Shown here: positions 1 through 64,000 of the stretch, piece by piece | Layout: each line of letters begins with the position of its first letter | How positions within the stretch are numbered: the first letter of the stretch is position 1 | DNA from: Crossiella cryophila | GTDB taxonomy: Bacteria; Actinomycetota; Actinomycetes; Mycobacteriales; Pseudonocardiaceae | DNA: 64,000 nt | Direction: 5' to 3' | Assembly: GCF_014204915.1 (NCBI RefSeq) | Contig: NZ_JACHMH010000001.1 | Span: 310,001-374,000, forward strand | Position numbers and translations under genes: made by a program | Notes under the pieces: generated by a model | What the model was told of the DNA's origin: nothing | Database searches by the model: none | Seen by the model: only the letters and a program-made list of their open reading frames with translations

Positions 1-789
1 CAGCTGCGGATCGCCCTGGTGCTCCGCGCCAAGGGCGGCCGCACGGGCCCGGACCGCGTCGGTGATCAGCAGTTCCCGGCAGGGCGGGGCGAACAGCTCG
101 GGCACCGCCTCGGTCAGCGAACGCTGGTCGGCCACGGCGAAGGCGCGGATCTCGGTGACCTCATCGCCCCAGAACTCCAGCCGCACCGGGTGTTCGGCGG
201 TGGGCGGGAAGACGTCCAGGATGCCGCCGCGCACGGCGAACTCCCCGCGCTTCTCCACCATGTCCACCCGCACGTAGGCCAGCTGCACGAACCGCTCGAC
301 CAGGGTGTGGAAGTCGTGTTCGGAGCCGACCCGCAGCCGCACCGGCTCCAGTTCGCCAAGGCCGGGCGCCATCGGCTGGATCAGGCTGCGCACGGTGGCC
401 ACCACCACCCGCAGCGGCCCGAACTCCTCGGGGTGGGCCAGCCTGCGCAGGATGGACAGCCGCCCGCCGACGGTGTCCGCCCTCGGCGAGAGCCGCTCGT
501 GCGGCAACGTCTCCCAGGACGGGAAGACCGCCACGGTGTCCGCGCCGAGCAGGTCGGACAGCCCGGTGCCGAGTTCCTCGGCCTCCCGCCCGGTGGCGGT
601 GATGACCAGCGCCATCCGCTCCGCGCCGATGGGGGCGGGCGCGGCGAGGGTGGCCACCACCAGCGGCCGGGCCGAGGCCGGGCCTTCCAGTTCCAGGTCA
701 TGCGCGCCGACCGCGCTGACGACCTTGCGGAGGGCCTCGGACTTCGCGGTGGCGAGCAGCAGACCGGCCAGCGGTGCGGAGGTGGTCAT
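1..789 (-). CDS. mfd: transcription-repair coupling factor Mfd, N-terminal part (runs off the window)
   Basis: Only the first 263 codons are present; the gene continues past base 1. Mfd is a DNA translocase that removes RNA polymerase stalled at lesions and recruits UvrA. The visible part corresponds to the UvrB-like N-terminal domains. It carries the typical stretch FPSWETLPHERLSPRADTVG followed by RLSILRRL. The ATG at 789 gives a normal Mfd N-terminus (MTTSAPLAGLLLATAKSEAL). Orientation and position beside the glmU-prs-rplY-pth block agree with the mycobacterial layout. The identification is confident although helicase motifs lie outside the window. Confidence 0.93.
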   Translation of the reverse strand, partial: MTTSAPLAGLLLATAKSEALRKVVSAVGAHDLELEGPASARPLVVATLAAPAPIGAERMALVITATGREAEELGTGLSDLLGADTVAVFPSWETLPHERLSPRADTVGGRLSILRRLAHPEEFGPLRVVVATVRSLIQPMAPGLGELEPVRLRVGSEHDFHTLVERFVQLAYVRVDMVEKRGEFAVRGGILDVFPPTAEHPVRLEFWGDEVTEIRAFAVADQRSLTEAVPELFAPPCRELLITDAVRARAAALGAEHQGDPQL

Positions 790-869
790 GACGGAGTGCG
801 ATCCCCTCGATGTTCGAACGCGAGACAGACCTCTGCCCGGGATATCGCCCCGGAGAGGGGTCTCGTCAG

Positions 870-1091
870 TCAGCCTACGTCGGCCGCGCGCTCATCGCCC
901 GCGACCCACCAGTCGAGCAGTCCCGGCGCCACCGCGATGCCGATGAGCAGGCCGGGGTTGAACCAGCCCCAGTGGAACTCGTTGAGCCAGAAGCTGACCA
1001 CGAGCACGGCCAGCAGCACCGGGATCCGGTACCAGCGGCGGACGAGCGAACGCCCGATCCGCCGCACATTTCCCGCCAGGCTCGCTCTCAT
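870..1091 (-). CDS. small membrane protein, unknown function
   Basis: A 73-residue protein from the ATG at 1091, with a basic N-terminus (about residues 1-18, Arg-rich) and one or two hydrophobic segments (IPVLLAVLVVSFWL and NPGLLIGIAVAPGLL). It ends with an acidic tail. The frame stays open upstream to an ATG at 1154, which would add 21 residues; neither start has a clear ribosome binding site. I recognise no family. It is divergent from the sugar dehydrogenase gene at 1194, so the two probably share a promoter region. The reading frame is not contradicted by an overlapping gene, but it is short and coding status is moderately certain. Confidence 0.5.
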   Translation of the reverse strand: MRASLAGNVRRIGRSLVRRWYRIPVLLAVLVVSFWLNEFHWGWFNPGLLIGIAVAPGLLDWWVAGDERAADVG

Positions 1092-1193
1092 CACGCGCAG
1101 CGTGCCACGCCAGGCCCCGCGCGCCCCAGCGATTTCCTCCGGTGATCCGGACATTCACGGCGAGACCACATCAGATGCCGCACTCTGGAGAAC

Positions 1194-2366
1194 ATGTACT
1201 CGCGGCTCGCGATCATCGGGGTGTCGGTCCTGCTCACGGCGGGTTGTGCGGGTGGGGTGGGCGGTAGCGCGCCGTCCACGAGTCCCTCGCCCAGCCTGGC
1301 GGTGGAGGTGGTCACCGACAAGCTCACGCACGGCTGGGAGATCGGCTTCCTGCCGGACGGGCAGGTCCTGGTCAGCCAGCGGCCCGGCAGGCTGGCGCTG
1401 CTGTCCGGGTCCAGGCCGGGGGCGAGTGTGACCGAGGTGCGCGCGGACTTCGCCGACGTGCTGGTGCGCGGGGAGGGCGGGCTGCTCGGCATGGTGGTGC
1501 ACCCGGACTTCGCCACCAGCCGCAGGTTCACCACCTGCCAGACCTACCAGCAGGACGACCGGCCCGTCGACGTCCGGCTGATCACCTGGACGCTGGCCGC
1601 GGACGGCCGGAGTGCGACCAGGAGCCCGAACCCGTTGCTGACCGGGCTGCCGGTGAGCAACGGGCGGCATTCCGGCTGCCGGTTGCAGCTGGCCCCTGAC
1701 GGCGCGCTGCTGGTCGGCACCGGGGACGCGGCGCAGGCCGCGGCCGCGCAGGACCGGCACGGGCTGGGTGGCAAGGTGCTGCGGATCGACCTGAACACCG
1801 GGGCGGCCGCGCCGGGCAACCCGTTCGCCACCTCCGGCGACGCGCGGGAGCGGCTGATCCACACCTTCGGCCACCGCAACGTGCAGGGGCTGGCGGTGCG
1901 GCCGGGCGGGGACCAGGTCTTCGCCGCCGAGCACGGGCCGACCCGCGATGACGAGGTCAACCTGCTCAAGGCGGGCGCCAACTACGGCTGGGACCCGGCC
2001 CAGGGCGGCACGGTCACCAGCTATGACGAGAGCGTGCCGATGACCGACACCGAGCGGTTCCCGGACGCGGTGCCGGCGGTGTGGAGTTCGGGCTCCTCCA
2101 CCGAGGCGGTCTGCGCGGTGGACTTCCTCAGCGGCGCGAACTGGGGCGAGCTGGACGGCGTGCTGGCCATGACCACGTTGAAGGGCAGCAAACTGCTGCT
2201 GCTCAGCCTGGACGCGACCGGCGCGGTGAAGTCGGTCTCCGCGCCGAGGGAGCTGGACGACACGCACGGCAGGCTGCGCGCGGCCCGCCGCGGCCCGGAC
2301 GGCGCGCTGTACGTGACCACCACCAACGGCACCGGCGACAAGCTGCTGCGGATCACCCGCCGCTGA
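1194..2366 (+). CDS. PQQ-dependent sugar dehydrogenase-like lipoprotein (glucose/sorbosone dehydrogenase family)
   Basis: A 390-residue exported protein. The N-terminus is a lipoprotein signal with lipobox LTAGC (about residues 14-18), then a Ser/Pro linker. The rest matches the soluble aldose dehydrogenase beta-propeller: GEGGLLGMVVHPDF early, then GLPVSNGRHSGCRLQLAPDG, a typical GDA segment, GKVLRIDLNTG, the FGHRNVQGLA motif that contributes to the PQQ/active-site region, and EHGPTRDDEVN with NYGWD. In the family, the enzyme oxidises aldoses with PQQ and calcium on the outer face of the membrane. The substrate here is unknown. The 3' end overlaps the convergent MFS gene by 14 bp. Confidence 0.88.
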   Translation: MYSRLAIIGVSVLLTAGCAGGVGGSAPSTSPSPSLAVEVVTDKLTHGWEIGFLPDGQVLVSQRPGRLALLSGSRPGASVTEVRADFADVLVRGEGGLLGMVVHPDFATSRRFTTCQTYQQDDRPVDVRLITWTLAADGRSATRSPNPLLTGLPVSNGRHSGCRLQLAPDGALLVGTGDAAQAAAAQDRHGLGGKVLRIDLNTGAAAPGNPFATSGDARERLIHTFGHRNVQGLAVRPGGDQVFAAEHGPTRDDEVNLLKAGANYGWDPAQGGTVTSYDESVPMTDTERFPDAVPAVWSSGSSTEAVCAVDFLSGANWGELDGVLAMTTLKGSKLLLLSLDATGAVKSVSAPRELDDTHGRLRAARRGPDGALYVTTTNGTGDKLLRITRR

Positions 2367-3570
2367 CCGTCGGCGCGGTGTTCTCCAGCCGGCGCACACT
2401 ACGGCTGGCCAGCATGAACAGCGTGGCCAGCGCGATCACCCCGGCCGCGGCGTAGAGGGTCTCGGTGACCCCGAAGGCGTGCGCGGCCGGGCCGATCGCG
2501 ATCTCGCCGATCGGCACCGCGAGGAAGGACCCGATCGCGTCGTAGGAGTACACCCTGGCCAGCCGGTCGGCCGGGATGTGCTGCTGCATCGAGGTCTCCC
2601 AGGCCACCCCGAACTGCTCCAGCCCGACCCCGGCCAGGAAGGCCATCAGCACCAGCGTGGTGGTCTGCGGGCTGATCGCCAGGGTCAGCGGCAGCACCGC
2701 GTCCAGCAGCATGCACGCGCACCCGACCAGCAACAGCCTGCGTACCCGCAACCGCATCGCGATCACCGCGCCCACCGCCATGCCCGCGGTCTGCGCGGCC
2801 AGCACCAGGCCCCAGGCGGAGCGGCCGATGGTCGCATCGGCCACCGCGGGGCCGAGCACCTGCAGCACGCCGACCACGGCTGCGTTGAGGAACATGAACC
2901 CGACCACGACCACGACCACCCAGCGCCGGGCCACGAACTCCCGCCACCCGTCGACCAGTTCGCGGATCATGCTGGTGCGCGGCCCGCCGGTGACCCCGGC
3001 CGGCACCTTGATCAGCCAGAAGCACACCCCGGCCACCGCGAAGGTCAGCGCGTCCAGCGCCAGCCCCCAGCCGGGCCCGACCACCGCCACCAGCAGCCCG
3101 CCTGCCGAGGCGCCGACGATCTTGCTGCCGTTCAGCCCGAGCCGCATCAGCGCGTTGGCCTGCAGCCAGGACTCCTCGGGCGCAGTCTGCGGGGTGATCG
3201 CGGAGGAGGCTGGCCAGGAGAAGGCGACCGCGGTGCCGTTGATCGCGGCCAGCACGGCCACCACCGGCACGGTCGCGGTGCCGGTGATCACCAGCGCGGC
3301 CAGCACGGCCTGGCTGAGCACGCTCACCGCGCTGCTGCCGACCAGCACCAGATGCCGGGGCAACCGGTCCGCGATCACCCCGCCGAAGAGCAGCGAGAGC
3401 ACGGACATGATCGAGCGCAGGCCGACAACCAGGCCGAGGGTGACCACCGAGCCGGTGAGGTCGAGCACGGCGAAGGCCAGTGCGATGGTGGCGACGGAAT
3501 CACCCACCTGAGTGATCACCCGGCCCACGGTCAGCAGCCGGAAGGCGGGATACCGCAGGGGTGCGAGCAC
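2353..3570 (-). CDS. MFS transporter (EntS/multidrug-type)
   Basis: A 405-residue integral membrane protein with about 12 hydrophobic segments and a GTG start. The N-terminus (MLAPLRYPAFRLLTVGRVIT) and the motif GGVIADRLPRHLVL between helices 2 and 3 are typical of the EntS-like/TMEM-type MFS exporters common in actinomycetes. The substrate cannot be told from sequence. It is 10 bp downstream of the TetR regulator stop on the same strand, so it probably sits in the transcript that also carries the desaturase and the regulator. Confidence 0.85.
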   Translation of the reverse strand: MLAPLRYPAFRLLTVGRVITQVGDSVATIALAFAVLDLTGSVVTLGLVVGLRSIMSVLSLLFGGVIADRLPRHLVLVGSSAVSVLSQAVLAALVITGTATVPVVAVLAAINGTAVAFSWPASSAITPQTAPEESWLQANALMRLGLNGSKIVGASAGGLLVAVVGPGWGLALDALTFAVAGVCFWLIKVPAGVTGGPRTSMIRELVDGWREFVARRWVVVVVVGFMFLNAAVVGVLQVLGPAVADATIGRSAWGLVLAAQTAGMAVGAVIAMRLRVRRLLLVGCACMLLDAVLPLTLAISPQTTTLVLMAFLAGVGLEQFGVAWETSMQQHIPADRLARVYSYDAIGSFLAVPIGEIAIGPAAHAFGVTETLYAAAGVIALATLFMLASRSVRRLENTAPTVSGG

Positions 3571-3579
3571 CCGGTCAAG

Positions 3580-4251
3580 TTATCGAGAGATGCGCAGCTT
3601 GGGTGCCGGATCCAGGTGTGACAAACCCTTCCAGGACAGGTTGACCAGGTGCGCGGCCACCTCTTCCTTCTTGGGCTTGCGCACCTCCAGCCACCACTGC
3701 CCGGTGAGCGCGACCATGCCCACCAGCGCCTGCGCGTAGAGCCCGGCCAGTTTGGGGTCATAGCCGCGGGAGGAGAACTGCAGCCCGAGGATGTGCTCGA
3801 CCTGGCTGGCGATGTCGTTGAGCAGGCTGGAGAAGCTGCCGGTCGCACTGGCCACCGGCGAGTCGCGGACCAGGATCCGGAAGCCGTCGGCGGACTCCTC
3901 GATGTAGTCCAGCAACGCGGTGGCGGCACGTTCCAGCAGCTCACGGGGGTGGGTGGCACCGGAGAGGGCGCTGATGACACCTTCCAGCAGCAGGTCCATC
4001 TCACGGTCCACGACCACCGCGTAGAGGCCCTCTTTGCCGCCGAAGTGCTCATAGACCACGGGCTTGGACACGCCGGCCCGGTGCGCGATCTCCTCGATGC
4101 TGGCCGCGTCGTAGCCCTTCTCGGCGAACAGCGCCCGCCCGACGTCGAGGAGCTGCTGCCGCCGCTCCTTGCCGGTCATGCGCACCCGCGGCACCGGCGG
4201 GCGCGCTGCGGCGACTTCGCTCTGCGCCCGCTCGCGTCGTCGTGCTGCCAT
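3580..4251 (-). CDS. TetR-family transcriptional regulator, likely of the adjacent desaturase
   Basis: A 223-residue TetR regulator from the ATG at 4251. Helix-turn-helix residues are clear: RRQQLLDVGRALFAEKGYDA, then IEEIAHRAGVSKPVVYEHFG. The C-terminal ligand domain is unassigned. A GTG at 4311 would extend it by 20 residues; the ATG at 4179 (MTGKERRQ) is also possible. I choose 4251 because a purine-rich GGTGGGGGAG directly precedes it, although the spacing is short. It lies 96 bp after the acyl desaturase on the same strand. Upstream of the desaturase are two TTACG/CGTAA palindromes of the kind TetR proteins bind, so negative feedback on desaturation is a reasonable inference. Confidence 0.88.
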   Translation of the reverse strand: MAARRRERAQSEVAAARPPVPRVRMTGKERRQQLLDVGRALFAEKGYDAASIEEIAHRAGVSKPVVYEHFGGKEGLYAVVVDREMDLLLEGVISALSGATHPRELLERAATALLDYIEESADGFRILVRDSPVASATGSFSSLLNDIASQVEHILGLQFSSRGYDPKLAGLYAQALVGMVALTGQWWLEVRKPKKEEVAAHLVNLSWKGLSHLDPAPKLRISR

Positions 4252-4347
4252 CTCCCCCACCCTAGATGCTTTTCCTACCGCAATATGCCAGCGGCCCAGC
4301 TCACGCCGCACGTGAACTGGGCCGCCGAGGCGAAAACTGCCGGAAAT

Positions 4348-5313
4348 TCAGTGCGCCGCCTCAGTGACCGTGATGCGCGCCAGGCGCTGCTCAGAGGGCC
4401 AGCGCACGGAGTGCACCCAGCCGAACTTCTCGAAGATCCAGATGATCCGGGCCGAGGTGTCCAGCTGCCAGCGCTTGACGCCGTGGCGGGCGCTGGTCGG
4501 GTCGGCGTGGTGCAGGTTGTGCCAGGACTCGCCGAAGCTCAGGATCGCCAGCGGCCAGAAGTTGGCCGCCTTGTCCTTGGACTTGAACGGGCGGTCGCCG
4601 ATCAGGTGGCAGATCGAGTTGGTCGACCAGGTGACGTGGTGCAGGAAGCCCACCCGGACGATGCCAGCCCAGAAGAACGCGGTCAGCGCGCCCCACCAGG
4701 ACCAGGTGATCAGGCCGCCGAGCACACCGGGCAGCACGAAGGTGGCCACGGTGAACAGCGAGAAGTACTTGTCGACCAGCTTGATGTCGTTGTCGGCGAG
4801 CAGGTCGGGGGCGAAGCGCTCGGCGTTGGTCTTGTCCCGGTTGAGCGTCCAGCCCATGTGCGCGTGCCAGAAGCCCTTGGTCAGACCCCACGGCGTGGTG
4901 CCGTGCAGCCACGGCGAGTGCGGGTCGCCCTCCTTGTCGGAGAAGGCGTGGTGCCGCCGGTGGTCGGCCACCCAGTGCAGGATCGAGCCCTGCACGGCCA
5001 TCATCCCGGCCACCGCCAGCCCGATCCGGACCGGGCGTTTGGCCTTGAACGAGCCGTGTGTGAAGTGCCGGTGGAAGCCGATGGTCACACCGAGACCGGA
5101 CAGGTAGTAGAAGAACACGGCGAGGCCGATGTCCACCCAGCTAAGCCCCCACCCCCAGGCCAGCGGCACCGCCGCGATCAGCACCAGGGTCGGGATGATC
5201 ACGAAGGCGCAGATGGTGATGTGCGCGGTGGTGGAGCGCGGCTCGCCCAGCATGGGCTTGGGGCCGCGCGGGGTCTCCTCGGTGGGAGCGGGAGTCTCGA
5301 CAGTGGTCGTCAT
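4348..5313 (-). CDS. membrane fatty acyl-CoA delta-9 desaturase
   Basis: A 321-residue membrane di-iron desaturase. The three histidine boxes are intact: HRHFTH at about residues 81-86, HRRHH at 118-122 and HNLHH at 265-269. Four hydrophobic segments surround them, as expected for the stearoyl-CoA/acyl-CoA desaturase family, which introduces a cis double bond using oxygen and an electron donor. Additional family signatures are WVADHRRHHAFSDKEGDPHS and WSTNSICH. It heads a transcript that continues into a TetR regulator. Two tandem palindromes lie 54-84 bp upstream of the start. The position of the double bond is assumed from the family. Confidence 0.93.
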   Translation of the reverse strand: MTTTVETPAPTEETPRGPKPMLGEPRSTTAHITICAFVIIPTLVLIAAVPLAWGWGLSWVDIGLAVFFYYLSGLGVTIGFHRHFTHGSFKAKRPVRIGLAVAGMMAVQGSILHWVADHRRHHAFSDKEGDPHSPWLHGTTPWGLTKGFWHAHMGWTLNRDKTNAERFAPDLLADNDIKLVDKYFSLFTVATFVLPGVLGGLITWSWWGALTAFFWAGIVRVGFLHHVTWSTNSICHLIGDRPFKSKDKAANFWPLAILSFGESWHNLHHADPTSARHGVKRWQLDTSARIIWIFEKFGWVHSVRWPSEQRLARITVTEAAH

Positions 5314-5366
5314 TCGATAGCTACCTCAGCGATGTGGGGGAAGGTCGAGGCTGGTCTCGGTCCAAC

Positions 5367-5397
5367 TTACGGCACCGTAACTTACGCAAGCGTAAGT
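5367..5397. promoter_or_regulatory. two adjacent TTACG/CGTAA palindromes, candidate TetR operators
   Basis: Two inverted repeats touch each other: TTACGGCACCGTAA at 5367-5380 (6-bp arms, 2-bp centre) and ACTTACGCAAGCGTAAGT at 5380-5397 (8-bp arms, 2-bp centre). Their centres are 15 bp apart. They sit in the divergent gap between the desaturase (start 5313) and the hydrolase (about 5543). Sites of this shape are typical for TetR dimers; the regulator encoded downstream of the desaturase is the natural candidate. Confidence 0.7.
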
Positions 5398-5542
5398 AAG
5401 GTCAGCCCAACTAGCCAGACCCCGTGGCACAGGTCTCGGTGTTTCGGCTTCCCCGGGCGTGTCGGTTCACACCGAACTGAACCGAACCGGCCTGACGACC
5501 ACCTGGACGGCGGGTGCTGGACATGATCAGGACAATGCGCTG

Positions 5543-6739
5543 GTGGAGAACACCTCGGTCCGGATCGACCCGCCAGCCGCACCCGCCCGGCCCCGCCGCC
5601 GCACCGGACGGCGGATCGTCGCCGCGGTGGTGGCCGTCCTGGTGGTGCTGACCCTCGGCGCCGGCGGCATCGGCTGGTACTACAGCGGGGAACTGCTCGT
5701 CCCCTACACGGGTGAACCTCAGTTCCGGGACCTGGTGGTGGCCACCAGCACCAGCACGGTGACCCTGGAGGACACCGAGAACGCCCGCCAGCCGGGCACG
5801 TTCACCCTGGTCTGGCCGGGTGGCGCGACCAGGGTCGGGGACGTGGTGCGCCGTTCCGGCGAGCAGGTCGAGCGGAAGCTGATCGGCACCGGCACGGTGA
5901 CCGCCGGGACCAAGGTGCGCTTCGACAACGACGTGTTCGACGGCGATCCGAAGCAGGCGCACGGGCTGGACTTCACCGAGGTGCCGATCGCCTCTGAGCT
6001 GGGCCCGATGCCCGCCTGGCTGGTGCGGCCGGACAGCGCCGGGGACACCGGGGTGTGGGCGGTGCAGGTGCACGGCAGGGGCGCCAGCCGGGACGAGACG
6101 CTGCGGGTGATCCCGACGATCCGGAAACTCGGATTGACAAACCTTTCGATTACTTACCGCAATGACAAAGGTGCGCCAATTTCACCCGATGGGCTGTATC
6201 ACCTGGGTGACACGGAATGGCGGGACGCGGAAGCCGCGGTGCGGTTCGCGGTACAGAGCGGCGCCCGCCGGGTGGTGCTGTTCGGTTACTCGATGGGCGG
6301 GGCGATCATCGGCCAGTTCCTGGCCCGCTCCGAACTGGCCGGGCAGGTGGCCGCGGTCGTCCTGGACGCACCCGTGCTGAGCTGGCAGAAGACCCTCGAC
6401 TGGCAGGCGGGCGAGCGCGGCCTGCCGAAGTTCCTGACCCCCATCGCGACCACCGTCTCCAGCTGGCGCTCCGGCATCGACTTCGACCGCATGGAGCTGA
6501 TCGAGCACCCGCCTGCCCGCAAGCCGCCCACCCTGCTCATCCACGGTTCGGCCGACGGCACGGTGCCGGTGCAGGCCAGCAGGGACCTGGCCGAGCAGTC
6601 CCGCAGGCTGGCCTGGCCGGTGGAGTACGTGGAGATCCCCGGCGCCGACCACGTGGCCGCGTGGAACCTGTATCCGGCCGCCTACGAGCAGCTGATCAGC
6701 AACTACCTCACCCGGATGCTGCTGCTGAGCCCGTCCTGA
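5543..6739 (+). CDS. alpha/beta hydrolase with N-terminal membrane anchor
   Basis: About 398 residues from a GTG at 5543 that is preceded by an AGGA; the frame is open to 5459, and the upstream GTG there is less likely because its extra 28 residues look non-coding. The N-terminus has an Arg/Pro-rich stretch and one transmembrane helix (IVAAVVAVLVVLTLGAGGIG). The C-terminal part is an alpha/beta hydrolase: nucleophile elbow GYSMGG, acid residue in LLIHGSADGTVPV, and catalytic His in GADHVAAW. It therefore probably acts outside the membrane as an esterase or peptidase; the substrate is unknown. It is divergent from the desaturase. Confidence 0.85.
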   Translation: MENTSVRIDPPAAPARPRRRTGRRIVAAVVAVLVVLTLGAGGIGWYYSGELLVPYTGEPQFRDLVVATSTSTVTLEDTENARQPGTFTLVWPGGATRVGDVVRRSGEQVERKLIGTGTVTAGTKVRFDNDVFDGDPKQAHGLDFTEVPIASELGPMPAWLVRPDSAGDTGVWAVQVHGRGASRDETLRVIPTIRKLGLTNLSITYRNDKGAPISPDGLYHLGDTEWRDAEAAVRFAVQSGARRVVLFGYSMGGAIIGQFLARSELAGQVAAVVLDAPVLSWQKTLDWQAGERGLPKFLTPIATTVSSWRSGIDFDRMELIEHPPARKPPTLLIHGSADGTVPVQASRDLAEQSRRLAWPVEYVEIPGADHVAAWNLYPAAYEQLISNYLTRMLLLSPS

Positions 6740-6866
6740 CCGGCAGGAGAAGACCGGCCGGAAGTCGCCAACGCGACGTTCCGGAGTGCCAAACCCAGCC
6801 GGATGTCACTGCCCGGTGCCCGGATATGTAACGATGTCCGGGCGGACGCGCAGCCGGTGTCCGTGA

Positions 6867-6937
6867 TCCGCCGTGGTGTAACGGCAGCACCTCGGATTTT
6901 GGTTCCGATGGTCCAGGTTCGAATCCTGGCGGCGGAG
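6867..6937 (+). tRNA. tRNA-Gln (anticodon TTG)
   Basis: A complete cloverleaf of 71 nt: acceptor TCCGCCG pairs with CGGCGGA, D stem GTGT/GCAC, anticodon stem TCGGA/TCCGA with loop TTTTGGT (anticodon TTG), and T arm CCAGG-TTCGAAT-CCTGG. The CCA tail is not encoded. It lies between the hydrolase and the GGDEF gene, so the open frame of the latter that runs through it upstream is not real coding sequence. Confidence 0.96.
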
Positions 6938-6970
6938 CGGTGCGGACTCGGGGAGGGTCCAACCCGAACG

Positions 6971-8737
6971 GTGGACAACCGGCGGCTATGCGACACGTCA
7001 GTAAGGGGGTGTGCGCCACTGTCCTCGGAAACGGTCGACAGGCGGGACGGCCCCTTGCCCACGCGGTCTGAACTATCCGAAGCGTGGTTGGTGGGGCGTG
7101 CCCGCGAACTGGCCGCGGTGGCGCAGAACAGCGAGCTGGGCATCCAGCTCAACGCCGCCGAGGAGACCGACGAGCTGCTCACCGAGGCGCAGCGGCGCGG
7201 CGAACCCTGGATGGTCGGCGAGATCCTGCGCTGTGCCGCGGTGGTCCGCCTGGTCACCCCCAGCATCGCCGATGACGCGGAACCACTGCTCGAGGAGATG
7301 ATCGCGCACACCCGCAGGCACGGTCTGCTGGTGCTGGAGGCCGACGCGCACGCGCTCTCCGGCCGCCGCGCGCTGATGGCCGACCGCGAGGACGCGGCGC
7401 TGTCCTCCATCGCCAAGGCACTGGCCATGCTCGACGACGACCCCGCCCCTGACGCGCTGCTGCCGCGCCGCGCCTGGGACCGGCTGCTGGTCTCCGCGCT
7501 GGTCGACATCGGCCTGGTGCTCACCCAGCTCGGCGTCTACGACATGGCCGACCGGGAACTGGCCAAGGCCAACCAGCACATCCGGCACTCCGGCGGCCCG
7601 CACGACATCGCGGTGCACCTGATCAACCGGGTCCGGCTGCAGCTGGGCTGGGGCCTGCGGCTGGAACGGGTGGACCGGGACGAGGCGGCGCTGGACCGCT
7701 TCGCCACCGCCTCGGCCATAGCGGTCGCCGTGGAGGGCCCGTGGCGGGAGTCGTTGTTCCCGCGCCGCACCGATCTGCCCGCGGCCGCCCAGGTGCCGGT
7801 GCTCGGCGCCGCGCACGCGCTGGCCCGGCCGGGGATGGAACACGTGGAGGGGCTCAAGGACCTGCTCGACCAGGCCATGTACCCACCCGAGATGATCATG
7901 ACCTCGATCGCGCTGGCCCGCTGCCTCGCCGAGGGCGACCGGCACGAGGAGGCGCTGTCCGCGCTGACCAAGGTGCGCATGCAGCTGGAGCACGACAGCT
8001 CCGAACCCTCGCTGCGGCTGTGCCTGGTGCGCGAGTTCGCCCGGTTGTCCGGGCCGGACAGCCGGGCCACCAACACCGCGCTCTCGGAGTACGCCAACGA
8101 GCTGGAGAACGAGCTGTGGGGCCTGGCCCGCACCCGTGAGTCCACCCTGCGCACCCGGCTGGACCACGAGCGGCTGACCCGCAAGCACGGCGCCATGGCC
8201 CAGCAGGCGCTGCAGGACCCGCTGACCGGCCTGCCGAACCGGCGTGCGCTGGACGAGCGGATGGACACCCTGTTCAACGCCCCCGGCGCCTACCCGCTGT
8301 CGGTGGCGCTGATCGACCTGGACGGGTTCAAGGGCGTCAACGACCGGCACTCGCACGCCGAGGGCGACGACGTGCTGCGCGCGGTGGCCAGCACCATCAG
8401 GGACGCGCTGCGCGGCGACGACCTGGTGGCCCGCTACGGCGGCGACGAGTTCGTGGTGCTGCTGCCCGGCGCGCCGATCTCGGCCGCCGACGCCGCGCTC
8501 AACCGCGCGGTGGACGCGGTCGATCGGCTGCCCGTGCACCTGTCCCGCGGGGTCACCCTCTCCATCGGCGTCGTCGCCGTGTTCCCGCAGGAAAGCCCAG
8601 GCCAGGCACTGTCCAGAGCGGACTCGGCGATGTACTGCGCCAAGCGCGAGGGCGGCAACCGGGTCTACGGCGGCCCGGCCGGGGCAGGTCTGGAGAGCTT
8701 GAGCGGCCCCGGACTGCTCCCGCCACTGGCCCCGTAG
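6971..8737 (+). CDS. GGDEF-domain diguanylate cyclase with TPR-like N-terminal region
   Basis: About 588 residues from a GTG at 6971; a TTG further in (before PTRSELSEAW) is an alternative. The first 380 residues are helical and Ala/Leu/Arg-rich, resembling TPR sensor regions of actinomycete GGDEF proteins. A short coiled segment leads into the C-terminal GGDEF domain, starting at LQDPLTGLPNRRALDERM. The active-site motif is RYGGDEF, intact, and an inhibitory-site RxxD (RGDD) lies exactly five residues before it, which implies product feedback. It should make c-di-GMP from two GTP. There is no transmembrane segment and no EAL domain. The frame runs upstream through a tRNA gene, so the true start must be after 6937. 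Confidence 0.85.
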   Translation: MDNRRLCDTSVRGCAPLSSETVDRRDGPLPTRSELSEAWLVGRARELAAVAQNSELGIQLNAAEETDELLTEAQRRGEPWMVGEILRCAAVVRLVTPSIADDAEPLLEEMIAHTRRHGLLVLEADAHALSGRRALMADREDAALSSIAKALAMLDDDPAPDALLPRRAWDRLLVSALVDIGLVLTQLGVYDMADRELAKANQHIRHSGGPHDIAVHLINRVRLQLGWGLRLERVDRDEAALDRFATASAIAVAVEGPWRESLFPRRTDLPAAAQVPVLGAAHALARPGMEHVEGLKDLLDQAMYPPEMIMTSIALARCLAEGDRHEEALSALTKVRMQLEHDSSEPSLRLCLVREFARLSGPDSRATNTALSEYANELENELWGLARTRESTLRTRLDHERLTRKHGAMAQQALQDPLTGLPNRRALDERMDTLFNAPGAYPLSVALIDLDGFKGVNDRHSHAEGDDVLRAVASTIRDALRGDDLVARYGGDEFVVLLPGAPISAADAALNRAVDAVDRLPVHLSRGVTLSIGVVAVFPQESPGQALSRADSAMYCAKREGGNRVYGGPAGAGLESLSGPGLLPPLAP

Positions 8738-8816
8738 GATCGGCGGGCGCGGCCCCCGTCGCGGGGTGGTCCGCGCTCGGACTTTCCACCAGACGGCAGG
8801 CAGGGAGAGCAACCCC

Positions 8817-10304
8817 ATGCTCCAGGGCGACGTCGGCCCCATCACCGCGATCGTGCTCGCCGCGGGCGAAGGCACTCGCATGCGCTCGGCCACTCCGAAG
8901 GTGCTGCACCGGCTGGCCGGCCGCACCCTCGTCGAACACGCGGTGCGTGCCGCGGCCGAGCTGGGCCCCGATCACCTCGCGGTGGTCGTCGGGCACGGCA
9001 GGGAGGCGGTGCGGGACCACCTCGACACCGTTGGCAAGGCCCTGGACCGGGAGATCCGGATCGCCGTGCAGGACCAGCAGAACGGCACCGGGCACGCGGT
9101 CAGCTGCGCGCTGGACACGCTGCCAGCCGAGCTGGCCGGGGTGGTCGTGGTGACCTACGGCGATGTGCCGCTGCTGGACGCGGAGACCCTGCGCGGCCTG
9201 CTCGCCGAGCACTCGCACGCGGGCAACGCGGTCACCGTGCTCACCGCGAAGGTGGACAACCCGACCGGCTACGGCCGGATCGTGCGCGATGCCACCGGCG
9301 TGGTCACCGCGATCGTGGAGCAGAAGGACGCCGACGAGGCGCAGCGGGCCATCCAGGAGATCAACTCCGGCGTGTACGCCTTTGACGCGGCCGTGCTGCG
9401 GGGTGCGATCGGCAGGCTGTCCACCGACAACGCCCAGGGCGAGCTGTACCTCACCGATGTGCTCTCCATCGCCCGCGGCGACGGGCTGCGGGTGGGCGCG
9501 CTGGTCAGCGCGGACGCCTGGCTGGTGGAGGGGGTCAACGACCGGGTGCAGCTGGCCCGGCTGGGCGCGGAGCTGAACCGGCGGCTGCTGGAGCGCTGGA
9601 TGCGCGAGGGCGTCACGGTGATCGACCCGGCCTCGGTCTGGCTGGACGCGGATGTTGAGCTGGCCAGGGACGTGCTGCTGCACCCCGGTGTGCAACTGCG
9701 CGCGGGCGTGCGGGTGGGCGAGGGCGCGGAGATCGGCCCGGACACCACGCTGGCCGAGTCCGAGGTGGGCGCGGGCGCCAAGGTGATCCGCACGCACGGC
9801 ACCGGCGCGGTGATCGGCGAGAACGCCAGCGTTGGCCCGTTCGCCTACCTGCGGCCGGGCACCCGGCTGGGGGTCAAGGGCAAGATCGGCACCTTCGTGG
9901 AGACCAAGAACGCCAGCATCGGCGAGGGGTCCAAGGTGCCGCATCTCACGTACGTGGGCGACGCCACGATCGGCGAGTTCTCCAACATCGGCGCCTCTTC
10001 AGTTTTCGTGAACTACGACGGCGTCAGCAAGCACCACACGACCATCGGCGCGCACTGCCGGACCGGCTCGGACAACACGTTCATCGCGCCTGTGACCATT
10101 GGCGATGGGGTCTACACGGCGGCCGGATCGGTGATCACCAACGACGTGCCGCCGGGGTCCATGGCGGTGGCAAGGGCCAAGCAGCGGAACATCCCCGGTT
10201 GGGTGGAACGCAAGCGTCCCGGCACCGCCGCCGCGGATGCTGCCGCGCGAGCACTCGCTGTCACCAGCGATGATGGGGGCAAACACCAGCCAAACGGGGA
10301 GTGA
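8817..10304 (+). CDS. glmU: bifunctional GlmU: glucosamine-1-P acetyltransferase / GlcNAc-1-P uridylyltransferase
   Basis: A 495-residue cytoplasmic enzyme that makes UDP-GlcNAc for peptidoglycan. The N-terminal uridylyltransferase domain has LAAGEGTRMRSATPKVLH, and the YGDVPLL loop. The C-terminal acetyltransferase domain is a left-handed beta-helix of hexapeptide repeats, ending with KIGTFVETKNASIGEGSKVPHLTYVGD and the YDGVSKHHTTIG segment. I choose the ATG at 8817 because GGGAGAG lies about 8 bp before it and the family starts there; the frame is open further upstream. prs begins one base after the stop, so the two are translationally coupled. Confidence 0.96.
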   Translation: MLQGDVGPITAIVLAAGEGTRMRSATPKVLHRLAGRTLVEHAVRAAAELGPDHLAVVVGHGREAVRDHLDTVGKALDREIRIAVQDQQNGTGHAVSCALDTLPAELAGVVVVTYGDVPLLDAETLRGLLAEHSHAGNAVTVLTAKVDNPTGYGRIVRDATGVVTAIVEQKDADEAQRAIQEINSGVYAFDAAVLRGAIGRLSTDNAQGELYLTDVLSIARGDGLRVGALVSADAWLVEGVNDRVQLARLGAELNRRLLERWMREGVTVIDPASVWLDADVELARDVLLHPGVQLRAGVRVGEGAEIGPDTTLAESEVGAGAKVIRTHGTGAVIGENASVGPFAYLRPGTRLGVKGKIGTFVETKNASIGEGSKVPHLTYVGDATIGEFSNIGASSVFVNYDGVSKHHTTIGAHCRTGSDNTFIAPVTIGDGVYTAAGSVITNDVPPGSMAVARAKQRNIPGWVERKRPGTAAADAAARALAVTSDDGGKHQPNGE

Positions 10305-10305
10305 A

Positions 10306-11292
10306 ATGACCGTGAGCGCGATGTCGGCGACCCCCAAGAAGAGCTTGATGCTCTTCTCCGGGCGCAGCCACCCCGAGCTGGCCGACGAGGTGGCCAAGCA
10401 CCTGGACGTGACGGTGACCCCGCAGTCGGCGTACGAGTTCGCCAACGGGGAGATCTTCGTCCGGTTCGAGGAGTCGGTGCGCGGGTGCGACGCGTTCGTC
10501 ATCCAGAGCCACTGCGAACCGATCAACACCTGGGTGATGGAACAGCTGATCATGGTGGACGCGCTCAAGCGCGCCAGTGCCAAGCGGATCACCGTGATCA
10601 TGCCCTTCTACCCGTACGCGCGGCAGGACAAGAAGCACCGCGGCCGGGAGCCGATCTCGGCCCGGCTGATCGCCGACCTGTTCAAGGTGGCCGGGGCCGA
10701 CCGGATCATGACCGTGGATCTGCACACCGCGCAGATCCAGGGCTTCTTCGACGGTCCGGTCGACCACCTGCTGGCGATGCGGCTGCTGGCCGACTACGTG
10801 GGCGAGAAGTACGCGGGACGGGACATCACGGTCGTCTCCCCCGACTCGGGCCGCACCAAGCTCGCGGAGAAGTGGGCGGACACCCTCGGCGGCTGTCCGA
10901 TCGCCTTCATCCACAAGACGCGGGACCCGCTCAAGCCGAACGAGGTGGTCGCCAACCGGGTGGTCGGCGATGTCCGAGGGCGGCTGTGCGTGGTGATCGA
11001 CGACATGGTCGACACCGGCGGCACCATCGCCAAGGCGGCCGACCAGTTGCGGGCCGAGGGCGCGGCGGACGTGATCATCGCGGCCACCCACGGCATCCTC
11101 AGCAACGACGCCCCCAAGAAGCTGGCCGCCTCCGGGGCCAGCGAGGCCATCTTCACCAACACGCTGCCCATCCCCGAGGAGAAGCAGTTCCCCGGCCTGA
11201 AGGTGCTCTCCATCGCTCCGCTGCTGGCCAAGGCCATTCACGCGGTGTTCGAGGACGGCTCGGTGACCAGCCTGTTCGACGGTCACGCCTGA
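10306..11292 (+). CDS. prs: ribose-phosphate pyrophosphokinase (PRPP synthase)
   Basis: A 328-residue enzyme that makes PRPP from ribose-5-phosphate and ATP, for nucleotide, His and Trp synthesis. It shows LMLFSGRSHPELADEVAKHL at the start, the flexible-loop region RQDKKHRGREPISARL, the metal site DLHTAQIQGFFDGPVDHL, and the PRPP-binding motif VVIDDMVDTGGTI. The ATG at 10306 is one base after the glmU stop and uses a GGGGAG inside the glmU 3' end. A strong terminator hairpin follows. Confidence 0.96.
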   Translation: MTVSAMSATPKKSLMLFSGRSHPELADEVAKHLDVTVTPQSAYEFANGEIFVRFEESVRGCDAFVIQSHCEPINTWVMEQLIMVDALKRASAKRITVIMPFYPYARQDKKHRGREPISARLIADLFKVAGADRIMTVDLHTAQIQGFFDGPVDHLLAMRLLADYVGEKYAGRDITVVSPDSGRTKLAEKWADTLGGCPIAFIHKTRDPLKPNEVVANRVVGDVRGRLCVVIDDMVDTGGTIAKAADQLRAEGAADVIIAATHGILSNDAPKKLAASGASEAIFTNTLPIPEEKQFPGLKVLSIAPLLAKAIHAVFEDGSVTSLFDGHA

Positions 11293-11312
11293 TCTTGCGG
11301 TAGCAGTTCCGT

Positions 11313-11352
11313 CACGCGCCGGGCCCCCCGCTCCAGGGGTGCCCGGCGCGTG
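11313..11352 (+). terminator. hairpin terminator after prs
   Basis: A 12-bp arm (CACGCGCCGGGC) and its perfect complement, extended inward by CCCC/GGGG, with a short loop, followed by TGTTTCG. It ends the glmU-prs transcript. Confidence 0.75.
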
Positions 11353-11477
11353 TTTCGTAAGGGCCCCAAGGCGTAAAACCCGGATGGCGGTACCCCCGAT
11401 TGGGACCGGGAGCCCGTACAGGCATACACTGGTTGGGTTGCCTCGGCGAGGGTGTTCTTCTCGCGGCTCCGTGATCG

Positions 11478-11502
11478 ACGCGGCGGCGTTCATTCGCCGC
11501 GT
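11478..11502 (+). other. hairpin in the rplY leader
   Basis: The 304-bp gap between prs and rplY holds the prs terminator and then a long leader. In it lies an 8-bp stem, ACGCGGCG/CGCCGCGT, with a 9-nt loop. A possible -10 (TACACT, near 11427) lies upstream. A leader of this length could be an autoregulatory site for the ribosomal protein, but I do not recognise a known leader family. Confidence 0.35.
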
Positions 11503-11596
11503 GTTGTCATTTTCCGCCGCGCTGGGTACGCCGCCGCAGGTCACCACACACGACTGAGTTTTATTCTGCCCGACGTCATGCAAGGAGAGCATCGCC

Positions 11597-12202
11597 GTGT
11601 CCGAGGTCCGTCTCGCAGCCGAGCCGCGCACCGAGTTCGGCAAGGGCGCCGCTCGCCGTACCCGCCGCGCTGGAAAAATTCCCGCGGTGCTCTACGGCCA
11701 CGGCTCCGACCCGAAGCATGTAGCCCTGCCCGCTCTGGAGTTCGCCCGCGTCGTGCGTGAGCACGGCACCAACGCGGTGCTGACCCTGGACCTGGGCGGC
11801 GCCGCCAACGAGCTGGCGCTCACCAAGACCGTCACCACCCACCCCCTGAAGAACTACATCGAGCACGTCGACCTGCTGCTGGTCAAGCGGGGCGAGAAGG
11901 TCACCGTCGAGGTGCTGCTGGTCATCACCGGCGACGCCGTGCCGGGCGCCCTGATCACCCAGGAGATCTCCCAGCTCCAGGTCGAGGCCGACGCGCTGAA
12001 CATCCCGGACCAGGTCGAGGTCTCGATCGCGGGCGTCCAGCCGGGCACCCAGATCCACGCCTCCGACGTGATCCTGCCGGAGGGCACCACCCTGGCGATC
12101 GACCCGGAGGCCCTCGTGGTCAACGTGGTCGCCGCGCCGACCGCCGAGCAGATGGAGGGTGGCGCCGAGGAATCGGCCGCCGCCGAGTCCACCGAGAGCT
12201 GA
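11597..12202 (+). CDS. rplY: 50S ribosomal protein L25/general stress protein Ctc
   Basis: A 201-residue L25 of the long TL5/CTC type, which binds 5S rRNA in the large subunit. The N-terminal L25 domain (residues 1-92) has [20 protein letters not shown] and VLYGHG; the C-terminal CTC domain follows, then an acidic Ala/Glu tail. The GTG start at 11597 has AAGGAGAG nine bases before it. Together with pth downstream it reproduces the actinobacterial glmU-prs-rplY-pth order. Confidence 0.95.
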
Positions 12203-12228
12203 GCCCTCGACGTCGGGCATCATGCTTG

Positions 12229-12265
12229 AACGGCGCGCTGCCCCAGCCCGGGGTGGCGCGCCGTT
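12229..12265 (+). terminator. hairpin between rplY and pth
   Basis: AACGGCGCG pairs with CGCGCCGTT, and an inner CCCC/GGGG extends the stem. It lies 27 bp after the rplY stop and 38 bp before pth. It may be a terminator or a partial terminator; no U-run follows. Confidence 0.5.
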
Positions 12266-12303
12266 GGCATCTTCGCGCCGCTGGTTTCTTCAGGAGGGGT
12301 TCC

Positions 12304-12882
12304 GTGTCCGAGGACGAGCTGCTGCTGGTGGTCGGCCTGGGTAATCCCGGCCCGCAGTACGAGGGCAACCGGCACAACATCGGTTTCCTGGTGCTGGACG
12401 AGCTGGCCGCACGGATCGGCGGGAAGTTCAAGGCGCACAAGGGCGGCGCGGCCGTGTCCGAGGGCAGGCTGGGCGGTCGCCGGGTGGTGCTGGCCAAGCC
12501 CCGCCAGTACATGAACGTCTCCGGCGGCGCGGTCGCCGGCACCGCGCGCTTCTACAAGATCGACCCGGCCCGGATCGTGGTCGTGCACGACGAGCTGGAC
12601 CTGCCCTACGGCAGCATCCGGCTCAAGCTCGGCGGCGGCGAGAACGGGCACAACGGCCTGCGCTCGATCTCCAAGTCACTGGCCACCAAGGACTACCTGC
12701 GGGCGCGCTTCGGCATCGGCCGCCCGCCCGGCCGCCAGGACCCGGCCGACTTCGTGCTCAAGGACTTCTCCAGTGTGGAGCGCAAGGAACTGGCGCTGCT
12801 GATCGACCAGTGCGCCGACGCGGTCGAGGCACTGGCCGCCGACGGCCTGGAGGCCGCGCAGAACCGCTTCCACGCCCTGTGA
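12304..12882 (+). CDS. pth: peptidyl-tRNA hydrolase
   Basis: A 192-residue enzyme that cleaves peptidyl-tRNA released from stalled ribosomes. Typical motifs are [20 protein letters not shown] with the catalytic His in [15 protein letters not shown], the HDELDLPYG segment with the catalytic Asp, and [12 protein letters not shown]. The GTG at 12304 has an AGGAGG seven bases upstream, which decides the start; the frame is open for 78 bp before it. Confidence 0.96.
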
Positions 12883-12889
12883 TCGCCCG

Positions 12890-14473
12890 CTAGAGCCACT
12901 CCCCCAGCCGCTCCCGCACCTCGGTCCGGCGCAGCTTGCCGGAGGGGGTCTTGGGCAGCTCGCCTGGCGGCAGCACGACCACCGCGTTGGGTCGCACGCC
13001 GAGTGCGTGCACGACCTCGGCGGCCACGTTCTTGCGGATCAGCCGTACCGCCTCGGCCTCGCCCGCGCGGCGGGATTCGACCACCACGGCCAGCCGTTCC
13101 CGCCCGTTGCCGTCCCAGCGCACCGCGACCGCGTTGCCCGGCCGCACGTCCGGGGCGGCGCAGGCGGCGCGTTCCACGTCGGTGGGGTAGATGTTGCGGC
13201 CGCCCAGGATGATCACGTCCTTGCGCCTGCCGCAGACCACCACCTGACCGCCGGCCAGGTAGCCCTCGTCGCCGGTGGAGAGCCAGCCCTGCTCGTCCTG
13301 GGTGGCCAGCGGCCCGTCCACGGTGAGGTAGCCCGCGGTGACCGCGGCGCCGCGCACCTGGAGTTCGCCGATCTCGTGCTCGGGCAACACCTCTCCGGCC
13401 GCGCCGATCGCGCGTACCTCAAGGCCGGGCAGTGGCGGGCCGAGCAGCGGGAAGCCGCGCACCTCGTCCAGGACCAGCCCGGTGCGCAGTGGCGCGAACG
13501 AGACCGCCAGGGTGGCCTCGGCCATGCCGTAGGCGCACAGCACGCACTCGGCTGGCATGCCGAAGCGCGCGCCCTGTTCGGTGAAGCCACGGGTCACGGC
13601 CGGGTCGATGGGTTCGGCCCCGCTGAGCGCGATCCGCAGCCGGGACAGGTCGAACCGGCTCTCATCGTCCACTTTGGACAGTTGGCGGGCGAAGACCGCG
13701 TAGCCGAAGTTGGGCGCGGCGGTGATGGTGCCGCGGTAGGTGGTGATCAGTTCGGGCCAGCTCAGCGGGGAGCGCAGGAACTCCACCGGGGTGATCTTGA
13801 CCAGCTCCATGCCCACCGTCATCGGCACGGTGAGGAAGCCGACCATGCCCATGTCGTGGAACAGCGGCAGCCAGGAGACCATCACATCGGTCTCCGGCGC
13901 GAGTTCGGCCGCGATGGTCATCGCCTCGATGTTGGCGATCAGGTTGCCGTGGCTGATCACCACCGCCTTGGGTTCGGCGGTGGAGCCGCTGGTGAGCTGG
14001 AGCAACGCCGGGTCGTCCTCGTCGGAGTGCACTGGCTCGGCGGGTGCGCCGCCGGTCAGCTCCAGCACCGGCAGCACCCGGATGCCCTTGTCCCGCAACG
14101 GCTCGGCCAGCGCGGCGAAGGTCTCGTCCAGCACCACGGTGACCGAGGAGATCATGCGCAGGGTGCGCACGGTGTCCCCGGCCCAGGCCACCAGGTCGGT
14201 GCGCGGGGTGGGCTGGTGCAGCATGGTCACGCTGGCCCCGGCCAGCCAGATGCCCTGCACCGCGGGCGCGATCAGGCCCGGGTCGGCGGCCAGCACGCCG
14301 ACCGAGTCCCGGGGGGAGACCCCGGCGGCGAGCAGGGCGCCGGCGATCCGGCGGGCCTGCAGGTGGACTTCGGACCAGGTGCGGCGGATCGGCTCCTGCG
14401 GGGCGCCCGTGGTGATGCCACGTCGCACTGGGTTCCCCGCGGTGGCCACCATCGTCTCAACGAACCGGCTCAC
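12890..14473 (-). CDS. fatty-acyl-AMP ligase / acyl-CoA synthetase-like enzyme (Pks16-type)
   Basis: A 527-residue member of the adenylate-forming superfamily. The ATP-binding signature is LQLTSGSTAEPKAVVISHGN, followed by SWLPLFHDMGMVGFL, which is characteristic of fatty-acyl-AMP ligases. Later motifs are AYGMAEATLA, STGDEGYL and GRRKDVIILGGRNIYPTDVE; the C-terminal catalytic Lys is in TPSGKLRR. It activates a fatty acid as acyl-adenylate. Position between pth and the ispE-ksgA block matches the mycobacterial gene Rv1013 (pks16). The GTG at 14473 gives a normal N-terminus; the longer frame upstream overlaps a divergent gene and is rejected. No polyketide synthase is nearby, so the acceptor is unknown. 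Confidence 0.85.
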   Translation of the reverse strand: MSRFVETMVATAGNPVRRGITTGAPQEPIRRTWSEVHLQARRIAGALLAAGVSPRDSVGVLAADPGLIAPAVQGIWLAGASVTMLHQPTPRTDLVAWAGDTVRTLRMISSVTVVLDETFAALAEPLRDKGIRVLPVLELTGGAPAEPVHSDEDDPALLQLTSGSTAEPKAVVISHGNLIANIEAMTIAAELAPETDVMVSWLPLFHDMGMVGFLTVPMTVGMELVKITPVEFLRSPLSWPELITTYRGTITAAPNFGYAVFARQLSKVDDESRFDLSRLRIALSGAEPIDPAVTRGFTEQGARFGMPAECVLCAYGMAEATLAVSFAPLRTGLVLDEVRGFPLLGPPLPGLEVRAIGAAGEVLPEHEIGELQVRGAAVTAGYLTVDGPLATQDEQGWLSTGDEGYLAGGQVVVCGRRKDVIILGGRNIYPTDVERAACAAPDVRPGNAVAVRWDGNGRERLAVVVESRRAGEAEAVRLIRKNVAAEVVHALGVRPNAVVVLPPGELPKTPSGKLRRTEVRERLGEWL

Positions 14474-14506
14474 AACATCGAAAGTAGCGCGAGTTATCGT
14501 CCTCTG

Positions 14507-14923
14507 GTGGCGTTGAACCGATCTTCCACCGAGACTGCCGAACTGGTGGTCGGCACGGCCAAGAAGGTCATCGCCGATCTGAGCGAGGTCACCGAGGAGG
14601 GCATCCCCAGCCTCAAGGTGTACGCGGAGCTGATGGCCGACCACCCTGACCTGGCCCTGTACGAGGTGACCTTCTACCCGGAGCGCTGGGAATCGGTGGT
14701 CGGGCGGGACGCTCCCGGCGCCGCGGAGTCGGATCCGGAGTTCGTCGCGCGGGCCGCCGAGGAGTTGCAGCAGCTGGTCCGCGAGCACCGCGGTTTCGCC
14801 GCGCCGCGCTGTCCGGGCCACGACCACCCGGTGACGCCGGTGGCCGCCGAGTCAGCCAGGTGGACCTGCCCGGAGGACCCTGCCCACTTCAGCGCGGAGA
14901 TCGGCGAGTACCACCAGCGCTGA
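14507..14923 (+). CDS. conserved-looking hypothetical protein
   Basis: A 138-residue acidic, soluble protein from the GTG at 14507, divergent from the acyl-AMP ligase with a 33-bp gap. The N-terminal half is predicted helical (TAELVVGTAKKVIADLSEVT). The C-terminal part has a metal-site-like pattern, CPGHDHP then TCPEDPAHF, with two Cys and several His, which could bind zinc. I recognise no family. Its 3' end overlaps the convergent regulator gene by 35 bp. The start is uncertain because no strong ribosome binding site precedes it. Confidence 0.6.
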   Translation: MALNRSSTETAELVVGTAKKVIADLSEVTEEGIPSLKVYAELMADHPDLALYEVTFYPERWESVVGRDAPGAAESDPEFVARAAEELQQLVREHRGFAAPRCPGHDHPVTPVAAESARWTCPEDPAHFSAEIGEYHQR

Positions 14924-17798
14924 ACTCGGCCTCGTACCGCGCACCCAGCTCGGCCCGCAGCCGCCGCTCGATCCGGCTGACGTCCTGGCCTTCGGCCACC
15001 GGCAGCGGCGTGCCGGTGGCCGCCCGCAACGCGGTGGCCTCGCCCAGCAGCCTGGCCCCCTCGGCCGGGTCCGCACTCGCTCCGGCCAGGCCCTCCAGGG
15101 CCAGCGCGATCGCCCGTGGGTCGGCCAGGCGCTCGGCGATGGCGTGCCCTTCCCGGTGCAGGGCCAGGGCCTGCGCCCGGTCGCCGCGGATCTCGGCCAG
15201 GAAGCCCAGCTCGGCCAGTAGCAGCGGCGCGCCGTAGTAGGGCTGGGCCAGGCCGCGGTTCCAGGCCAGTGCCGCGCTCAGCAGCCGCTCGGCGGTGTCC
15301 AGCTCGCCCTGGCGGCGGGCGCCGAGGCCGAGGCCGACGGTGGCGAAGGTCTCGGCGAACGGGTTGGCCTGCTCGACGGCGCGGTCGCGGGCCCGCCGGT
15401 GCAGGTCGGCGGCGCGCTCGGGCTCGCCGGTGAGCAGGGCGATCCGGCCCAGTCCGGAGAGCCGGTAGGAGACGTCGGTCCACAGCCGCAGGTCCTGGGC
15501 GATCCGCAGTCCGGCGGCGTGCAGTTCGGCCGCCGCCGGGTAGTCGCCGGTGACCTCGGCGGCGTAGGCCAGCACGTCCATCGCCTGCAACCGGCCCCAG
15601 TCGTCGCCGAGTTCGGTGAACAGCGCCAGGCTGTCCCGCCCGGCCGCCTCGGTGGCCGCCAGCTCACCGCGGAAGCCGGCCAGCTTGGCCCTGGCGACCA
15701 GGGTGGCCGCGGTCAGCCAGCGGTCGCCGGGGTGCTCGGTGAGCAGGGCTTCGGCGGCGGCGGTCTGACCGAGGTGCAGGTGTGCCCAGGCCAGGAACCA
15801 GGTCGCCAATGGACTGTCCACTGTGGACTTATCAGTACCGGGGTCGTCGGTGAGCAGGGCGAAGGCGGCCCGCCAGGAGCCGGTGGTCGCGGTGTGCGCG
15901 TCCCGGTAGCGGCCGCGCAGGAACCAGTGCCAGGCAAGGGCGGTCCCCAGCCGGGTGGCGGTGGGTTCCTCGGCCAGGTCCAGGGCGGCGCGCAGGTTGG
16001 CGGACTCGGCGTCCAGGCGGGTCAGCCAGTCCCGCTGGTCCGGTCCGCGCAGCTCGGCCTGTTCGGCCAGTTCGGTGTAGTGGGCGAGGAAGCGTTGCCG
16101 GATCTCGGGTTGTTCGCCGTGCTCGGCCAGGCGGGTGCGGGCGTAGGCGGCGATGGATTCCAGCAGCCGGTAGCGCGGCCCCGGCAGGGCGAGCAGCAGC
16201 GAGCGGTCGACCAGGCCGGTGAGCGCGTCCAGCACGTCCAGACCGTCCTGCGCGCAGATGGCCTCGGCGGCGGCCAGGGTGGCGCCGTCGGCGTGCACGG
16301 ACAGCCTGCGCAGCACCAGGCGTTCCGGTTCGGTGAGCAGGTCCCAGCTCCAGTCGATCACCGCCCAGAGCGTGCGCTGCCGGGCCGGGACGCCGCGGGA
16401 TCCGTTGGCCAGCAGGCGGAACCGGTCGTCCAGCCGCTCGGCCAGCAGTCGCACGCCGAGGGCGCGGACCCGGGTGGCGGCCAGTTCCAGGGCCAGCGGC
16501 AGGCCGTCCAGCCTGGCACAGATCGCGCTGACCGCGGCCGGATCGTCCAGCACCCCACCGGAAGCCTCGACCCTGGCGGTGAACAGGCTGATCGCGTCCG
16601 GCAGGGCCAGCGGCGGCACCTCGTGCCGGATCTCGCCGGGCAGCCGCAGTGGTTCCCGGCTGGTGGCCAGCACTCGCAGTCCGGGGGCGGCCCGCAGCAG
16701 GGCGGCGGTCAGTTCGGCGGCCTGTTCGATCACGTGCTCGCAGTTGTCCAGCAACAGCACCAGGTTCCGGCCGCGCACCGCCTCGGTCAGCCTGCGCGCC
16801 GGATCACCGGACTCCTCCCGGATACCCAGCACCGCGGCGACGGTGGCGGCCAGCGATCCGGTGTGCCCGGCGAGTTCGACCAGCCAGACCCCGTCCGGCG
16901 CGGCCAGTTCACCGGCGGCGGCCAGCGCGAGACTGGTCTTGCCCACCCCGCCGGGCCCGGTGAGGGTGAGCAGCCGGGTCTCGCCGAGCAGCTCCCGGAC
17001 CCGTTGCCGCGCCTCGGTTCGGCCGATCAGCCCGGTCAGCGGGGCGGGCAGGTTGCCGCCGCGGCGCACCGGGGTGAGCGCCGGGTCCTGGGTGAGCATC
17101 GCCTGGTGCAGCGCGGTCAGCTCGGGCCCTGGGTCCACGCCCAGGTCCTCGGCCAGCCGGTGCCGCAGGTCCTCGTAGGCGGCCAGGGCTTCGTGCTGCC
17201 GCCCGGCCAGGTAGAGCGCGCGCAGGTGGGTGGCGCGCAGGCGTTCGCGCAGTGGGTGCTCGCGGGTCAGCGGGCCGAGTTCGTCGGCCAGCCGGGCGTG
17301 CTCGCCGAGTTCCAGCCGGGTCCGCGCCAGTTCCTCCAGCGCGGTCAGCCGGTGTTCTTCCAGGCGGGTGCGGGCGGCCATGGTGAACTCCGCGTCGGCG
17401 AAGTCGGCGTAGGCGGGCCCGCGCCAGAGAGCGAGCGCGTCGGCCAGCAGCCCCGCCCTGGTTCGCGGGTCGGCGCTCGCGGCGGCCTGGCGGGTCAGCT
17501 CGGCGAAGGTGTCCGCGTCGACCTCGGCCGGGTGGAGCCGGTAGCCGGCCGGTTCGTGCGTCACCGCGTCCCGGCCGAGCACCCGGCGAAGCTGGGAGAC
17601 CTTGGTCTGCAAGGTGTTCGCCGCGTTGGCGGGCGGCCGCTCCCGCCAGAGGTCGGCGATCAGCCGGTCCGCGCTCACCGGCCCGCCGTCGTGGGCCAGC
17701 AGGGCAGCCAACAGGGCACGAACCTTCGCCTCGGGCACCCGCACCGGGCTGCCCGCACGGGTCCACACGGCCAGTTGTCCCAGCACCCCGAAACGCAT
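14889..17798 (-). CDS. AfsR/SARP-family transcriptional regulator (wHTH-BTAD-NB-ARC-TPR)
   Basis: A 969-residue multidomain activator. In order: OmpR-type winged helix (residues 1-90, RVPEAKVRALLAALLAHDGG and NTLQTKVSQLRRVLG), bacterial transcriptional activation domain (about 95-245, ending LAEDLGVDPGPELTALHQ), an NB-ARC ATPase with P-loop GPGGVGKTSLAL near residue 285, and a long TPR-like C-terminus. Such proteins often switch on secondary-metabolite or stress genes. No biosynthetic cluster is present; the only immediate partner is the divergent oxidoreductase, 65 bp away. The ATG start is at 17798. Confidence 0.9.
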   Translation of the reverse strand: MRFGVLGQLAVWTRAGSPVRVPEAKVRALLAALLAHDGGPVSADRLIADLWRERPPANAANTLQTKVSQLRRVLGRDAVTHEPAGYRLHPAEVDADTFAELTRQAAASADPRTRAGLLADALALWRGPAYADFADAEFTMAARTRLEEHRLTALEELARTRLELGEHARLADELGPLTREHPLRERLRATHLRALYLAGRQHEALAAYEDLRHRLAEDLGVDPGPELTALHQAMLTQDPALTPVRRGGNLPAPLTGLIGRTEARQRVRELLGETRLLTLTGPGGVGKTSLALAAAGELAAPDGVWLVELAGHTGSLAATVAAVLGIREESGDPARRLTEAVRGRNLVLLLDNCEHVIEQAAELTAALLRAAPGLRVLATSREPLRLPGEIRHEVPPLALPDAISLFTARVEASGGVLDDPAAVSAICARLDGLPLALELAATRVRALGVRLLAERLDDRFRLLANGSRGVPARQRTLWAVIDWSWDLLTEPERLVLRRLSVHADGATLAAAEAICAQDGLDVLDALTGLVDRSLLLALPGPRYRLLESIAAYARTRLAEHGEQPEIRQRFLAHYTELAEQAELRGPDQRDWLTRLDAESANLRAALDLAEEPTATRLGTALAWHWFLRGRYRDAHTATTGSWRAAFALLTDDPGTDKSTVDSPLATWFLAWAHLHLGQTAAAEALLTEHPGDRWLTAATLVARAKLAGFRGELAATEAAGRDSLALFTELGDDWGRLQAMDVLAYAAEVTGDYPAAAELHAAGLRIAQDLRLWTDVSYRLSGLGRIALLTGEPERAADLHRRARDRAVEQANPFAETFATVGLGLGARRQGELDTAERLLSAALAWNRGLAQPYYGAPLLLAELGFLAEIRGDRAQALALHREGHAIAERLADPRAIALALEGLAGASADPAEGARLLGEATALRAATGTPLPVAEGQDVSRIERRLRAELGARYEAEFSAGGTRRSPR

Positions 17799-17863
17799 GC
17801 GCTCACGCTAACCGTCAGAAAATCATCAGCGGACCGTGCGCGGCCGCTGCCACAGTCCTGACC

Positions 17864-18874
17864 ATGACGACGAAGACCCGCGAGATCCACCTGACCGCCC
17901 GCCCGGCCGGCGCGCCCGGCCAGGAGCACTTCACCATCACCGAGGTCGACCTGCCGGACCCCGGCCCCGGCCAGATCCTGGTCCGCAACACCTGGCTGTC
18001 GGTGGACCCGTACATGCGCGGCCGGATGAACGCGGGCGAGAGCTACATCGGGGCGTTCCCGGTCGGCGGCCCGCTGCAGGGGCACGCGGTGGGCGAGGTG
18101 CTGCACAGCGCGGCGCCGGAGATCCCGGTCGGCGCCACCGTGGTGCACTTCGACGGCTGGCGGGAACACGCCCTGCTGGACGCGGCCTCACCGATGGTCA
18201 ACGTGATCGACCCCGCCCTGGCCCCACCGCAGGCCCACCTCGGCGTGCTGGGCACCACCGGCCTGAGCGCGTACGCCGCGGTCAAGGAGATCGCCCCGGT
18301 CCTGCCCGGCGACGTGGTGTTCGTCTCCGCCGCGGCAGGCGCGGTGGGCAGCGTCGCAGGCCAGGTGGCCCGCAAACTCGGCGCCACCCGGGTGATCGGC
18401 TCGGCAGGCGGCCCGGCCAAGGCGGCGAAACTGGTCAGCGACTTCGGCTACGACGCCGCCCTGGACTACCGCGCCGGCGACCTGCCCGGCCAGCTGGCCA
18501 AGGCCGCCCCCGACGGCATCGACGTCTACATCGACAACGTCGGCGGCGACCACCTGCAGGCCGCCATCGGCGCCATCCGCCCACACGGCCGGATCGCCAT
18601 GGTCGGCATGATCAGCGGCTACAACACCCCGGTCCCCGGCCCGGACAACCTGTTCCTGGCCGCCAGCCGCGAAGCCACCCTCCGCGGCATGCTGGTGACC
18701 AGCTACTTCCACCTGTTCCCGGAGTGGCTCGGGCAGGCGTCGGGCTGGCTCGCGGACGGCACGCTGCGGACCGCGGAGACGGTGGTCGAGGGGTTCGACA
18801 ACACCGTGTCGGCGTTCCTGAGCGTGTTCGAGGGGGCGAACACCGGGAAGATGCTGGTGCGGTTGCCGGGGTGA
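17864..18874 (+). CDS. NADP-dependent MDR oxidoreductase (CurA/leukotriene B4 dehydrogenase-like)
   Basis: A 336-residue zinc-free medium-chain reductase. The catalytic domain has LSVDPYMRGRM; the nucleotide-binding part has LGTTGLSAYAAVKEI, then AAAGAVGSVAGQVARKLGA and IDVYIDNVGGDHL. Family members reduce alkenals, quinones or prostaglandin-type enones with NADPH. It is divergent from the SARP regulator and likely under its control. The start at 17864 (MTTKTREIHL) is the usual family N-terminus. Confidence 0.9.
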   Translation: MTTKTREIHLTARPAGAPGQEHFTITEVDLPDPGPGQILVRNTWLSVDPYMRGRMNAGESYIGAFPVGGPLQGHAVGEVLHSAAPEIPVGATVVHFDGWREHALLDAASPMVNVIDPALAPPQAHLGVLGTTGLSAYAAVKEIAPVLPGDVVFVSAAAGAVGSVAGQVARKLGATRVIGSAGGPAKAAKLVSDFGYDAALDYRAGDLPGQLAKAAPDGIDVYIDNVGGDHLQAAIGAIRPHGRIAMVGMISGYNTPVPGPDNLFLAASREATLRGMLVTSYFHLFPEWLGQASGWLADGTLRTAETVVEGFDNTVSAFLSVFEGANTGKMLVRLPG

Positions 18875-18882
18875 GGTCGGGG

Positions 18883-20676
<1,794 letters not shown>

Positions 20677-20728
20677 CAGAAGTTCGCGTTCTCCACTTGA
20701 GTTGCCGACCGCGCAGGACCAGCAGGTC

Positions 20729-21694
20729 CTAGGCGTGCACCTCGGGCGGAGCGGCACGAGGGGCTTCCTCGACGCTCATCACCCTGGCGCCGTGCACCGG
20801 CCCCTGTGCCACTCGCACGGTACGGCACACGCCGACCCCGGACAGCTCCGCGGCGACCCGGACCGCGGACTCGCCGTCCTGGCAGAGGAACGCGCAGGTC
20901 GGGCCGGAGCCGGAGACGATGCCGGCCAGCGCGCCCGCGTCCACCCCGGCCCGCAGGGTGCGGCGCAGCGCGGGACGCAGCGAGACCGCGGCGGCCTGCA
21001 GGTCGTTGCCCAGCAGCAGCGCGAGCTGCCGCGGGTCGCCGGTGGCCAGTGCCTCCACCACGGGTTCGACCGCGCCGACGCGGGGCGGTTCGCCCTCGGC
21101 GCGCAGCCGGTCCAGTTCCTTGAACACCGAGGGCGTGGACAGGCCCTCGTGGTCGAGCGCGAGCACCCAGTGGAACTGGTGCCTGGCCAGCACCGGGACC
21201 AGCCGGTCGCCCCGGCCGGAGCCGAGCGCGGTGCCGCCGTGCAGGCAGAAGGGCACGTCCGCGCCGAGCGCGGCGGCCACGTCGGCCAGCTCGTCCTTGC
21301 CGATCTCCAGCTTCCACAGCGAGGCCAGCCCGACCAGGGTGGCGGCCGCGTCCGCGCTGCCACCGGCCATGCCGCCTGCCACCGGGATGCCCTTGCGGAT
21401 GTGCACCCGGACCTTGGGGTCCTTGGGATCGCGGCCCACGTACTCGGCCAGCGCCTCCACCGCTTTCCAGGCCAGGTTGGAGAAGTCGGCCGGGACCATC
21501 TCCGCGCTGTCGCCGACCACCTCGATCCCCGGCTCGTCGGCGACCGCGACGGTGACCTCGTCGTTCAGGGACAACGCCTGGAAGACGGTCAGCAGGTCGT
21601 GGTAGCCGTCCTTGCGCACATCCCCGACGGCAAGATGCACATTGACCTTGGCCGGGGCGCGGACGATGACCGGTGGTGGAACGACTGCCAGCAC
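20729..21694 (-). CDS. ispE: 4-diphosphocytidyl-2-C-methyl-D-erythritol kinase
   Basis: A 321-residue GHMP kinase of the MEP isoprenoid pathway, which phosphorylates CDP-methylerythritol. [13 protein letters not shown] near the start contains the substrate-binding Lys; the ATP loop is [16 protein letters not shown] (about residues 104-119); the third motif is [13 protein letters not shown]. In most actinobacteria it directly follows ksgA; here the metNIQ genes separate them. ABC-F follows downstream. Confidence 0.95.
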
Positions 21695-21726
21695 GCTCCC
21701 AGCCTACGTGCTCGATCGACAAAACA

Positions 21727-21796
21727 CGTCCGGCTCCCGCTCCGCGGACGACTTTCTGCCGGTTGGCGAAAGTGTGCCACGGGCGGGAGCCGGACG
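21727..21796 (-). terminator. 14-bp perfect inverted repeat after metQ
   Basis: CGTCCGGCTCCCGC (21727-21740) and its exact complement (21783-21796) enclose 42 nt. The element fills the gap between the metQ stop and the ispE start, so it most likely ends the metNIQ transcript. The long loop is unusual. Confidence 0.55.
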
Positions 21797-21824
21797 GTCG
21801 CGCTCAGTGCCCAGGTGGAGCCGT

Positions 21825-22637
21825 TCAGGCGGGGATGACCGCGCCGCCGAACTCCTTCTGGATGTAGTCCCTGGTCTGCTGCGAGGTCAGCAGCTCGGCC
21901 AGCGCCTTGATCCGCTTGTCCTCGGCCAGCTCCGGCCGGGTGACCAGGCCGTTGGCGTAGGGGTTGTTCTCCGCCTTCTCCACCGCGAGCGAGCCCTTGA
22001 TCGGGTCCAGCCCGGCGTCGATGGCGTAGTTGCCGTTGACGATGGAGGCGTCGGTGTCATCCAGGCTGCGGGCCAGCTGGGCAGGCTCCAGCTCGACGAA
22101 CTTGAGGTTCTTCGGGTTCTCCCCGATGTCCTTGAGCGCCGCGCCGGCCTCGGTGCCCGGCTTGAGCTTGAGCACGCCGTTGGCCTGCAGCAGCTTGAGC
22201 GCGCGGGTCTGGTTGGAGGCGTCCTGGGACAGCGCCACCTTGCCGCCGCTGGGCAGGTCGGCGATGTTCTTGACCTTCTTGGAGAACACCGCCAGCGGCT
22301 CGATGTGCACCGGGGTGACGAACTTCAGGTCGCCGCCGCGCTCCTTGAGGAACTCGGTGAGGTAGGGCACGTGCTGGAAGTAGTTGGCCTCCAGCTGCTT
22401 GTCCACCAGCGAGGTGTTGGGCAGCACGTAGTCCTGGAACTCCACCACCTCGATCTTGAGGTTCTTGCTGGCCGCCAGGTTGTTCTTGACCCAGTTGAGG
22501 ATCTTGGCGTGCGGTACCGGGCTGACCGCGACCCGCAGGGTGGCCTCCTGGTTGGCGGCGTTGTCGGCGCCGCCGCCGCAGGCGGTCAGGGTGAGGGCGG
22601 CGGTGACGACGGTCGCGATGAGGGCGCTCACGCGCAT
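21825..22637 (-). CDS. metQ: methionine ABC transporter substrate-binding lipoprotein
   Basis: A 270-residue NlpA/MetQ-family lipoprotein. The signal peptide ends in lipobox LTAC. Family motifs are LRVAVSPVPHAKILNWV, then VEFQDYVLPNTSLVDKQLEA, NYFQHVPYL and the region VALSQDASNQTRALKLLQ, plus IVNGNYAIDAG. It captures methionine (or a related compound) outside the cell for the MetI/MetN complex. It is last in metN-metI-metQ, and the transcript begins with an S-box riboswitch, which supports the methionine assignment. Confidence 0.93.
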   Translation of the reverse strand: MRVSALIATVVTAALTLTACGGGADNAANQEATLRVAVSPVPHAKILNWVKNNLAASKNLKIEVVEFQDYVLPNTSLVDKQLEANYFQHVPYLTEFLKERGGDLKFVTPVHIEPLAVFSKKVKNIADLPSGGKVALSQDASNQTRALKLLQANGVLKLKPGTEAGAALKDIGENPKNLKFVELEPAQLARSLDDTDASIVNGNYAIDAGLDPIKGSLAVEKAENNPYANGLVTRPELAEDKRIKALAELLTSQQTRDYIQKEFGGAVIPA

Positions 22638-22651
22638 GGAACTGGTCCTAT

Positions 22652-23335
22652 CTAGACGGTGATCTGGCGGCGACGGTCGACCGTGCGCGAAACAAGATCA
22701 AAGAGGTATTGCACGAGGAAGGTGAGCGCGGCGAGCGCGGCCACCGAGGTGTAGAGCAGTCGGGAGTCGAAGCGCTGGTACCCGTAGGTGATGGCCAGGT
22801 TGCCCAGGCCGCCGCCGCCGACCGCGCCGGCCATCGCGGAGTAGCCGATCAGCGCGACCGCGGTGACCCCGATGGCCGAGATCAACGCCGGACCGGCCTC
22901 CTTGACCAGCACACTGCGCACGATCTTGGGCTTGCTCGCGCCGGTGGTCAGGGCGGCCTCGACCACGCCGACCGGCACCTCCCGCAGCGCGGACTGCACC
23001 AGCCGGGCCAGGAACGGGATGGCGCCGATGGTCAGCGGCACGGTCGCCGGACCGCTGCCGATGTAGCTGCCCACCAGCGCGCGGGTCAGCGGGATGAGCG
23101 CGACCAGCAGGATGATGAACGGCAGCGACCTGGTCAGGTCGACGATGAAGCCCAGCACCCGGTAGACCACCGGTTGCGGTCGTAGTCCGCCGGGCGCGCT
23201 GGCGTGCAGCAGCACGCCGAGCGGGACGCCGCCGAGCACCGCGAACAGGGTGCCGAGTCCGACCATCAGGCCGGTCTCGGCCCCCGCCTGGGCGAGCTTG
23301 TCGAATACTTCCGCCCAGGGTGTTGCCTGTTTCAC
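22652..23335 (-). CDS. metI: methionine ABC transporter permease
   Basis: A 227-residue membrane protein with about five transmembrane segments. The EAA-type contact loop is ALREVPVGVVEAALTTGASKPKI; other family signatures are FIVDLTRSLPFIILLVALIP and YSAMAGAVGGGGLGNLAI. The start overlaps the metN stop by 4 bp, so the two are translationally coupled; metQ follows after 14 bp. Confidence 0.94.
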   Translation of the reverse strand: MKQATPWAEVFDKLAQAGAETGLMVGLGTLFAVLGGVPLGVLLHASAPGGLRPQPVVYRVLGFIVDLTRSLPFIILLVALIPLTRALVGSYIGSGPATVPLTIGAIPFLARLVQSALREVPVGVVEAALTTGASKPKIVRSVLVKEAGPALISAIGVTAVALIGYSAMAGAVGGGGLGNLAITYGYQRFDSRLLYTSVAALAALTFLVQYLFDLVSRTVDRRRQITV

Positions 23336-24354
23336 GCGGCTGCTCCTCCAGCGAGCACGGTGGGCCGGCGGCGGACGACGGCGCCGCGCTCGGCGATCCA
23401 GTCGAAGGCCGAGTCGGCGTTGGCTCCGGTCAACGCGACCCGGAACCGGGCCACGGGGGTGTCGGCGAGACGGGTCATCCCGCCGCCAAGCAGGTTCAGG
23501 TCCACCTCGAAGCGGCTGGCCGCCTCGGGCAGCAGCGCGCCGACCGCGGCGAAACCGACCAGCACCACGTCGGCCACCCGGTCGAAGCGGGCGTCGGTGT
23601 CCCCGGCGCGCACGATGTCCTCCACGCCCGGCAGCAGCGCGCCGGAGGTGCGCGAACCGGCCTGGGTGACCAGGTCCAGCACCTTGCCGTGCTCCACCAC
23701 CTGGCCGCGGTCGAGCACCGCGACGTCATCGCAGATCCGGCGCACCACGCCCATGTCGTGCGTGACCACCAGCACGGTCACGCCCAGTTCGGCGCGGGCC
23801 CGGTCCAGCACGGTCAGCACCGAGGCGGTGGTGTCCGGGTCCAGCGCGGAGGTGGGCTCGTCGGCCAGCAGCACCGAGGGGTTGGCGGCCAGCGCACGGG
23901 CGATGGCCACCCGCTGGCGCTGCCCGCCGGAGAGCTGGTCCGGGTAGTTGCCTGCCTTGTCGGCCAGGCCGACCAGGTCCAGCAGCTCGACCACCCGCTT
24001 GCGCCTGGCCTCCACCGGCGCGCCCGCGGCCTCCAGCGGCAGCGCGATGTTGCCGGCCGCGGTGCGCTGGCGCAGCAGCGAGTCGTTCTGCGGCACCACG
24101 CCGATCTGGCGGCGGGCGGCGCGCAGCGCGGAGCCGCGCAGGGTCACCAGGTCGGTGCCGTCGACCAGGATGCCGCCCGAGTCGGGCTGTTCCAGCAATG
24201 CGATGCACCGGGCGAGCGTGGACTTGCCCGCCCCGCTCTCGCCGACGACGCCGCACACCGTTCCAGCGGGGACCTGGAGCGAGACGCCGTCGAGTGCGAC
24301 GGTCGTGCCACTGCGGCCCCGGTAGGCCTTGGTCAGGTTCTCAACTGTGATCAC
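23332..24354 (-). CDS. metN: methionine ABC transporter ATP-binding protein
   Basis: A 340-residue ATPase. Walker A is GESGAGKST (about residues 38-46), signature LSGGQRQRVAIARAL, Walker B LLADEPTSALD, and H-loop in VVTHDMGVV. The C-terminal 95 residues form a NIL-type regulatory domain as in MetN. The GTG at 24354 is chosen because a GGAG lies five bases upstream; the longer frame from 24399 has no support. First gene of the operon, about 217 bp downstream of the S-box core. Confidence 0.94.
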   Translation of the reverse strand: MITVENLTKAYRGRSGTTVALDGVSLQVPAGTVCGVVGESGAGKSTLARCIALLEQPDSGGILVDGTDLVTLRGSALRAARRQIGVVPQNDSLLRQRTAAGNIALPLEAAGAPVEARRKRVVELLDLVGLADKAGNYPDQLSGGQRQRVAIARALAANPSVLLADEPTSALDPDTTASVLTVLDRARAELGVTVLVVTHDMGVVRRICDDVAVLDRGQVVEHGKVLDLVTQAGSRTSGALLPGVEDIVRAGDTDARFDRVADVVLVGFAAVGALLPEAASRFEVDLNLLGGGMTRLADTPVARFRVALTGANADSAFDWIAERGAVVRRRPTVLAGGAAA

Positions 24355-24407
24355 GATGTCTCCATGGCAGGGCGGAACCGCGCTCGGCGGCCCGCGCACA
24401 CCTGTCG

Positions 24408-24427
24408 CCCGGATGAATCCCGGGCAG
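24408..24427 (-). promoter_or_regulatory. short hairpin between the S-box and metN
   Basis: GCCCGG pairs with CCGGGC over a 7-nt loop, 54-73 nt before the metN start. It could be part of the riboswitch expression platform; I see no U-run, so a role in translation or attenuation cannot be told apart. Confidence 0.35.
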
Positions 24428-24549
24428 AAAGCGGGTAGAGCGTTCTGGTGGAGGAGAGCGCGCCGTCAGACGGGCGGCAGACCGGTCAGGATCGACAACC
24501 GGTGACCGTGCGACGGCCGTGATCGACTACGCGTCGGCGCGTAAGTACG

Positions 24550-24656
24550 TGCATGAGCTTCATGTCTGCTCCATCGCTCCTGGCGGTAGCACCTGCCCAG
24601 TGACTGGGCGGTTGCTGCGGCTTCACAGATCCAGGTCTCTCGGCCGCTCGGGATGG
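24550..24656 (-). ncRNA. S-box SAM riboswitch (SAM-I/SAM-IV type) of metNIQ
   Basis: The minus strand carries the S-box core: P1 arms CCATC (24652-24656) and GATGG (24571-24575); between them GAGCGGCCGAGAGACC, TGAAGCCGCAGCAACC, a P3 hairpin GCCCAG-tca-CTGGGC, and GGTGCTACC. A further small hairpin, CATGA-AGC-TCATG, follows P1, as in SAM-IV RNAs. Binding of S-adenosylmethionine should turn off the methionine uptake genes that start 200 bp downstream. The 450-bp gap between ksgA and metN holds this element and no gene that I can support. Confidence 0.88.
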
Positions 24657-24803
24657 ATTACTAGGACAGTAGAGCTGAACGGGGCGAAGAAAAGCAAGTG
24701 CGTCCGCCCGTTCGGCCGTGGTTCGTTCGCCAGATCACATGCTGTAACGAACAAGCAGGTGTGACGAGCACACCCCCTGGGGTCAACACGGCACCCAGCG
24801 TGG

Positions 24804-25694
24804 TTATTCCCCGAGCTCCGCCTCGGTCTTGGCGATCTTGACGAAGGCGTGGATGTCGAGCTGCTCGCCCCTGGCGGTCGGCTCGATCCCGGCCGCGGCC
24901 AGCACCCGGCCCGCCCGGTCGGCCGAGCCCGCCCAGTTCGCCAGCGCGGCCCGCAGGCCCTTGCGGCGCTGGGCGAAGGCGGCCTCGATCACCGCGAACA
25001 CCGCGGCCTTGTCCGCACCCTCTGGCTCGGCCCTGCGGGTGAAGGCGACCAGCGCGGAGTCCACGTTGGGCACCGGCCAGAACACCGCGCGCGGCACCGC
25101 GGAGGCCCGGCGCATCCCGGCGTACCAGGCGGCCTTGACGCTGGGCACACCGTAGATCCGGCTGCCCGGACCGGCGGCCAGCCGGTCGGCGACCTCGGCC
25201 TGCACCATGACCAGGCCGGTGCGCAGCGAGGGCAGTTCGGCGAGCAGGTGCAGCACCACCGGCACGGCCACGTTGTAGGGCAGGTTGGCCACCAGCGCGG
25301 TCGGCGCCGGCTCGCCGAGGTCGGCGGCCCGCACCCGCATCGCGTCGGCCAGCACCACCCGCAGGTTCGCCGCCAGCTCGGGCGCGCGTTCGGCGGCGGT
25401 GGTCGGCAGCAGTCCGGCCAGCACCGGGTCGATCTCCACCGCGACCACCGAGCGGCAGGCGGGCAGCAGCGCCAGGGTCAGCGAGCCGAGTCCCGGCCCG
25501 ACCTCAAGCACGACGTCCTCGGCGGTGAGCCCGGCCTCCCACACGATGCGGCGCACCGTGTTGGGGTCGTGCACGAAGTTCTGCCCCAGCTTCTTGGTGG
25601 GACGCACGTCCAGCTCGGCGGCCAGCCGACGCACATCGGCCGGGCCGAGGAGCGAGACGCCCTGCGGCCCGGCCGGTGCCGGAGTTTCAGTCAC
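24804..25694 (-). CDS. ksgA: 16S rRNA dimethyladenosine transferase
   Basis: A 296-residue SAM-dependent methyltransferase that dimethylates two adjacent adenosines in helix 45 of 16S rRNA. It has [20 protein letters not shown] motif [12 protein letters not shown], motif II VAVEIDP, and the catalytic NLPYN. The start is the GTG at 25694, 10 bp after the rpfB stop; the longer frame overlaps rpfB. Position in tatD-rpfB-ksgA is standard for actinobacteria. Confidence 0.95.
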
Positions 25695-25704
25695 GCGCCA
25701 GAGA

Positions 25705-27213
<1,509 letters not shown>

Positions 27214-27403
27214 TCATGCAAGGCACGCCACGGCTGGTCGACGAGCCCCGACACACGTCTCCCTGTTTGGTGCGAACCACTCCCGAAACCTGGTGTCCCG
27301 GGAACGATCACGGGACAGTAACGAGTCCCGGGGGGTTGCGCAAAGACCCCGTTGGCGTTTTGTGATCCGGCGCACAGCAACGAACCGGGGTCACTGAGCG
27401 TCC

Positions 27404-28249
27404 TCATTGCATCGCCGAGCGCTCTGCCAGCCGGAACACTCGTTCGGCCGTCGCGGAGGTGATCTCGGCGAGTTCGGCCACATCCACTCCCCTGAGTGAC
27501 GCGATGACACGCGCTGTATAGGTAACGGCGTAGGGCTCGTTGGGTCGGCCGCGGTACGGGTGCGGGGTCAGGAACGGAGCGTCGGTCTCGATCAGGAACT
27601 GGTCGTCCGGGACCAGCCGGGCCGCTTCGCGGAGGTCGGCGGAGTTACGGAAGGTCACCGGACCGGCGAAAGACAGCACATAGCCCTTGTCCACACACTT
27701 CCGGGCGAACGCAGCGTCACCGGAGAAGCAGTGGAAGACCACGGTCTCCGGCGCCCCCTCCTCGTCCAGGATCCGCAGCACGTCCGCGTGCGCGTCCCGG
27801 TCGTGGATCATCAGCGCCTTGTCCAGCCGCTTGGCCAGATCGATGTGCCACCGGAAGGCCGGGTCCTGGGCAGCGGGCGGCGCGTAGTCCCAGTAGTAGT
27901 CGAGGCCGGTCTCGCCCACCGCGACCACCCTCGGCGCGGCCGCGAGCTTCTCCAGCTCGGTCCGCTCGGCGTCGCCGAACACACTGGTCCGGGTGGGATG
28001 CAACGCGACAGCCGCGAACACCCGCTCATCCCAGCCAGCCGCCTCCACCACCCAGCGCGCCGATGGCAGGTCGTCGGCCACCGTGATCACCCGCCCCACG
28101 CCGACCGAGGCGGCCCGGTCCACCGCGGCCCGCACCGATTCGGGGTCGGTGAATCCGCAGGCATCCAGATGGGTGTGCGCGTCGACCACCGGCACCGGAA
28201 GCGGTTCCGGCATCGGCGGCGGGTCACCCTTACGTCCGTGCTCAGCCAC
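27404..28249 (-). CDS. tatD: TatD-family metal-dependent hydrolase/DNase
   Basis: A 281-residue TIM-barrel hydrolase. Metal ligands are visible in DAHTHLDACG, GETGLDYYWD, HDRDAHAD, FHCFSGD and ETDAPFL. TatD proteins have 3'-5' exonuclease activity in DNA repair. The GTG at 28249 is preferred; an ATG at 28213 (MPEPLPVPVVDAHTH) is an alternative. The gene leads into rpfB-ksgA. Upstream it lacks metG, its usual neighbour, and instead borders a 22-bp tandem repeat. Confidence 0.92.
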   Translation of the reverse strand: MAEHGRKGDPPPMPEPLPVPVVDAHTHLDACGFTDPESVRAAVDRAASVGVGRVITVADDLPSARWVVEAAGWDERVFAAVALHPTRTSVFGDAERTELEKLAAAPRVVAVGETGLDYYWDYAPPAAQDPAFRWHIDLAKRLDKALMIHDRDAHADVLRILDEEGAPETVVFHCFSGDAAFARKCVDKGYVLSFAGPVTFRNSADLREAARLVPDDQFLIETDAPFLTPHPYRGRPNEPYAVTYTARVIASLRGVDVAELAEITSATAERVFRLAERSAMQ

Positions 28250-28296
28250 GAAGCCCAACCCTAGGAGACGGTCCACGAAGCCCGGCGCCCGAGGCG

Positions 28297-28362
28297 GCGT
28301 ACGACAACGGCCAACGTGGCGTACAACAACGGCCAACACTGCGTACGACAACGGCCAACACG
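28297..28362. repeat. three 22-bp tandem repeats between tatD and pabB
   Basis: Core GCGTACGACAACGGCCAAC occurs at 28297, 28319 (one A for G) and 28341, each followed by a variable triplet, period 22 bp. The element occupies most of the divergent gap before tatD and pabB. It has no palindromic symmetry. Confidence 0.85.
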
Positions 28363-28431
28363 CCGGGTGGGGGTGAGTTCGGCTTGCCACATTTGCTGTT
28401 CTGAAACGGGCTCACCAGTCATGATGCGCGC

Positions 28432-29763
28432 GTGCACGTGCTCACCCGGCCCGTTGGCCGGCACATCGCCCCGGAACTGGTGTTCCGGCGGCTGGTGGCG
28501 CGTGCGCACGAACTGGGACTGCCGCCGCCTGCCGCGCTGACCGGCGACTGGTTTGGGTCGCGGGCGGTGTTGCTGCCCTCGGTGCAGGTCAACCCGGTGG
28601 TGGATGGGGTGGCGGAAACGGTGCCCTGTCTGCAACCCACGGTGACCGGGGCGGTGCCGCCGGGCACGGTCGGTGGGGGCTGGTTCGGCTATCTCGGTTA
28701 CGGGCTCACCGATCCCGGGTCCTGGACGCAGCCGCGTGGACTGGCCAACGCGGTGTGGGGCTGGGCCGATCACGTGCTCCGGCTGGACCACAGTGGACAG
28801 TGGTGGTTCGAGGCGCTGGTACCGGACAACCGGGACGAACCCGTTGCGCTGGCGGCGGAACTGGCCGAGCTGGTGGCCGCGCGCGGCGAGCCCGCGCCGC
28901 GGCCGTGGCGGGCCGGGCCGTTGCGCAGGGCCTCGGCGCGCAGGCATCAGGCCGCGGTGGCCGGTTGTGTGGACAACATCGCGGCCGGGGAGATCTTCCA
29001 GGCCAATGTGTGCACCCAGTTCGCCGCCGAGTTCGAGGGCGAGCCGGCGGAGCTGTTCGCCGAGGGCGTGGCCCGGCTGAATCCGGCCCGCGCGGCCTAT
29101 GTCGCCGGGGACTGGGGCGCGGTGGTGTCCTTCTCCCCCGAGTTGTTCCTGGCCCGGCATGGGCGCACCGTGCGGTCCAGTCCGATCAAGGGCACGCTGC
29201 CCCGTCGCGGGCCGGAGGACGAGGGCAACGCGGCCCGGCTGCGCCGCTCCGCCAAGGACGTGGCGGAGAACGTGATGATCGTGGACCTGGTGCGCAACGA
29301 CCTGGGCCGAGTCTGCGTGCCGGGGTCGGTCACCGTGCCGGAACTGCTGGTGGTGCGGCCCGCGCCGGGCGTGTGGCACCTGGTGTCCACCGTGCAGGGC
29401 GAGCTGCGGCCGGAGGTGGACGACGCGATGCTGCTGGAGGCGACCTTCCCGCCCGGCTCGGTCACCGGCGCGCCCAAGGTGCGCGCGCTGGAGATCATCG
29501 CCGAGCTGGAGGACCAGCCACGGCAGGTCTACTGCGGGGCGATCGGCCTGGCCTCGCCGGTAGCCGGGATGGAGCTGAACGTGGCCATCCGGACGCTGGA
29601 GATCCAGGGCGGCGAGCTGCGGCTCGGGGTCGGCGGCGGGATCACCGCGGACTCGGATCCGCTGGCGGAGTGGCAGGAGTGCCTGGCCAAGGCGGCGCCG
29701 CTGGAGCGGTTGCTGGCCAGCGGCGCGGCCGTGCCCTGTTCGGTCAACCAGCAGGCTCGCTGA
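28432..29763 (+). CDS. pabB: aminodeoxychorismate synthase component I
   Basis: A 443-residue chorismate-utilising enzyme of folate synthesis; it makes 4-amino-4-deoxychorismate with ammonia from a PabA partner that is not in the window. The key motif SSPIKGTLPRRG has the Lys typical of PabB (anthranilate synthases have Ala there). Further signatures are GEIFQANVCTQF, AENVMIVDLVRNDLGRV, PPGSVTGAPKVRALE and the GVGGGI segment. Its 3' end overlaps the convergent phosphatase by 20 bp. A pabB near tatD-rpfB-ksgA is also found in mycobacteria. Confidence 0.9.
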   Translation: MHVLTRPVGRHIAPELVFRRLVARAHELGLPPPAALTGDWFGSRAVLLPSVQVNPVVDGVAETVPCLQPTVTGAVPPGTVGGGWFGYLGYGLTDPGSWTQPRGLANAVWGWADHVLRLDHSGQWWFEALVPDNRDEPVALAAELAELVAARGEPAPRPWRAGPLRRASARRHQAAVAGCVDNIAAGEIFQANVCTQFAAEFEGEPAELFAEGVARLNPARAAYVAGDWGAVVSFSPELFLARHGRTVRSSPIKGTLPRRGPEDEGNAARLRRSAKDVAENVMIVDLVRNDLGRVCVPGSVTVPELLVVRPAPGVWHLVSTVQGELRPEVDDAMLLEATFPPGSVTGAPKVRALEIIAELEDQPRQVYCGAIGLASPVAGMELNVAIRTLEIQGGELRLGVGGGITADSDPLAEWQECLAKAAPLERLLASGAAVPCSVNQQAR

Positions 29764-30592
29764 GCACCAGCGCGGCCAGTTCCTCGGCCAGCTGCGGGGT
29801 GGCCGCCGCGATGCCGGACCAGCGGCGGGTCAGGTCCACGTCCAGTTCCAGCGGGCGGCCCCTGGCGTCGATCACCACGCCGCCGGCGGCGGGCACGGTG
29901 ACCATGGCCGCGGCCAGGTCCATGATCCGGTGGGTGTCCGAGCCCGGGTCCACGTAGGCGTCCACCGAACCCTCGGCGACCAGCGCGCACTCCAGCGCGG
30001 TGGTGCCCAGCACCCGCACCCGCGACGCCCTGGCGGCCACCCTGGACCAGGTGTCCTGGTTGTTCTTGGGGCGTTGCAGGCAGAGCTGCGCGCCGTCCAG
30101 GGTGGTGCGGCCGGTGGTGCGGTAGGCGGTGGGCTCGCCGGTGCGCGCGTACCAGCTGTGGCCGGTGTCGAACCAGCAGGTCAGCGCCTCCAGGGGCTGG
30201 CCGTCCAGTGCGAGCACGCCGGCGAAGCAGCTCAGCGGGACGCCGGCGGCGGAGTTGCCGGTGCCGTCCACCGGGTCGACCACCAGGGTCAGCGCGGAGC
30301 CGTGGTCCAGGAACCCGGCCTCCTCGCTGAGCAGGTTGACCCCGTTGCGGGCGGCGGCCTCGGCGATGGCGTTCTCCACCAGGTCGTCCACCCGCTGGGT
30401 CGGCGTGCCGTCCGCGCCCATCCGGACGACCTCGCTCAGTTCCTCCCGGTCGAAGCGGTGCCGGGCGGCACGCAGTGCGGTGGCCGCGGCGCGAGCGGCC
30501 TCGGCCAGCGCGTTGTGCACCGCGTCGGGCAGCTCGGGCTCGGGCACCGGCCAGGTGATGCGCCGCGGGCTGGTCAGCTCGACATCGGTCAC
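29744..30592 (-). CDS. inositol monophosphatase-family phosphatase
   Basis: A 282-residue member of the lithium-sensitive metal phosphatase family. Metal motif 1 is LSEEAG with DPVDGTGN (Asp and Gly loop), motif 2 lies in GSDTHRIMDLAAAM. DPVDGTGN resembles IMPase/histidinol-phosphatase and 3'-phosphoadenosine phosphatase members; the substrate cannot be decided. The GTG at 30592 has AAGGAG 9 bases upstream, and the extended frame to 30655 is rejected. Confidence 0.8.
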   Translation of the reverse strand: MTDVELTSPRRITWPVPEPELPDAVHNALAEAARAAATALRAARHRFDREELSEVVRMGADGTPTQRVDDLVENAIAEAAARNGVNLLSEEAGFLDHGSALTLVVDPVDGTGNSAAGVPLSCFAGVLALDGQPLEALTCWFDTGHSWYARTGEPTAYRTTGRTTLDGAQLCLQRPKNNQDTWSRVAARASRVRVLGTTALECALVAEGSVDAYVDPGSDTHRIMDLAAAMVTVPAAGGVVIDARGRPLELDVDLTRRWSGIAAATPQLAEELAALVLSEPAG

Positions 30593-30667
30593 TGCTGGCT
30601 CCTTCTCGGGGCGGGCATCTCCCCTAGTTCGTACCCCGGTACTGGCGCGCGGCAAGCATCAGGCGGA

Positions 30668-30696
30668 CAATGAACGAAAGAATAGATCGTTCATTG
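30668..30696. promoter_or_regulatory. TetR-type operator
   Basis: CAATGAACGA at 30668-30677 and its exact complement at 30687-30696, with a 9-bp spacer, are AT-rich compared with their surroundings. It lies 17 bp before the TetR gene at 30713, so autoregulation is likely. Confidence 0.75.
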
Positions 30697-30712
30697 ATTC
30701 ACAGGAGAGGTC

Positions 30713-31291
30713 GTGCCTGCCCACTTCGACGAGCGGGACCGGGCCCGGATCAGGGCGGAGCTGCTGGCCAGTGGCCGGGAGCTGTTCGTGGCGCAGGGTC
30801 TGCGGAAGACCTCCCTGGCCGAGCTGACCGCGTCCGCCGGGATCGCCAAGACCAGCTTCTACGCCTTCTTCGAGGCCAAGGAGTCGCTCTACTGCGAGCT
30901 GATGCTGGCCAACGCGCCCGCCATCCGGACCCGGCTGCTGGCCACGCTGGACGGTGAGCCACGGGCGGCGATCGGCGCGTTCCTGCGCGCGGTGCTGGCG
31001 GTGCTGGACGAGGATCCGTTGTACCGCAGGCTGATCACGCATCCGGCCGAGCTGGCCGCGGTGACCGCGCGGCTGTCCCCGGAGCGGGCCGCGGAGTTGC
31101 ACGGGCAGGCGATGCTGCCGATCGCGGAGTTCCTGGCCCGCACCGGGCTGACCGGTCGGCGGCCGGAGGTGGTGCTCGGCCTGTTGCGCGCGGTGCTGTT
31201 GCTTCCGTTGCACCGCAACGAGTTCGGCGAGGTCTACGACGAGGTGGCGGAGCAGATGATCGAGTTCGTGGCGACCGGGCTGACCAGGTGA
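30713..31291 (+). CDS. TetR-family transcriptional regulator
   Basis: A 192-residue regulator with GTG start and GGAGAGG nine bases upstream. The HTH reads TSLAELTASAGIAKTSFYAF, followed by FEAKESLY. The C-terminal domain shows no recognisable ligand site. A perfect 10-bp inverted repeat just upstream is its probable operator. The hydrolase gene starts inside the last codons (GTGA overlap), so the pair forms an operon and the hydrolase is the likely regulated function. Confidence 0.9.
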   Translation: MPAHFDERDRARIRAELLASGRELFVAQGLRKTSLAELTASAGIAKTSFYAFFEAKESLYCELMLANAPAIRTRLLATLDGEPRAAIGAFLRAVLAVLDEDPLYRRLITHPAELAAVTARLSPERAAELHGQAMLPIAEFLARTGLTGRRPEVVLGLLRAVLLLPLHRNEFGEVYDEVAEQMIEFVATGLTR

Positions 31292-32106
31292 AGGACGTCG
31301 AGGTGGGCACGCTGCCCGGCGGTTTCCCTTATCTGGCAGTGGGTTCCGGGCGGCCACTGGTTTATCTGCCGGGCTTCACCCCCGAGCACGTGAACCCCTC
31401 CGGGCTGCCCGCGCGGATGGCGATCCGATCGGTGCGGCCACTGGCCTCGGGTGGCTGGCGGGTCTATCTGGTCAACCGCAGGCCGGGGCTGGTCCGCGGG
31501 ATGTCGATGGCCGAGATCGCGGGCGAGCACGCGGCGGCGATCAGCGCGCACTTCGGCGAACCTGTTGCGCTGGTTGGACATTCGACCGGCGGCACGGTGG
31601 CGCTGCAGCTCACCGCCGATCACCCGGAGGTGGTGTCGCGGGTGGTGCTGGCCTCGACCGCGTACACGCTGGGACCGGTGGCGCGGAAGGCGCAGTGGGA
31701 GATGGCGCACCGGCTGGCCGAGCGCAAACCCGGTTACCACCTGCTGGCCGAGGGGTTCACCAGGAACCCGGTGCTGCTGCGGGTGTTGCGCGGGCTGATG
31801 TGGACGGTCGGCAACTTCGGACCGTGGCCGCTGAACCCGGTGGACATGCTGGCGATGATCGAGGCCGAGGATCGGGTCGACCTGCGTGCGCGGCTGCCGG
31901 AGATCACCACCCCGGCGCTGGTGGTGGCCGGGGCGCGGGACTACTTCTGGACGCCGGAGCTGTTCACCGAGACCGCTGAGCTGCTGCCGAACGGGCGGCT
32001 GGTGCTCTACCCGGACGCCGGGCACGCGGTGAACGTGAGCCGCCGGTTCTACCGGGACGCGCTGGCCTTCCTGGCGGAGGGCGGCGCGTCCCGGCAGAGC
32101 GGGTGA
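31288..32106 (+). CDS. alpha/beta hydrolase
   Basis: A 272-residue cytoplasmic alpha/beta hydrolase with the nucleophile elbow GHSTGG (about residue 95), the acid in ALVVAGARDYFW and the catalytic His in YPDAGHAVN. It starts with GTG overlapping the TetR stop. The substrate is unknown; esterase, lactonase or C-C hydrolase are all possible. It ends one base before the convergent mdh stop. Confidence 0.85.
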   Translation: MKDVEVGTLPGGFPYLAVGSGRPLVYLPGFTPEHVNPSGLPARMAIRSVRPLASGGWRVYLVNRRPGLVRGMSMAEIAGEHAAAISAHFGEPVALVGHSTGGTVALQLTADHPEVVSRVVLASTAYTLGPVARKAQWEMAHRLAERKPGYHLLAEGFTRNPVLLRVLRGLMWTVGNFGPWPLNPVDMLAMIEAEDRVDLRARLPEITTPALVVAGARDYFWTPELFTETAELLPNGRLVLYPDAGHAVNVSRRFYRDALAFLAEGGASRQSG

Positions 32107-32107
32107 A

Positions 32108-33064
32108 TCAGAGGCTCTGGACGTCGGCCTGCTTGGCGCGGACGGCCTCGGCGGCCTCCTTGAGCGCGGCCAGCTCGGTGTCGGTCAGCTCGGTCTCCAC
32201 GACCTTCTTGATGCCGCCCTTGCCCAGCTCGGCGGTGACGCCGAGGTAGACGCCCTCGATGCCGAACTCGCCGTCGACCCAGGCGCAGACCGGCATGACC
32301 GCGCCGGAGTCCTCCTGCACGGCCTTGGCCATGCGGGCGGCGGCGGCGGACGGCGCGTAGTAGGCCGAGCCGGTCTTGAGCAGCGCCACGACCTCGGCGC
32401 CACCGTTGCGGGTCCGGGTGACCAGCTCCTCGATCTTGTCGGCGGGCAGCAGCTCGGCGAGCGGCTTGCCGTTGACCGAGCAGGCCGAGGGCACCGGCAC
32501 CATGGTGTCGCCGTGCGAGCCAAGGGTCAGCGTCTTGACCGAGCCGACCGGCACGGCCAGCGTCTCGGCCACGAAGTTGGTGAAGCGGGCGGTGTCGAGC
32601 ATGCCCGCCTGGCCGATGACCCGGTTCTTCGGGAACTGGGTGGCGAGCTGGGCCAGCGCGGTCATCTCGTCCAGCGGGTTGGAGACGACGATCACCACGG
32701 CCTCGGGGGCGTGCTTGGCGACGTTCTCCGCGACCTGGCGGACGATCTTGGCGTTGGTCTCGATCAGGTCCATCCGGCTCATGCCGGGCTTGCGCGGCAG
32801 ACCGGCGGTGATCACCACGATGTCCGAGCCCGCGATGGCCTCGTAGCCACTGCCGTCGCGACCGGTGGTCTGGCCGACGACCTTGGTCTCGAAGCCCTCG
32901 ACCGGGCGGGACTGGTTCAGGTCCAGCGCCAGGCCCTCGGCCTTGCCGTCGATGATGTCGGTCAGCACGACGGTGTCGAAGATGTCGTACTCGGCCAGCC
33001 GCTGCGCCGTGGTGGAGCCGTAGAAACCGGCGCCGATTACGGCGACCTTGCCGGAGCGTGCCAC
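32108..33064 (-). CDS. mdh: malate dehydrogenase (lactate dehydrogenase-like type)
   Basis: A 318-residue NAD-dependent enzyme oxidising malate to oxaloacetate. The NAD fold is KVAVIGAGFYGSTTAQRLAE; the catalytic loop includes AGLPRKPGMSRMDL, where Arg in RKPGMSR selects malate; SNPLDEMT and the catalytic His in LGSHGDTMVP follow. The type is that of LDH-like MDH rather than the proteobacterial form. I choose GTG 33064 (VARSGKVAVI), which matches relatives; ATG 33088 is possible. Confidence 0.93.
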   Translation of the reverse strand: MARSGKVAVIGAGFYGSTTAQRLAEYDIFDTVVLTDIIDGKAEGLALDLNQSRPVEGFETKVVGQTTGRDGSGYEAIAGSDIVVITAGLPRKPGMSRMDLIETNAKIVRQVAENVAKHAPEAVVIVVSNPLDEMTALAQLATQFPKNRVIGQAGMLDTARFTNFVAETLAVPVGSVKTLTLGSHGDTMVPVPSACSVNGKPLAELLPADKIEELVTRTRNGGAEVVALLKTGSAYYAPSAAAARMAKAVQEDSGAVMPVCAWVDGEFGIEGVYLGVTAELGKGGIKKVVETELTDTELAALKEAAEAVRAKQADVQSL

Positions 33065-33186
33065 TGGGGAAGTCCTTCCGATCCGCATGTTCTTCCATGG
33101 GGTGGGTCCACGGACGCGCTGCGAAAAGACCGGTAAGGCCTCCGGCGGCGGTCACAACCGCGGGACCGCATCACCGGGCTGAGTGC

Positions 33187-33223
33187 CCGGCTCCCGGAGG
33201 TTACCAACACCGGTGGGAGCCGG
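33187..33223 (-). terminator. hairpin terminator after the folD-DUF3017 genes
   Basis: CCGGCTCCC and GGGAGCCGG pair over a 19-nt loop, 27 nt past the DUF3017 stop and upstream of mdh. Confidence 0.5.
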
Positions 33224-33249
33224 AGTTCTCCGGTGAGCAGCGTCTCTCG

Positions 33250-33567
33250 TCAGGGGCCGATGGTCATGGCCACATATGTGATCATCGTCGCGAAGCCGCC
33301 GTAGGTGAGCACGTCGATCGGCCTGCTCCGGATGGCCAGCAGCAGGCAGACCTCCGGCGGCAGCGCGGCCCGGAACACCGCGGCCAGGAACAGCCCGCCG
33401 GCCAGCGTCACCGTGCCGCGTTTCCAGTGGTACATCAGGATCAGCACGAACCCGAAGATCACCATGGCCAGCACCACCAGGAACGGCACCACCCGCAGCC
33501 AGCCGGGCCGCCGGTCCTGGGCGGGCGGCAGGTTCCCGGCGGGCGGCAGGCCGGCGGTCACGCTCAT
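33250..33567 (-). CDS. DUF3017 membrane protein
   Basis: A 105-residue protein with three hydrophobic segments after a Pro-rich N-terminus. Sequence and position immediately after folD (4-bp ATGA overlap) match the actinobacterial DUF3017 family. Function is unknown. Confidence 0.82.
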
Positions 33568-34415
33568 CCCGCCGCTCGCTCGGCCGCCTCGACCACGTTG
33601 CTGACCAGCAGCGCCCTGGTCATCGGGCCGACGCCGCCGGGGTTGGGCGAGAAGAACCCGGCGATCTCGCGCACGTCGGGGTGCACGTCACCGGAGACTC
33701 CGCTGTCGGTGCGGCTCACGCCCACGTCCAGCACGGCCGCGCCGGGCTTGACCATGTCCGGGGTGATCAGCGCGGGCACACCGGCCGCGGCGATCACGAT
33801 GTCGGCCCGGCGGACCTCGGCGGCCAGGTCCTTGGTGCCGGTGTGGCACAGGGTGACCGTGGCGTTCTCCGACTTGCGGGTCAGCAGCAGGCCCATGGAC
33901 CGGCCGACGGTGATGCCACGGCCGACCACGACCACGTGCGCCCCGTTGATCGGCACCTCGTACTGGCGGAGCAGCCGGATGATGCCGTGCGGGGTGCAGG
34001 GCAGCGGCGCTTCCTTACCGAGCACCAGGCGGCCCAGGTTGACCGGGTGCAGGCCGTCGGCGTCCTTGGCCGGGTCGATCCGCTCCAGGATCGCGTTCGC
34101 GTCGATGTGCTTGGGCAGCGGCAGCTGCACGATGTAGGCGGTGCAGTCCGGGTCCGCGTTCAGCTCGTCGATCACCTTGGCCAGTTCGTCCTGGGTGATC
34201 TCGGCGGGCAGATCGCGGCGGATCGAGTTGATGCCCAGCTGCGCGCAGTCCTTGTGCTTGGAGCGCACGTACATCGCCGACCCTGGGTCGTCACCGACCA
34301 GCACGGTGCCCAGGCCGGGCACGATGCCCCGCTCACGCAGTGCGTCCACCCGCGGCCGCAGCTGCTCGAAGATGGCGTTCTTGGTCGCCTTGCCGTCCAG
34401 GATCGTTGCCGTCAC
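33564..34415 (-). CDS. folD: bifunctional methylenetetrahydrofolate dehydrogenase/cyclohydrolase
   Basis: A 283-residue folate enzyme interconverting 5,10-methylene-, 5,10-methenyl- and 10-formyl-THF. Motifs are [20 protein letters not shown] with the catalytic Lys, [19 protein letters not shown], and [19 protein letters not shown]; the last part contains PGGVGPMT. The GTG at 34415 starts the gene. Its product 10-formyl-THF is the donor for PurN and PurH, encoded elsewhere in this window. Confidence 0.95.
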
Positions 34416-34433
34416 GACCTCAATAATCCCATG

Positions 34434-35417
34434 TCACGCAGGCTGGCTCTGCTCGACCCGTTCCAGCCAGATCTCCCGCCAGAACGGGACGAACTCGCGC
34501 GGGCAGTTGCCGTTGTAGAGGCCGAGGCAGATCACGCCCTCCAGCACGATGCACGGGTTGCCCAGGTGCAGCATCCGGCCGGTGCGCTCGTCGATGCAGC
34601 GGTCCACGCTGGCCAGCACCCTGGCGGTGCGGCCGCAGAAGTGCGCCATCTCCTCGTCGAAGCTCATGCCGCGGTTGCGCAGGTTGTCGTCCAGGGTGGC
34701 CTCGATCTCCGCCCTGGTCCGGATCCGCACCAGCTCGCCGGGTTGCAGGTTGAGCTTGGCCGTCGGGGTCTTGCCCGGCTGGCCCGCGTTGAGGAAGCCC
34801 CAGTTGCGGCCGCCCTTGAACAGCACCTTGGCCGGCAGGCGTTTGCGGGTCTCCACCTGGATCCGGTTGAACACCCCGACCAGCAGTCCGCGCAGGGCCA
34901 GCAGCGGGCCGACGTTGCCGGTGCGCACATCGGTGACGTACTGGCCGAGGCTGAGCACCGGCATGCAGATCGGCGCGGCCCGCAGCAATTCGGTGGCCTG
35001 GCAGGAGTAGCGGGCCTGACCGTCCGGGTCGGCGCCCTTGGTGGTGGCGTTGACCAGCAGCGGCAGGTTCGGCTTGCCAAGGGGTTCGGGCCTGCGGAGG
35101 TTGAGCTGGCCGGGTTCGATCCGGCGCAGCCACTGTTCCTTCCAGTACAGCGAGCAAGCGGTCTGGCAGCCGCCGTGCGCGGAACCGTCGCAGCGCGCGC
35201 CGGTCAGGTGCACCGCGCGGGCCATCCGGCGCAACCCGGTCTGGGTGATCGAGTCGCACAGCTTGTGGGCCACCTTGTGCACGGTCATCCGCTGCCCGCA
35301 GTAACGGAGCATCTCCGGCATGAACGGCAACTCGTCCAGTTCGCCGCGTTCGTCCAGTGTCGCCAGAATCTCTTGCGCGCCAAGGACTTCGACCACGTCA
35401 CCGACCTTCAGGCTCAT
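34434..35417 (-). CDS. unknown Cys-rich protein with internal duplication
   Basis: About 327 residues from the ATG at 35417 (MSLKVGDVVEVLG); a GGAGGT directly abuts this ATG, which is unusually close, so GTG or TTG starts a little upstream (to 35453) remain possible. The two halves resemble each other. Residues 4-105 (VGDVVEV ... YCGQRM ... CDGSAHGGCQTAC ... WKEQWLRRIE) align with the C-terminal ~100 residues (PGELVRI ... FCGRTA ... NPCIVLEGVICLG ... WREIWLERVE). Several Cys and a Trp-Glu motif recur, suggesting a duplicated metal-binding or disulfide fold. No signal peptide or transmembrane segment. I do not recognise the family. It ends 18 bp before folD. Confidence 0.7.
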   Translation of the reverse strand: MSLKVGDVVEVLGAQEILATLDERGELDELPFMPEMLRYCGQRMTVHKVAHKLCDSITQTGLRRMARAVHLTGARCDGSAHGGCQTACSLYWKEQWLRRIEPGQLNLRRPEPLGKPNLPLLVNATTKGADPDGQARYSCQATELLRAAPICMPVLSLGQYVTDVRTGNVGPLLALRGLLVGVFNRIQVETRKRLPAKVLFKGGRNWGFLNAGQPGKTPTAKLNLQPGELVRIRTRAEIEATLDDNLRNRGMSFDEEMAHFCGRTARVLASVDRCIDERTGRMLHLGNPCIVLEGVICLGLYNGNCPREFVPFWREIWLERVEQSQPA

Positions 35418-35475
35418 ACCTCCGTGGTCCCACACCGCGACCACGGGCGGCAACGCACCGTAACCGGTTTGTGAC

Positions 35476-36444
35476 TCAACCGCGCTTGGGCAACGCGGCC
35501 ACGCCGACCGCGAGCAGGGTCAGCAGGGTGCCGGTGACGGCCACCCAGGACAGGTGCGTGTCCGCGGCCGGGAACAGCAGGTCCAGGGCGAGCGCGCCGA
35601 GCAGCTGGCCGGCCACCGAGCCGAGGCCGAGCAGCAGCACGCCGGTGACCCTGACCAGTGCGGCGGCCCCGGCGATGAAGGCCACGCCGACCACGCCGCC
35701 GAGGTAGAGCAGCGGGTCGCCGGGCAGTTCGGCCGGCAGGCCCTCGGCGGCGAAGTGGATCACGCCGAGCACCAGCAACGCCGCGGTGCCCGCCAGGAAG
35801 TTGACCAGTGCGGCCGGCAGCGCGGCGCCCGCGACCTCCTTGACCTGGCCGTTCTGCGCCTGCTGCCAGGCCATGCCGATCCCGGCCAGCAGCGGCAGCA
35901 CGGCCAGTGCCAGCGTGCCGGGGTTGCCCAGTCGTTCGGACACCGCGACCAGCACGGCGGCCACCGCGAGCAGCGCGCCGGCGATCCGGGTCGCGGTCAG
36001 CGGCTGCGGGCCTGCCGGGCCGAGGCCGGCGCGGTCCACCGCCAGGCTGCTCAGCGCCTGCCCGGCCACCACCGCCACGGTGAACACCGCGACGCCGAGC
36101 GCGGCCACCGCCACGCCCTGGGAGAACACCAGCAGCGCGCCGCAGAGTCCGCCCAGGGTCTGCCACCAGCGCAGTTCGCCGGTGCGCAGGGCCGCCCCGA
36201 CCCGGCGGGTGGCCCGGCGGCTGCCGGGCAGCACCAGGATCAGCGCGACCACCAGCAGCAGCCCGCTGCCGAAGGAGATCAGCGCGGCGCCGATGCCGTC
36301 CTGCATCCGCCTGCCCAGTTCACCGTTGAGCCGGGACTGCAGCACGATCAGCACGCCGATGCCTGCCGCGCCGAGCAGCCCGAGCAGTTTGGCGCGCGGG
36401 CTGACCTGGGGCGGGCTGGTCCGGGGCGGTGCGGCGGTGGTCAT
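35476..36444 (-). CDS. DMT-family transporter (YdcZ/DUF606-like, two-domain)
   Basis: A 322-residue membrane protein with ten predicted helices from the ATG at 36444. The two halves each begin with a motif of the YdcZ type (ISFGSGLLLVVALIL and VNFLAGTAALLVLG). Motif QSRLNGELGRRM near residue 40 is characteristic. Drug or metabolite export is assumed from the family. It is the last gene downstream of two MFS pumps on the same strand. Confidence 0.8.
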   Translation of the reverse strand: MTTAAPPRTSPPQVSPRAKLLGLLGAAGIGVLIVLQSRLNGELGRRMQDGIGAALISFGSGLLLVVALILVLPGSRRATRRVGAALRTGELRWWQTLGGLCGALLVFSQGVAVAALGVAVFTVAVVAGQALSSLAVDRAGLGPAGPQPLTATRIAGALLAVAAVLVAVSERLGNPGTLALAVLPLLAGIGMAWQQAQNGQVKEVAGAALPAALVNFLAGTAALLVLGVIHFAAEGLPAELPGDPLLYLGGVVGVAFIAGAAALVRVTGVLLLGLGSVAGQLLGALALDLLFPAADTHLSWVAVTGTLLTLLAVGVAALPKRG

Positions 36445-36491
36445 CACGCCCAGCCCAACACAAGTTGGTGGCCAGGTCATCCCATGTTTGC

Positions 36492-37736
36492 TCACACTGC
36501 CTTGGGCACCTGGGGTTCGCGCTGGTCAGCCGCTGGTGCTGTGCGCCGGACCACAGTGACCGAGCGGGCCATCAGCGCGGTGGCGAAGACCATCACGACC
36601 GCGCCGCCCGCGGCCGCGGCGGCCGGGCCGAAGCGGTCCAGCAGCCAGCCGGCCAGTGGCGCGGCCAGCGCGCCGCCGGTGGTGGTGAAGCTGGCCAGCC
36701 AGCCGACCGCCTCGGCGGCCCGGTCCGGCGGGGCCAGATCGCCGATGCGCTGGTTGCCAGCGGAGATGGTGGGCGCGATGGCCAGCCCGCCGATGGCCAG
36801 GATCAGGCCGATCAGCACCGGCGAGGTCGGGTCCAGCACCGGCGGCAGCACCGGGATCAGCGCGGCCATGCCGACGCCGACCAGCGCCATCCGCAGCGCG
36901 GGCCGCGGCTGCCCCGGCAGTCCGCCCGCGATCAGGCCACCGGCCAGCGAGCCCACCGCCCACACCGCGATCAGCGCACCGGCCACGGTGGGCATGTTCA
37001 GTTCCCGGCCCAGCGCCACGATGGCCAGGTCGACCATGGTGAAGGCCATCACCAGGAACAGCGAGGCGGCCAGCGCGAGGGCCAGGCCGGGGGTGGCCAG
37101 CACCGAGCGCCGCCGGGTCCCGGCGGGCAGGACGGGCCGCGGCACCGGCTTGTCCATCCCGGCCCGCCGCAGCACCACGGCGAAGGCCAGGTTGGCGACC
37201 AGCGCGACCACCGCGACCAGTCCGAGGGCCCAGCGCGGGCCGAGCACGCCGACCGCGAAGGCGGTGAGCACCGGGCCGAGCATGAAGGTCAGCTCGAACA
37301 GGGTGGCCTCCGCGCCGTAGGCGGCCGTGCGCGCCTGGGCGTTCTCGATCCGGGTGAACGCGCCGCGCACCACCTGGGTGGCCGGTGGCGTGCTCAGCCC
37401 GGTGAGGAAGGCGATGACCGGTGCGGCGTACCAAACCGACGCCGGCAGCGCGACCAGCACCACCAGCCCGGCGAAGTAGCAGAGCGCGCTGATCACGATC
37501 AGCCGCGGCGCCGAGGTGCGGTCGGCCATCCGGCCCCGCCACGGCCCGGACGCGCCGTTGCCCACGGTCAGCGCGCCCATCACCAGCCCGGCCAGCGCGT
37601 AGGAGTCGGTCCAGGCCACGACGAGGAAGGTCAGCGCGATCGAGGTCCCGGTGCCGTGCAGTCGGGCGAGCACGGACCAGACCAGCAACGAGGCCAGGTG
37701 GGGGACGGCGAGCAGTTGCCGGTAGGGACGGAGCAC
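36492..37736 (-). CDS. MFS efflux transporter, copy 1
   Basis: A 414-residue, 12-helix transporter with GTG start (LRPYRQLLAVPHLASLLVW). The loop motif is GPWRGRMADRTSAPRL. It is paralogous to the next gene upstream: both share TFLVV-WTDSYALAGLV, GPWRGR-ADR-SAPRL, ANQRIGxLAP-DRAAEA and FGWLASFTTTG-type sequence near the C-terminus. The two pumps are a tandem duplication. Substrate is unknown. Confidence 0.87.
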   Translation of the reverse strand: MLRPYRQLLAVPHLASLLVWSVLARLHGTGTSIALTFLVVAWTDSYALAGLVMGALTVGNGASGPWRGRMADRTSAPRLIVISALCYFAGLVVLVALPASVWYAAPVIAFLTGLSTPPATQVVRGAFTRIENAQARTAAYGAEATLFELTFMLGPVLTAFAVGVLGPRWALGLVAVVALVANLAFAVVLRRAGMDKPVPRPVLPAGTRRRSVLATPGLALALAASLFLVMAFTMVDLAIVALGRELNMPTVAGALIAVWAVGSLAGGLIAGGLPGQPRPALRMALVGVGMAALIPVLPPVLDPTSPVLIGLILAIGGLAIAPTISAGNQRIGDLAPPDRAAEAVGWLASFTTTGGALAAPLAGWLLDRFGPAAAAAGGAVVMVFATALMARSVTVVRRTAPAADQREPQVPKAV

Positions 37737-37782
37737 TGCCCCAGTGTGGCCACGGGGTCCGACATTCCGCGCCTGGTTTTTC

Positions 37783-38970
37783 TCAGGGCTTACGTCGGGT
37801 GGAGAGCAGCGCGGACAGGGTGGCGATCAGCGCCGCCACCGCCGCGCCCCCGGCCGCGGCGGCCGGGCCGACGGTGTCCAGCAGCCAGCCGGCGAACGGG
37901 GCGGCCAGCGCGGTGCCGGTGGTGGTGAAACTGGCCAGCCAGCCGAACGCCTCGGCGGCCCGGTCGGCCGGGGCGAGTTCGCCGATGCGCTGGTTGGCCG
38001 CGGCCACGGTGGGTGAGATGGCCAGCCCGCCGACCGCGAGCAGGACGCCGATCAGCAGCGGTGAGGCCGTGCTCAGCGGCGGCAGCGCGGGCACCAGAAT
38101 GGCCACGCCCGCGGTGAGCAGGGCCATCCGCAGCACGTACCGGGGTGTGCCCGGACGGCCGCCCGCGACCAGGCCGCCGATCATCGAGCCGATCGCCCAG
38201 ACCGAGACCAGTGCTCCGGCCACCGCGGGCAGCGCCAGCTCCCGGCCCACCGCGATGATCACCAGGTTCACGCTGGAGAAGCCCATCATCAGCAGCATCG
38301 CCGCGACCAGCGCCGGGGTCAGCCCCGGCACCGCCAGCACCGAACCCCGGGTCACCACGGCCCCGGCCGCCGTGGGCACCGGCTCGCCGAGTCCGGCCCG
38401 GCGCAGGGCGGCGGCGAAGGAGAGCACGCTGGCCAGCGCGAGCGCGGCGATCAGCCCGACCGCCGCACGTGGTCCGGCCAGGCCGACGGTCAGCGCGGCC
38501 AGCAGCGGACCGCTCATCACGGCCAGCTCGAACAGGGTGGCCTCGGCCGCGAACACCGCCGAGCGGGTGTTCCCGTCGGCGAGCCGGGTGTAGGCGGCGC
38601 GGGCGACCGGACCGACCGGCGGCGTGCTCAGGCCGATCAGCAGTGCGAGCACCGGCGCGGCGGGCCAGGCCCAGCCGGGCAGGCTCAGCATGGCGATCAT
38701 GCCGGCGGCGTAGAGCAGGCAGGTGGTGGTGAGCAGCCGGGGCGCGGAGCGGCGGTCGGCCAGCCTGCCCCGCCACGGCCCGGACACCCCGTTGCCCAGG
38801 GTGAGCGCGCCGATGACCAGCCCGGCCAGCGCGTAGGAGTCGGTCCAGGACACCACCAGGAAGGTCAGCGCGAGCGAGGCGCCGGTGGCGTGCACCCGGC
38901 CGAGCACGGACAGGAACAGGATCGGTCCCAGGTGCGGGACCCGGAGTAACTCGCGGTAGGGCTTGAGCAC
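37783..38970 (-). CDS. MFS efflux transporter, copy 2
   Basis: A 395-residue, 12-helix transporter from the GTG at 38970 (LKPYRELLRVPHLGPILF), which is 4 bp after the pentapeptide-repeat gene stop, so it is very likely in the same operon as the reverse transcriptase. The longer frame to 39087 overlaps the upstream gene and is rejected. Clearly paralogous to the copy at 36492-37736. Confidence 0.87.
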   Translation of the reverse strand: MLKPYRELLRVPHLGPILFLSVLGRVHATGASLALTFLVVSWTDSYALAGLVIGALTLGNGVSGPWRGRLADRRSAPRLLTTTCLLYAAGMIAMLSLPGWAWPAAPVLALLIGLSTPPVGPVARAAYTRLADGNTRSAVFAAEATLFELAVMSGPLLAALTVGLAGPRAAVGLIAALALASVLSFAAALRRAGLGEPVPTAAGAVVTRGSVLAVPGLTPALVAAMLLMMGFSSVNLVIIAVGRELALPAVAGALVSVWAIGSMIGGLVAGGRPGTPRYVLRMALLTAGVAILVPALPPLSTASPLLIGVLLAVGGLAISPTVAAANQRIGELAPADRAAEAFGWLASFTTTGTALAAPFAGWLLDTVGPAAAAGGAAVAALIATLSALLSTRRKP

Positions 38971-38974
38971 CGGG

Positions 38975-39568
38975 TCAGTCCACGACCAGGCCGTGCGCGG
39001 CGGCGAAGGCGACCGCGGTGCCCAGGTCCACCCGCGCACCGACCAGCTGGGCCTGCACCAGGGCGTGCGCGTCCAGCCTTGCCTCACGCAGATCGGCCTC
39101 GCCGAGCCTGGCGCCCTGCATCCGGGCGCCCATCAGGTCCGCGCCGGTGAGGTCGGCGTGCCGCAGGTCGACCTCGACCAGGTTGGCCTCGCGGAACCGG
39201 ATGCCGCGCAGGGACAGCCTGCGCAGGTCCGCGCCGCCGAGCGCGGTCAGCGACAGGTCGGTCTCGCGCAGGGTCCACGGCCGCAGCCGGCAGCGCTCGA
39301 AGGAGGAGCCGACCAGCGAGCAGTTGTCCATTGTGGACTCACTGAACACGGTGCCGCGGAAGGTGCAGCTGCGGAAGGCACTGGCGGTGTGCCTGGACTC
39401 GCCGAGGTCGGTGCCGGCGAAGAGGCAGTCGGTGAAGGTGCAGTTCGCGGTGACCAGCCCGCGCAGGTCCGCCTCGGTGAAATCGCAGGCCACGAAGTGC
39501 CGCCCGGTCCAGCTCTGCCGCCCCAGCACCGCGTCCGCGTAGCTCTCGCCGGTGATCGTCTCGGTCAC
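38975..39568 (-). CDS. pentapeptide-repeat protein
   Basis: A 197-residue protein made largely of pentapeptide repeats of the A(D/N)Lxx type: SYADAVLGRQ, FTEADLRGLV, ANCTFTDCLF, later ADLRRLSLRG, REANLVEVDL, RHADLTGADLMGARMQGARLGEADLREARL. Such proteins form right-handed quadrilateral beta-helices; Qnr and MfpA mimic DNA and bind gyrase. The GTG start overlaps the reverse-transcriptase stop (GTGA), so the two are translationally coupled. MFS copy 2 follows 4 bp later. A role as retron effector or accessory is inference; immunity to a gyrase poison is an alternative. Confidence 0.9.
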   Translation of the reverse strand: MTETITGESYADAVLGRQSWTGRHFVACDFTEADLRGLVTANCTFTDCLFAGTDLGESRHTASAFRSCTFRGTVFSESTMDNCSLVGSSFERCRLRPWTLRETDLSLTALGGADLRRLSLRGIRFREANLVEVDLRHADLTGADLMGARMQGARLGEADLREARLDAHALVQAQLVGARVDLGTAVAFAAAHGLVVD

Positions 39569-40794
39569 GCCTGCCCCCAGTGGATGGTGTCGAAGATCGC
39601 GCGCAGCCGGGCCGCCCTGGCCGGGTGGGTGGCCCCGACCCAGCCGATCCGGCCCAGCAGGTGCGCGCGGAAGTCAGGGTGCCCGACGTGGTTCTGCGCG
39701 TCCGGGCCGGTCCGCGCGCAGTTGTGCAGCACCGCCCGCAACCGGTCGTGGTCCGCCCTGGACACCGCGGGCCGCACGTTGACCACCAGCCCGGCCAGCT
39801 TCTGCCGCTGGTGCGCGGCCGCGATCCGGGTCTTGCCGGGGTGCAGCCGGAAGCCCTCGTCCGCGGCGATCCGGCGTACCCCGGCGCGCAGCCGGTCCAC
39901 CGGGAGATCACCGGAGAAGGCCAGGTCGTCGGCGTAGCGGGTGTAGTTCGCGCCGATCCGTTCGGCCAGCCCGGCCAGTCGGCGGTCCAGCCGCGCGGCC
40001 AGCGCGTTGGCGATGGCGGGTGAGGACGGCGCGCCCTGCGGCAGGTGCGGCGTGGCCAGGCGGTGACGTTGCGCGCCGGGCGGTGCGGCCCGCAGGACCT
40101 CGGGCGGGGTGGCGGTGGTGAGCAGGCCGGTGAGGGCGACGGCGAGGTTGCCGGGGTAGCCGAGGTGGCGGAAGTAGGCGCGCAGCCGGGCGGCGGTGAT
40201 CGAGGTGAAGAACCCGGCCAGGTCGAACCGGGCGACCAGTGGCTGCCCGGCGTGCGGGGCGGCGAAGGTGGCGGCGGAACGGCCGGGCCGGAAGCCGTGC
40301 GCGGCCTCGTGCAGTGGGAGGCGGGCGAGCAGCAGGCGGTTGAGGCGGCGCTGGATCTCGGCCAGGCGGGGCTTGGGGATTTCCAGGGGGCGGTGGCCGA
40401 GCCAGTGGTGCCGGTAGTGCCGCAAAGGTGTGGCGGCACGGCGGTTCCAGGTGCGGGCGTCGGCGAACCAGTCGAGTTCGCCGGGGGTGAGGCGCAGGGC
40501 GGCGGCGAGGTCGGCCGGGGTCTCCCAGCGCGGGACGTCGGCTCGCCAGCGCGGGCGGGGTGCTGCCGCGGGCTCGACCTGGCGGGGCAGGTCGGCGAGC
40601 AGGCGGGCCAGGGCTTCGGGCGGGCCGAAGAACGGGCTGGGGCTCAGGTCGAGCAGGCGGGCGGCGAGATCCTCGGGATCGGGGTTCGGCGCGGCGTGCA
40701 ACGAGATCCCGGCCAGGCGGGTGGCCAGGGCCGGGCGGGTCCAGGCGCCGTCGAGGGCGGTGCGCGCGAGGTGCAGGAGGTCGGCGGAGGTCAT
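39565..40794 (-). CDS. retron-type reverse transcriptase
   Basis: A 409-residue reverse transcriptase from the ATG at 40794. An N-terminal helical region of about 120 residues precedes the RT fold. RT motifs: RPLEIPKPRL (137-146), HGFRPGRS (166-173), first catalytic Asp in ARFDLAGFFTSI (D191), LPQGAPSSPAIAN (251-263), active-site YTRYADD (284-290, YADD), EGFRLHPGKT, and GLVVN (335-339). The retron-specific NAxxH is FAAPH here (177-181), and VTG is LAG (333-335). No maturase or endonuclease domain, so it is not a group II intron RT. It resembles myxobacterial/actinobacterial retron RTs. A candidate msr-msd RNA lies 91-259 nt upstream. The frame is open to 40965 but that would cover the RNA. 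Confidence 0.88.
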   Translation of the reverse strand: MTSADLLHLARTALDGAWTRPALATRLAGISLHAAPNPDPEDLAARLLDLSPSPFFGPPEALARLLADLPRQVEPAAAPRPRWRADVPRWETPADLAAALRLTPGELDWFADARTWNRRAATPLRHYRHHWLGHRPLEIPKPRLAEIQRRLNRLLLARLPLHEAAHGFRPGRSAATFAAPHAGQPLVARFDLAGFFTSITAARLRAYFRHLGYPGNLAVALTGLLTTATPPEVLRAAPPGAQRHRLATPHLPQGAPSSPAIANALAARLDRRLAGLAERIGANYTRYADDLAFSGDLPVDRLRAGVRRIAADEGFRLHPGKTRIAAAHQRQKLAGLVVNVRPAVSRADHDRLRAVLHNCARTGPDAQNHVGHPDFRAHLLGRIGWVGATHPARAARLRAIFDTIHWGQA

Positions 40795-40884
40795 CCGGCG
40801 GCCGCCGGAAGTGGGCGCGGGTGGCCGACGGCAACCAGCGGCGGATGGCGGTCGGGCGCGGGTGCCGAGCGGCGGCGCCAGGTG

Positions 40885-41053
40885 TGCGGCGGGACGGGGC
40901 GACCTCTGCCATCGTGAGCCGCGTGGGGCTCGCACGCGGAGCGTGCCGATCCACGCGGGGCGCACTGACCAGCTGAAACACTGCTCCCCGGGGTATCCCC
41001 GGAGGGAAGGGCGAGCACTGGGCCACCCCTCGTCTCGCTCCCGCCCCGCCGCA
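40885..41053 (-). ncRNA. candidate retron msr-msd RNA
   Basis: On the minus strand a segment of 169 nt starts with TGCGGCGGGGCGGG (41053-41040) and ends with CCCGTCCCGCCGCA (40898-40885). These pair over 14 positions with one G-U; with one bulged A the pairing extends four more (GCGA/TCGC). AGCGAGA follows the first arm directly, as after a1 in retron Ec86, where the G of AGC is the branching base (here 41038). Inside are a GC-rich hairpin at 40984-41004 and a nested hairpin at 40919-40958 (arms CCGCGTGG/CCACGCGG outside, GCACGC/GCGTGC inside), suited to an msd stem. Predicted, not proven. Confidence 0.6.
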
Positions 41054-41064
41054 CCCCGGTGACG

Positions 41065-42099
41065 CTAGCCGCTACCCCCGACAGGCGGCGCGGTGCTCCC
41101 CCTGGGCTCCAGCCTGGGCAGCTCGTCCTGCACGTCCTGCGCGGGCAGTCCGCCGACCAGTCCCAGTAATCGCCGGGCGGCCCTGGCGCCGAAGGCCGCG
41201 GTGTCCCTGACCAGCGCGGTGAGCTGCGGGTGGGTCAGGCGGCAGAGCGCGGAGTCGTCCCAGGCCACGATGGACAGCTCGGCAGGCACCCGCACGCCGA
41301 GTTTGCTGGCCTCGCTCATGCCGGCCACCGCCATCACGTCGTTGTCGTAGATGACCGCGGTGGGGCGTTCGGGCGCGGTGAGCAGCCTGCGGGTGGCCCC
41401 TGCCCCGGCCTCCACGCTGTAGTCGGTGGCCAGCGAGGGTTCGGCGGTCAGGCCGTGCCGCTGCATGGCCTGCTGGAAGGAGCGCACCCGGCGCTCGGTG
41501 TGGATCAGCCTGGGCAGTCCGGCGATATGCGCGATCCGGCGGTGGCCCAGGCCGACCAGGTGATCGACGATGGCGCCCATCGCGGCCGCGTCGTCCACCC
41601 AGATGCTGGGCGTGCCGCCGGGGCACGGGCCTCCTATCACCAGTGCGGGCACGCCGAGTTTGGCCAGCAGCGCCGGGCGCGGATCGACCAGCCGGGGATC
41701 CACCACGAGCAGTCCGGCCACCCGGCGCTCGGCCCACCAGCGGCGGTACAGCTCGCATTCGGCGGAAAGGTCCTCGACCACCTGGAAGAGCAACGCGGTG
41801 GAACTGCGGGCCAGTGCGGTCTGAATTCCGGAGACCAGCTGCAGGAAGAATGGCTCGACACCCAGCGTGGCGGCCGGTCTGGCGAACACCAGGCCCACCA
41901 CGTCGGTCTTGGCCGCGGACAGCGCGCGGGCCGCGCTGTTCGGCCGCCAGTCCAGATCCTCGGCCACCTTCAGGATTCGGCGGCGAGTCTCCTCCGACAC
42001 GCCGGGCCGGTTGTTGAGCGCGAACGAGACCGCGCTCTCCGAGACCCCCGCGGCGCGGGCGATGTCCCTGATGGTGACCCGTCTGGCCGCTGCCTCCAC
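41065..42099 (-). CDS. LacI-family transcriptional regulator
   Basis: A 344-residue regulator. The N-terminal HTH is VTIRDIARAAGVSESAVSFA with hinge LNNRPGVSEETRRRIL; the C-terminal periplasmic-binding-like domain follows. I choose the GTG at 42099 because GGGAGGTG lies about ten bases before it; the longer frame to 42183 has no support. It is divergent from the sugar transporter/glycosidase operon at 42298, which it likely represses. A 20-bp inverted repeat (42128-42147) lies between them. Its 3' end is 12 bp from the retron RNA candidate. Confidence 0.92.
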   Translation of the reverse strand: MEAAARRVTIRDIARAAGVSESAVSFALNNRPGVSEETRRRILKVAEDLDWRPNSAARALSAAKTDVVGLVFARPAATLGVEPFFLQLVSGIQTALARSSTALLFQVVEDLSAECELYRRWWAERRVAGLLVVDPRLVDPRPALLAKLGVPALVIGGPCPGGTPSIWVDDAAAMGAIVDHLVGLGHRRIAHIAGLPRLIHTERRVRSFQQAMQRHGLTAEPSLATDYSVEAGAGATRRLLTAPERPTAVIYDNDVMAVAGMSEASKLGVRVPAELSIVAWDDSALCRLTHPQLTALVRDTAAFGARAARRLLGLVGGLPAQDVQDELPRLEPRGSTAPPVGGSG

Positions 42100-42127
42100 C
42101 GGGTGGACACCTCCCGAAGTAAAGCGG

Positions 42128-42147
42128 TTTATCGATTCCGAGATAAA
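42128..42147. promoter_or_regulatory. candidate LacI operator
   Basis: TTTATC and GATAAA flank 8 bp, just upstream of the LacI regulator start, in an AT-rich island. On the other side, TTGACG (42232-42237) is a possible -35 for the transporter operon, with a weak -10 (CAATTT) 17 bp further. Confidence 0.45.
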
Positions 42148-42297
42148 GCGCATTAGTTCCGGCACTGTCGCGCGGGTGAACACGGCCTGTCAAGCACTGG
42201 ACAAGAAAGTGGACAGGGCTACTCTCCGGTGTTGACGCAGCCCGACCGACAGCGCAATTTTCACCCCACCTGGAAACCCGCCGAAGGAGTTCTCGTC

Positions 42298-43611
42298 ATG
42301 CGCCTTGCCAGAGGGTCGACAACGGTGTTGGCCGCGATGACGGCGGCGGTGCTCGCGCTGTCCGGCTGTGGACTCGGCGGTTCGGGGACCCAACCCGGGA
42401 ACCAGTCGGTCACCGGTGAGATCAAGGGGCAGGTCAGCTTCCAGACCTGGAACCTCAAGAGCAAGTTCGGCGACTACTTCACCGGCCTGATCGCCGAGTT
42501 CGAGAAGCAGCACCCCGGCACCAAGATCGAGTGGCTGGACCAGCCCGCGGACGGCTACGCGGACAAGCTGAGCGCGGACGCCACCGCGGGCACGCTGCCC
42601 GACATCATGAACCTCTCGCCCGACCTGGCCTACCCGCTGTACCAGAAGAAGCTGCTGCTCGACCTGGACACCGCGGCCCCGGAGGCGAAGAAGGACTACC
42701 TGCCCAACGCCTGGGCCGGGTACGTGATGCCCTCGGCCGACCCGGCGCTGCGCCGCAACGCGAGCTTCCCCTGGTACCTCAACACCGGCCCGTACTTCTA
42801 CAACAAGCAGCTCTTCGGCCAGAACGGCCTGGACCCGAACAAGCCGCCGAAGACCTACGACGAGCTGAAGGAACAGGCACTGCGGCTGGCCAGTGTCAGC
42901 GGCGGCAAGGTCGCCATGCTCGGCCAGACCCCCGGCATCGAGGACTTCGGCCTCTTCGGCGTGCCGCTGATGGACGAGGGCGGCACCAAGTTCACCTACA
43001 ACGACACAAAGGGCGTGCAGCTGCTCGAGCTGTACAAGGCCATGTACGACGCCAAGGCACTGCTGCCGGAGGCGCTCTCGGCCACCTACACCGGCGCCGG
43101 CGCGAAGTTCCTCGCCCAGCAGATCGCACTGTCCTCGGGCAGCGCCTACGACCTGCAGAAGTTCCGCACCGACGCGCCCGGCCTGTACGCCAACATCGGC
43201 ATCACCGAGCCGATGAGCAACACCGGCAAGGCCAACATGTACCTGCAGGGCCTGTCCATCGCCGCGCAGAGCAAGAACAAGCCGACCGCGATCGCCTTCG
43301 CCCGCTTCGTCACCAACGCCAAGAACCAGCTCGCCTTCGCCAAGATCGTCACGGTCTTCCCGAGCACCGCCGGCACCCTGGACGACGGCTTCTTCACCGC
43401 CGAGGACGGCACCGACGTCGGCCGGGTCCGGGTGGCCGCGGCCAAGCAGCTGGCCAACGCGGTCAACTACACCCCGGTGCAGCTCTCCGACCAGATGAAG
43501 ACCATCCTGCGCAACGAGATCGCCAACGCCATGCTGGGCAAGCAGTCCGCGAAGCAGGCACTGGACAACGCGGTCGCGCAGAGCGACAAGCTGTTGCGCC
43601 CCAATGGCTGA
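42298..43611 (+). CDS. sugar ABC transporter substrate-binding lipoprotein
   Basis: A 437-residue extracellular binding protein of the carbohydrate family 1. The signal peptide ends in lipobox LSGC. VSFQTWNLKSKFGDYFTGLI, then FEKQHPGTKIEWLDQPADGY, and LPDIMNLSPDLAYPLYQK are typical. The ATG at 42298 has GAAGGAG nine bases upstream. First gene of a six-gene operon with two permeases, GH5-like, GH38 and GH18 enzymes. Mannose-containing oligosaccharide is the inferred ligand. Confidence 0.92.
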   Translation: MRLARGSTTVLAAMTAAVLALSGCGLGGSGTQPGNQSVTGEIKGQVSFQTWNLKSKFGDYFTGLIAEFEKQHPGTKIEWLDQPADGYADKLSADATAGTLPDIMNLSPDLAYPLYQKKLLLDLDTAAPEAKKDYLPNAWAGYVMPSADPALRRNASFPWYLNTGPYFYNKQLFGQNGLDPNKPPKTYDELKEQALRLASVSGGKVAMLGQTPGIEDFGLFGVPLMDEGGTKFTYNDTKGVQLLELYKAMYDAKALLPEALSATYTGAGAKFLAQQIALSSGSAYDLQKFRTDAPGLYANIGITEPMSNTGKANMYLQGLSIAAQSKNKPTAIAFARFVTNAKNQLAFAKIVTVFPSTAGTLDDGFFTAEDGTDVGRVRVAAAKQLANAVNYTPVQLSDQMKTILRNEIANAMLGKQSAKQALDNAVAQSDKLLRPNG

Positions 43612-44521
43612 GCTAGTCCAGGGGGCGCGGCGACGCAAGCCGCTCAAGCGGGAGTGGTGGCTGACGCCCTGGCTGTTCCTCGCGCCCGGCCTGGCGGTGG
43701 TGCTGCTGTTCAGCGTCTACCCGTTCCTCAACACGGTGCTGCTGTCCTTCACCAACGCGACCGCGCTCGGCGGCGGAGAGTTCACCGGGGCGGACAACTT
43801 CGCCAGGATGCTGGACGATCCGCAGTTCTGGACCGCGATCACCAACTCCTCGCTGTACGTGGTCGGGGTGGTGCCGCCGCTGGTGATCCTGCCGCTGCTG
43901 CTGGCGTTGCTGGTGCAGAAGCAGGTGCCGGGCATCACCTTCTTCCGCTCGGCCTTCTACACCCCGGTGGTCGCCTCCATCGTGGTGGTCGGGCTGATCT
44001 GGACCTGGCTGCTGGACAGCCGCGGTCTGGTGAACAGCCTGTTGCAGGGTTTGCAGATCATCTCCGAGCCGATCCCCTTCCTCACCGACGAGACGCTGCT
44101 GCTGATCAGCGCGATGGTCGTGACGGTGTGGAAGGGCCTGGGCTACTACATGATCATCTACTTGGCCGCGCTGGCGAACGTGCCCAAGGAACTGCACGAG
44201 GCGGCCGAGGTGGACGGGGCAGGGCCGATCCGCCGGTTCTTCTCCATCACCGTGCCCACCATCCGCTCGACCATGGTGCTGGTGGCCGCGCTGTCCGCGG
44301 TGGCCGCCTTCCGGGTGTTCTCCGAGATCTTCATCCTCTCCGGCAACTCCGGCGGGCCCGGCGGCGCGGACATCACGCTGGTGATGCTGATGCGCCAGAC
44401 CGCCACCGGCCTCAACGGCGACCTCGGCTACGCCTCCGCGCTGAGCCTGGTGCTGTTCGTGCTCACCCTCGGCCTGATGTTGCTGGTGCTGCGGCTGAAC
44501 CGGAAGGAGGACGAGGCGTGA
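43604..44521 (+). CDS. sugar ABC transporter permease 1 (MalF-type)
   Basis: A 305-residue membrane protein with six transmembrane segments. The N-terminus overlaps the binding-protein stop by 8 bp. EAA loop: ANVPKELHEAAEVDGAGPIR. It forms the channel with the next gene product. No ATPase gene is present in the locus, so a shared MsiK-type ATPase is expected. Confidence 0.93.
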   Translation: MAELVQGARRRKPLKREWWLTPWLFLAPGLAVVLLFSVYPFLNTVLLSFTNATALGGGEFTGADNFARMLDDPQFWTAITNSSLYVVGVVPPLVILPLLLALLVQKQVPGITFFRSAFYTPVVASIVVVGLIWTWLLDSRGLVNSLLQGLQIISEPIPFLTDETLLLISAMVVTVWKGLGYYMIIYLAALANVPKELHEAAEVDGAGPIRRFFSITVPTIRSTMVLVAALSAVAAFRVFSEIFILSGNSGGPGGADITLVMLMRQTATGLNGDLGYASALSLVLFVLTLGLMLLVLRLNRKEDEA

Positions 44522-45336
44522 GGATCCGGCTCGTGCTCCGCTACCTGGTGCTGGTGGCGGTGCTGCTGCTGGCCATCGGCCCGTTCCTGTGGCAACTGTC
44601 CACCTCGCTCAAGGGCGTCGGCGAGGACATCTACAGCTACCCGCCCGCCTTCCTGCCCAGCGATCCGACGCTGGCCAACTTCGGCAAGGTCGCCGACGTG
44701 GTCCCGGTGTGGGACTTCGCGCTGAACTCGCTGATGGTGGCCAGCGCGAACGTGGTGCTCAACTGCCTCGGCGCGGCCATGGCCGGATACGCCTTGTCCC
44801 GCATGCGTTTTCGCGGCCGGGGCTTCGCGGTGCTGGCCTTCCTGCTGGCGCTGCTGGTGCCCGGTGAGGCGATCCTGGTCTCGCTGTTCCTGATGATGCG
44901 CAGCCTCAACCTGGCCGACACGCTGGTCGCGGTGGTGCTGCCGGGGGCGATCGGCGCGCTCAACGTGTTGCTGATGCGCAACGCCTTCAGCGCGCTGCCC
45001 GCGGCGGTGGAGGAGGCCGCGGTGATCGACGGGGCGAACGCCTGGCAGCGGTTCACCCGGATCGCGCTGCCCTCGGTGAAGGGCTCGGTGGCCGTGGTGG
45101 CGATCTTCTCCTTCATGTTCAGCTGGGACGACTTCCTGTGGCCGTTGATCGTGCTGAGCAACCCGGAGAACTACACGCTCACCATCGGCCTCAACTACCT
45201 CAAGGGCACCTTCGCCCTTGACCAGCGGCTGGTCGCGGCGGGCACCATCATCGCCGTCGCGCCGCTGATCCTGATGTTCGTGAGCCTGCAGCGGTACTTC
45301 TTCCGCGGGGTCGGTGAGGGGGCGGTGAAGGGTTGA
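44518..45336 (+). CDS. sugar ABC transporter permease 2 (MalG-type)
   Basis: A 272-residue permease from the GTG at 44518, overlapping the previous stop by 4 bp (GTGA). Six membrane segments; EAA loop: SALPAAVEEAAVIDGANAWQ. Partner of the preceding permease. Confidence 0.93.
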   Translation: MRIRLVLRYLVLVAVLLLAIGPFLWQLSTSLKGVGEDIYSYPPAFLPSDPTLANFGKVADVVPVWDFALNSLMVASANVVLNCLGAAMAGYALSRMRFRGRGFAVLAFLLALLVPGEAILVSLFLMMRSLNLADTLVAVVLPGAIGALNVLLMRNAFSALPAAVEEAAVIDGANAWQRFTRIALPSVKGSVAVVAIFSFMFSWDDFLWPLIVLSNPENYTLTIGLNYLKGTFALDQRLVAAGTIIAVAPLILMFVSLQRYFFRGVGEGAVKG

Positions 45337-45338
45337 GC

Positions 45339-46592
45339 GTGCGATTCGGCGTCAACTACACACCTGCGCGGGGCTGGTTCTTCCACTGGCTGGACTTCGA
45401 TCTGGACGCGGTGCGGCGGGACCTGGACTCGATCGCGGGCCTCGGCCTGGACCACATCCGGGTGTTCCCGCTGTGGCCGGTGTTCCAGCCGAACCGGAAC
45501 CTGGTGCGCGCCAACGCGATCCGGGATCTGCTGGCGGTGGTGGACGCGGCGGCCGAACGCGGTCTGGACGTGGCCGTGGACGGGTTGCAGGGCCACCTGT
45601 CCAGCTTCGACTTCCGTCCATCGTGGACGGTGAGCTGGCACCGGCGGAACATGTTCACCGACCCGGATGTCGTTGCCGGGGAAGCCTTCTACCTCAACAC
45701 GCTGGCCACCGCGCTGGCCGATCGGCCGAACTTCCTCGGTATGACGCTGGGCAACGAGGTCAACCAGTTCTCCGACAAACCGCACCCGGACCCGGATCCC
45801 GTCGGCGTGGACGAAGCCGAGTCGTGGCTGCACCGGTTGCTGGCGGCCTGTGAGGACGGCGCGCCAGGGAAGTTCCACACGCACTGCGCCTACGACGCGG
45901 TGTGGTTGCAGGACGGGCATCCGTTCACCCCGGCGCACGCGGCCCGGATCGGCGCGGCCACCAACGTGCACTCCTGGGTGTTCAACGGCACCGCGCAGCG
46001 CTACGGCGGTGACTCCGCGGCCACCGCGCACTACGCCGAGTACCAGGTCGAACTGGCCGCCGCCTGGGCCACTGATCCGGCGCACCCGGTGTGGTTGCAG
46101 GAGGTCGGCGCGCCCGCCCCGCACATCCCGGCCGAGCGCGCAGGCGAGTTCGCCGCGGCCACCGTGGCCAACGCGCTGTCCTGCCCCAACCTGTGGGGCA
46201 TCACCTGGTGGTGCTCGCACGACGTGAGCCGGGAGCTGGCCGACTTCCCGGAGCTGGAGTACGGGCTCGGCCTGTTCACCAACGACAACCAGCGCAAACC
46301 CGCGGGGCAGGCCATCGCGGACGCGGTCGCCGCGCAGAAAACCGCGCCCGCCCAACGGATTCCGCGCAAGACCGCGCTGGTGCTCGACGTCGGCGACGAG
46401 CACACCGCGCCCGCCAGGTCCACCTGTGGTCCCGGCGGGGAGTTCTTCGAGGCCTGGCTGCGCCTGGCGCGGCAGGGGGCCCGACCAGCCGTCGTGCGCG
46501 CATCGGTCGCACACGACGCCGAACACCTTGCCGCCCGCGGCATCTCCGAGGTTGTGCACGTGCCGGACGTCTGGAGTAGCAAGCATGCATGA
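45339..46592 (+). CDS. glycoside hydrolase (GH5-like, mannanase-type TIM barrel)
   Basis: About 417 residues, cytoplasmic (no signal peptide), from the GTG at 45339; GAAGGG six bases before supports it, a TTG at 45333 is an alternative. The TIM barrel has GLDHIRVFPLWPVFQPN near the start, GMTLGNEVNQF containing the likely acid/base Glu (strand 4 NE), and WLQEVGAPAP with the likely nucleophile Glu. Resembles GH5-type cellulase/mannanase folds. It may act on imported manno-oligosaccharides. The exact GH family is not certain. Confidence 0.75.
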   Translation: MRFGVNYTPARGWFFHWLDFDLDAVRRDLDSIAGLGLDHIRVFPLWPVFQPNRNLVRANAIRDLLAVVDAAAERGLDVAVDGLQGHLSSFDFRPSWTVSWHRRNMFTDPDVVAGEAFYLNTLATALADRPNFLGMTLGNEVNQFSDKPHPDPDPVGVDEAESWLHRLLAACEDGAPGKFHTHCAYDAVWLQDGHPFTPAHAARIGAATNVHSWVFNGTAQRYGGDSAATAHYAEYQVELAAAWATDPAHPVWLQEVGAPAPHIPAERAGEFAAATVANALSCPNLWGITWWCSHDVSRELADFPELEYGLGLFTNDNQRKPAGQAIADAVAAQKTAPAQRIPRKTALVLDVGDEHTAPARSTCGPGGEFFEAWLRLARQGARPAVVRASVAHDAEHLAARGISEVVHVPDVWSSKHA

Positions 46593-49500
46593 CGACCACA
46601 AGCTGATCGAGGGCCGGATCGAGCGGGTGCTGCGGGAGCGGATCCGCCCCGCGGTCTATCCCAGCTCGGTCGGCGTCGACCTCGCCGTATGGCACGCCCC
46701 CGGTGAGCCGGTACCGGCGGCCGAGGGCCTCGCCGCCGAGTACGAGCCCACTTCCGTTGGCGTGCAATGGGGTCCGGCCTGGGGCACCAGCTGGTTCCGG
46801 CTCACCGGCACGGTGCCGCCGGAGTGGGCCGGGCTGGCCGTGGAGCTGGTCTTCGACCTCGGCTTCGACGAGAAGATGACCGGCTTCCAGTGCGAGGGCC
46901 TGGCCTACCGCGCCGACGGCTCGCCGGTGAAGGGCCTCAACCCGCGCAACACCTGGCTGCCGGTGGGCGATCCGGCCCAGGGCGGGGAGGAAGTGGTCTA
47001 CTACCTGGAGGCCGCGGCCAACCCGGTGCTGCTGGACTACATCCCGTTCCAGCCCACCCAGGAGGGCGACCGGCTCACCTCCAGCGACGCGCCGCTGTAC
47101 CGGATCGCGCGCGCCGACCTGGCCGTGTTCGACCACCAGGTCTGGCACCTGGTGCAGGACATCGAGGTGCTGTACCAGCTCATGCTGGAGCTGCCGCTGA
47201 CCGAGGCCCGGCGCTGGGAACTGCTGCGCGCGCTGGACCGGGCCATCGACGCGGTGGACCTGCAGGACGTCAACGGCACCGCCACCGCGGCCCGCGCCGA
47301 ACTGGTGGACATGCTCAGCCGCCCCGCGCACACCAGCGCGCACCAGGTCTCCGCGATCGGGCACGCGCACATCGACTCGGCCTGGCTGTGGCCGCTGCGG
47401 GAGACCGTGCGCAAGGTCGCGCGCACCGCGTCCAACGTGACCAACCTGATGGACGAGCACCCCGGCTTCCACTTCGCGATGTCCCAGGCCCAGCAGCTGG
47501 CCTGGATCGAGGAGCACCACCCGAAGGTCTTCGCCAGGGTCAAGGAGAAGATCGACACCGGCCAGTTCGTGCCGGTCGGCGGGATGTGGGTGGAGTCGGA
47601 CACCAACATGCCCGGCGCGGAGGCGATGGCCAGGCAGTTCGTGCACGGCAAGAACTACTTCCTGTCCCGCTTCGGCATCGAGACCAACGAGGTGTGGCTG
47701 CCGGACTCCTTCGGCTACACCGCGGCGATGCCGCAGATCGTGCGTGCCTCGGCCTCCCGCTGGTTCCTCACCCAGAAGATCAGCTGGAACCAGACCAACA
47801 AGTTCCCGCACCACACCTTCTGGTGGGAGGGCCTGGACGGCACCCGGATCTTCACCCACTTCCCGCCGGCGGACACCTACAACTCCGAGCTGAGCGGCAA
47901 GGAACTGGCGCACGCCGCGCGCAACTACCAGGAGAAGGGCAAGGCCACCCGCTCGCTGGTCCCCTTCGGCTGGGGCGACGGCGGTGGCGGCCCCACCCGC
48001 GAGATGCTGGCCAGGGCGGCCCGACTGTCCGATGTGGAGGGTTCGACCCGGGTCACGGTCGAGCCACCCGGTGAGTTCTTCCGCAAGGCCGAGGAGGAAT
48101 ACCCGGACGCGCCGGTGTGGGTGGGCGAGCTGTACCTGGAGTTCCACCGCGGCACCTACACCAGCCAGGCCAAGACCAAGCAGGGCAACCGGCGCAGCGA
48201 GCACCTGCTGCGCGAGGCCGAGCTGTGGGCGGCCACCGCGGCGATCCGGCTGGCCGCGGAGTACCCGTACGAACGGCTGGACCGGCTGTGGAAACTGGTG
48301 CTCACCAACCAGTTCCACGACATCCTGCCCGGCTCCTCGATCGCCTGGGTGCACCGGGAGGCCGAGGAGACCTACGCCGCGGTCGCCGACGAGCTGAACG
48401 AGATCATCGCGGTGGCCCAGCAGGCCCTGGCAGGCGACGGCAACTGGCCGGTGGTGTTCAACGCGTCCCCGCACGCCCACGCCGAGGTCCCGGCCGCCGG
48501 CGCGCTCACCCGCGGCGAGTTCACCGGGCACCCGGTCACAGTGTCCACAGTGGACGGTGTGACGGTGCTGGGCAACGAGTTCCTCACCGTGACCGTGGAC
48601 GGCGACGGCCTGATCAGCTCGATCCACGACCTCCTCGCCGACCGCGAGGTGATCGCCCCCGGCGCGCGGGCGAACCTGTTGCAGCTGCACCCGGACTTCC
48701 CGAACATGTGGGACGCCTGGGACGTGGACTCCTTCTACCGCAACAAGGTCACCGACCTGACCGGGTCCGAGCGGGTCAGCGTGGAGACCAACTCGGCAGA
48801 GCTGGCCACCATCCGGATCGAGCGGTCCTTCTCCGTCTCCACCGTCACCCAGCTGCTCACCCTGCGCGCGGGCAGCCGGTCGGTGGAGATCGACACCGAG
48901 GTGGACTGGCACGAGACGGAGAAGTTCCTCAAGCTGAGCTTCCCGGTGGACGTGCAGTCCGACCGGGTGGCCGCGGAAACCCAGTTCGGGCACGTGTACC
49001 GGCCAACGCACACCAACACCAGCTGGGACGCGGCCAAGTTCGAGATCTGCGCGCACCGCTGGGTGCACCTCGGCGAACCGGACTACGGGGTGGCGCTGGT
49101 CAACGACTCCACCTACGGCCACGACATCAGCCGGAGCGCCCGCGAGGGCGGTGGCACGGTCAGCGTCATCCGCGCCTCGCTGCTGCGCGCGCCGCGGTTC
49201 CCGGACCCGCAGACCGACCACGGCGTGCACCGGTTCCGGCACGCGCTGGTGGTGGGCGCGGACAAGGCCGACGCGGTGCGCGCCGGGTACCGGATCAACC
49301 TGCCGGAGCGGGTGGTCCCCGGTTCCGGCACGGCCATCAGCCCGCTGGTCACGGTGGAGAACCCCGCCGTGGTGGTCGAGTCGGTCAAGCTCGCCGAGGA
49401 CCAGAGCGGCGACCTCGTCCTGCGGCTCTACGAGGCACTGGGCTGCCGTGCCAGGACCCGGCTCGTGCTCGGCACGGAGGTCGCCGCCGCGTACTCCACC

Positions 49501-49635
49501 GACCTGCTGGAACGCCGCTGGGCAGAGACCACCGAGTACGAGGTGACCGGCAACGGGTTCGAGCTGAGCCTGCGGCCCTTCGAGATCCTCACCGTACGAC
49601 TCCCTCGAACCCCTGTCACCGAAGGAGATCACTGA
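46585..49635 (+). CDS. alpha-mannosidase (GH38)
   Basis: A 1016-residue cytoplasmic enzyme. The zinc-binding motif GHAHIDSAWLWP lies near residue 259, the catalytic nucleophile Asp in WLPDSFGYTAAMPQ near residue 374, and NQFHDILPGSSI contains a zinc ligand. C-terminal beta domains follow (VSVETN, LTLRAGSRSVEIDTEVDWHE). It removes alpha-linked mannose. The ATG at 46585 has GGAG eight bases upstream and overlaps the preceding stop by 8 bp. With transporter and GH18 it suggests uptake and breakdown of mannose-rich glycans. Confidence 0.94.
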   Translation: MHDDHKLIEGRIERVLRERIRPAVYPSSVGVDLAVWHAPGEPVPAAEGLAAEYEPTSVGVQWGPAWGTSWFRLTGTVPPEWAGLAVELVFDLGFDEKMTGFQCEGLAYRADGSPVKGLNPRNTWLPVGDPAQGGEEVVYYLEAAANPVLLDYIPFQPTQEGDRLTSSDAPLYRIARADLAVFDHQVWHLVQDIEVLYQLMLELPLTEARRWELLRALDRAIDAVDLQDVNGTATAARAELVDMLSRPAHTSAHQVSAIGHAHIDSAWLWPLRETVRKVARTASNVTNLMDEHPGFHFAMSQAQQLAWIEEHHPKVFARVKEKIDTGQFVPVGGMWVESDTNMPGAEAMARQFVHGKNYFLSRFGIETNEVWLPDSFGYTAAMPQIVRASASRWFLTQKISWNQTNKFPHHTFWWEGLDGTRIFTHFPPADTYNSELSGKELAHAARNYQEKGKATRSLVPFGWGDGGGGPTREMLARAARLSDVEGSTRVTVEPPGEFFRKAEEEYPDAPVWVGELYLEFHRGTYTSQAKTKQGNRRSEHLLREAELWAATAAIRLAAEYPYERLDRLWKLVLTNQFHDILPGSSIAWVHREAEETYAAVADELNEIIAVAQQALAGDGNWPVVFNASPHAHAEVPAAGALTRGEFTGHPVTVSTVDGVTVLGNEFLTVTVDGDGLISSIHDLLADREVIAPGARANLLQLHPDFPNMWDAWDVDSFYRNKVTDLTGSERVSVETNSAELATIRIERSFSVSTVTQLLTLRAGSRSVEIDTEVDWHETEKFLKLSFPVDVQSDRVAAETQFGHVYRPTHTNTSWDAAKFEICAHRWVHLGEPDYGVALVNDSTYGHDISRSAREGGGTVSVIRASLLRAPRFPDPQTDHGVHRFRHALVVGADKADAVRAGYRINLPERVVPGSGTAISPLVTVENPAVVVESVKLAEDQSGDLVLRLYEALGCRARTRLVLGTEVAAAYSTDLLERRWAETTEYEVTGNGFELSLRPFEILTVRLPRTPVTEGDH

Positions 49636-50543
49636 TGCGGAAACTGCTCACGGCGGTGGGCGGGGCGCTGGTCCTGTTGCTGGCCATGGCCCTGCCCGCG
49701 CAGGCCGCGCCCTACCAGCGCACCGTCGTCTACTACCAGACCCAGTACAGCAACGGGGCCACCGGTGACTACGTCTCGCCGTTGCCGTTGCTGACCAACA
49801 ACACCGGGGTCACCGACCTCATCGTGGCCGCGATCCACCTCAACGCGGACCAGACGGTGCACCTCAACGACCACCCGCCCGCACACGAGCGCTACACCCA
49901 GATGTGGCGCGACCTCAAGACAATGCAGGACCGCGGCATCAACGTGATCGGCATGGTCGGCGGCGCGGCCCAGGGCACCTACGCGAACCTGGAACGCGAC
50001 TTCGGCACCTTCTACCCGCTGCTGAAGCACGTGATCACCACCTACGGCCTCAACGGCGTGGACCTCGACGTCGAGGAGAAGATGTCCCAGGCGGGCATCA
50101 ACAAGCTGATCGACCAGCTGCGCACCGACTTCGGCAGCGGCTTCATCATCACCCTGGCCCCGGTGGCCAGCGCGCTGTATGGCGGCGGCAACATCTCCGG
50201 CTTCAACTACGAGACGCTGTACCGGGACCGCGGCAGCAAGATCGACTGGTTCAACGCCCAGTTCTACTGCGGCTGGGGCAGCATGGCCAACACCACCGGC
50301 TACGACCGCATCATCGACCGCAAGCTCATCCCGGCGGCCAAGGTGGTCGCCGGCGTGATCACCAACCCGGCCTCCTGCGGCGGGTACGTGGAACTGGACA
50401 CGCTGAAGACCACCATCCGCGCGCTGGTCGCCAAGTACCCGACCTTCGGTGGCGTGGACGGCTGGGAGTACTTCAACTCCAACCCCGGCGGCACCGCCCG
50501 CCCGTGGGAATGGGCCAAGGAGATCACCGCGGCCATGCGCTGA
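49635..50543 (+). CDS. secreted GH18 glycosidase (chitinase/endo-N-acetylglucosaminidase-like)
   Basis: A 302-residue protein with a Sec signal peptide (MRKLLTAVGGALVLLLAMAL, cleavage after AQA). The GH18 active-site strand is GLNGVDLDVEEK (near residue 143): the second and third Asp and the acid Glu of DxxDxDxE are present, the first Asp is Asn. Substrate-side residues include FNAQFY. The start overlaps the mannosidase stop (TGATG). Its position suggests an endoglycosidase that releases oligosaccharide from N-glycoproteins outside the cell, for import by the adjacent transporter; chitin cleavage is the alternative. Confidence 0.88.
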   Translation: MRKLLTAVGGALVLLLAMALPAQAAPYQRTVVYYQTQYSNGATGDYVSPLPLLTNNTGVTDLIVAAIHLNADQTVHLNDHPPAHERYTQMWRDLKTMQDRGINVIGMVGGAAQGTYANLERDFGTFYPLLKHVITTYGLNGVDLDVEEKMSQAGINKLIDQLRTDFGSGFIITLAPVASALYGGGNISGFNYETLYRDRGSKIDWFNAQFYCGWGSMANTTGYDRIIDRKLIPAAKVVAGVITNPASCGGYVELDTLKTTIRALVAKYPTFGGVDGWEYFNSNPGGTARPWEWAKEITAAMR

Positions 50544-50550
50544 ACCCGGC

Positions 50551-50592
50551 ATCCCGGTGCGCTCACTGGAAATCGCGTGAGCGCACCGGGAT
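50551..50592. terminator. bidirectional terminator between GH18 and dnaE2
   Basis: ATCCCGGTGCGCTCAC pairs perfectly with its complement over a 10-nt loop (16 bp). It lies 8 bp past the GH18 stop and covers the last codons of the convergent dnaE2. Confidence 0.8.
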
Positions 50593-53500
50593 CCGCAGGT
50601 CCAGTGTGGACAGGTGCTCCGCACGCAGACTGATCACCGTGCCCACCCGCTCCACCACCCCGCGCACCACCAGTGCCGAGGACAGTCGCGCGATCCGCCG
50701 GTAGCGGGCCCACACGCCCGGCACGCACACCACGTTGACCATGCCGGTCTCGTCCTCCAGGTTGAGGAAGGTGACCCCGCCCGCGGTGGCCGGGCGCTGC
50801 CGGTGGGTGACCGCGCCGCCCACCGCCACCCGCCGACCGTTGTCCACAGTGGACAGTTTGGCGGCGCTGAGCACACCGCGCTCGGTCAGTTTCCCGCGCA
50901 GGAACTGGATCGGGTAGCTGTCCGGGGAGACCCCGGTGGCCCACACGTCGGCGATGGCCTGTTCCAGTTTGTCCATGCCAGGCAACGGCGGCGCGGCGTC
51001 GCCGACCGTGGTGCCCGGCAGTTTCTCCGGCCCCTCCCTGGCCACCGCGCCGGCGGCCCACAGCGCGGCCCGGCGGCTCAGCCCGAAACCGCTGAACGCG
51101 CCCGAGGTGGCCAGCGCCTCCAGCTGTGCCAGGGTCAGCCGGCAGCGGCGGGCCAGGTCGACCATGTCCACGAACGGGGCCTTGGCGCGTTCGGCCACGA
51201 TCCGCTCGGCCAGTGGCAGACCGACCGTGCGCACCGCGGCCAAACCCATTCGCACCACGGGTTTGTCCGGCTCGCCGGGTTCCAGGCCGGCCTGCGGCAG
51301 GCTGGCGTTGATGTCCGGGCCGAGCACGGTGACCCCGTGCCGCCGGGCGTCGGCGACCAGGGACTGCGGGGAGTAGAAGCCCATCGGCTGGGCGCGCAGC
51401 AGCGCGGCGCAGAACGCGGCCGGGTAGTACAGCTTGAACCAGCTGCTGGCGTAGACCAGCAGCGCGAAGCTGAGCGCGTGGCTTTCCGGGAAGCCGAAGT
51501 TGGCGAAGGCCAGCAGTTTGTCGTAGATGCGCTGGGCGCTCTCGCCGGTGATCCCCTTGTGCCCCATGCCGGTGAAGAACCGGTCCTTGAGCCGGGCCAT
51601 CCGCTCGCCGGACCGCTTGGACCCCATGGCCCGGCGCAGTTCGTCCGCCTCGGCAGCGGAGAACCCGGCCACCTCCACCGCGATCTGCATGAGCTGCTCC
51701 TGGAACAGCGGCACACCAAGGGTTTTCGCCAGCACCCGTTCGAGCAGCGGGTGCTCGAAGGTGACCTTCTCCTTGCCGTTGCGGCGGCGGATGTAGGGGT
51801 GCACCGAACCGCCCTGGATCGGGCCGGGCCGGATCAGCGCGACCTCCACCACCAGGTCGTAGAACTTCTCCGGCCGCATCCGGGGCAGGGTGGCCAGCTG
51901 GGCCCGGCTCTCCACCTGGAAAACGCCGATCGCGTCGGCCCGGCAGAGCATCTCGTACACCGCGGGATCGGCCAGGTCCTGACCGAGCTGGTGCAGGGTG
52001 ACCTTCCGGTCGTGGTGCTCGGCCACCAGGTCGATCATGTAGTGCAGCGCGGAGAGCATGCCCAGCCCGAGCAGGTCGAACTTGACCAGCCCCATGGCCG
52101 CGCAGTCGTCCTTGTCCCACTGCAGCACGCTGCGGTTCTCCATCCGCGCCCACTCCACCGGGCAGGTCTCGCCGATCGGCTCGTCGGAGATCACCATGCC
52201 GCCGGAGTGGATGCCCAGATGCCGTGGCGCGCCTTCGAGTTCGGCGGCCAGCTCCAGCACCGGCAACGGGATCTCGGTGTCATCCACAGTGGACTCCATC
52301 GGACCCCAGCGCTCGATCTGCTTGCTCCAGGCGTCCTGCTGACCGGTGGAGAAACCCAGTGCCTTGGCCGTGTCCCGCACCGCGGACCGGCCGCGATAGG
52401 TGATCACGTTGGCCACCTGCGCCGCGTGACTGCGGCCGTACCTCTGGTAGGCGTACTGGATCACCTCCTCCCGCCGGTCGGACTCGATGTCCAGGTCGAT
52501 GTCCGGCGGCCCGTCCCGCGCCGGGGCGAGGAAGCGCTCGAACAGCAGTCCGTACTTCACCGGGTCGGCGTGCGTGATACCCAGCGCGAAGCACACCGCC
52601 GAGTTGGCAGCCGATCCCCTGCCCTGGCACAGGATCCCCGCCTTGACGCAGAACCGCACCAGATCCCACACCACCAGGAAGTACCCGGCGAACCCGAGGT
52701 CCTTGATCACCGCCAGCTCGTGCTCGACCTGCCGCCGCTGGGCGAGGAACTCCGCGCCCTCCTCGACCCGCTTGCGCAGCCCGAGGTAGACCTGTTCACG
52801 CAGGTAGCTGTCCTCGTCGTGGCCCGGCCCCACCGGGTAGGGCGGCAGCCGCGGTTTGACGCTGTGCAGGTCGAAGCGCAACCGGATGCCCAGTTCGGCG
52901 GCGGTGGGCACCGCGGTGGGATAACGCCGGAACCGCTCGGCCATCTCCGCCCCGGACCGCAGGTGCGCGGCGCCCGCGGCGGGCAGCCAGCCGTCCATCT
53001 CGTCCAGGCTGCGCCGGGCCCGCACCGCGGCCAGCACGGTGGCCAGCCGGTGCCGGTGCGGCGCGGAGTAGTGCACCGCGTTGGTGGCCACCACTCGCAG
53101 CCCGGCCCGCTCGGCCAGCCCGGCCAGCCGGTCGTTGCGGGTGGTGTCGCCGGGCAGTCCGTGATCGGTCAGCTCGACCACCACGTGCTCCCGCCCGAAC
53201 AACGCCACCAGCCGGTCCAGCTCCCGCCCGGCCGCGCCAACCCCGCCGGTGGCCAAAGCCTGCCGCACCATGCCTTTCCGGCAACCGGTCAGCACCAGCC
53301 AGTCCTGGTTCGCCTGCGCGGCCACCTCTTCCAGCTCGTAGACCGGCCGCCCCTTCTCCTGCCCAGCCAGCTGTGCCGCGGTGATCGCCCGGCACAGCGA
53401 GCGATAGCCGTCCGCGTTCCGGGCCAGCACCAGCAGGTGACTGCCCTCCGGATCCGGGATCCCGTTCTGCGGCATGGTCAGCCCCAGGCTCAGCTCGGCC

Positions 53501-53856
53501 CCGAACAACGTGCCCAGCCCGTGCGCACGGGCCGCCTCGGCGAAACGCACCACCCCGTACATGCCGTCGTGGTCGGTGATGGCCAGCGCGGTCAGCCCCA
53601 GCCGCGCCGCCTCGGCCGCCAGTTCCTCCGGGTGGCTGGCGCCGTCCAGGAAGCTGAAGTTGGAGTGGCAGTGCAGTTCGGCGTAGGGCACCCGCGGCGG
53701 CAGCTGACTGGGGGGCAGGTCCGGTTCGTAGGCGGCGCGGCGGCGGGTCCAGGCCGGGCTGTCCCCGCCGTCACCGGGATGTTCCTCGTCCCGGGGCTTG
53801 CCGGAGAGCGCCCGCTCGAACTCCTGCCAGCGCACCGGCGGGTTGTTCCAGCCCAC
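50563..53856 (-). CDS. dnaE2: error-prone DNA polymerase III alpha subunit DnaE2
   Basis: A 1097-residue C-family polymerase of the ImuA'-ImuB-DnaE2 mutasome. N-terminal PHP domain (VPYAELHCHSNFSFLDGASH, ITDHDGMYGVV); palm domain with PPDIDLDIESDRREEVIQYA carrying catalytic Asp residues; helix-hairpin region and an OB fold near the C-terminus (VAVGGAVTHRQRPATAGGVT). It carries out translesion synthesis and is the mutagenic polymerase of actinobacterial SOS. GTG start overlapping the imuB stop by one base (TAGTG). Confidence 0.96.
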   Translation of the reverse strand: MGWNNPPVRWQEFERALSGKPRDEEHPGDGGDSPAWTRRRAAYEPDLPPSQLPPRVPYAELHCHSNFSFLDGASHPEELAAEAARLGLTALAITDHDGMYGVVRFAEAARAHGLGTLFGAELSLGLTMPQNGIPDPEGSHLLVLARNADGYRSLCRAITAAQLAGQEKGRPVYELEEVAAQANQDWLVLTGCRKGMVRQALATGGVGAAGRELDRLVALFGREHVVVELTDHGLPGDTTRNDRLAGLAERAGLRVVATNAVHYSAPHRHRLATVLAAVRARRSLDEMDGWLPAAGAAHLRSGAEMAERFRRYPTAVPTAAELGIRLRFDLHSVKPRLPPYPVGPGHDEDSYLREQVYLGLRKRVEEGAEFLAQRRQVEHELAVIKDLGFAGYFLVVWDLVRFCVKAGILCQGRGSAANSAVCFALGITHADPVKYGLLFERFLAPARDGPPDIDLDIESDRREEVIQYAYQRYGRSHAAQVANVITYRGRSAVRDTAKALGFSTGQQDAWSKQIERWGPMESTVDDTEIPLPVLELAAELEGAPRHLGIHSGGMVISDEPIGETCPVEWARMENRSVLQWDKDDCAAMGLVKFDLLGLGMLSALHYMIDLVAEHHDRKVTLHQLGQDLADPAVYEMLCRADAIGVFQVESRAQLATLPRMRPEKFYDLVVEVALIRPGPIQGGSVHPYIRRRNGKEKVTFEHPLLERVLAKTLGVPLFQEQLMQIAVEVAGFSAAEADELRRAMGSKRSGERMARLKDRFFTGMGHKGITGESAQRIYDKLLAFANFGFPESHALSFALLVYASSWFKLYYPAAFCAALLRAQPMGFYSPQSLVADARRHGVTVLGPDINASLPQAGLEPGEPDKPVVRMGLAAVRTVGLPLAERIVAERAKAPFVDMVDLARRCRLTLAQLEALATSGAFSGFGLSRRAALWAAGAVAREGPEKLPGTTVGDAAPPLPGMDKLEQAIADVWATGVSPDSYPIQFLRGKLTERGVLSAAKLSTVDNGRRVAVGGAVTHRQRPATAGGVTFLNLEDETGMVNVVCVPGVWARYRRIARLSSALVVRGVVERVGTVISLRAEHLSTLDLRIPVRSRDFQ

Positions 53857-56345
53857 TAGTCGTACACCCCTTCCACCTGCCAGGACCCGTTGACACAGGC
53901 CAGCAGCAACGCCTGCCCGTCAGCCAGCAGCACCTGCAACCGGGCCACCCGGTTCGCCCCCTGTTCCGGCGGCAGCCACCAGCGCTCCTCCACCGTCCAC
54001 GGCCCGGCCCAGGCGGTCACCAGCCGCGACCGTCCACTTTCGACAGTCACCTCGTACGGCACGCCGCTGATCCGCTGCCGCGCGCTGACCCCGATCAGGT
54101 TGCCGCGCTGATCCCGCACGAGCGCGGCCACCGGCTCCTCCGGCACCAGCGTCGGCGAGGGCGCGGGCAACCGCCCCGGCCACGGTGGTTCCGGATCGTG
54201 CCGAACCCGCGGCTCATCCCCCCAGGGCACCAACCGGACCCGCTCCCCAGGACCGCGCCCACCCCCGAGCACCCCGGTGCACACCGCGTCCGGCCCCAGC
54301 ATCCCCTGCACCCGGACGAAGGCCCGCCCCGCGCGCTCGGCCAGTTGCGCGGCCCCCTCGCCCTTCCACAGGTCGAGCTGGAGCACCCCCGCGTCGACCA
54401 CCTCCTCCGGCTCCACCCGCAGCAGAGTGATCCCGGCGGTGGGCCCACCAGCCCGCAGCCAGCCGTCCAGCTGCCAGCGCACCCGGTCGGCGATCCCGTT
54501 GGCGGTCAACGGTTCCGCACACCGCCACACCCGGCTCAGCTCCTCCCCGTGCTCGGTCCGGGCCTGGATGCCCAGCCGGGTGCAGGCCAGCCCTCGCGCG
54601 GTCAGCAAGGCGTGCAGCTGTTCGGCCAGCCCCCGCGCCGCGAACGCCGCCGCGTCCACCCGCTCCACCGGCGGATCCAGTACCTGAGCCACGGACAGTT
54701 CCGCGGGCGGCAACCGCCGATCAGCAGGCCGCTCCTCCAACCCCCGCGCCAGCCGATGCGCCCGCACCGCCCCCGCCCCGAACCGCGAGGCGACCTCCCG
54801 CTCCGGCAAAGCCCCGAACTCCCCCAACGACCGCAACCCCAGCCGCCGCAACAAATCCACCAGCTCCCCCCGCCCACTCAACCGCTCAGCGGGCTGGTCC
54901 AGTTCCCCAATCCCCAACGGCGCCAAGAACTCCGGACTCCCCCCGGCAGGCACCAACACCCCCCGATGCGCGGCCAACGTCGCCGCGAACAACCCATCAG
55001 CCACCCCCACCTGGCACTCCACCCCCGCCAGCGCCCCCACCTGGTCAACCAACCGCTCCGCGGCCCCCGCCGCCCCGAAGTACCCCACCGGCCCCTGGGC
55101 CGGCAACGCCACCAACCCCGGCCGAACGATCTCAATCCCCGGCGCAAGCTCCTCAATCCCCAACGCCACCGGCTCGAACAGCCGAGCATCCCGGGTCTGG
55201 TCATCCTCGAACACCACCAACCCAGGACACCGCCCCTCAGCCTCCCGCCGCCGCAACCCCCGCCGAATGCCCTCCACCCGCGCGGTGACCGAGCAGGCGA
55301 GCACCTTGCCGTTGGCGAGCACGGCACAGGGGGTGCGCGGATCAAGCCCGGCGGCGGCGATGGCGGCGATCACCGGCCAGTCCGGACACCAGAGCACGAG
55401 CAGGCGCAGGGGGTGGTAGCCGGCGGGGATCGCGGGTAGTTGGGCTTCGGGGACCCGGTGCGCGAGCCCGGCGTAGCGCGCCAGCCCGGTGCCGCCGCCG
55501 GTGGGGCGGGGAGGGTGGGGCGGCATGGGGTTCGACGGGATTGGCGTCACCTCGGTGCCATTGCCGGTGGGATGGGGAGGATGGCCCAGCCCTGGCGGGA
55601 CTGGCACCGCCGCGGCACCGCCGTCGATGGGCTGAGGGTGATGGTCCGGCTCGGGCGGCCCGAATCCCGGCGGGATTGGCGTCACCTTGGTGCCACTGCC
55701 GGTGGGACGGGGAGGGTGGCCCAGCTCAGGTGGCGTGGGCCCCGGATGGTTTGACGCCGACCCGGTGCCACCGCGCGGGTGGGAGGGCGCAGCTCCCGAT
55801 GCCTTGGCCGCCAAACCGCGGACGCGGTTCTGGTCAGGTTGCTTCGACGCGGCTGCCTCGCTCCCCAGCCCGGCACCGCCGAGCAGGCCGGGCTTCGACG
55901 ACGCGGATCGTGGCAAGCCGGACTCCTGTCCAGCTCCGTCGCCGAAGCCAGGCCGCCGCGACTCCGAGACCACGGACCCCGACGACTCGGCCTCCGGCCC
56001 GCAGCCACCCCGCCGGTCAAGCGACTCCGACGCCGACGGCGCAGGTCCTGGCGAGCCGGACTCCAGGCCAGGCCGCCACAACTCCGCGGACACGAATCCC
56101 AGCGACTCGCACTCCGGCCCACGGCCACCCCGCTGGCCGGACGGCTCCGGCGCCACCGGCACAGACTCGGACACCGCGAGTTCAGGCAACGCGGGTTCAG
56201 GCAACGCGGGCTCGGGAAGTGCGGCATCAGACAGCGCAGGCTTGAGCAACACGTGCTTGGGCAACGCGGGCTTGGGCAGCCTGGCTCCCACCGTGCTGCC
56301 GCCGCCCCGGCCGGACTGTCCCGCCTCTGGTTCGGCCGCCGTCAT
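53856..56345 (-). CDS. imuB: ImuB, Y-family polymerase-like mutasome subunit, with long low-complexity N-terminal extension
   Basis: An 829-residue protein; ImuB is usually 500-550. The core starts near residue 310 (HPLRLLVLWCPDWPVIAAIA) and matches ImuB throughout (ARVEGIRRGLRRREAEGRC, LVVFEDDQ, PEREVASRFGAGAVRAHRLA, RGNLIGVSARQRISG). ImuB is a non-catalytic adaptor linking DnaE2 and ImuA' to the beta clamp. Residues 1-300 are Pro/Gly/Ser-rich repeats: ALPEPALPEP units, two ~43-residue repeats (RGGRGPECES / RGGCGPEAES) and ~24-residue repeats with PTGxGT-VTPIP. The start overlaps the imuA' stop (TGATG), supporting this long form. Confidence 0.85.
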   Translation of the reverse strand: MTAAEPEAGQSGRGGGSTVGARLPKPALPKHVLLKPALSDAALPEPALPEPALPELAVSESVPVAPEPSGQRGGRGPECESLGFVSAELWRPGLESGSPGPAPSASESLDRRGGCGPEAESSGSVVSESRRPGFGDGAGQESGLPRSASSKPGLLGGAGLGSEAAASKQPDQNRVRGLAAKASGAAPSHPRGGTGSASNHPGPTPPELGHPPRPTGSGTKVTPIPPGFGPPEPDHHPQPIDGGAAAVPVPPGLGHPPHPTGNGTEVTPIPSNPMPPHPPRPTGGGTGLARYAGLAHRVPEAQLPAIPAGYHPLRLLVLWCPDWPVIAAIAAAGLDPRTPCAVLANGKVLACSVTARVEGIRRGLRRREAEGRCPGLVVFEDDQTRDARLFEPVALGIEELAPGIEIVRPGLVALPAQGPVGYFGAAGAAERLVDQVGALAGVECQVGVADGLFAATLAAHRGVLVPAGGSPEFLAPLGIGELDQPAERLSGRGELVDLLRRLGLRSLGEFGALPEREVASRFGAGAVRAHRLARGLEERPADRRLPPAELSVAQVLDPPVERVDAAAFAARGLAEQLHALLTARGLACTRLGIQARTEHGEELSRVWRCAEPLTANGIADRVRWQLDGWLRAGGPTAGITLLRVEPEEVVDAGVLQLDLWKGEGAAQLAERAGRAFVRVQGMLGPDAVCTGVLGGGRGPGERVRLVPWGDEPRVRHDPEPPWPGRLPAPSPTLVPEEPVAALVRDQRGNLIGVSARQRISGVPYEVTVESGRSRLVTAWAGPWTVEERWWLPPEQGANRVARLQVLLADGQALLLACVNGSWQVEGVYD

Positions 56346-56830
56346 CAGCCCGTCAGCGCCACGTCCGCCGCGACACCAACATCCGCAACGCGCGCCGCCG
56401 CGGCACTCATCGCCACAACACCCGGCATCGCGGCACCCACCGCCACGGTCCCCGGCGGCGCGGCACCCACCGGCACGGCACCCGGCGGCGCGGCATCCGC
56501 TGCGGCAACCCTCACTGCTGGAACACCCACCGCCACGGCATTCCGCGCCGCAACCCTCACCCTCGCAGCACCCACCGCGGGACCACTCGCGGCAGGCACA
56601 CTCCCCGCCGCGGCACTCCGCGCAGCACCAACTGCGGACACACTCCCCGCCACGGCGCCCCGCGCAGTGCCAGCTGTGGGAACGCTCCTCGCCGCGGTAT
56701 CCCGAGCCGCGGCGCCCACTGCGGGAACATTCTCCGCCGCGGCACGCCGGGCCGCGGTGCCCGCTGCGGGAACACTCCTCACCGCGGCGCGCCGGGTCGC
56801 GACGCCCACTGCGGGGGTTCTCCCCGTCGC
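55450..56830. repeat. degenerate minisatellite across the imuA'/imuB junction
   Basis: About 1.4 kb of imperfect repeats covers the 3' part of imuA' and the 5' part of imuB. Unit lengths of about 15, 45 and 72 bp appear in different sections, all multiples of three, so both frames stay open. Detailed unit borders cannot be set by eye. Confidence 0.75.
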
Positions 56831-57520
56831 AGCATCCACTGCCGCGGCACTCGCTGGTGCGAGGCCCACCTCGCCGAACTCGTCCGGTGGGGGCGTGCCC
56901 GGTCCTTCCAGGCTCAGCCAGTCGCGGTGGGGGCGGGGGGCTGCGCGGCGGCCGGTGACCTCGATCAGTAGGTCGCTGCGGGTTAGTTGGCCGTGGCCGT
57001 TTTCCAGGCCGTGCCAGCGGGTGTCCACGCAGGACAGTTGGAGGTCGGCGCCTGGCCAGGTGCCGAAGGCGAGCAGTACTGAGCCTCGGTGGCGGGCGCG
57101 GACTTCCAGTTTGCGGGCCTGGGCTGGGGCGAGGGCGGTGGGGTTGGCCAGGACGACCAGGTCCAGGCCGTCGAGCAGGGCGGCGGTCACCGCCGCCGAT
57201 TCCCGGCGCGGCCGTGGTACCAGGGCCAGGCGTTGTACCGCCACCCCCGCTTCCGCGGCGGCGGCGAGCCCCAGCCCCGGCAGCCCAACCACGGCGGCCC
57301 AGGAACCGGCGGCGGTGGCCGTCGACAGCAATCCCAGCAGGAGTGCTGTCGACCCGCGCACCGCTACGGTGCTGCCGCGGCGCAGGCCACCCCCTGGGAG
57401 AATGGCGGCCAGCTCCGCGCGCACCGGCAGCATCCGCCCCAAGGCGCGATCGCCGGTGGTCACGGCAACCCCATTTGCCGTGACCACCTCAGCGAGCGCT
57501 GCCAGCGAGGCAACTGCCAC
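56345..57520 (-). CDS. imuA': ImuA'-like mutasome protein with repeat-expanded C-terminus
   Basis: A 391-residue protein; the usual length is 220-260. The first ~225 residues are RecA/SulA-fold-like: LPGGGLRRGSTVAVRGSTALL, VVGLPGLGLAAAAEAGVAVQRLALVPRP, LDLVVLANP, then LTRSDLLIEVTGRR; no canonical Walker A is visible. From about residue 235 the protein is an Ala/Val/Pro/Gly-rich array with a period near 15 residues (RSVPAAGTAARRAAA, NVPAVGAAARDTAA, RSVPTAGTARGAVA). GTG start. Two LexA boxes lie 112 and 187 bp upstream, making this the first gene of an SOS-controlled operon. Confidence 0.82.
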   Translation of the reverse strand: MAVASLAALAEVVTANGVAVTTGDRALGRMLPVRAELAAILPGGGLRRGSTVAVRGSTALLLGLLSTATAAGSWAAVVGLPGLGLAAAAEAGVAVQRLALVPRPRRESAAVTAALLDGLDLVVLANPTALAPAQARKLEVRARHRGSVLLAFGTWPGADLQLSCVDTRWHGLENGHGQLTRSDLLIEVTGRRAAPRPHRDWLSLEGPGTPPPDEFGEVGLAPASAAAVDAATGRTPAVGVATRRAAVRSVPAAGTAARRAAAENVPAVGAAARDTAARSVPTAGTARGAVAGSVSAVGAARSAAAGSVPAASGPAVGAARVRVAARNAVAVGVPAVRVAAADAAPPGAVPVGAAPPGTVAVGAAMPGVVAMSAAAARVADVGVAADVALTG

Positions 57521-57631
57521 CTCAACACCGCCTTCCCACGCTCACGTGCACGCACCCAGGTGCACGTCACAAGCCGCGGGAAGTCGGCTGATCGAGTTCC
57601 CCGGACCCCGGCGCCGGTTTCCCCGATCCAA

Positions 57632-57647
57632 TCGAACAAGTGTTCGA
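57632..57647. promoter_or_regulatory. lexA box: LexA (SOS) box 1
   Basis: TCGAACAAGTGTTCGA is a perfect match to the actinobacterial LexA site TCGAAC-N4-GTTCGA. It lies 112 bp upstream of imuA' and should make the mutasome operon damage-inducible. Confidence 0.92.
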
Positions 57648-57706
57648 TCGATGGGGGTATTCAATCGGGTTTGGAGGGTGGAGGTCAAGTCGCGTCACCC
57701 GTTTTT

Positions 57707-57722
57707 TCGAACTGGCGTTCGA
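57707..57722. promoter_or_regulatory. lexA box: LexA (SOS) box 2
   Basis: TCGAACTGGCGTTCGA, a second perfect site 75 bp from the first and 53 bp before the divergent gene at 57775. It may serve that gene, or both directions. Confidence 0.92.
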
Positions 57723-57774
57723 GGGCCACACTGTCGGGCAGAACGATGTTCGACCGTCACGCTCTGGGGGTTTG

Positions 57775-58446
57775 ATGACCGCGGTTCCACCACCCGGCTG
57801 GGGGATGCCGAAGCCTCGCAGGCATCGCAGCACCATCCCGCTGGTGATCCTGCTCGTCGTACTGGTGCTGATGATCATCGGTGGCGGGATCTTCGCCTAC
57901 GTCCAGTACCAGTACGCGCACAAGGACTACGGCACCTCGCCGAACACTCTCAGCTCGAACCCGTTGTGCGACAAGGTGTCCGGCCCGGCCAAGGAACGCG
58001 CCCGGACCACCAACCCGGACAAGGCCGAGCTGCGCGAGTACGACAACGGCAGCCAGATCGCCTGGTGCGGCTGGCGGCAGACCAAGGGCAAGGACGGCGA
58101 GGGCCAGCGCTTCCTGCAGGTCGAACTGGCCGACTCCACCACCAGCACCGACACCCGGCGGGCCGAGGACCTGGTGGAGCGGCTGGAACTGGCCAAGCGG
58201 TACGCGGGCGGCGACATGCAGGTGGACAAGCTCGACGGCCTCGGCGACGAGGCCTACTTCGGGGTGAAGAAGCCGGCCACCACCAGCATCACCACCATCG
58301 AGGTCCAGGTGGGCGCGCGCAACGCGAACGGGTTCGTCAAGGTCACCTACAGCGGCTTCGACGTCGGCACCTTCAGCAAGCGCCAGCCGAACCTGGATGA
58401 CCTGAAAACCGCGGCGGTCGCGATCGCGCAGGACGCCCTGCGCTGA
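57775..58446 (+). CDS. single-pass membrane protein, unknown, possibly SOS-controlled
   Basis: A 223-residue protein from the ATG at 57775: a Pro-rich, basic cytoplasmic tail, one transmembrane helix (IPLVILLVVLVLMIIGGGIF, about residues 21-40), and an extracellular domain of some 180 residues with two conserved-looking Cys (NPLCDKV, AWCGWRQ). I recognise no family by sequence; the layout resembles DUF3558-like/anchored sensors. The gene begins 53 bp from a perfect LexA box, divergent from imuA'. Damage induction is inference. Confidence 0.75.
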   Translation: MTAVPPPGWGMPKPRRHRSTIPLVILLVVLVLMIIGGGIFAYVQYQYAHKDYGTSPNTLSSNPLCDKVSGPAKERARTTNPDKAELREYDNGSQIAWCGWRQTKGKDGEGQRFLQVELADSTTSTDTRRAEDLVERLELAKRYAGGDMQVDKLDGLGDEAYFGVKKPATTSITTIEVQVGARNANGFVKVTYSGFDVGTFSKRQPNLDDLKTAAVAIAQDALR

Positions 58447-58466
58447 CCACGACCGCCGCGGCGGAA

Positions 58467-58514
58467 CTCAGCGTGCGAAGTGCTCAGTGTGCGAAGTGCT
58501 CAGTGTGCGAAGTG
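58467..58514. repeat. three 16-bp tandem repeats at the purH stop
   Basis: CTCAGTGTGCGAAGTG occurs three times in a row (58467, 58483, 58499; first unit with C for T at position 6). The purH stop codon (58500-58502) lies in the third unit. Confidence 0.9.
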
Positions 58515-60122
58515 CCGGGTCCCGGTGAGGTACAGGGTGACCCCGGCGGCCTCCGCGGCGGCGATGACCTCGGCGTCGCGGACCGAGCCGCCGGGCTGCA
58601 CCACGGCCCGCACCCCGGCGGCCAGCAGCACTTCCAGGCCGTCCGGGAACGGGAAGAAGGCATCCGAGGCGCCGACCGCGCCCTTGGCCCGGTCACCGGC
58701 GCGGGAGACCGCGAGCCGGGCCGCGTCCACCCGGTTGACCTGGCCCATGCCGCAGCCCACGGTGGCCCCGTCGGCGGCGAGCAGGATGGCGTTGGACTTC
58801 ACCGCGCGGCAGGCCCGCCAGGCGAAGGCCAGATCGGTCAGGGTGGCCTCGTCCGCGGGGGTGCCGCAGGCCAGGGTCCAGTTCGCCGGGTCGTCGCCGG
58901 TGGCGTCGATGGCATCGGCCTGCTGGACGAGCAGCCCGCCGGAGACCGGGCGCATCTCGATGCCCCCGCGCTTCGGCGCTTCGGCCACCAGGATGCGCAC
59001 GTTCTTCTTGCGTGCCAGCACATCCACCGCGCCGTCGGCGTAGCCGGGAGCGATGATCACCTCGGTGAAGATCTCCGCGACCTGCTCGGCCAGCTCGACG
59101 GTGACCTCGCGGTTGACCGCGATGACCCCGCCGAAGGCGCTGACCGGGTCGCAGGCGTGCGCCCGCCGGTGCGCGTCCGCGATGGCGCCGGGATCACCGT
59201 CGGGCAGCGTGGAGACCGCGATGCCACACGGGTTGGCGTGCTTGATGATCGCCACGCAGGGCAGCTCGTGGTCGTGCGCGGCCCGCCAGGCGGCGTCGGA
59301 GTCGACGTAGTTGTTGTACGACATCTCCTTGCCGTGCAACTGCTCCGCGTGCGCCAGCCCGCCACTGTGGCCAGCGGTGTACAGCGCGGCCTTCTGGTGC
59401 GGGTTCTCGCCGTAGCGCAGCACCGAGGCACGCTGCCAGGTCGCGCCGACCCAGCCGGGGAAGCCGGAGCCCTCGTCGTCGGGCGCGAGCGTGCTGCCGA
59501 TCCAGGAGGCGACCGCGACGTCGTAGCTCGCGGTGTGCCGGTAGGCCTGCGCGGCCAGCCGCTGGCGCTGGGCCAGGGTGAAGCCGCCGGCCTGGATCTG
59601 CTCCAGCAGCCAGCCGTAGCGGCTCGGGTCGACCACCACGGCCACGTTGGCGTGGTTCTTCGCCGAGGCACGCACCATGGCCGGGCCGCCGATGTCGATC
59701 TGCTCCACGCACTCGTCCGGCCCGGCGCCGGAGGCGACCGTGGACTCGAACGGGTACAGGTTCACCACCAGCAGGTCGAACGGGGCCACGCCGAGCTGGC
59801 CGAGCTGTTCGACGTGCTCGGGCCGCCGCACGTCGGCGAGCAGCCCCGCGTGCACCCTCGGGTGCAGGGTCTTGACCCGCCCGTCCAGGCACTCGGGGAA
59901 GCCGGTCAGCTCCTCCACCGGGGTCACCGGCACGCCGGCGTCGGCGATCCGCGCCGCGGTGGAGCCGGTGGAGACGATCTCGATGCCAGCCGCGTGCAGG
60001 CCGGTGGCCAGCTCGAGCAGGCCGTCCTTGGCGGAGACGCTCACCAGTGCGCGGCGCACGGGACGTCGTTCGTCCACCGGGGACTCTGTGGGTCGAACCG
60101 TCGCATCAGGCGCAGCGGTCAC
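58500..60122 (-). CDS. purH: bifunctional AICAR transformylase/IMP cyclohydrolase
   Basis: A 540-residue enzyme for the last two steps of IMP synthesis. N-terminal cyclohydrolase: [44 protein letters not shown]-terminal transformylase: [14 protein letters not shown], the Lys-His active pair in [10 protein letters not shown], and GVIAVNREV. It uses 10-formyl-THF, the product of FolD. GTG start overlapping the purN stop (GTGA). The end ...TRHFAH matches the normal C-terminus. Confidence 0.96.
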
Positions 60123-60778
60123 GGAATGCTCACCTCTCGTCCGGTCACGGTGCAGCCGTGTGCGGCCAGCCTGGCGATGGTGTCCACCAGCAGGCCGCGC
60201 TCCACCGTCTTGATCCGTTCATGCAGCTCGTCAATGCCCTCGCCGGGCCGGACGTCCACCGCGCCCTGGGCCAGGATCGGGCCGGTGTCCACCCCGGCGT
60301 CCACCAGGTGCACGGTGCAACCGGTGACCTTGACCCCGTAGGCGACGGCGTCGGCCACCGCGTGCGCGCCGGGGAAGGCCGGCAGCAGCGCGGGGTGGGT
60401 GTTGACCACCCGGCCGCCGAAGCGGGCCAGGAAGTCGGGTCCGAGGATCTTCATGAACCCGGCCGAGACGACCAGGTCGGGTTGGTGGGCCTGGACCGCC
60501 TCGGCCAGCGCGGTGTTCCAGGCCGCCCGGTCGGCGTGCTCGCGCAGCCGGACCGTGAAGGTCGGGATCCCCGCGCGCTCGGCGCGGGCCAGCCCCTCGA
60601 TGCCGCCCCGGTCGGCGCCGACCGCCACCACGGTTGCCGGGTAGTCCGGCGCGGCCGCGGCGTCCAGCAGCGCCTGCACCAGGGTGCCGGAGCCGGAGAC
60701 GAGGGCGACGATGCGGACCGGTGCGCTCCACCGCAGCCGTTGGACTGCCGGGGCGAGGTCCGGTTCGATAGTGCTCAG
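60119..60778 (-). CDS. purN: phosphoribosylglycinamide formyltransferase (CTG start)
   Basis: About 219 residues. Makes FGAR from GAR with 10-formyl-THF. Motifs: [48 protein letters not shown] with the catalytic Asn/His, and [18 protein letters not shown] with the catalytic Asp. Between the upstream gene stop (60858) and the first family motif there is no in-frame ATG, GTG or TTG; a CTG at 60778 has AGGAG six bases before it and gives a plausible N-terminus ([10 protein letters not shown]). Confidence 0.9.
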
Positions 60779-60857
60779 CGTGGTCTCCTGCGGGCCGGAT
60801 CCGGGGCTGCGACCAGCGTAGGCGCTGCCCCGTTCGGCCCTGCGGCCAGGGCTCGGC

Positions 60858-62363
60858 CTAGCGTTTCCCCGGTTCCTCCGGCGGTTCCAGGAGGGCCTGT
60901 TCCAGCTCCTCCTCGCCGACGAAGTCCGCCTCCTCACCCGCTGGCGGCGGCACCTCCTCGGCCACCGGCTCGGGCTCGGACGGCGCCTCGGGCGCCTCGT
61001 ACTCGGCGACCTCCGGCTCCTGATCCGGCTCGTCCCCGGCCACCGGCTCCGCCTCGTCAGCGTCCTCGTCGGCTGCCGCGGCCACTTCGTCGGCGTCCTC
61101 GGCCTCGCCGTCGGTTTCCGCGTCCTCAGCGGCATCCTCGGCCGCCTCGGCGTCCTCGTCCTCGACGGACTCCGGATCCTCGTCCTCGGTCTCGTCGGTC
61201 TCCGCGCGCGGCCCGGCCATCCAGGCCACCACCGCGGCCGGTCCGGCCACCCAGACGAACAACGCCACCGCGAGCAGCCCGGCCTGGATCCGGAAACTCG
61301 TCACGCCCAGGTTCCCGCCGGTCAGCGCCGCCGCGACAAAGGCGGCCGCGGCCACCACCGCGCCTGCCACGCCGACCACCAGCACCCGGTTCTGCGGCTG
61401 CGGATCCGCCCGGCGGCAGGCCCAGCCCAGCAGCAGCCCGGCGCCGATCGGCAGCAGCAGGCACACCAGCCACCACCGGGTGCCGGACTCCGGCAGCGCG
61501 GCCAGCAACGGGAACGGCGGTTCCAGCCCGCCGATCACCCGCAGCGGACTCACCACCACCGCGCCGAGGTTGAACCCCGCACCGGCCACAAAGGACAGTG
61601 CGGCGACCACCGCGTTCGGCAGGTACAGCAGGCACACCAGCAGCAGCCCGAAGCCGCCGATCCCCGGCGCCAGCTCGGCGAAGGCGCCGCGCACCGAGCC
61701 GAAGGACAGCGCCAGCGCCAGCGCGACGAGCAGCGCGCCCATGGCGCACAAGGACATCAGCGCGATCCGGGCCGCGCGCAGCCCGGCGCACACGCCATCG
61801 CCCAGCCGCCGCCGGACCAGCCCGGTCAGCCCGCAGCCACGGGCCACCCCGGCAGTGGCGGCCAGCGCGGCGATCAGCCCGCAGGCCACCGAAGCGGTGG
61901 CCGGGGCGGCGGCGAAGGGCGGATCGATGAAGGCGGCCAGCATCCCGCCGAGGACCAGGTTCGTCACGCCCATGGTGGCGATCACCCGCACCGCGTCGGC
62001 GGGGCGGCCCAGCCGCAACCGGCGGGTGAGGCCACCGGCGGCCTTGGCGGACAACAGGAACACCAGCACGGTTGGCAGCAGCGGCAGCACGCCGAGGTCG
62101 AAGCCGCGAATGGTCAGCGGCACGTGGTGGGCGGCCAGCCACAGCGGTCCGGCGGCCGAGGAGACCGCCTCCAGCGAGATCACCGCGCGGTCCGCGCTCG
62201 CCAGCACCAGCGCGATGACCGCGGCCGATCCCAGGTAGCCCAGGGCGATCACGCCGAGGGACACCGCCAGCGCGGCCCGCACCTGCTGCGCCGCGGTGGC
62301 GGGCGGCGCGGCAACGCCGGGGCCCGCAACGCTGCCGTGCGTAGTCGGTCGGAGCACGGTCAC
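60858..62363 (-). CDS. DUF6350 family multi-pass membrane protein
   Basis: About 501 residues from the GTG at 62363, with roughly nine to ten transmembrane helices and a C-terminal cytoplasmic tail of about 120 residues dominated by Glu/Asp/Ala (EDEDPESVEDEDAEAAEDAA). The order sucD - DUF5336 - this protein - purN - purH is the same as Rv0952-Rv0957. Function is unknown; a role in envelope physiology is only a guess. Confidence 0.82.
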   Translation of the reverse strand: MTVLRPTTHGSVAGPGVAAPPATAAQQVRAALAVSLGVIALGYLGSAAVIALVLASADRAVISLEAVSSAAGPLWLAAHHVPLTIRGFDLGVLPLLPTVLVFLLSAKAAGGLTRRLRLGRPADAVRVIATMGVTNLVLGGMLAAFIDPPFAAAPATASVACGLIAALAATAGVARGCGLTGLVRRRLGDGVCAGLRAARIALMSLCAMGALLVALALALSFGSVRGAFAELAPGIGGFGLLLVCLLYLPNAVVAALSFVAGAGFNLGAVVVSPLRVIGGLEPPFPLLAALPESGTRWWLVCLLLPIGAGLLLGWACRRADPQPQNRVLVVGVAGAVVAAAAFVAAALTGGNLGVTSFRIQAGLLAVALFVWVAGPAAVVAWMAGPRAETDETEDEDPESVEDEDAEAAEDAAEDAETDGEAEDADEVAAAADEDADEAEPVAGDEPDQEPEVAEYEAPEAPSEPEPVAEEVPPPAGEEADFVGEEELEQALLEPPEEPGKR

Positions 62364-62434
62364 CCGGCCACCATCGCACCCCGACCTGGGCGATTCACCG
62401 AGGCACGCCGAGCTGACCAGGTATCTGCACACCA

Positions 62435-62468
62435 CCGGGGTGACTCCGAGTGTTCGGAATCACCCCGG
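62435..62468 (-). terminator. hairpin terminator after the DUF5336 gene
   Basis: CCGGGGTGA pairs with TCACCCCGG, and TCCGA/TCGGA continues inside; 14 bp in total with a 4-nt loop. Located 35 bp past the gene stop. Confidence 0.65.
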
Positions 62469-62502
62469 CGTCGCACTGTCCGCTGTGGACGGTGCGGGTG
62501 GC

Positions 62503-63192
62503 TCAACTCTGTTGCGGGCCGCCGAATCCACTGGGCGGGGTGCCCGGGTGCTGGAACTGCCGGGTCGCCTCGGGCGAGCCGAAGGCGCCACCGGCCTGCG
62601 GCGGCTGCTGCGGCTGGCCGTACTGCTGCGGCTGCCCGAACTGACCCGGCTGCGGCTGCGGCTGCCCGTACTGCGGCGGCTGCTGGCCATAGGGCGACTG
62701 CTGCTGCGGCATCGCGCCCGAGGGCGGGTTCCAGCCACCGGGCTGGCCGCCGTAGGGGTTGACCGGGGCCGAGGGCTTCGGCTCGAACTTGATCATGCCG
62801 ATGTCCAGCAGCAACGCCGCGGAGACCGCGCCTGCCTGGAGCACCGCGGCGATCAGCACCACCACGTACAGCCCGGCCACGCTCACCGTGTTGGTGATGT
62901 TGACCAGCAGGTCGAGCATGCCGACCACGGCCAGCATGGCCGCCACCCACAGGAACTGCGGCGCCTTGGGCAGCAGGGTCATCCCGGTCAGCACGGCGCT
63001 GGCCAGCATCAGCGCGATGCCGAATGGCAGGCCGAGCCGGGAGACGTCATCGGAGAAGGTGCAGAAGAAGATGACCAGGCCGAGCCCGGCCGCGACCAGC
63101 GCGAGGATCAGGCCGAAGTTCGGTCCGGCGGCTGGCTGCCCCGGCTGCTGCTGGGGCGGCTGCGGCGGCGGAACGCCGAATGGCACGGACAT
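62503..63192 (-). CDS. DUF5336 (34-kDa antigen-like) membrane protein
   Basis: A 229-residue protein with a Pro/Gln-rich N-terminus, four transmembrane helices (about residues 25-140) and a C-terminal low-complexity region with repeated QPQYGQP/QFGQPQ. Both sequence type and position next to sucD match the mycobacterial 34-kDa antigen family (Rv0954). Function unknown. Confidence 0.82.
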   Translation of the reverse strand: MSVPFGVPPPQPPQQQPGQPAAGPNFGLILALVAAGLGLVIFFCTFSDDVSRLGLPFGIALMLASAVLTGMTLLPKAPQFLWVAAMLAVVGMLDLLVNITNTVSVAGLYVVVLIAAVLQAGAVSAALLLDIGMIKFEPKPSAPVNPYGGQPGGWNPPSGAMPQQQSPYGQQPPQYGQPQPQPGQFGQPQQYGQPQQPPQAGGAFGSPEATRQFQHPGTPPSGFGGPQQS

Positions 63193-63297
63193 GACCGGTT
63201 GTCCTCCTCGTTCGAGGTGACCGCGGGTGACGGCTCTGCGCCGGAAACGCTAGCCGATATCGATCGGGTGATACGCCCCGGGACCCCGGAACGACAA

Positions 63298-63328
63298 CGG
63301 CCGGGCGCCCCCGTTGGGCACCCGGCCG
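63298..63328 (-). terminator. hairpin terminator after sucD
   Basis: CGGCCGGG pairs with CCCGGCCG, with GCCC/GGGC inside; the minus strand continues with TTGTCGTT. It lies 27 bp after the sucD stop. Confidence 0.7.
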
Positions 63329-63354
63329 TGTCCGTCCATAAAGGACTATTGGGC

Positions 63355-64000
63355 TCAGCCCAGGTTCTGCATGATCTCGCGCATCAGCGCGGCGGTCGCA
63401 CTCGGGGTCTTGCCGACCTTGACGCCGGCGGCCTCGAGGGCCTCCTGCTTGGCCGCGGCGGTGCCCGAGGATCCGGAGACGATGGCGCCCGCGTGGCCCA
63501 TGGTCTTGCCCTCCGGCGCGGTGAAGCCCGCGACGTAGCCCACGACCGGCTTGGTGATGTGCTCGGCGATGTAGGCCGCCGCGCGCTCCTCGGCGTCGCC
63601 GCCGATCTCACCGATCATCACGATCGCCGCGGTCTCCGGGTCGTCCTGGAAGGCCTGCAGCGCGTCGATGTGGGTGGTGCCGATGATCGGGTCGCCACCG
63701 ATGCCGACCGCGGTGGAGAAACCGAAGTCCCTCAGCTCGTACATCATCTGGTAGGTCAGGGTGCCCGACTTGGACACCAGACCGATCTTGCCGGGGCCGG
63801 AGATGTCCGCCGGGATGATGCCGGCGTTGGACTTGCCGGGCGAGATGACGCCGGGGCAGTTCGGCCCGATGATCCGGGTCTTGTTGCCGGTGGCGTTGGC
63901 GTGCGCCCAGAAGTAGGCGGTGTCGTGCACCGGGATGCCCTCGGTGATGACCACCGCGAGGCCGATGCCGGCGTCGATGGCCTCGACCACGGCGCCCTTG
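63355..64000 (-). CDS. sucD: succinyl-CoA synthetase alpha subunit, C-terminal part (runs off the window)
   Basis: The last about 214 codons are present. The TCA-cycle enzyme makes succinate and a nucleoside triphosphate from succinyl-CoA. Visible motifs: [68 protein letters not shown], and [17 protein letters not shown] with the phospho-accepting His. The 5' end and the partner sucC lie outside the window. Confidence 0.95.

Follow-up and report, generated by a model that had tools for sequence, protein, structure and literature searches.

A probable retron of Crossiella with a conserved template-like RNA and no constant adjacent effector

Retrons are commonly understood as systems of three parts that guard a toxin. 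Some of them have no clear effector neighbors, as stated in PMC8867640 with reference to the Mestre classification, and putative retrons in Actinobacteria are mentioned in PMC6868368. Retron-Bth1 of Bacillus thuringiensis, as described in PMC12548924, has an unclassified reverse transcriptase (RT) and no apparent effector, and it makes RT-DNA. We analyzed a 64-kb stretch of DNA from Crossiella cryophila (the window), in which a retron-type RT gene is preceded by a structured noncoding RNA. The locus is very probably a genuine retron cassette, with an RNA (a1 arm, msr hairpins, msd hairpin, and a2 arm) followed by the RT. Support for this reading comes from profile scores, a tree, the predicted fold, covariation, and the co-occurrence of RNA and RT.

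The locus resembles the typed retrons Ec86, Ec67, and Ec78 in its RT fold, in having the RNA before the RT, and in the a1/a2 stem, the G at the stem end, and the msr and msd hairpins of that RNA. It differs from typed retrons in that the best typed profile, RT_XIII, matches the RT at only E 1.1e-85 and the RT sits on a tree branch of its own. Furthermore, no typed effector is adjacent, and our two covariance models of the RNA, R1 and R2, match none of the retron loci of other lineages that were searched (0/7 and 0/17, respectively). Like Retron-Bth1 as described in PMC12548924, it has no apparent effector; according to the same source, Retron-Bth1 is found in another host phylum and on an extrachromosomal element. 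The lineage is little studied and occurs in several phyla, and unlike the well-studied retrons it has no constant partner gene adjoining. A conserved template RNA that spans phyla, is common in Planctomycetota, and lacks a constant adjacent toxin offers a testable case for the action of a retron with no effector in its cassette. With the RNA models and candidate partners given here, the question of the effector can be put to concrete experiments, and the family supplies new RT-RNA pairs for high-GC hosts.

The reverse transcriptase and its lineage

The RT gene (39565-40794, minus strand) is an intact open reading frame of 409 codons with an ATG start. Residues 1 to 70 form a small helical N-terminal domain, which is followed by the RT core. 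A preliminary description of this DNA had reported complete RT motifs and no maturase or endonuclease domain, and both observations held. HGFRPGRS, LPQGAPSSP, YTRYADDLAFS, and KLAGLVVN are all present, and a Pfam search gave RVT_1 (E 1.1e-16) as the sole match above cut-off, with no maturase or endonuclease domain. The dN/dS values against three Crossiella orthologues are approximately 0.21, 0.26, and 0.26, and the RT is clearly under purifying selection. It is present as a single copy in its own genome (10.06 Mb, one contig), where two further RTs with an equal RVT_1 score are group II-like. Among the matches listed, its closest named relatives are from Crossiella, with 90% and 86% identity.

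Profile searches and structure comparisons place the RT with retrons. It is a near full-length match to the PADLOC profiles RT_other (PDLC02949; E 9.6e-167) and RT_outgroup (PDLC03740; E 6.6e-156), with RT_XIII far behind. Therefore, the RT is a member of an already profiled lineage, and the names of these profiles carry no type or effector. None of the NCBIfam cut-offs was reached, the best match being the retron St85 RT (144 versus 235 bits). A sequence search of the PDB returned the Ec86, Ec67, and Ec78 retron RTs first (E 5e-22 to 2e-17), and group II maturases at only about 1e-3. When the AlphaFold model of the RT (pLDDT 95.1) was used in Foldseek, the top 18 chains were all retron RTs, with G2L4, group II, and DGR enzymes below them.

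We also built a tree of 44 RT cores, consisting of 21 from the family (chosen from 91 that were read), 17 other retron RTs, and six group II-type RTs assigned by their RVT_1 scores. The 17 other retron RTs are plasmid-borne, and 10 of them are PADLOC-typed, with I-A, I-C, III-A, or XI as best type. The 21 family members and these 17 stand apart from the six group II-type RTs with support of 100/99, and the family makes up one side of a branch with support of 92/97, in a bootstrap that had not fully settled. A phylogeny had been proposed as a check on the preliminary assignment, and the RT did not cluster with group II-type RTs; DGR enzymes were outside the tree and lower in the fold ranking. 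Nor did we find any group II intron RNA in the window at Rfam gathering cut-offs. By profile, tree, and predicted fold, the RT belongs to the retron lineage.

The preliminary description had also pointed to degenerate hallmark motifs as a possible sign of a divergent lineage. The motifs are as it stated, with FAAPH in place of NAxxH (region X) and LAG in place of VTG (region Y), but they do not mark an unusual lineage. In a census of 82 aligned family RTs (nine of the 91 that were long, broken, or near-duplicate had been removed beforehand), VTG occurs in 28 and the NA of NAxxH in 16, whereas the H is invariant. Variation of a similar kind in retron RTs is described in PMC4244168, and PMC6868368 likewise describes both motifs as varying among retrons. 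The departure from the literal hallmark motifs counts against a retron assignment, and so does the lack of an NCBIfam match above cut-off; judged from these sequences, the degenerate forms appear to be ordinary variation.

A different sort of variation is seen in genome G013 (L136, G013:C10). Its RT carries two proline/serine/glycine-rich insertions of about 150 and 225 residues, one of which directly precedes the LPQG motif. We considered whether this RT is broken, but it is a single open frame with two low-complexity insertions.

The upstream RNA

The gap between the RT and the upstream LacI-type gene is 270 bp long (40795-41064), and its description as unusually structured was borne out. 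The RNA strand of 40860-41062 folds at -123.6 kcal/mol, versus -105.6 (standard deviation, 4.5) for 200 dinucleotide shuffles (z = -3.99), and none of the 200 folded as low. By fold, model matches, and conservation, an msr-msd-like RNA runs on the minus strand from a1 to a2 (40881-41057), and the interval earlier suggested for small-RNA sequencing, 40885-41053, is almost exactly this core. When the strand from 41057 to 40881 was folded, it gave an a1/a2 stem, a pair of hairpins in the msr, another small hairpin, and an msd hairpin that is branched. The a1 arm, GGGGTGCGGCGGGGCGGG, occupies 41040-41057 and pairs with the a2 arm, TCGCCCCGTCCCGCCGCACACC, at 40881-40902. Between them lie msr hairpin 1 (41006-41034), which is variable; msr hairpin 2 (40986-41004), with the sequence CUCCGGGG-AUA-CCCCGGGG; and the msd hairpin (40918-40963; helices 3 and 4), the template of the predicted msDNA. 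A spacer (40795-40880) separates the RNA from the RT. This RNA has what is expected of a retron RNA: complementary ends, a position immediately before the RT, hairpins in the msr, and a long hairpin in the msd.

The RNA segment aligns without gaps to those of three Crossiella relatives, with 162/169, 144/169, and 146/169 identical positions; third-codon identity of the RT in three Crossiella relatives is 0.81, 0.76, and 0.74. The spacer is not conserved in length, being 18, 24, and 99 nucleotides in three Crossiella relatives. The a1/a2 stem of two genomes (G002 and G004) has a compensatory C-G to U-A change. Hairpin 2 is the signature of the family. A GGGG-NNN-CCCC hairpin precedes most homologous RTs, and its flanking arms are complementary, with arm sequences that differ between phyla. 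We took the a1/a2 arms as the best stem in each sequence. The mean score of this stem over 83 loci was 41.1, versus 24.8 (standard deviation, 4.7) in shuffled flanks. It exceeded all 20 shuffles in 67 of the 83 loci and failed to do so in 16, including the relatives L005 and L087.

According to PMC6868368, copying in retrons starts from a paired stem, and the priming G, commonly within AGC, lies either inside the a1 stem or immediately beyond its end. Here, the stem end and putative priming G lie at 41034-41038. The stem ends in GCGA, and the next base, G41034, aligns to an invariant G of the family; RNA alignment A2 has an invariant CAAG, and alignments A3 and A4 have an invariant GAG. The alternative is G41038, within a GAGC (41040-41037) equal to the form given for Mx65 in PMC6868368. 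At the level of sequence, then, a candidate priming G is found at or beside the end of a1.

A stem score of at least 28 was reached by 78 candidate RNAs, and three sets for the study of covariation were picked from these by hand. In a set of 19 nonactinobacterial RNAs, 24 of 33 pairs show a two-sided change, and 92.7% of cells pair, versus 69.9% after shuffling, a level reached by 0/500 shuffles. The share of a1/a2 in the count of 24 is partly circular because the arms were picked for pairing. However, msd helices 3 and 4, which were not, covary too. The set of 13 RNAs, mostly from Micrococcales, has a two-sided change in 21 of 44 pairs; here, the level of further pair types was reached by 59/500 shuffles. 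The third set, 11 Pseudonocardiaceae RNAs with that of the window, was aligned and kept outside the pair counts. When 75 RNAs from 77 sources were aligned to the covariance model, a procedure that leans toward the structure, 30 of 33 pairs showed a two-sided change.

Model R1 was trained solely on the 19 nonactinobacterial RNAs. Over the 64 kb, it ranked the core of the window RNA first (40912-41004, minus strand; E 1.7e-6), and the runner-up was at 3565-3654 (plus strand; E 0.017). The match takes in hairpin 2 and the msd, and because it covers only model positions 54 to 145, a1/a2 went unscored. Model R2 matches 40889-41049 (minus strand). At E ≤ 0.01, R1 recovered 83 of 96 sources, of which 19 are training rows. 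Its 13 misses are four weak nonfamily RT loci (L099 and L101 to L103) and nine family loci (L014, L057, L066, L068, L069, L072, L083, L089, and L090). R2 recovers L014, L089, and L090, and L069 is recovered at 0.0087. L068 lacks most of its upstream stretch, and the L066 RNA looks right by eye only. R1 and R2 found no recognizable RNA upstream of the RT in planctomycete loci L057, L072, and L083. The RTs of these three are related, and they keep a conserved planctomycete neighbor (see below) though without a recognizable RNA.

As well as giving no match in other retron lineages, R2 gave none in an empty-site locus. Among 60 genomes (that of the window and 59 relatives), R2 at E ≤ 0.01 found the RNA in 15, and the RT was found in the same 15 (Fisher P = 1.9e-14, kinship ignored). 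RNAs from 12 of these genomes were in R2 training, and G008, G013, and G022 were outside it. A 16th RT match (G020; E 4e-4) was set aside: this enzyme scores far higher against RVT_1, is distinct from the family RT, and is probably group II-like. All of this agrees with the proposal that a retron-type RT directly follows an msr-msd-like RNA.

The window RNA matched no Rfam 15 family. At permissive Rfam thresholds, it had one chance-level match, and the RNAs of five relatives had none. Its distinctness from known families is judged against Rfam 15; PADLOC has msr-msd models of its own (PMC9252829). A literature search, with the classification of Mestre et al. (2020) outside its scope, recognized no description of the RNA of this lineage. 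The preliminary term "undescribed" may suit the RNA, which matches no Rfam family, but does not suit the RT, whose lineage is already in PADLOC profiles. Within the literature searched, neither the conserved RNA of this lineage nor its lack of a fixed effector turned up.

Distribution and neighboring genes

A homology scan found at least 265 relatives among 588 candidate stretches, and 80 were kept. The locus had been called actinobacterial, which proved too narrow. By record titles, the 80 are from Actinomycetota, Planctomycetota, Verrucomicrobiota, Pseudomonadota, and Acidobacteriota. At one threshold, the RT family was found in 39/199 Planctomycetota versus 5/396 Actinomycetota genomes, each count including the positive genome on which the sample was centered. 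It was found in 0/14 controls. Some copies are on large Burkholderia replicons and on Tsukamurella and Dietzia plasmids. One record titled Vibrio cholerae (L024; WNZI01000030.1) has a retron RNA and neighbors that group with Arthrobacter loci, and this assembly is probably mislabeled or contaminated.

The cassette is flanked by a LacI-type regulator gene upstream (41065-42183, minus strand), which ends 7 nucleotides before a1, and by a gene for an MfpA-like pentapeptide-repeat protein downstream (38975-39568, minus strand), the start of which overlaps the RT stop. Both flanking genes are present in Crossiella genome G003, which has no retron. At the same place (L135; G003:C1:5617000-5620500), G003 has the LacI-type stop, 11 nucleotides, and the in-frame GTG of the pentapeptide gene. 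With an empty site as clean as this, the RT and RNA appear to be present or absent as a unit of about 1.5 kb. Beyond the pentapeptide gene, and in the same orientation, come two tandem genes for major facilitator superfamily (MFS) transporters (36492-39087, minus strand).

The pentapeptide protein is a full-length match to MfpA (NF000349; E 5.6e-52). However, it scores 176 against a cut-off of 360 and so is not a named MfpA. In Pseudonocardiaceae, its gene often follows the RT. It adjoins the RT or lies close by in four Crossiella loci and in L006, L007, L059, G013, and L089, with another open reading frame in between in L089. In L059 (5815-7905), an apparent fusion of RT and pentapeptide protein was rejected as a run-on caused by a disrupted RT frame in the record. 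A search over all RT loci found close pentapeptide homologues beside the RT in Pseudonocardiaceae only. A homologue (E ≤ 1e-30) is present in 40 of the 60 genomes, versus 15 with the RT. The pentapeptide gene is a resident gene that relatives without the retron also have.

We found no effector that is constant across the family. Among 89 downstream open reading frames picked mechanically from 90 loci, Pfam families recurred in three at most and PADLOC families in two at most; 49 were on the same strand as the RT and 40 on the opposite strand. PADLOC identified no typed retron effector or RT-fused effector in these picks or in the four adjacent window genes. The scan covered downstream picks only, and the mfpA-like genes of L005, L006, and L087 were not among these. 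The largest cluster of neighboring open reading frames was read as antisense frames of the RT and not as a partner. The N-terminal domain of the RT was rejected as a fused effector since it is not constant, being missing in several Amycolatopsis RTs and different in planctomycetes. In some of the latter (e.g., L063, L068, and L077), a hydrophobic and then a basic stretch replaces it, which is perhaps membrane associated.

A constant neighbor does exist in one planctomycete clade. A protein of about 225 to 306 residues with several hydrophobic segments is encoded 3' of the RT in eight loci (L057, L063, L068, L072, L077, L078, L081, and L083). It had no Pfam or PADLOC match, and its structure prediction was poor (pLDDT 63). 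It was found in 10/199 genomes, all of them among the 39 RT carriers (Fisher P = 3e-8, kinship ignored), beside the RT in five and elsewhere in the genome in five. We regard this membrane-type protein, and the MfpA-like protein in our locus, as lineage-specific candidate partners.

Proposed mechanism and rival readings

By analogy with the biochemistry of retrons, pairing of a1 and a2 would join the RNA ends, and the RT would hold the msr hairpins. Synthesis would be primed from the 2'-OH of the G at the a1 end, G41034 or G41038. Copying would proceed from 40903, a start given by the retron rule, toward 40963 over the msd hairpin. The short hairpin cDNA would stay joined to the msr as a predicted branched msDNA, and the template would probably be trimmed as in other retrons. 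We lean slightly toward the view that the RT-msDNA particle would, like those of known defense retrons, sense or titrate a phage or host DNA-binding factor, with an output protein that is encoded elsewhere or swapped between lineages and not fixed in the cassette. Because no family-wide effector was found, a role in defense is something that we infer. It is also conceivable, at somewhat less than even chance in our estimate, that this five-phylum lineage keeps RNA and RT with no fixed effector, either as a solo msDNA particle (perhaps with a nondefense role) or as a sensor module wired differently in each lineage. The outputs of such a module might be the membrane-type protein in one planctomycete clade and the DNA-mimic pentapeptide protein in Pseudonocardiaceae.

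MfpA proteins mimic DNA and act on gyrase. The pentapeptide protein might therefore be the effector of this lineage, a gyrase-directed mimic held or released by the RT-msDNA particle and co-translated with the RT. The overlap of its start with the RT stop, its position at or near the RT in five loci besides the four in Crossiella, and the different upstream neighbors in Crossiella and Amycolatopsis are all in its favor. Even so, we consider this unlikely. The protein falls below the NCBIfam MfpA cut-off, its homologues are in more genomes than is the RT, and retron-free G003 has the gene at the corresponding site. Pentapeptide domains also occur in only 2/89 downstream picks, and close homologues beside the RT are limited to one family of bacteria. 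A solo retron, in which RT and msDNA suffice and either the msDNA itself or the helical domain at the N terminus is the output, possibly outside phage defense, is doubtful rather than improbable. The lack of a shared Pfam or PADLOC family among the downstream picks, their mixed orientation, and the housekeeping-like neighbors on Burkholderia and Tsukamurella replicons speak for it. However, the mechanical picks overlooked three mfpA-like genes, one planctomycete clade has its constant neighbor, and the N-terminal domain varies as described above.

Two further readings would remove the retron altogether. It is very improbable that the RNA serves as an ordinary leader with a regulatory role, whether as the lacI 3' end or as an attenuator of an RT/mfpA operon, and not as a template. 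It does begin 7 nucleotides past the LacI-type gene and shares its strand, but RNAs built in the same way stand before the RT in five phyla, beside unrelated genes, the layout is that of a retron, and in none of the 60 genomes was the RNA found without the RT. We give hardly any credence to a nonretron RT (group II, DGR, or Abi/DRT) beside a chance structured RNA. Weak NCBIfam matches to a group II model (45 versus 300 bits) and to Drt2 models point that way but are below cut-off, whereas the profiles, the fold ranking, and the tree, which is without DGR and Abi RTs, favor a retron RT.

Elsewhere in the window, we noted a SAM riboswitch (RF00162; 24568-24659, minus strand; 59.2 bits) and a tRNA-Gln (ttg; 6867-6938, plus strand).
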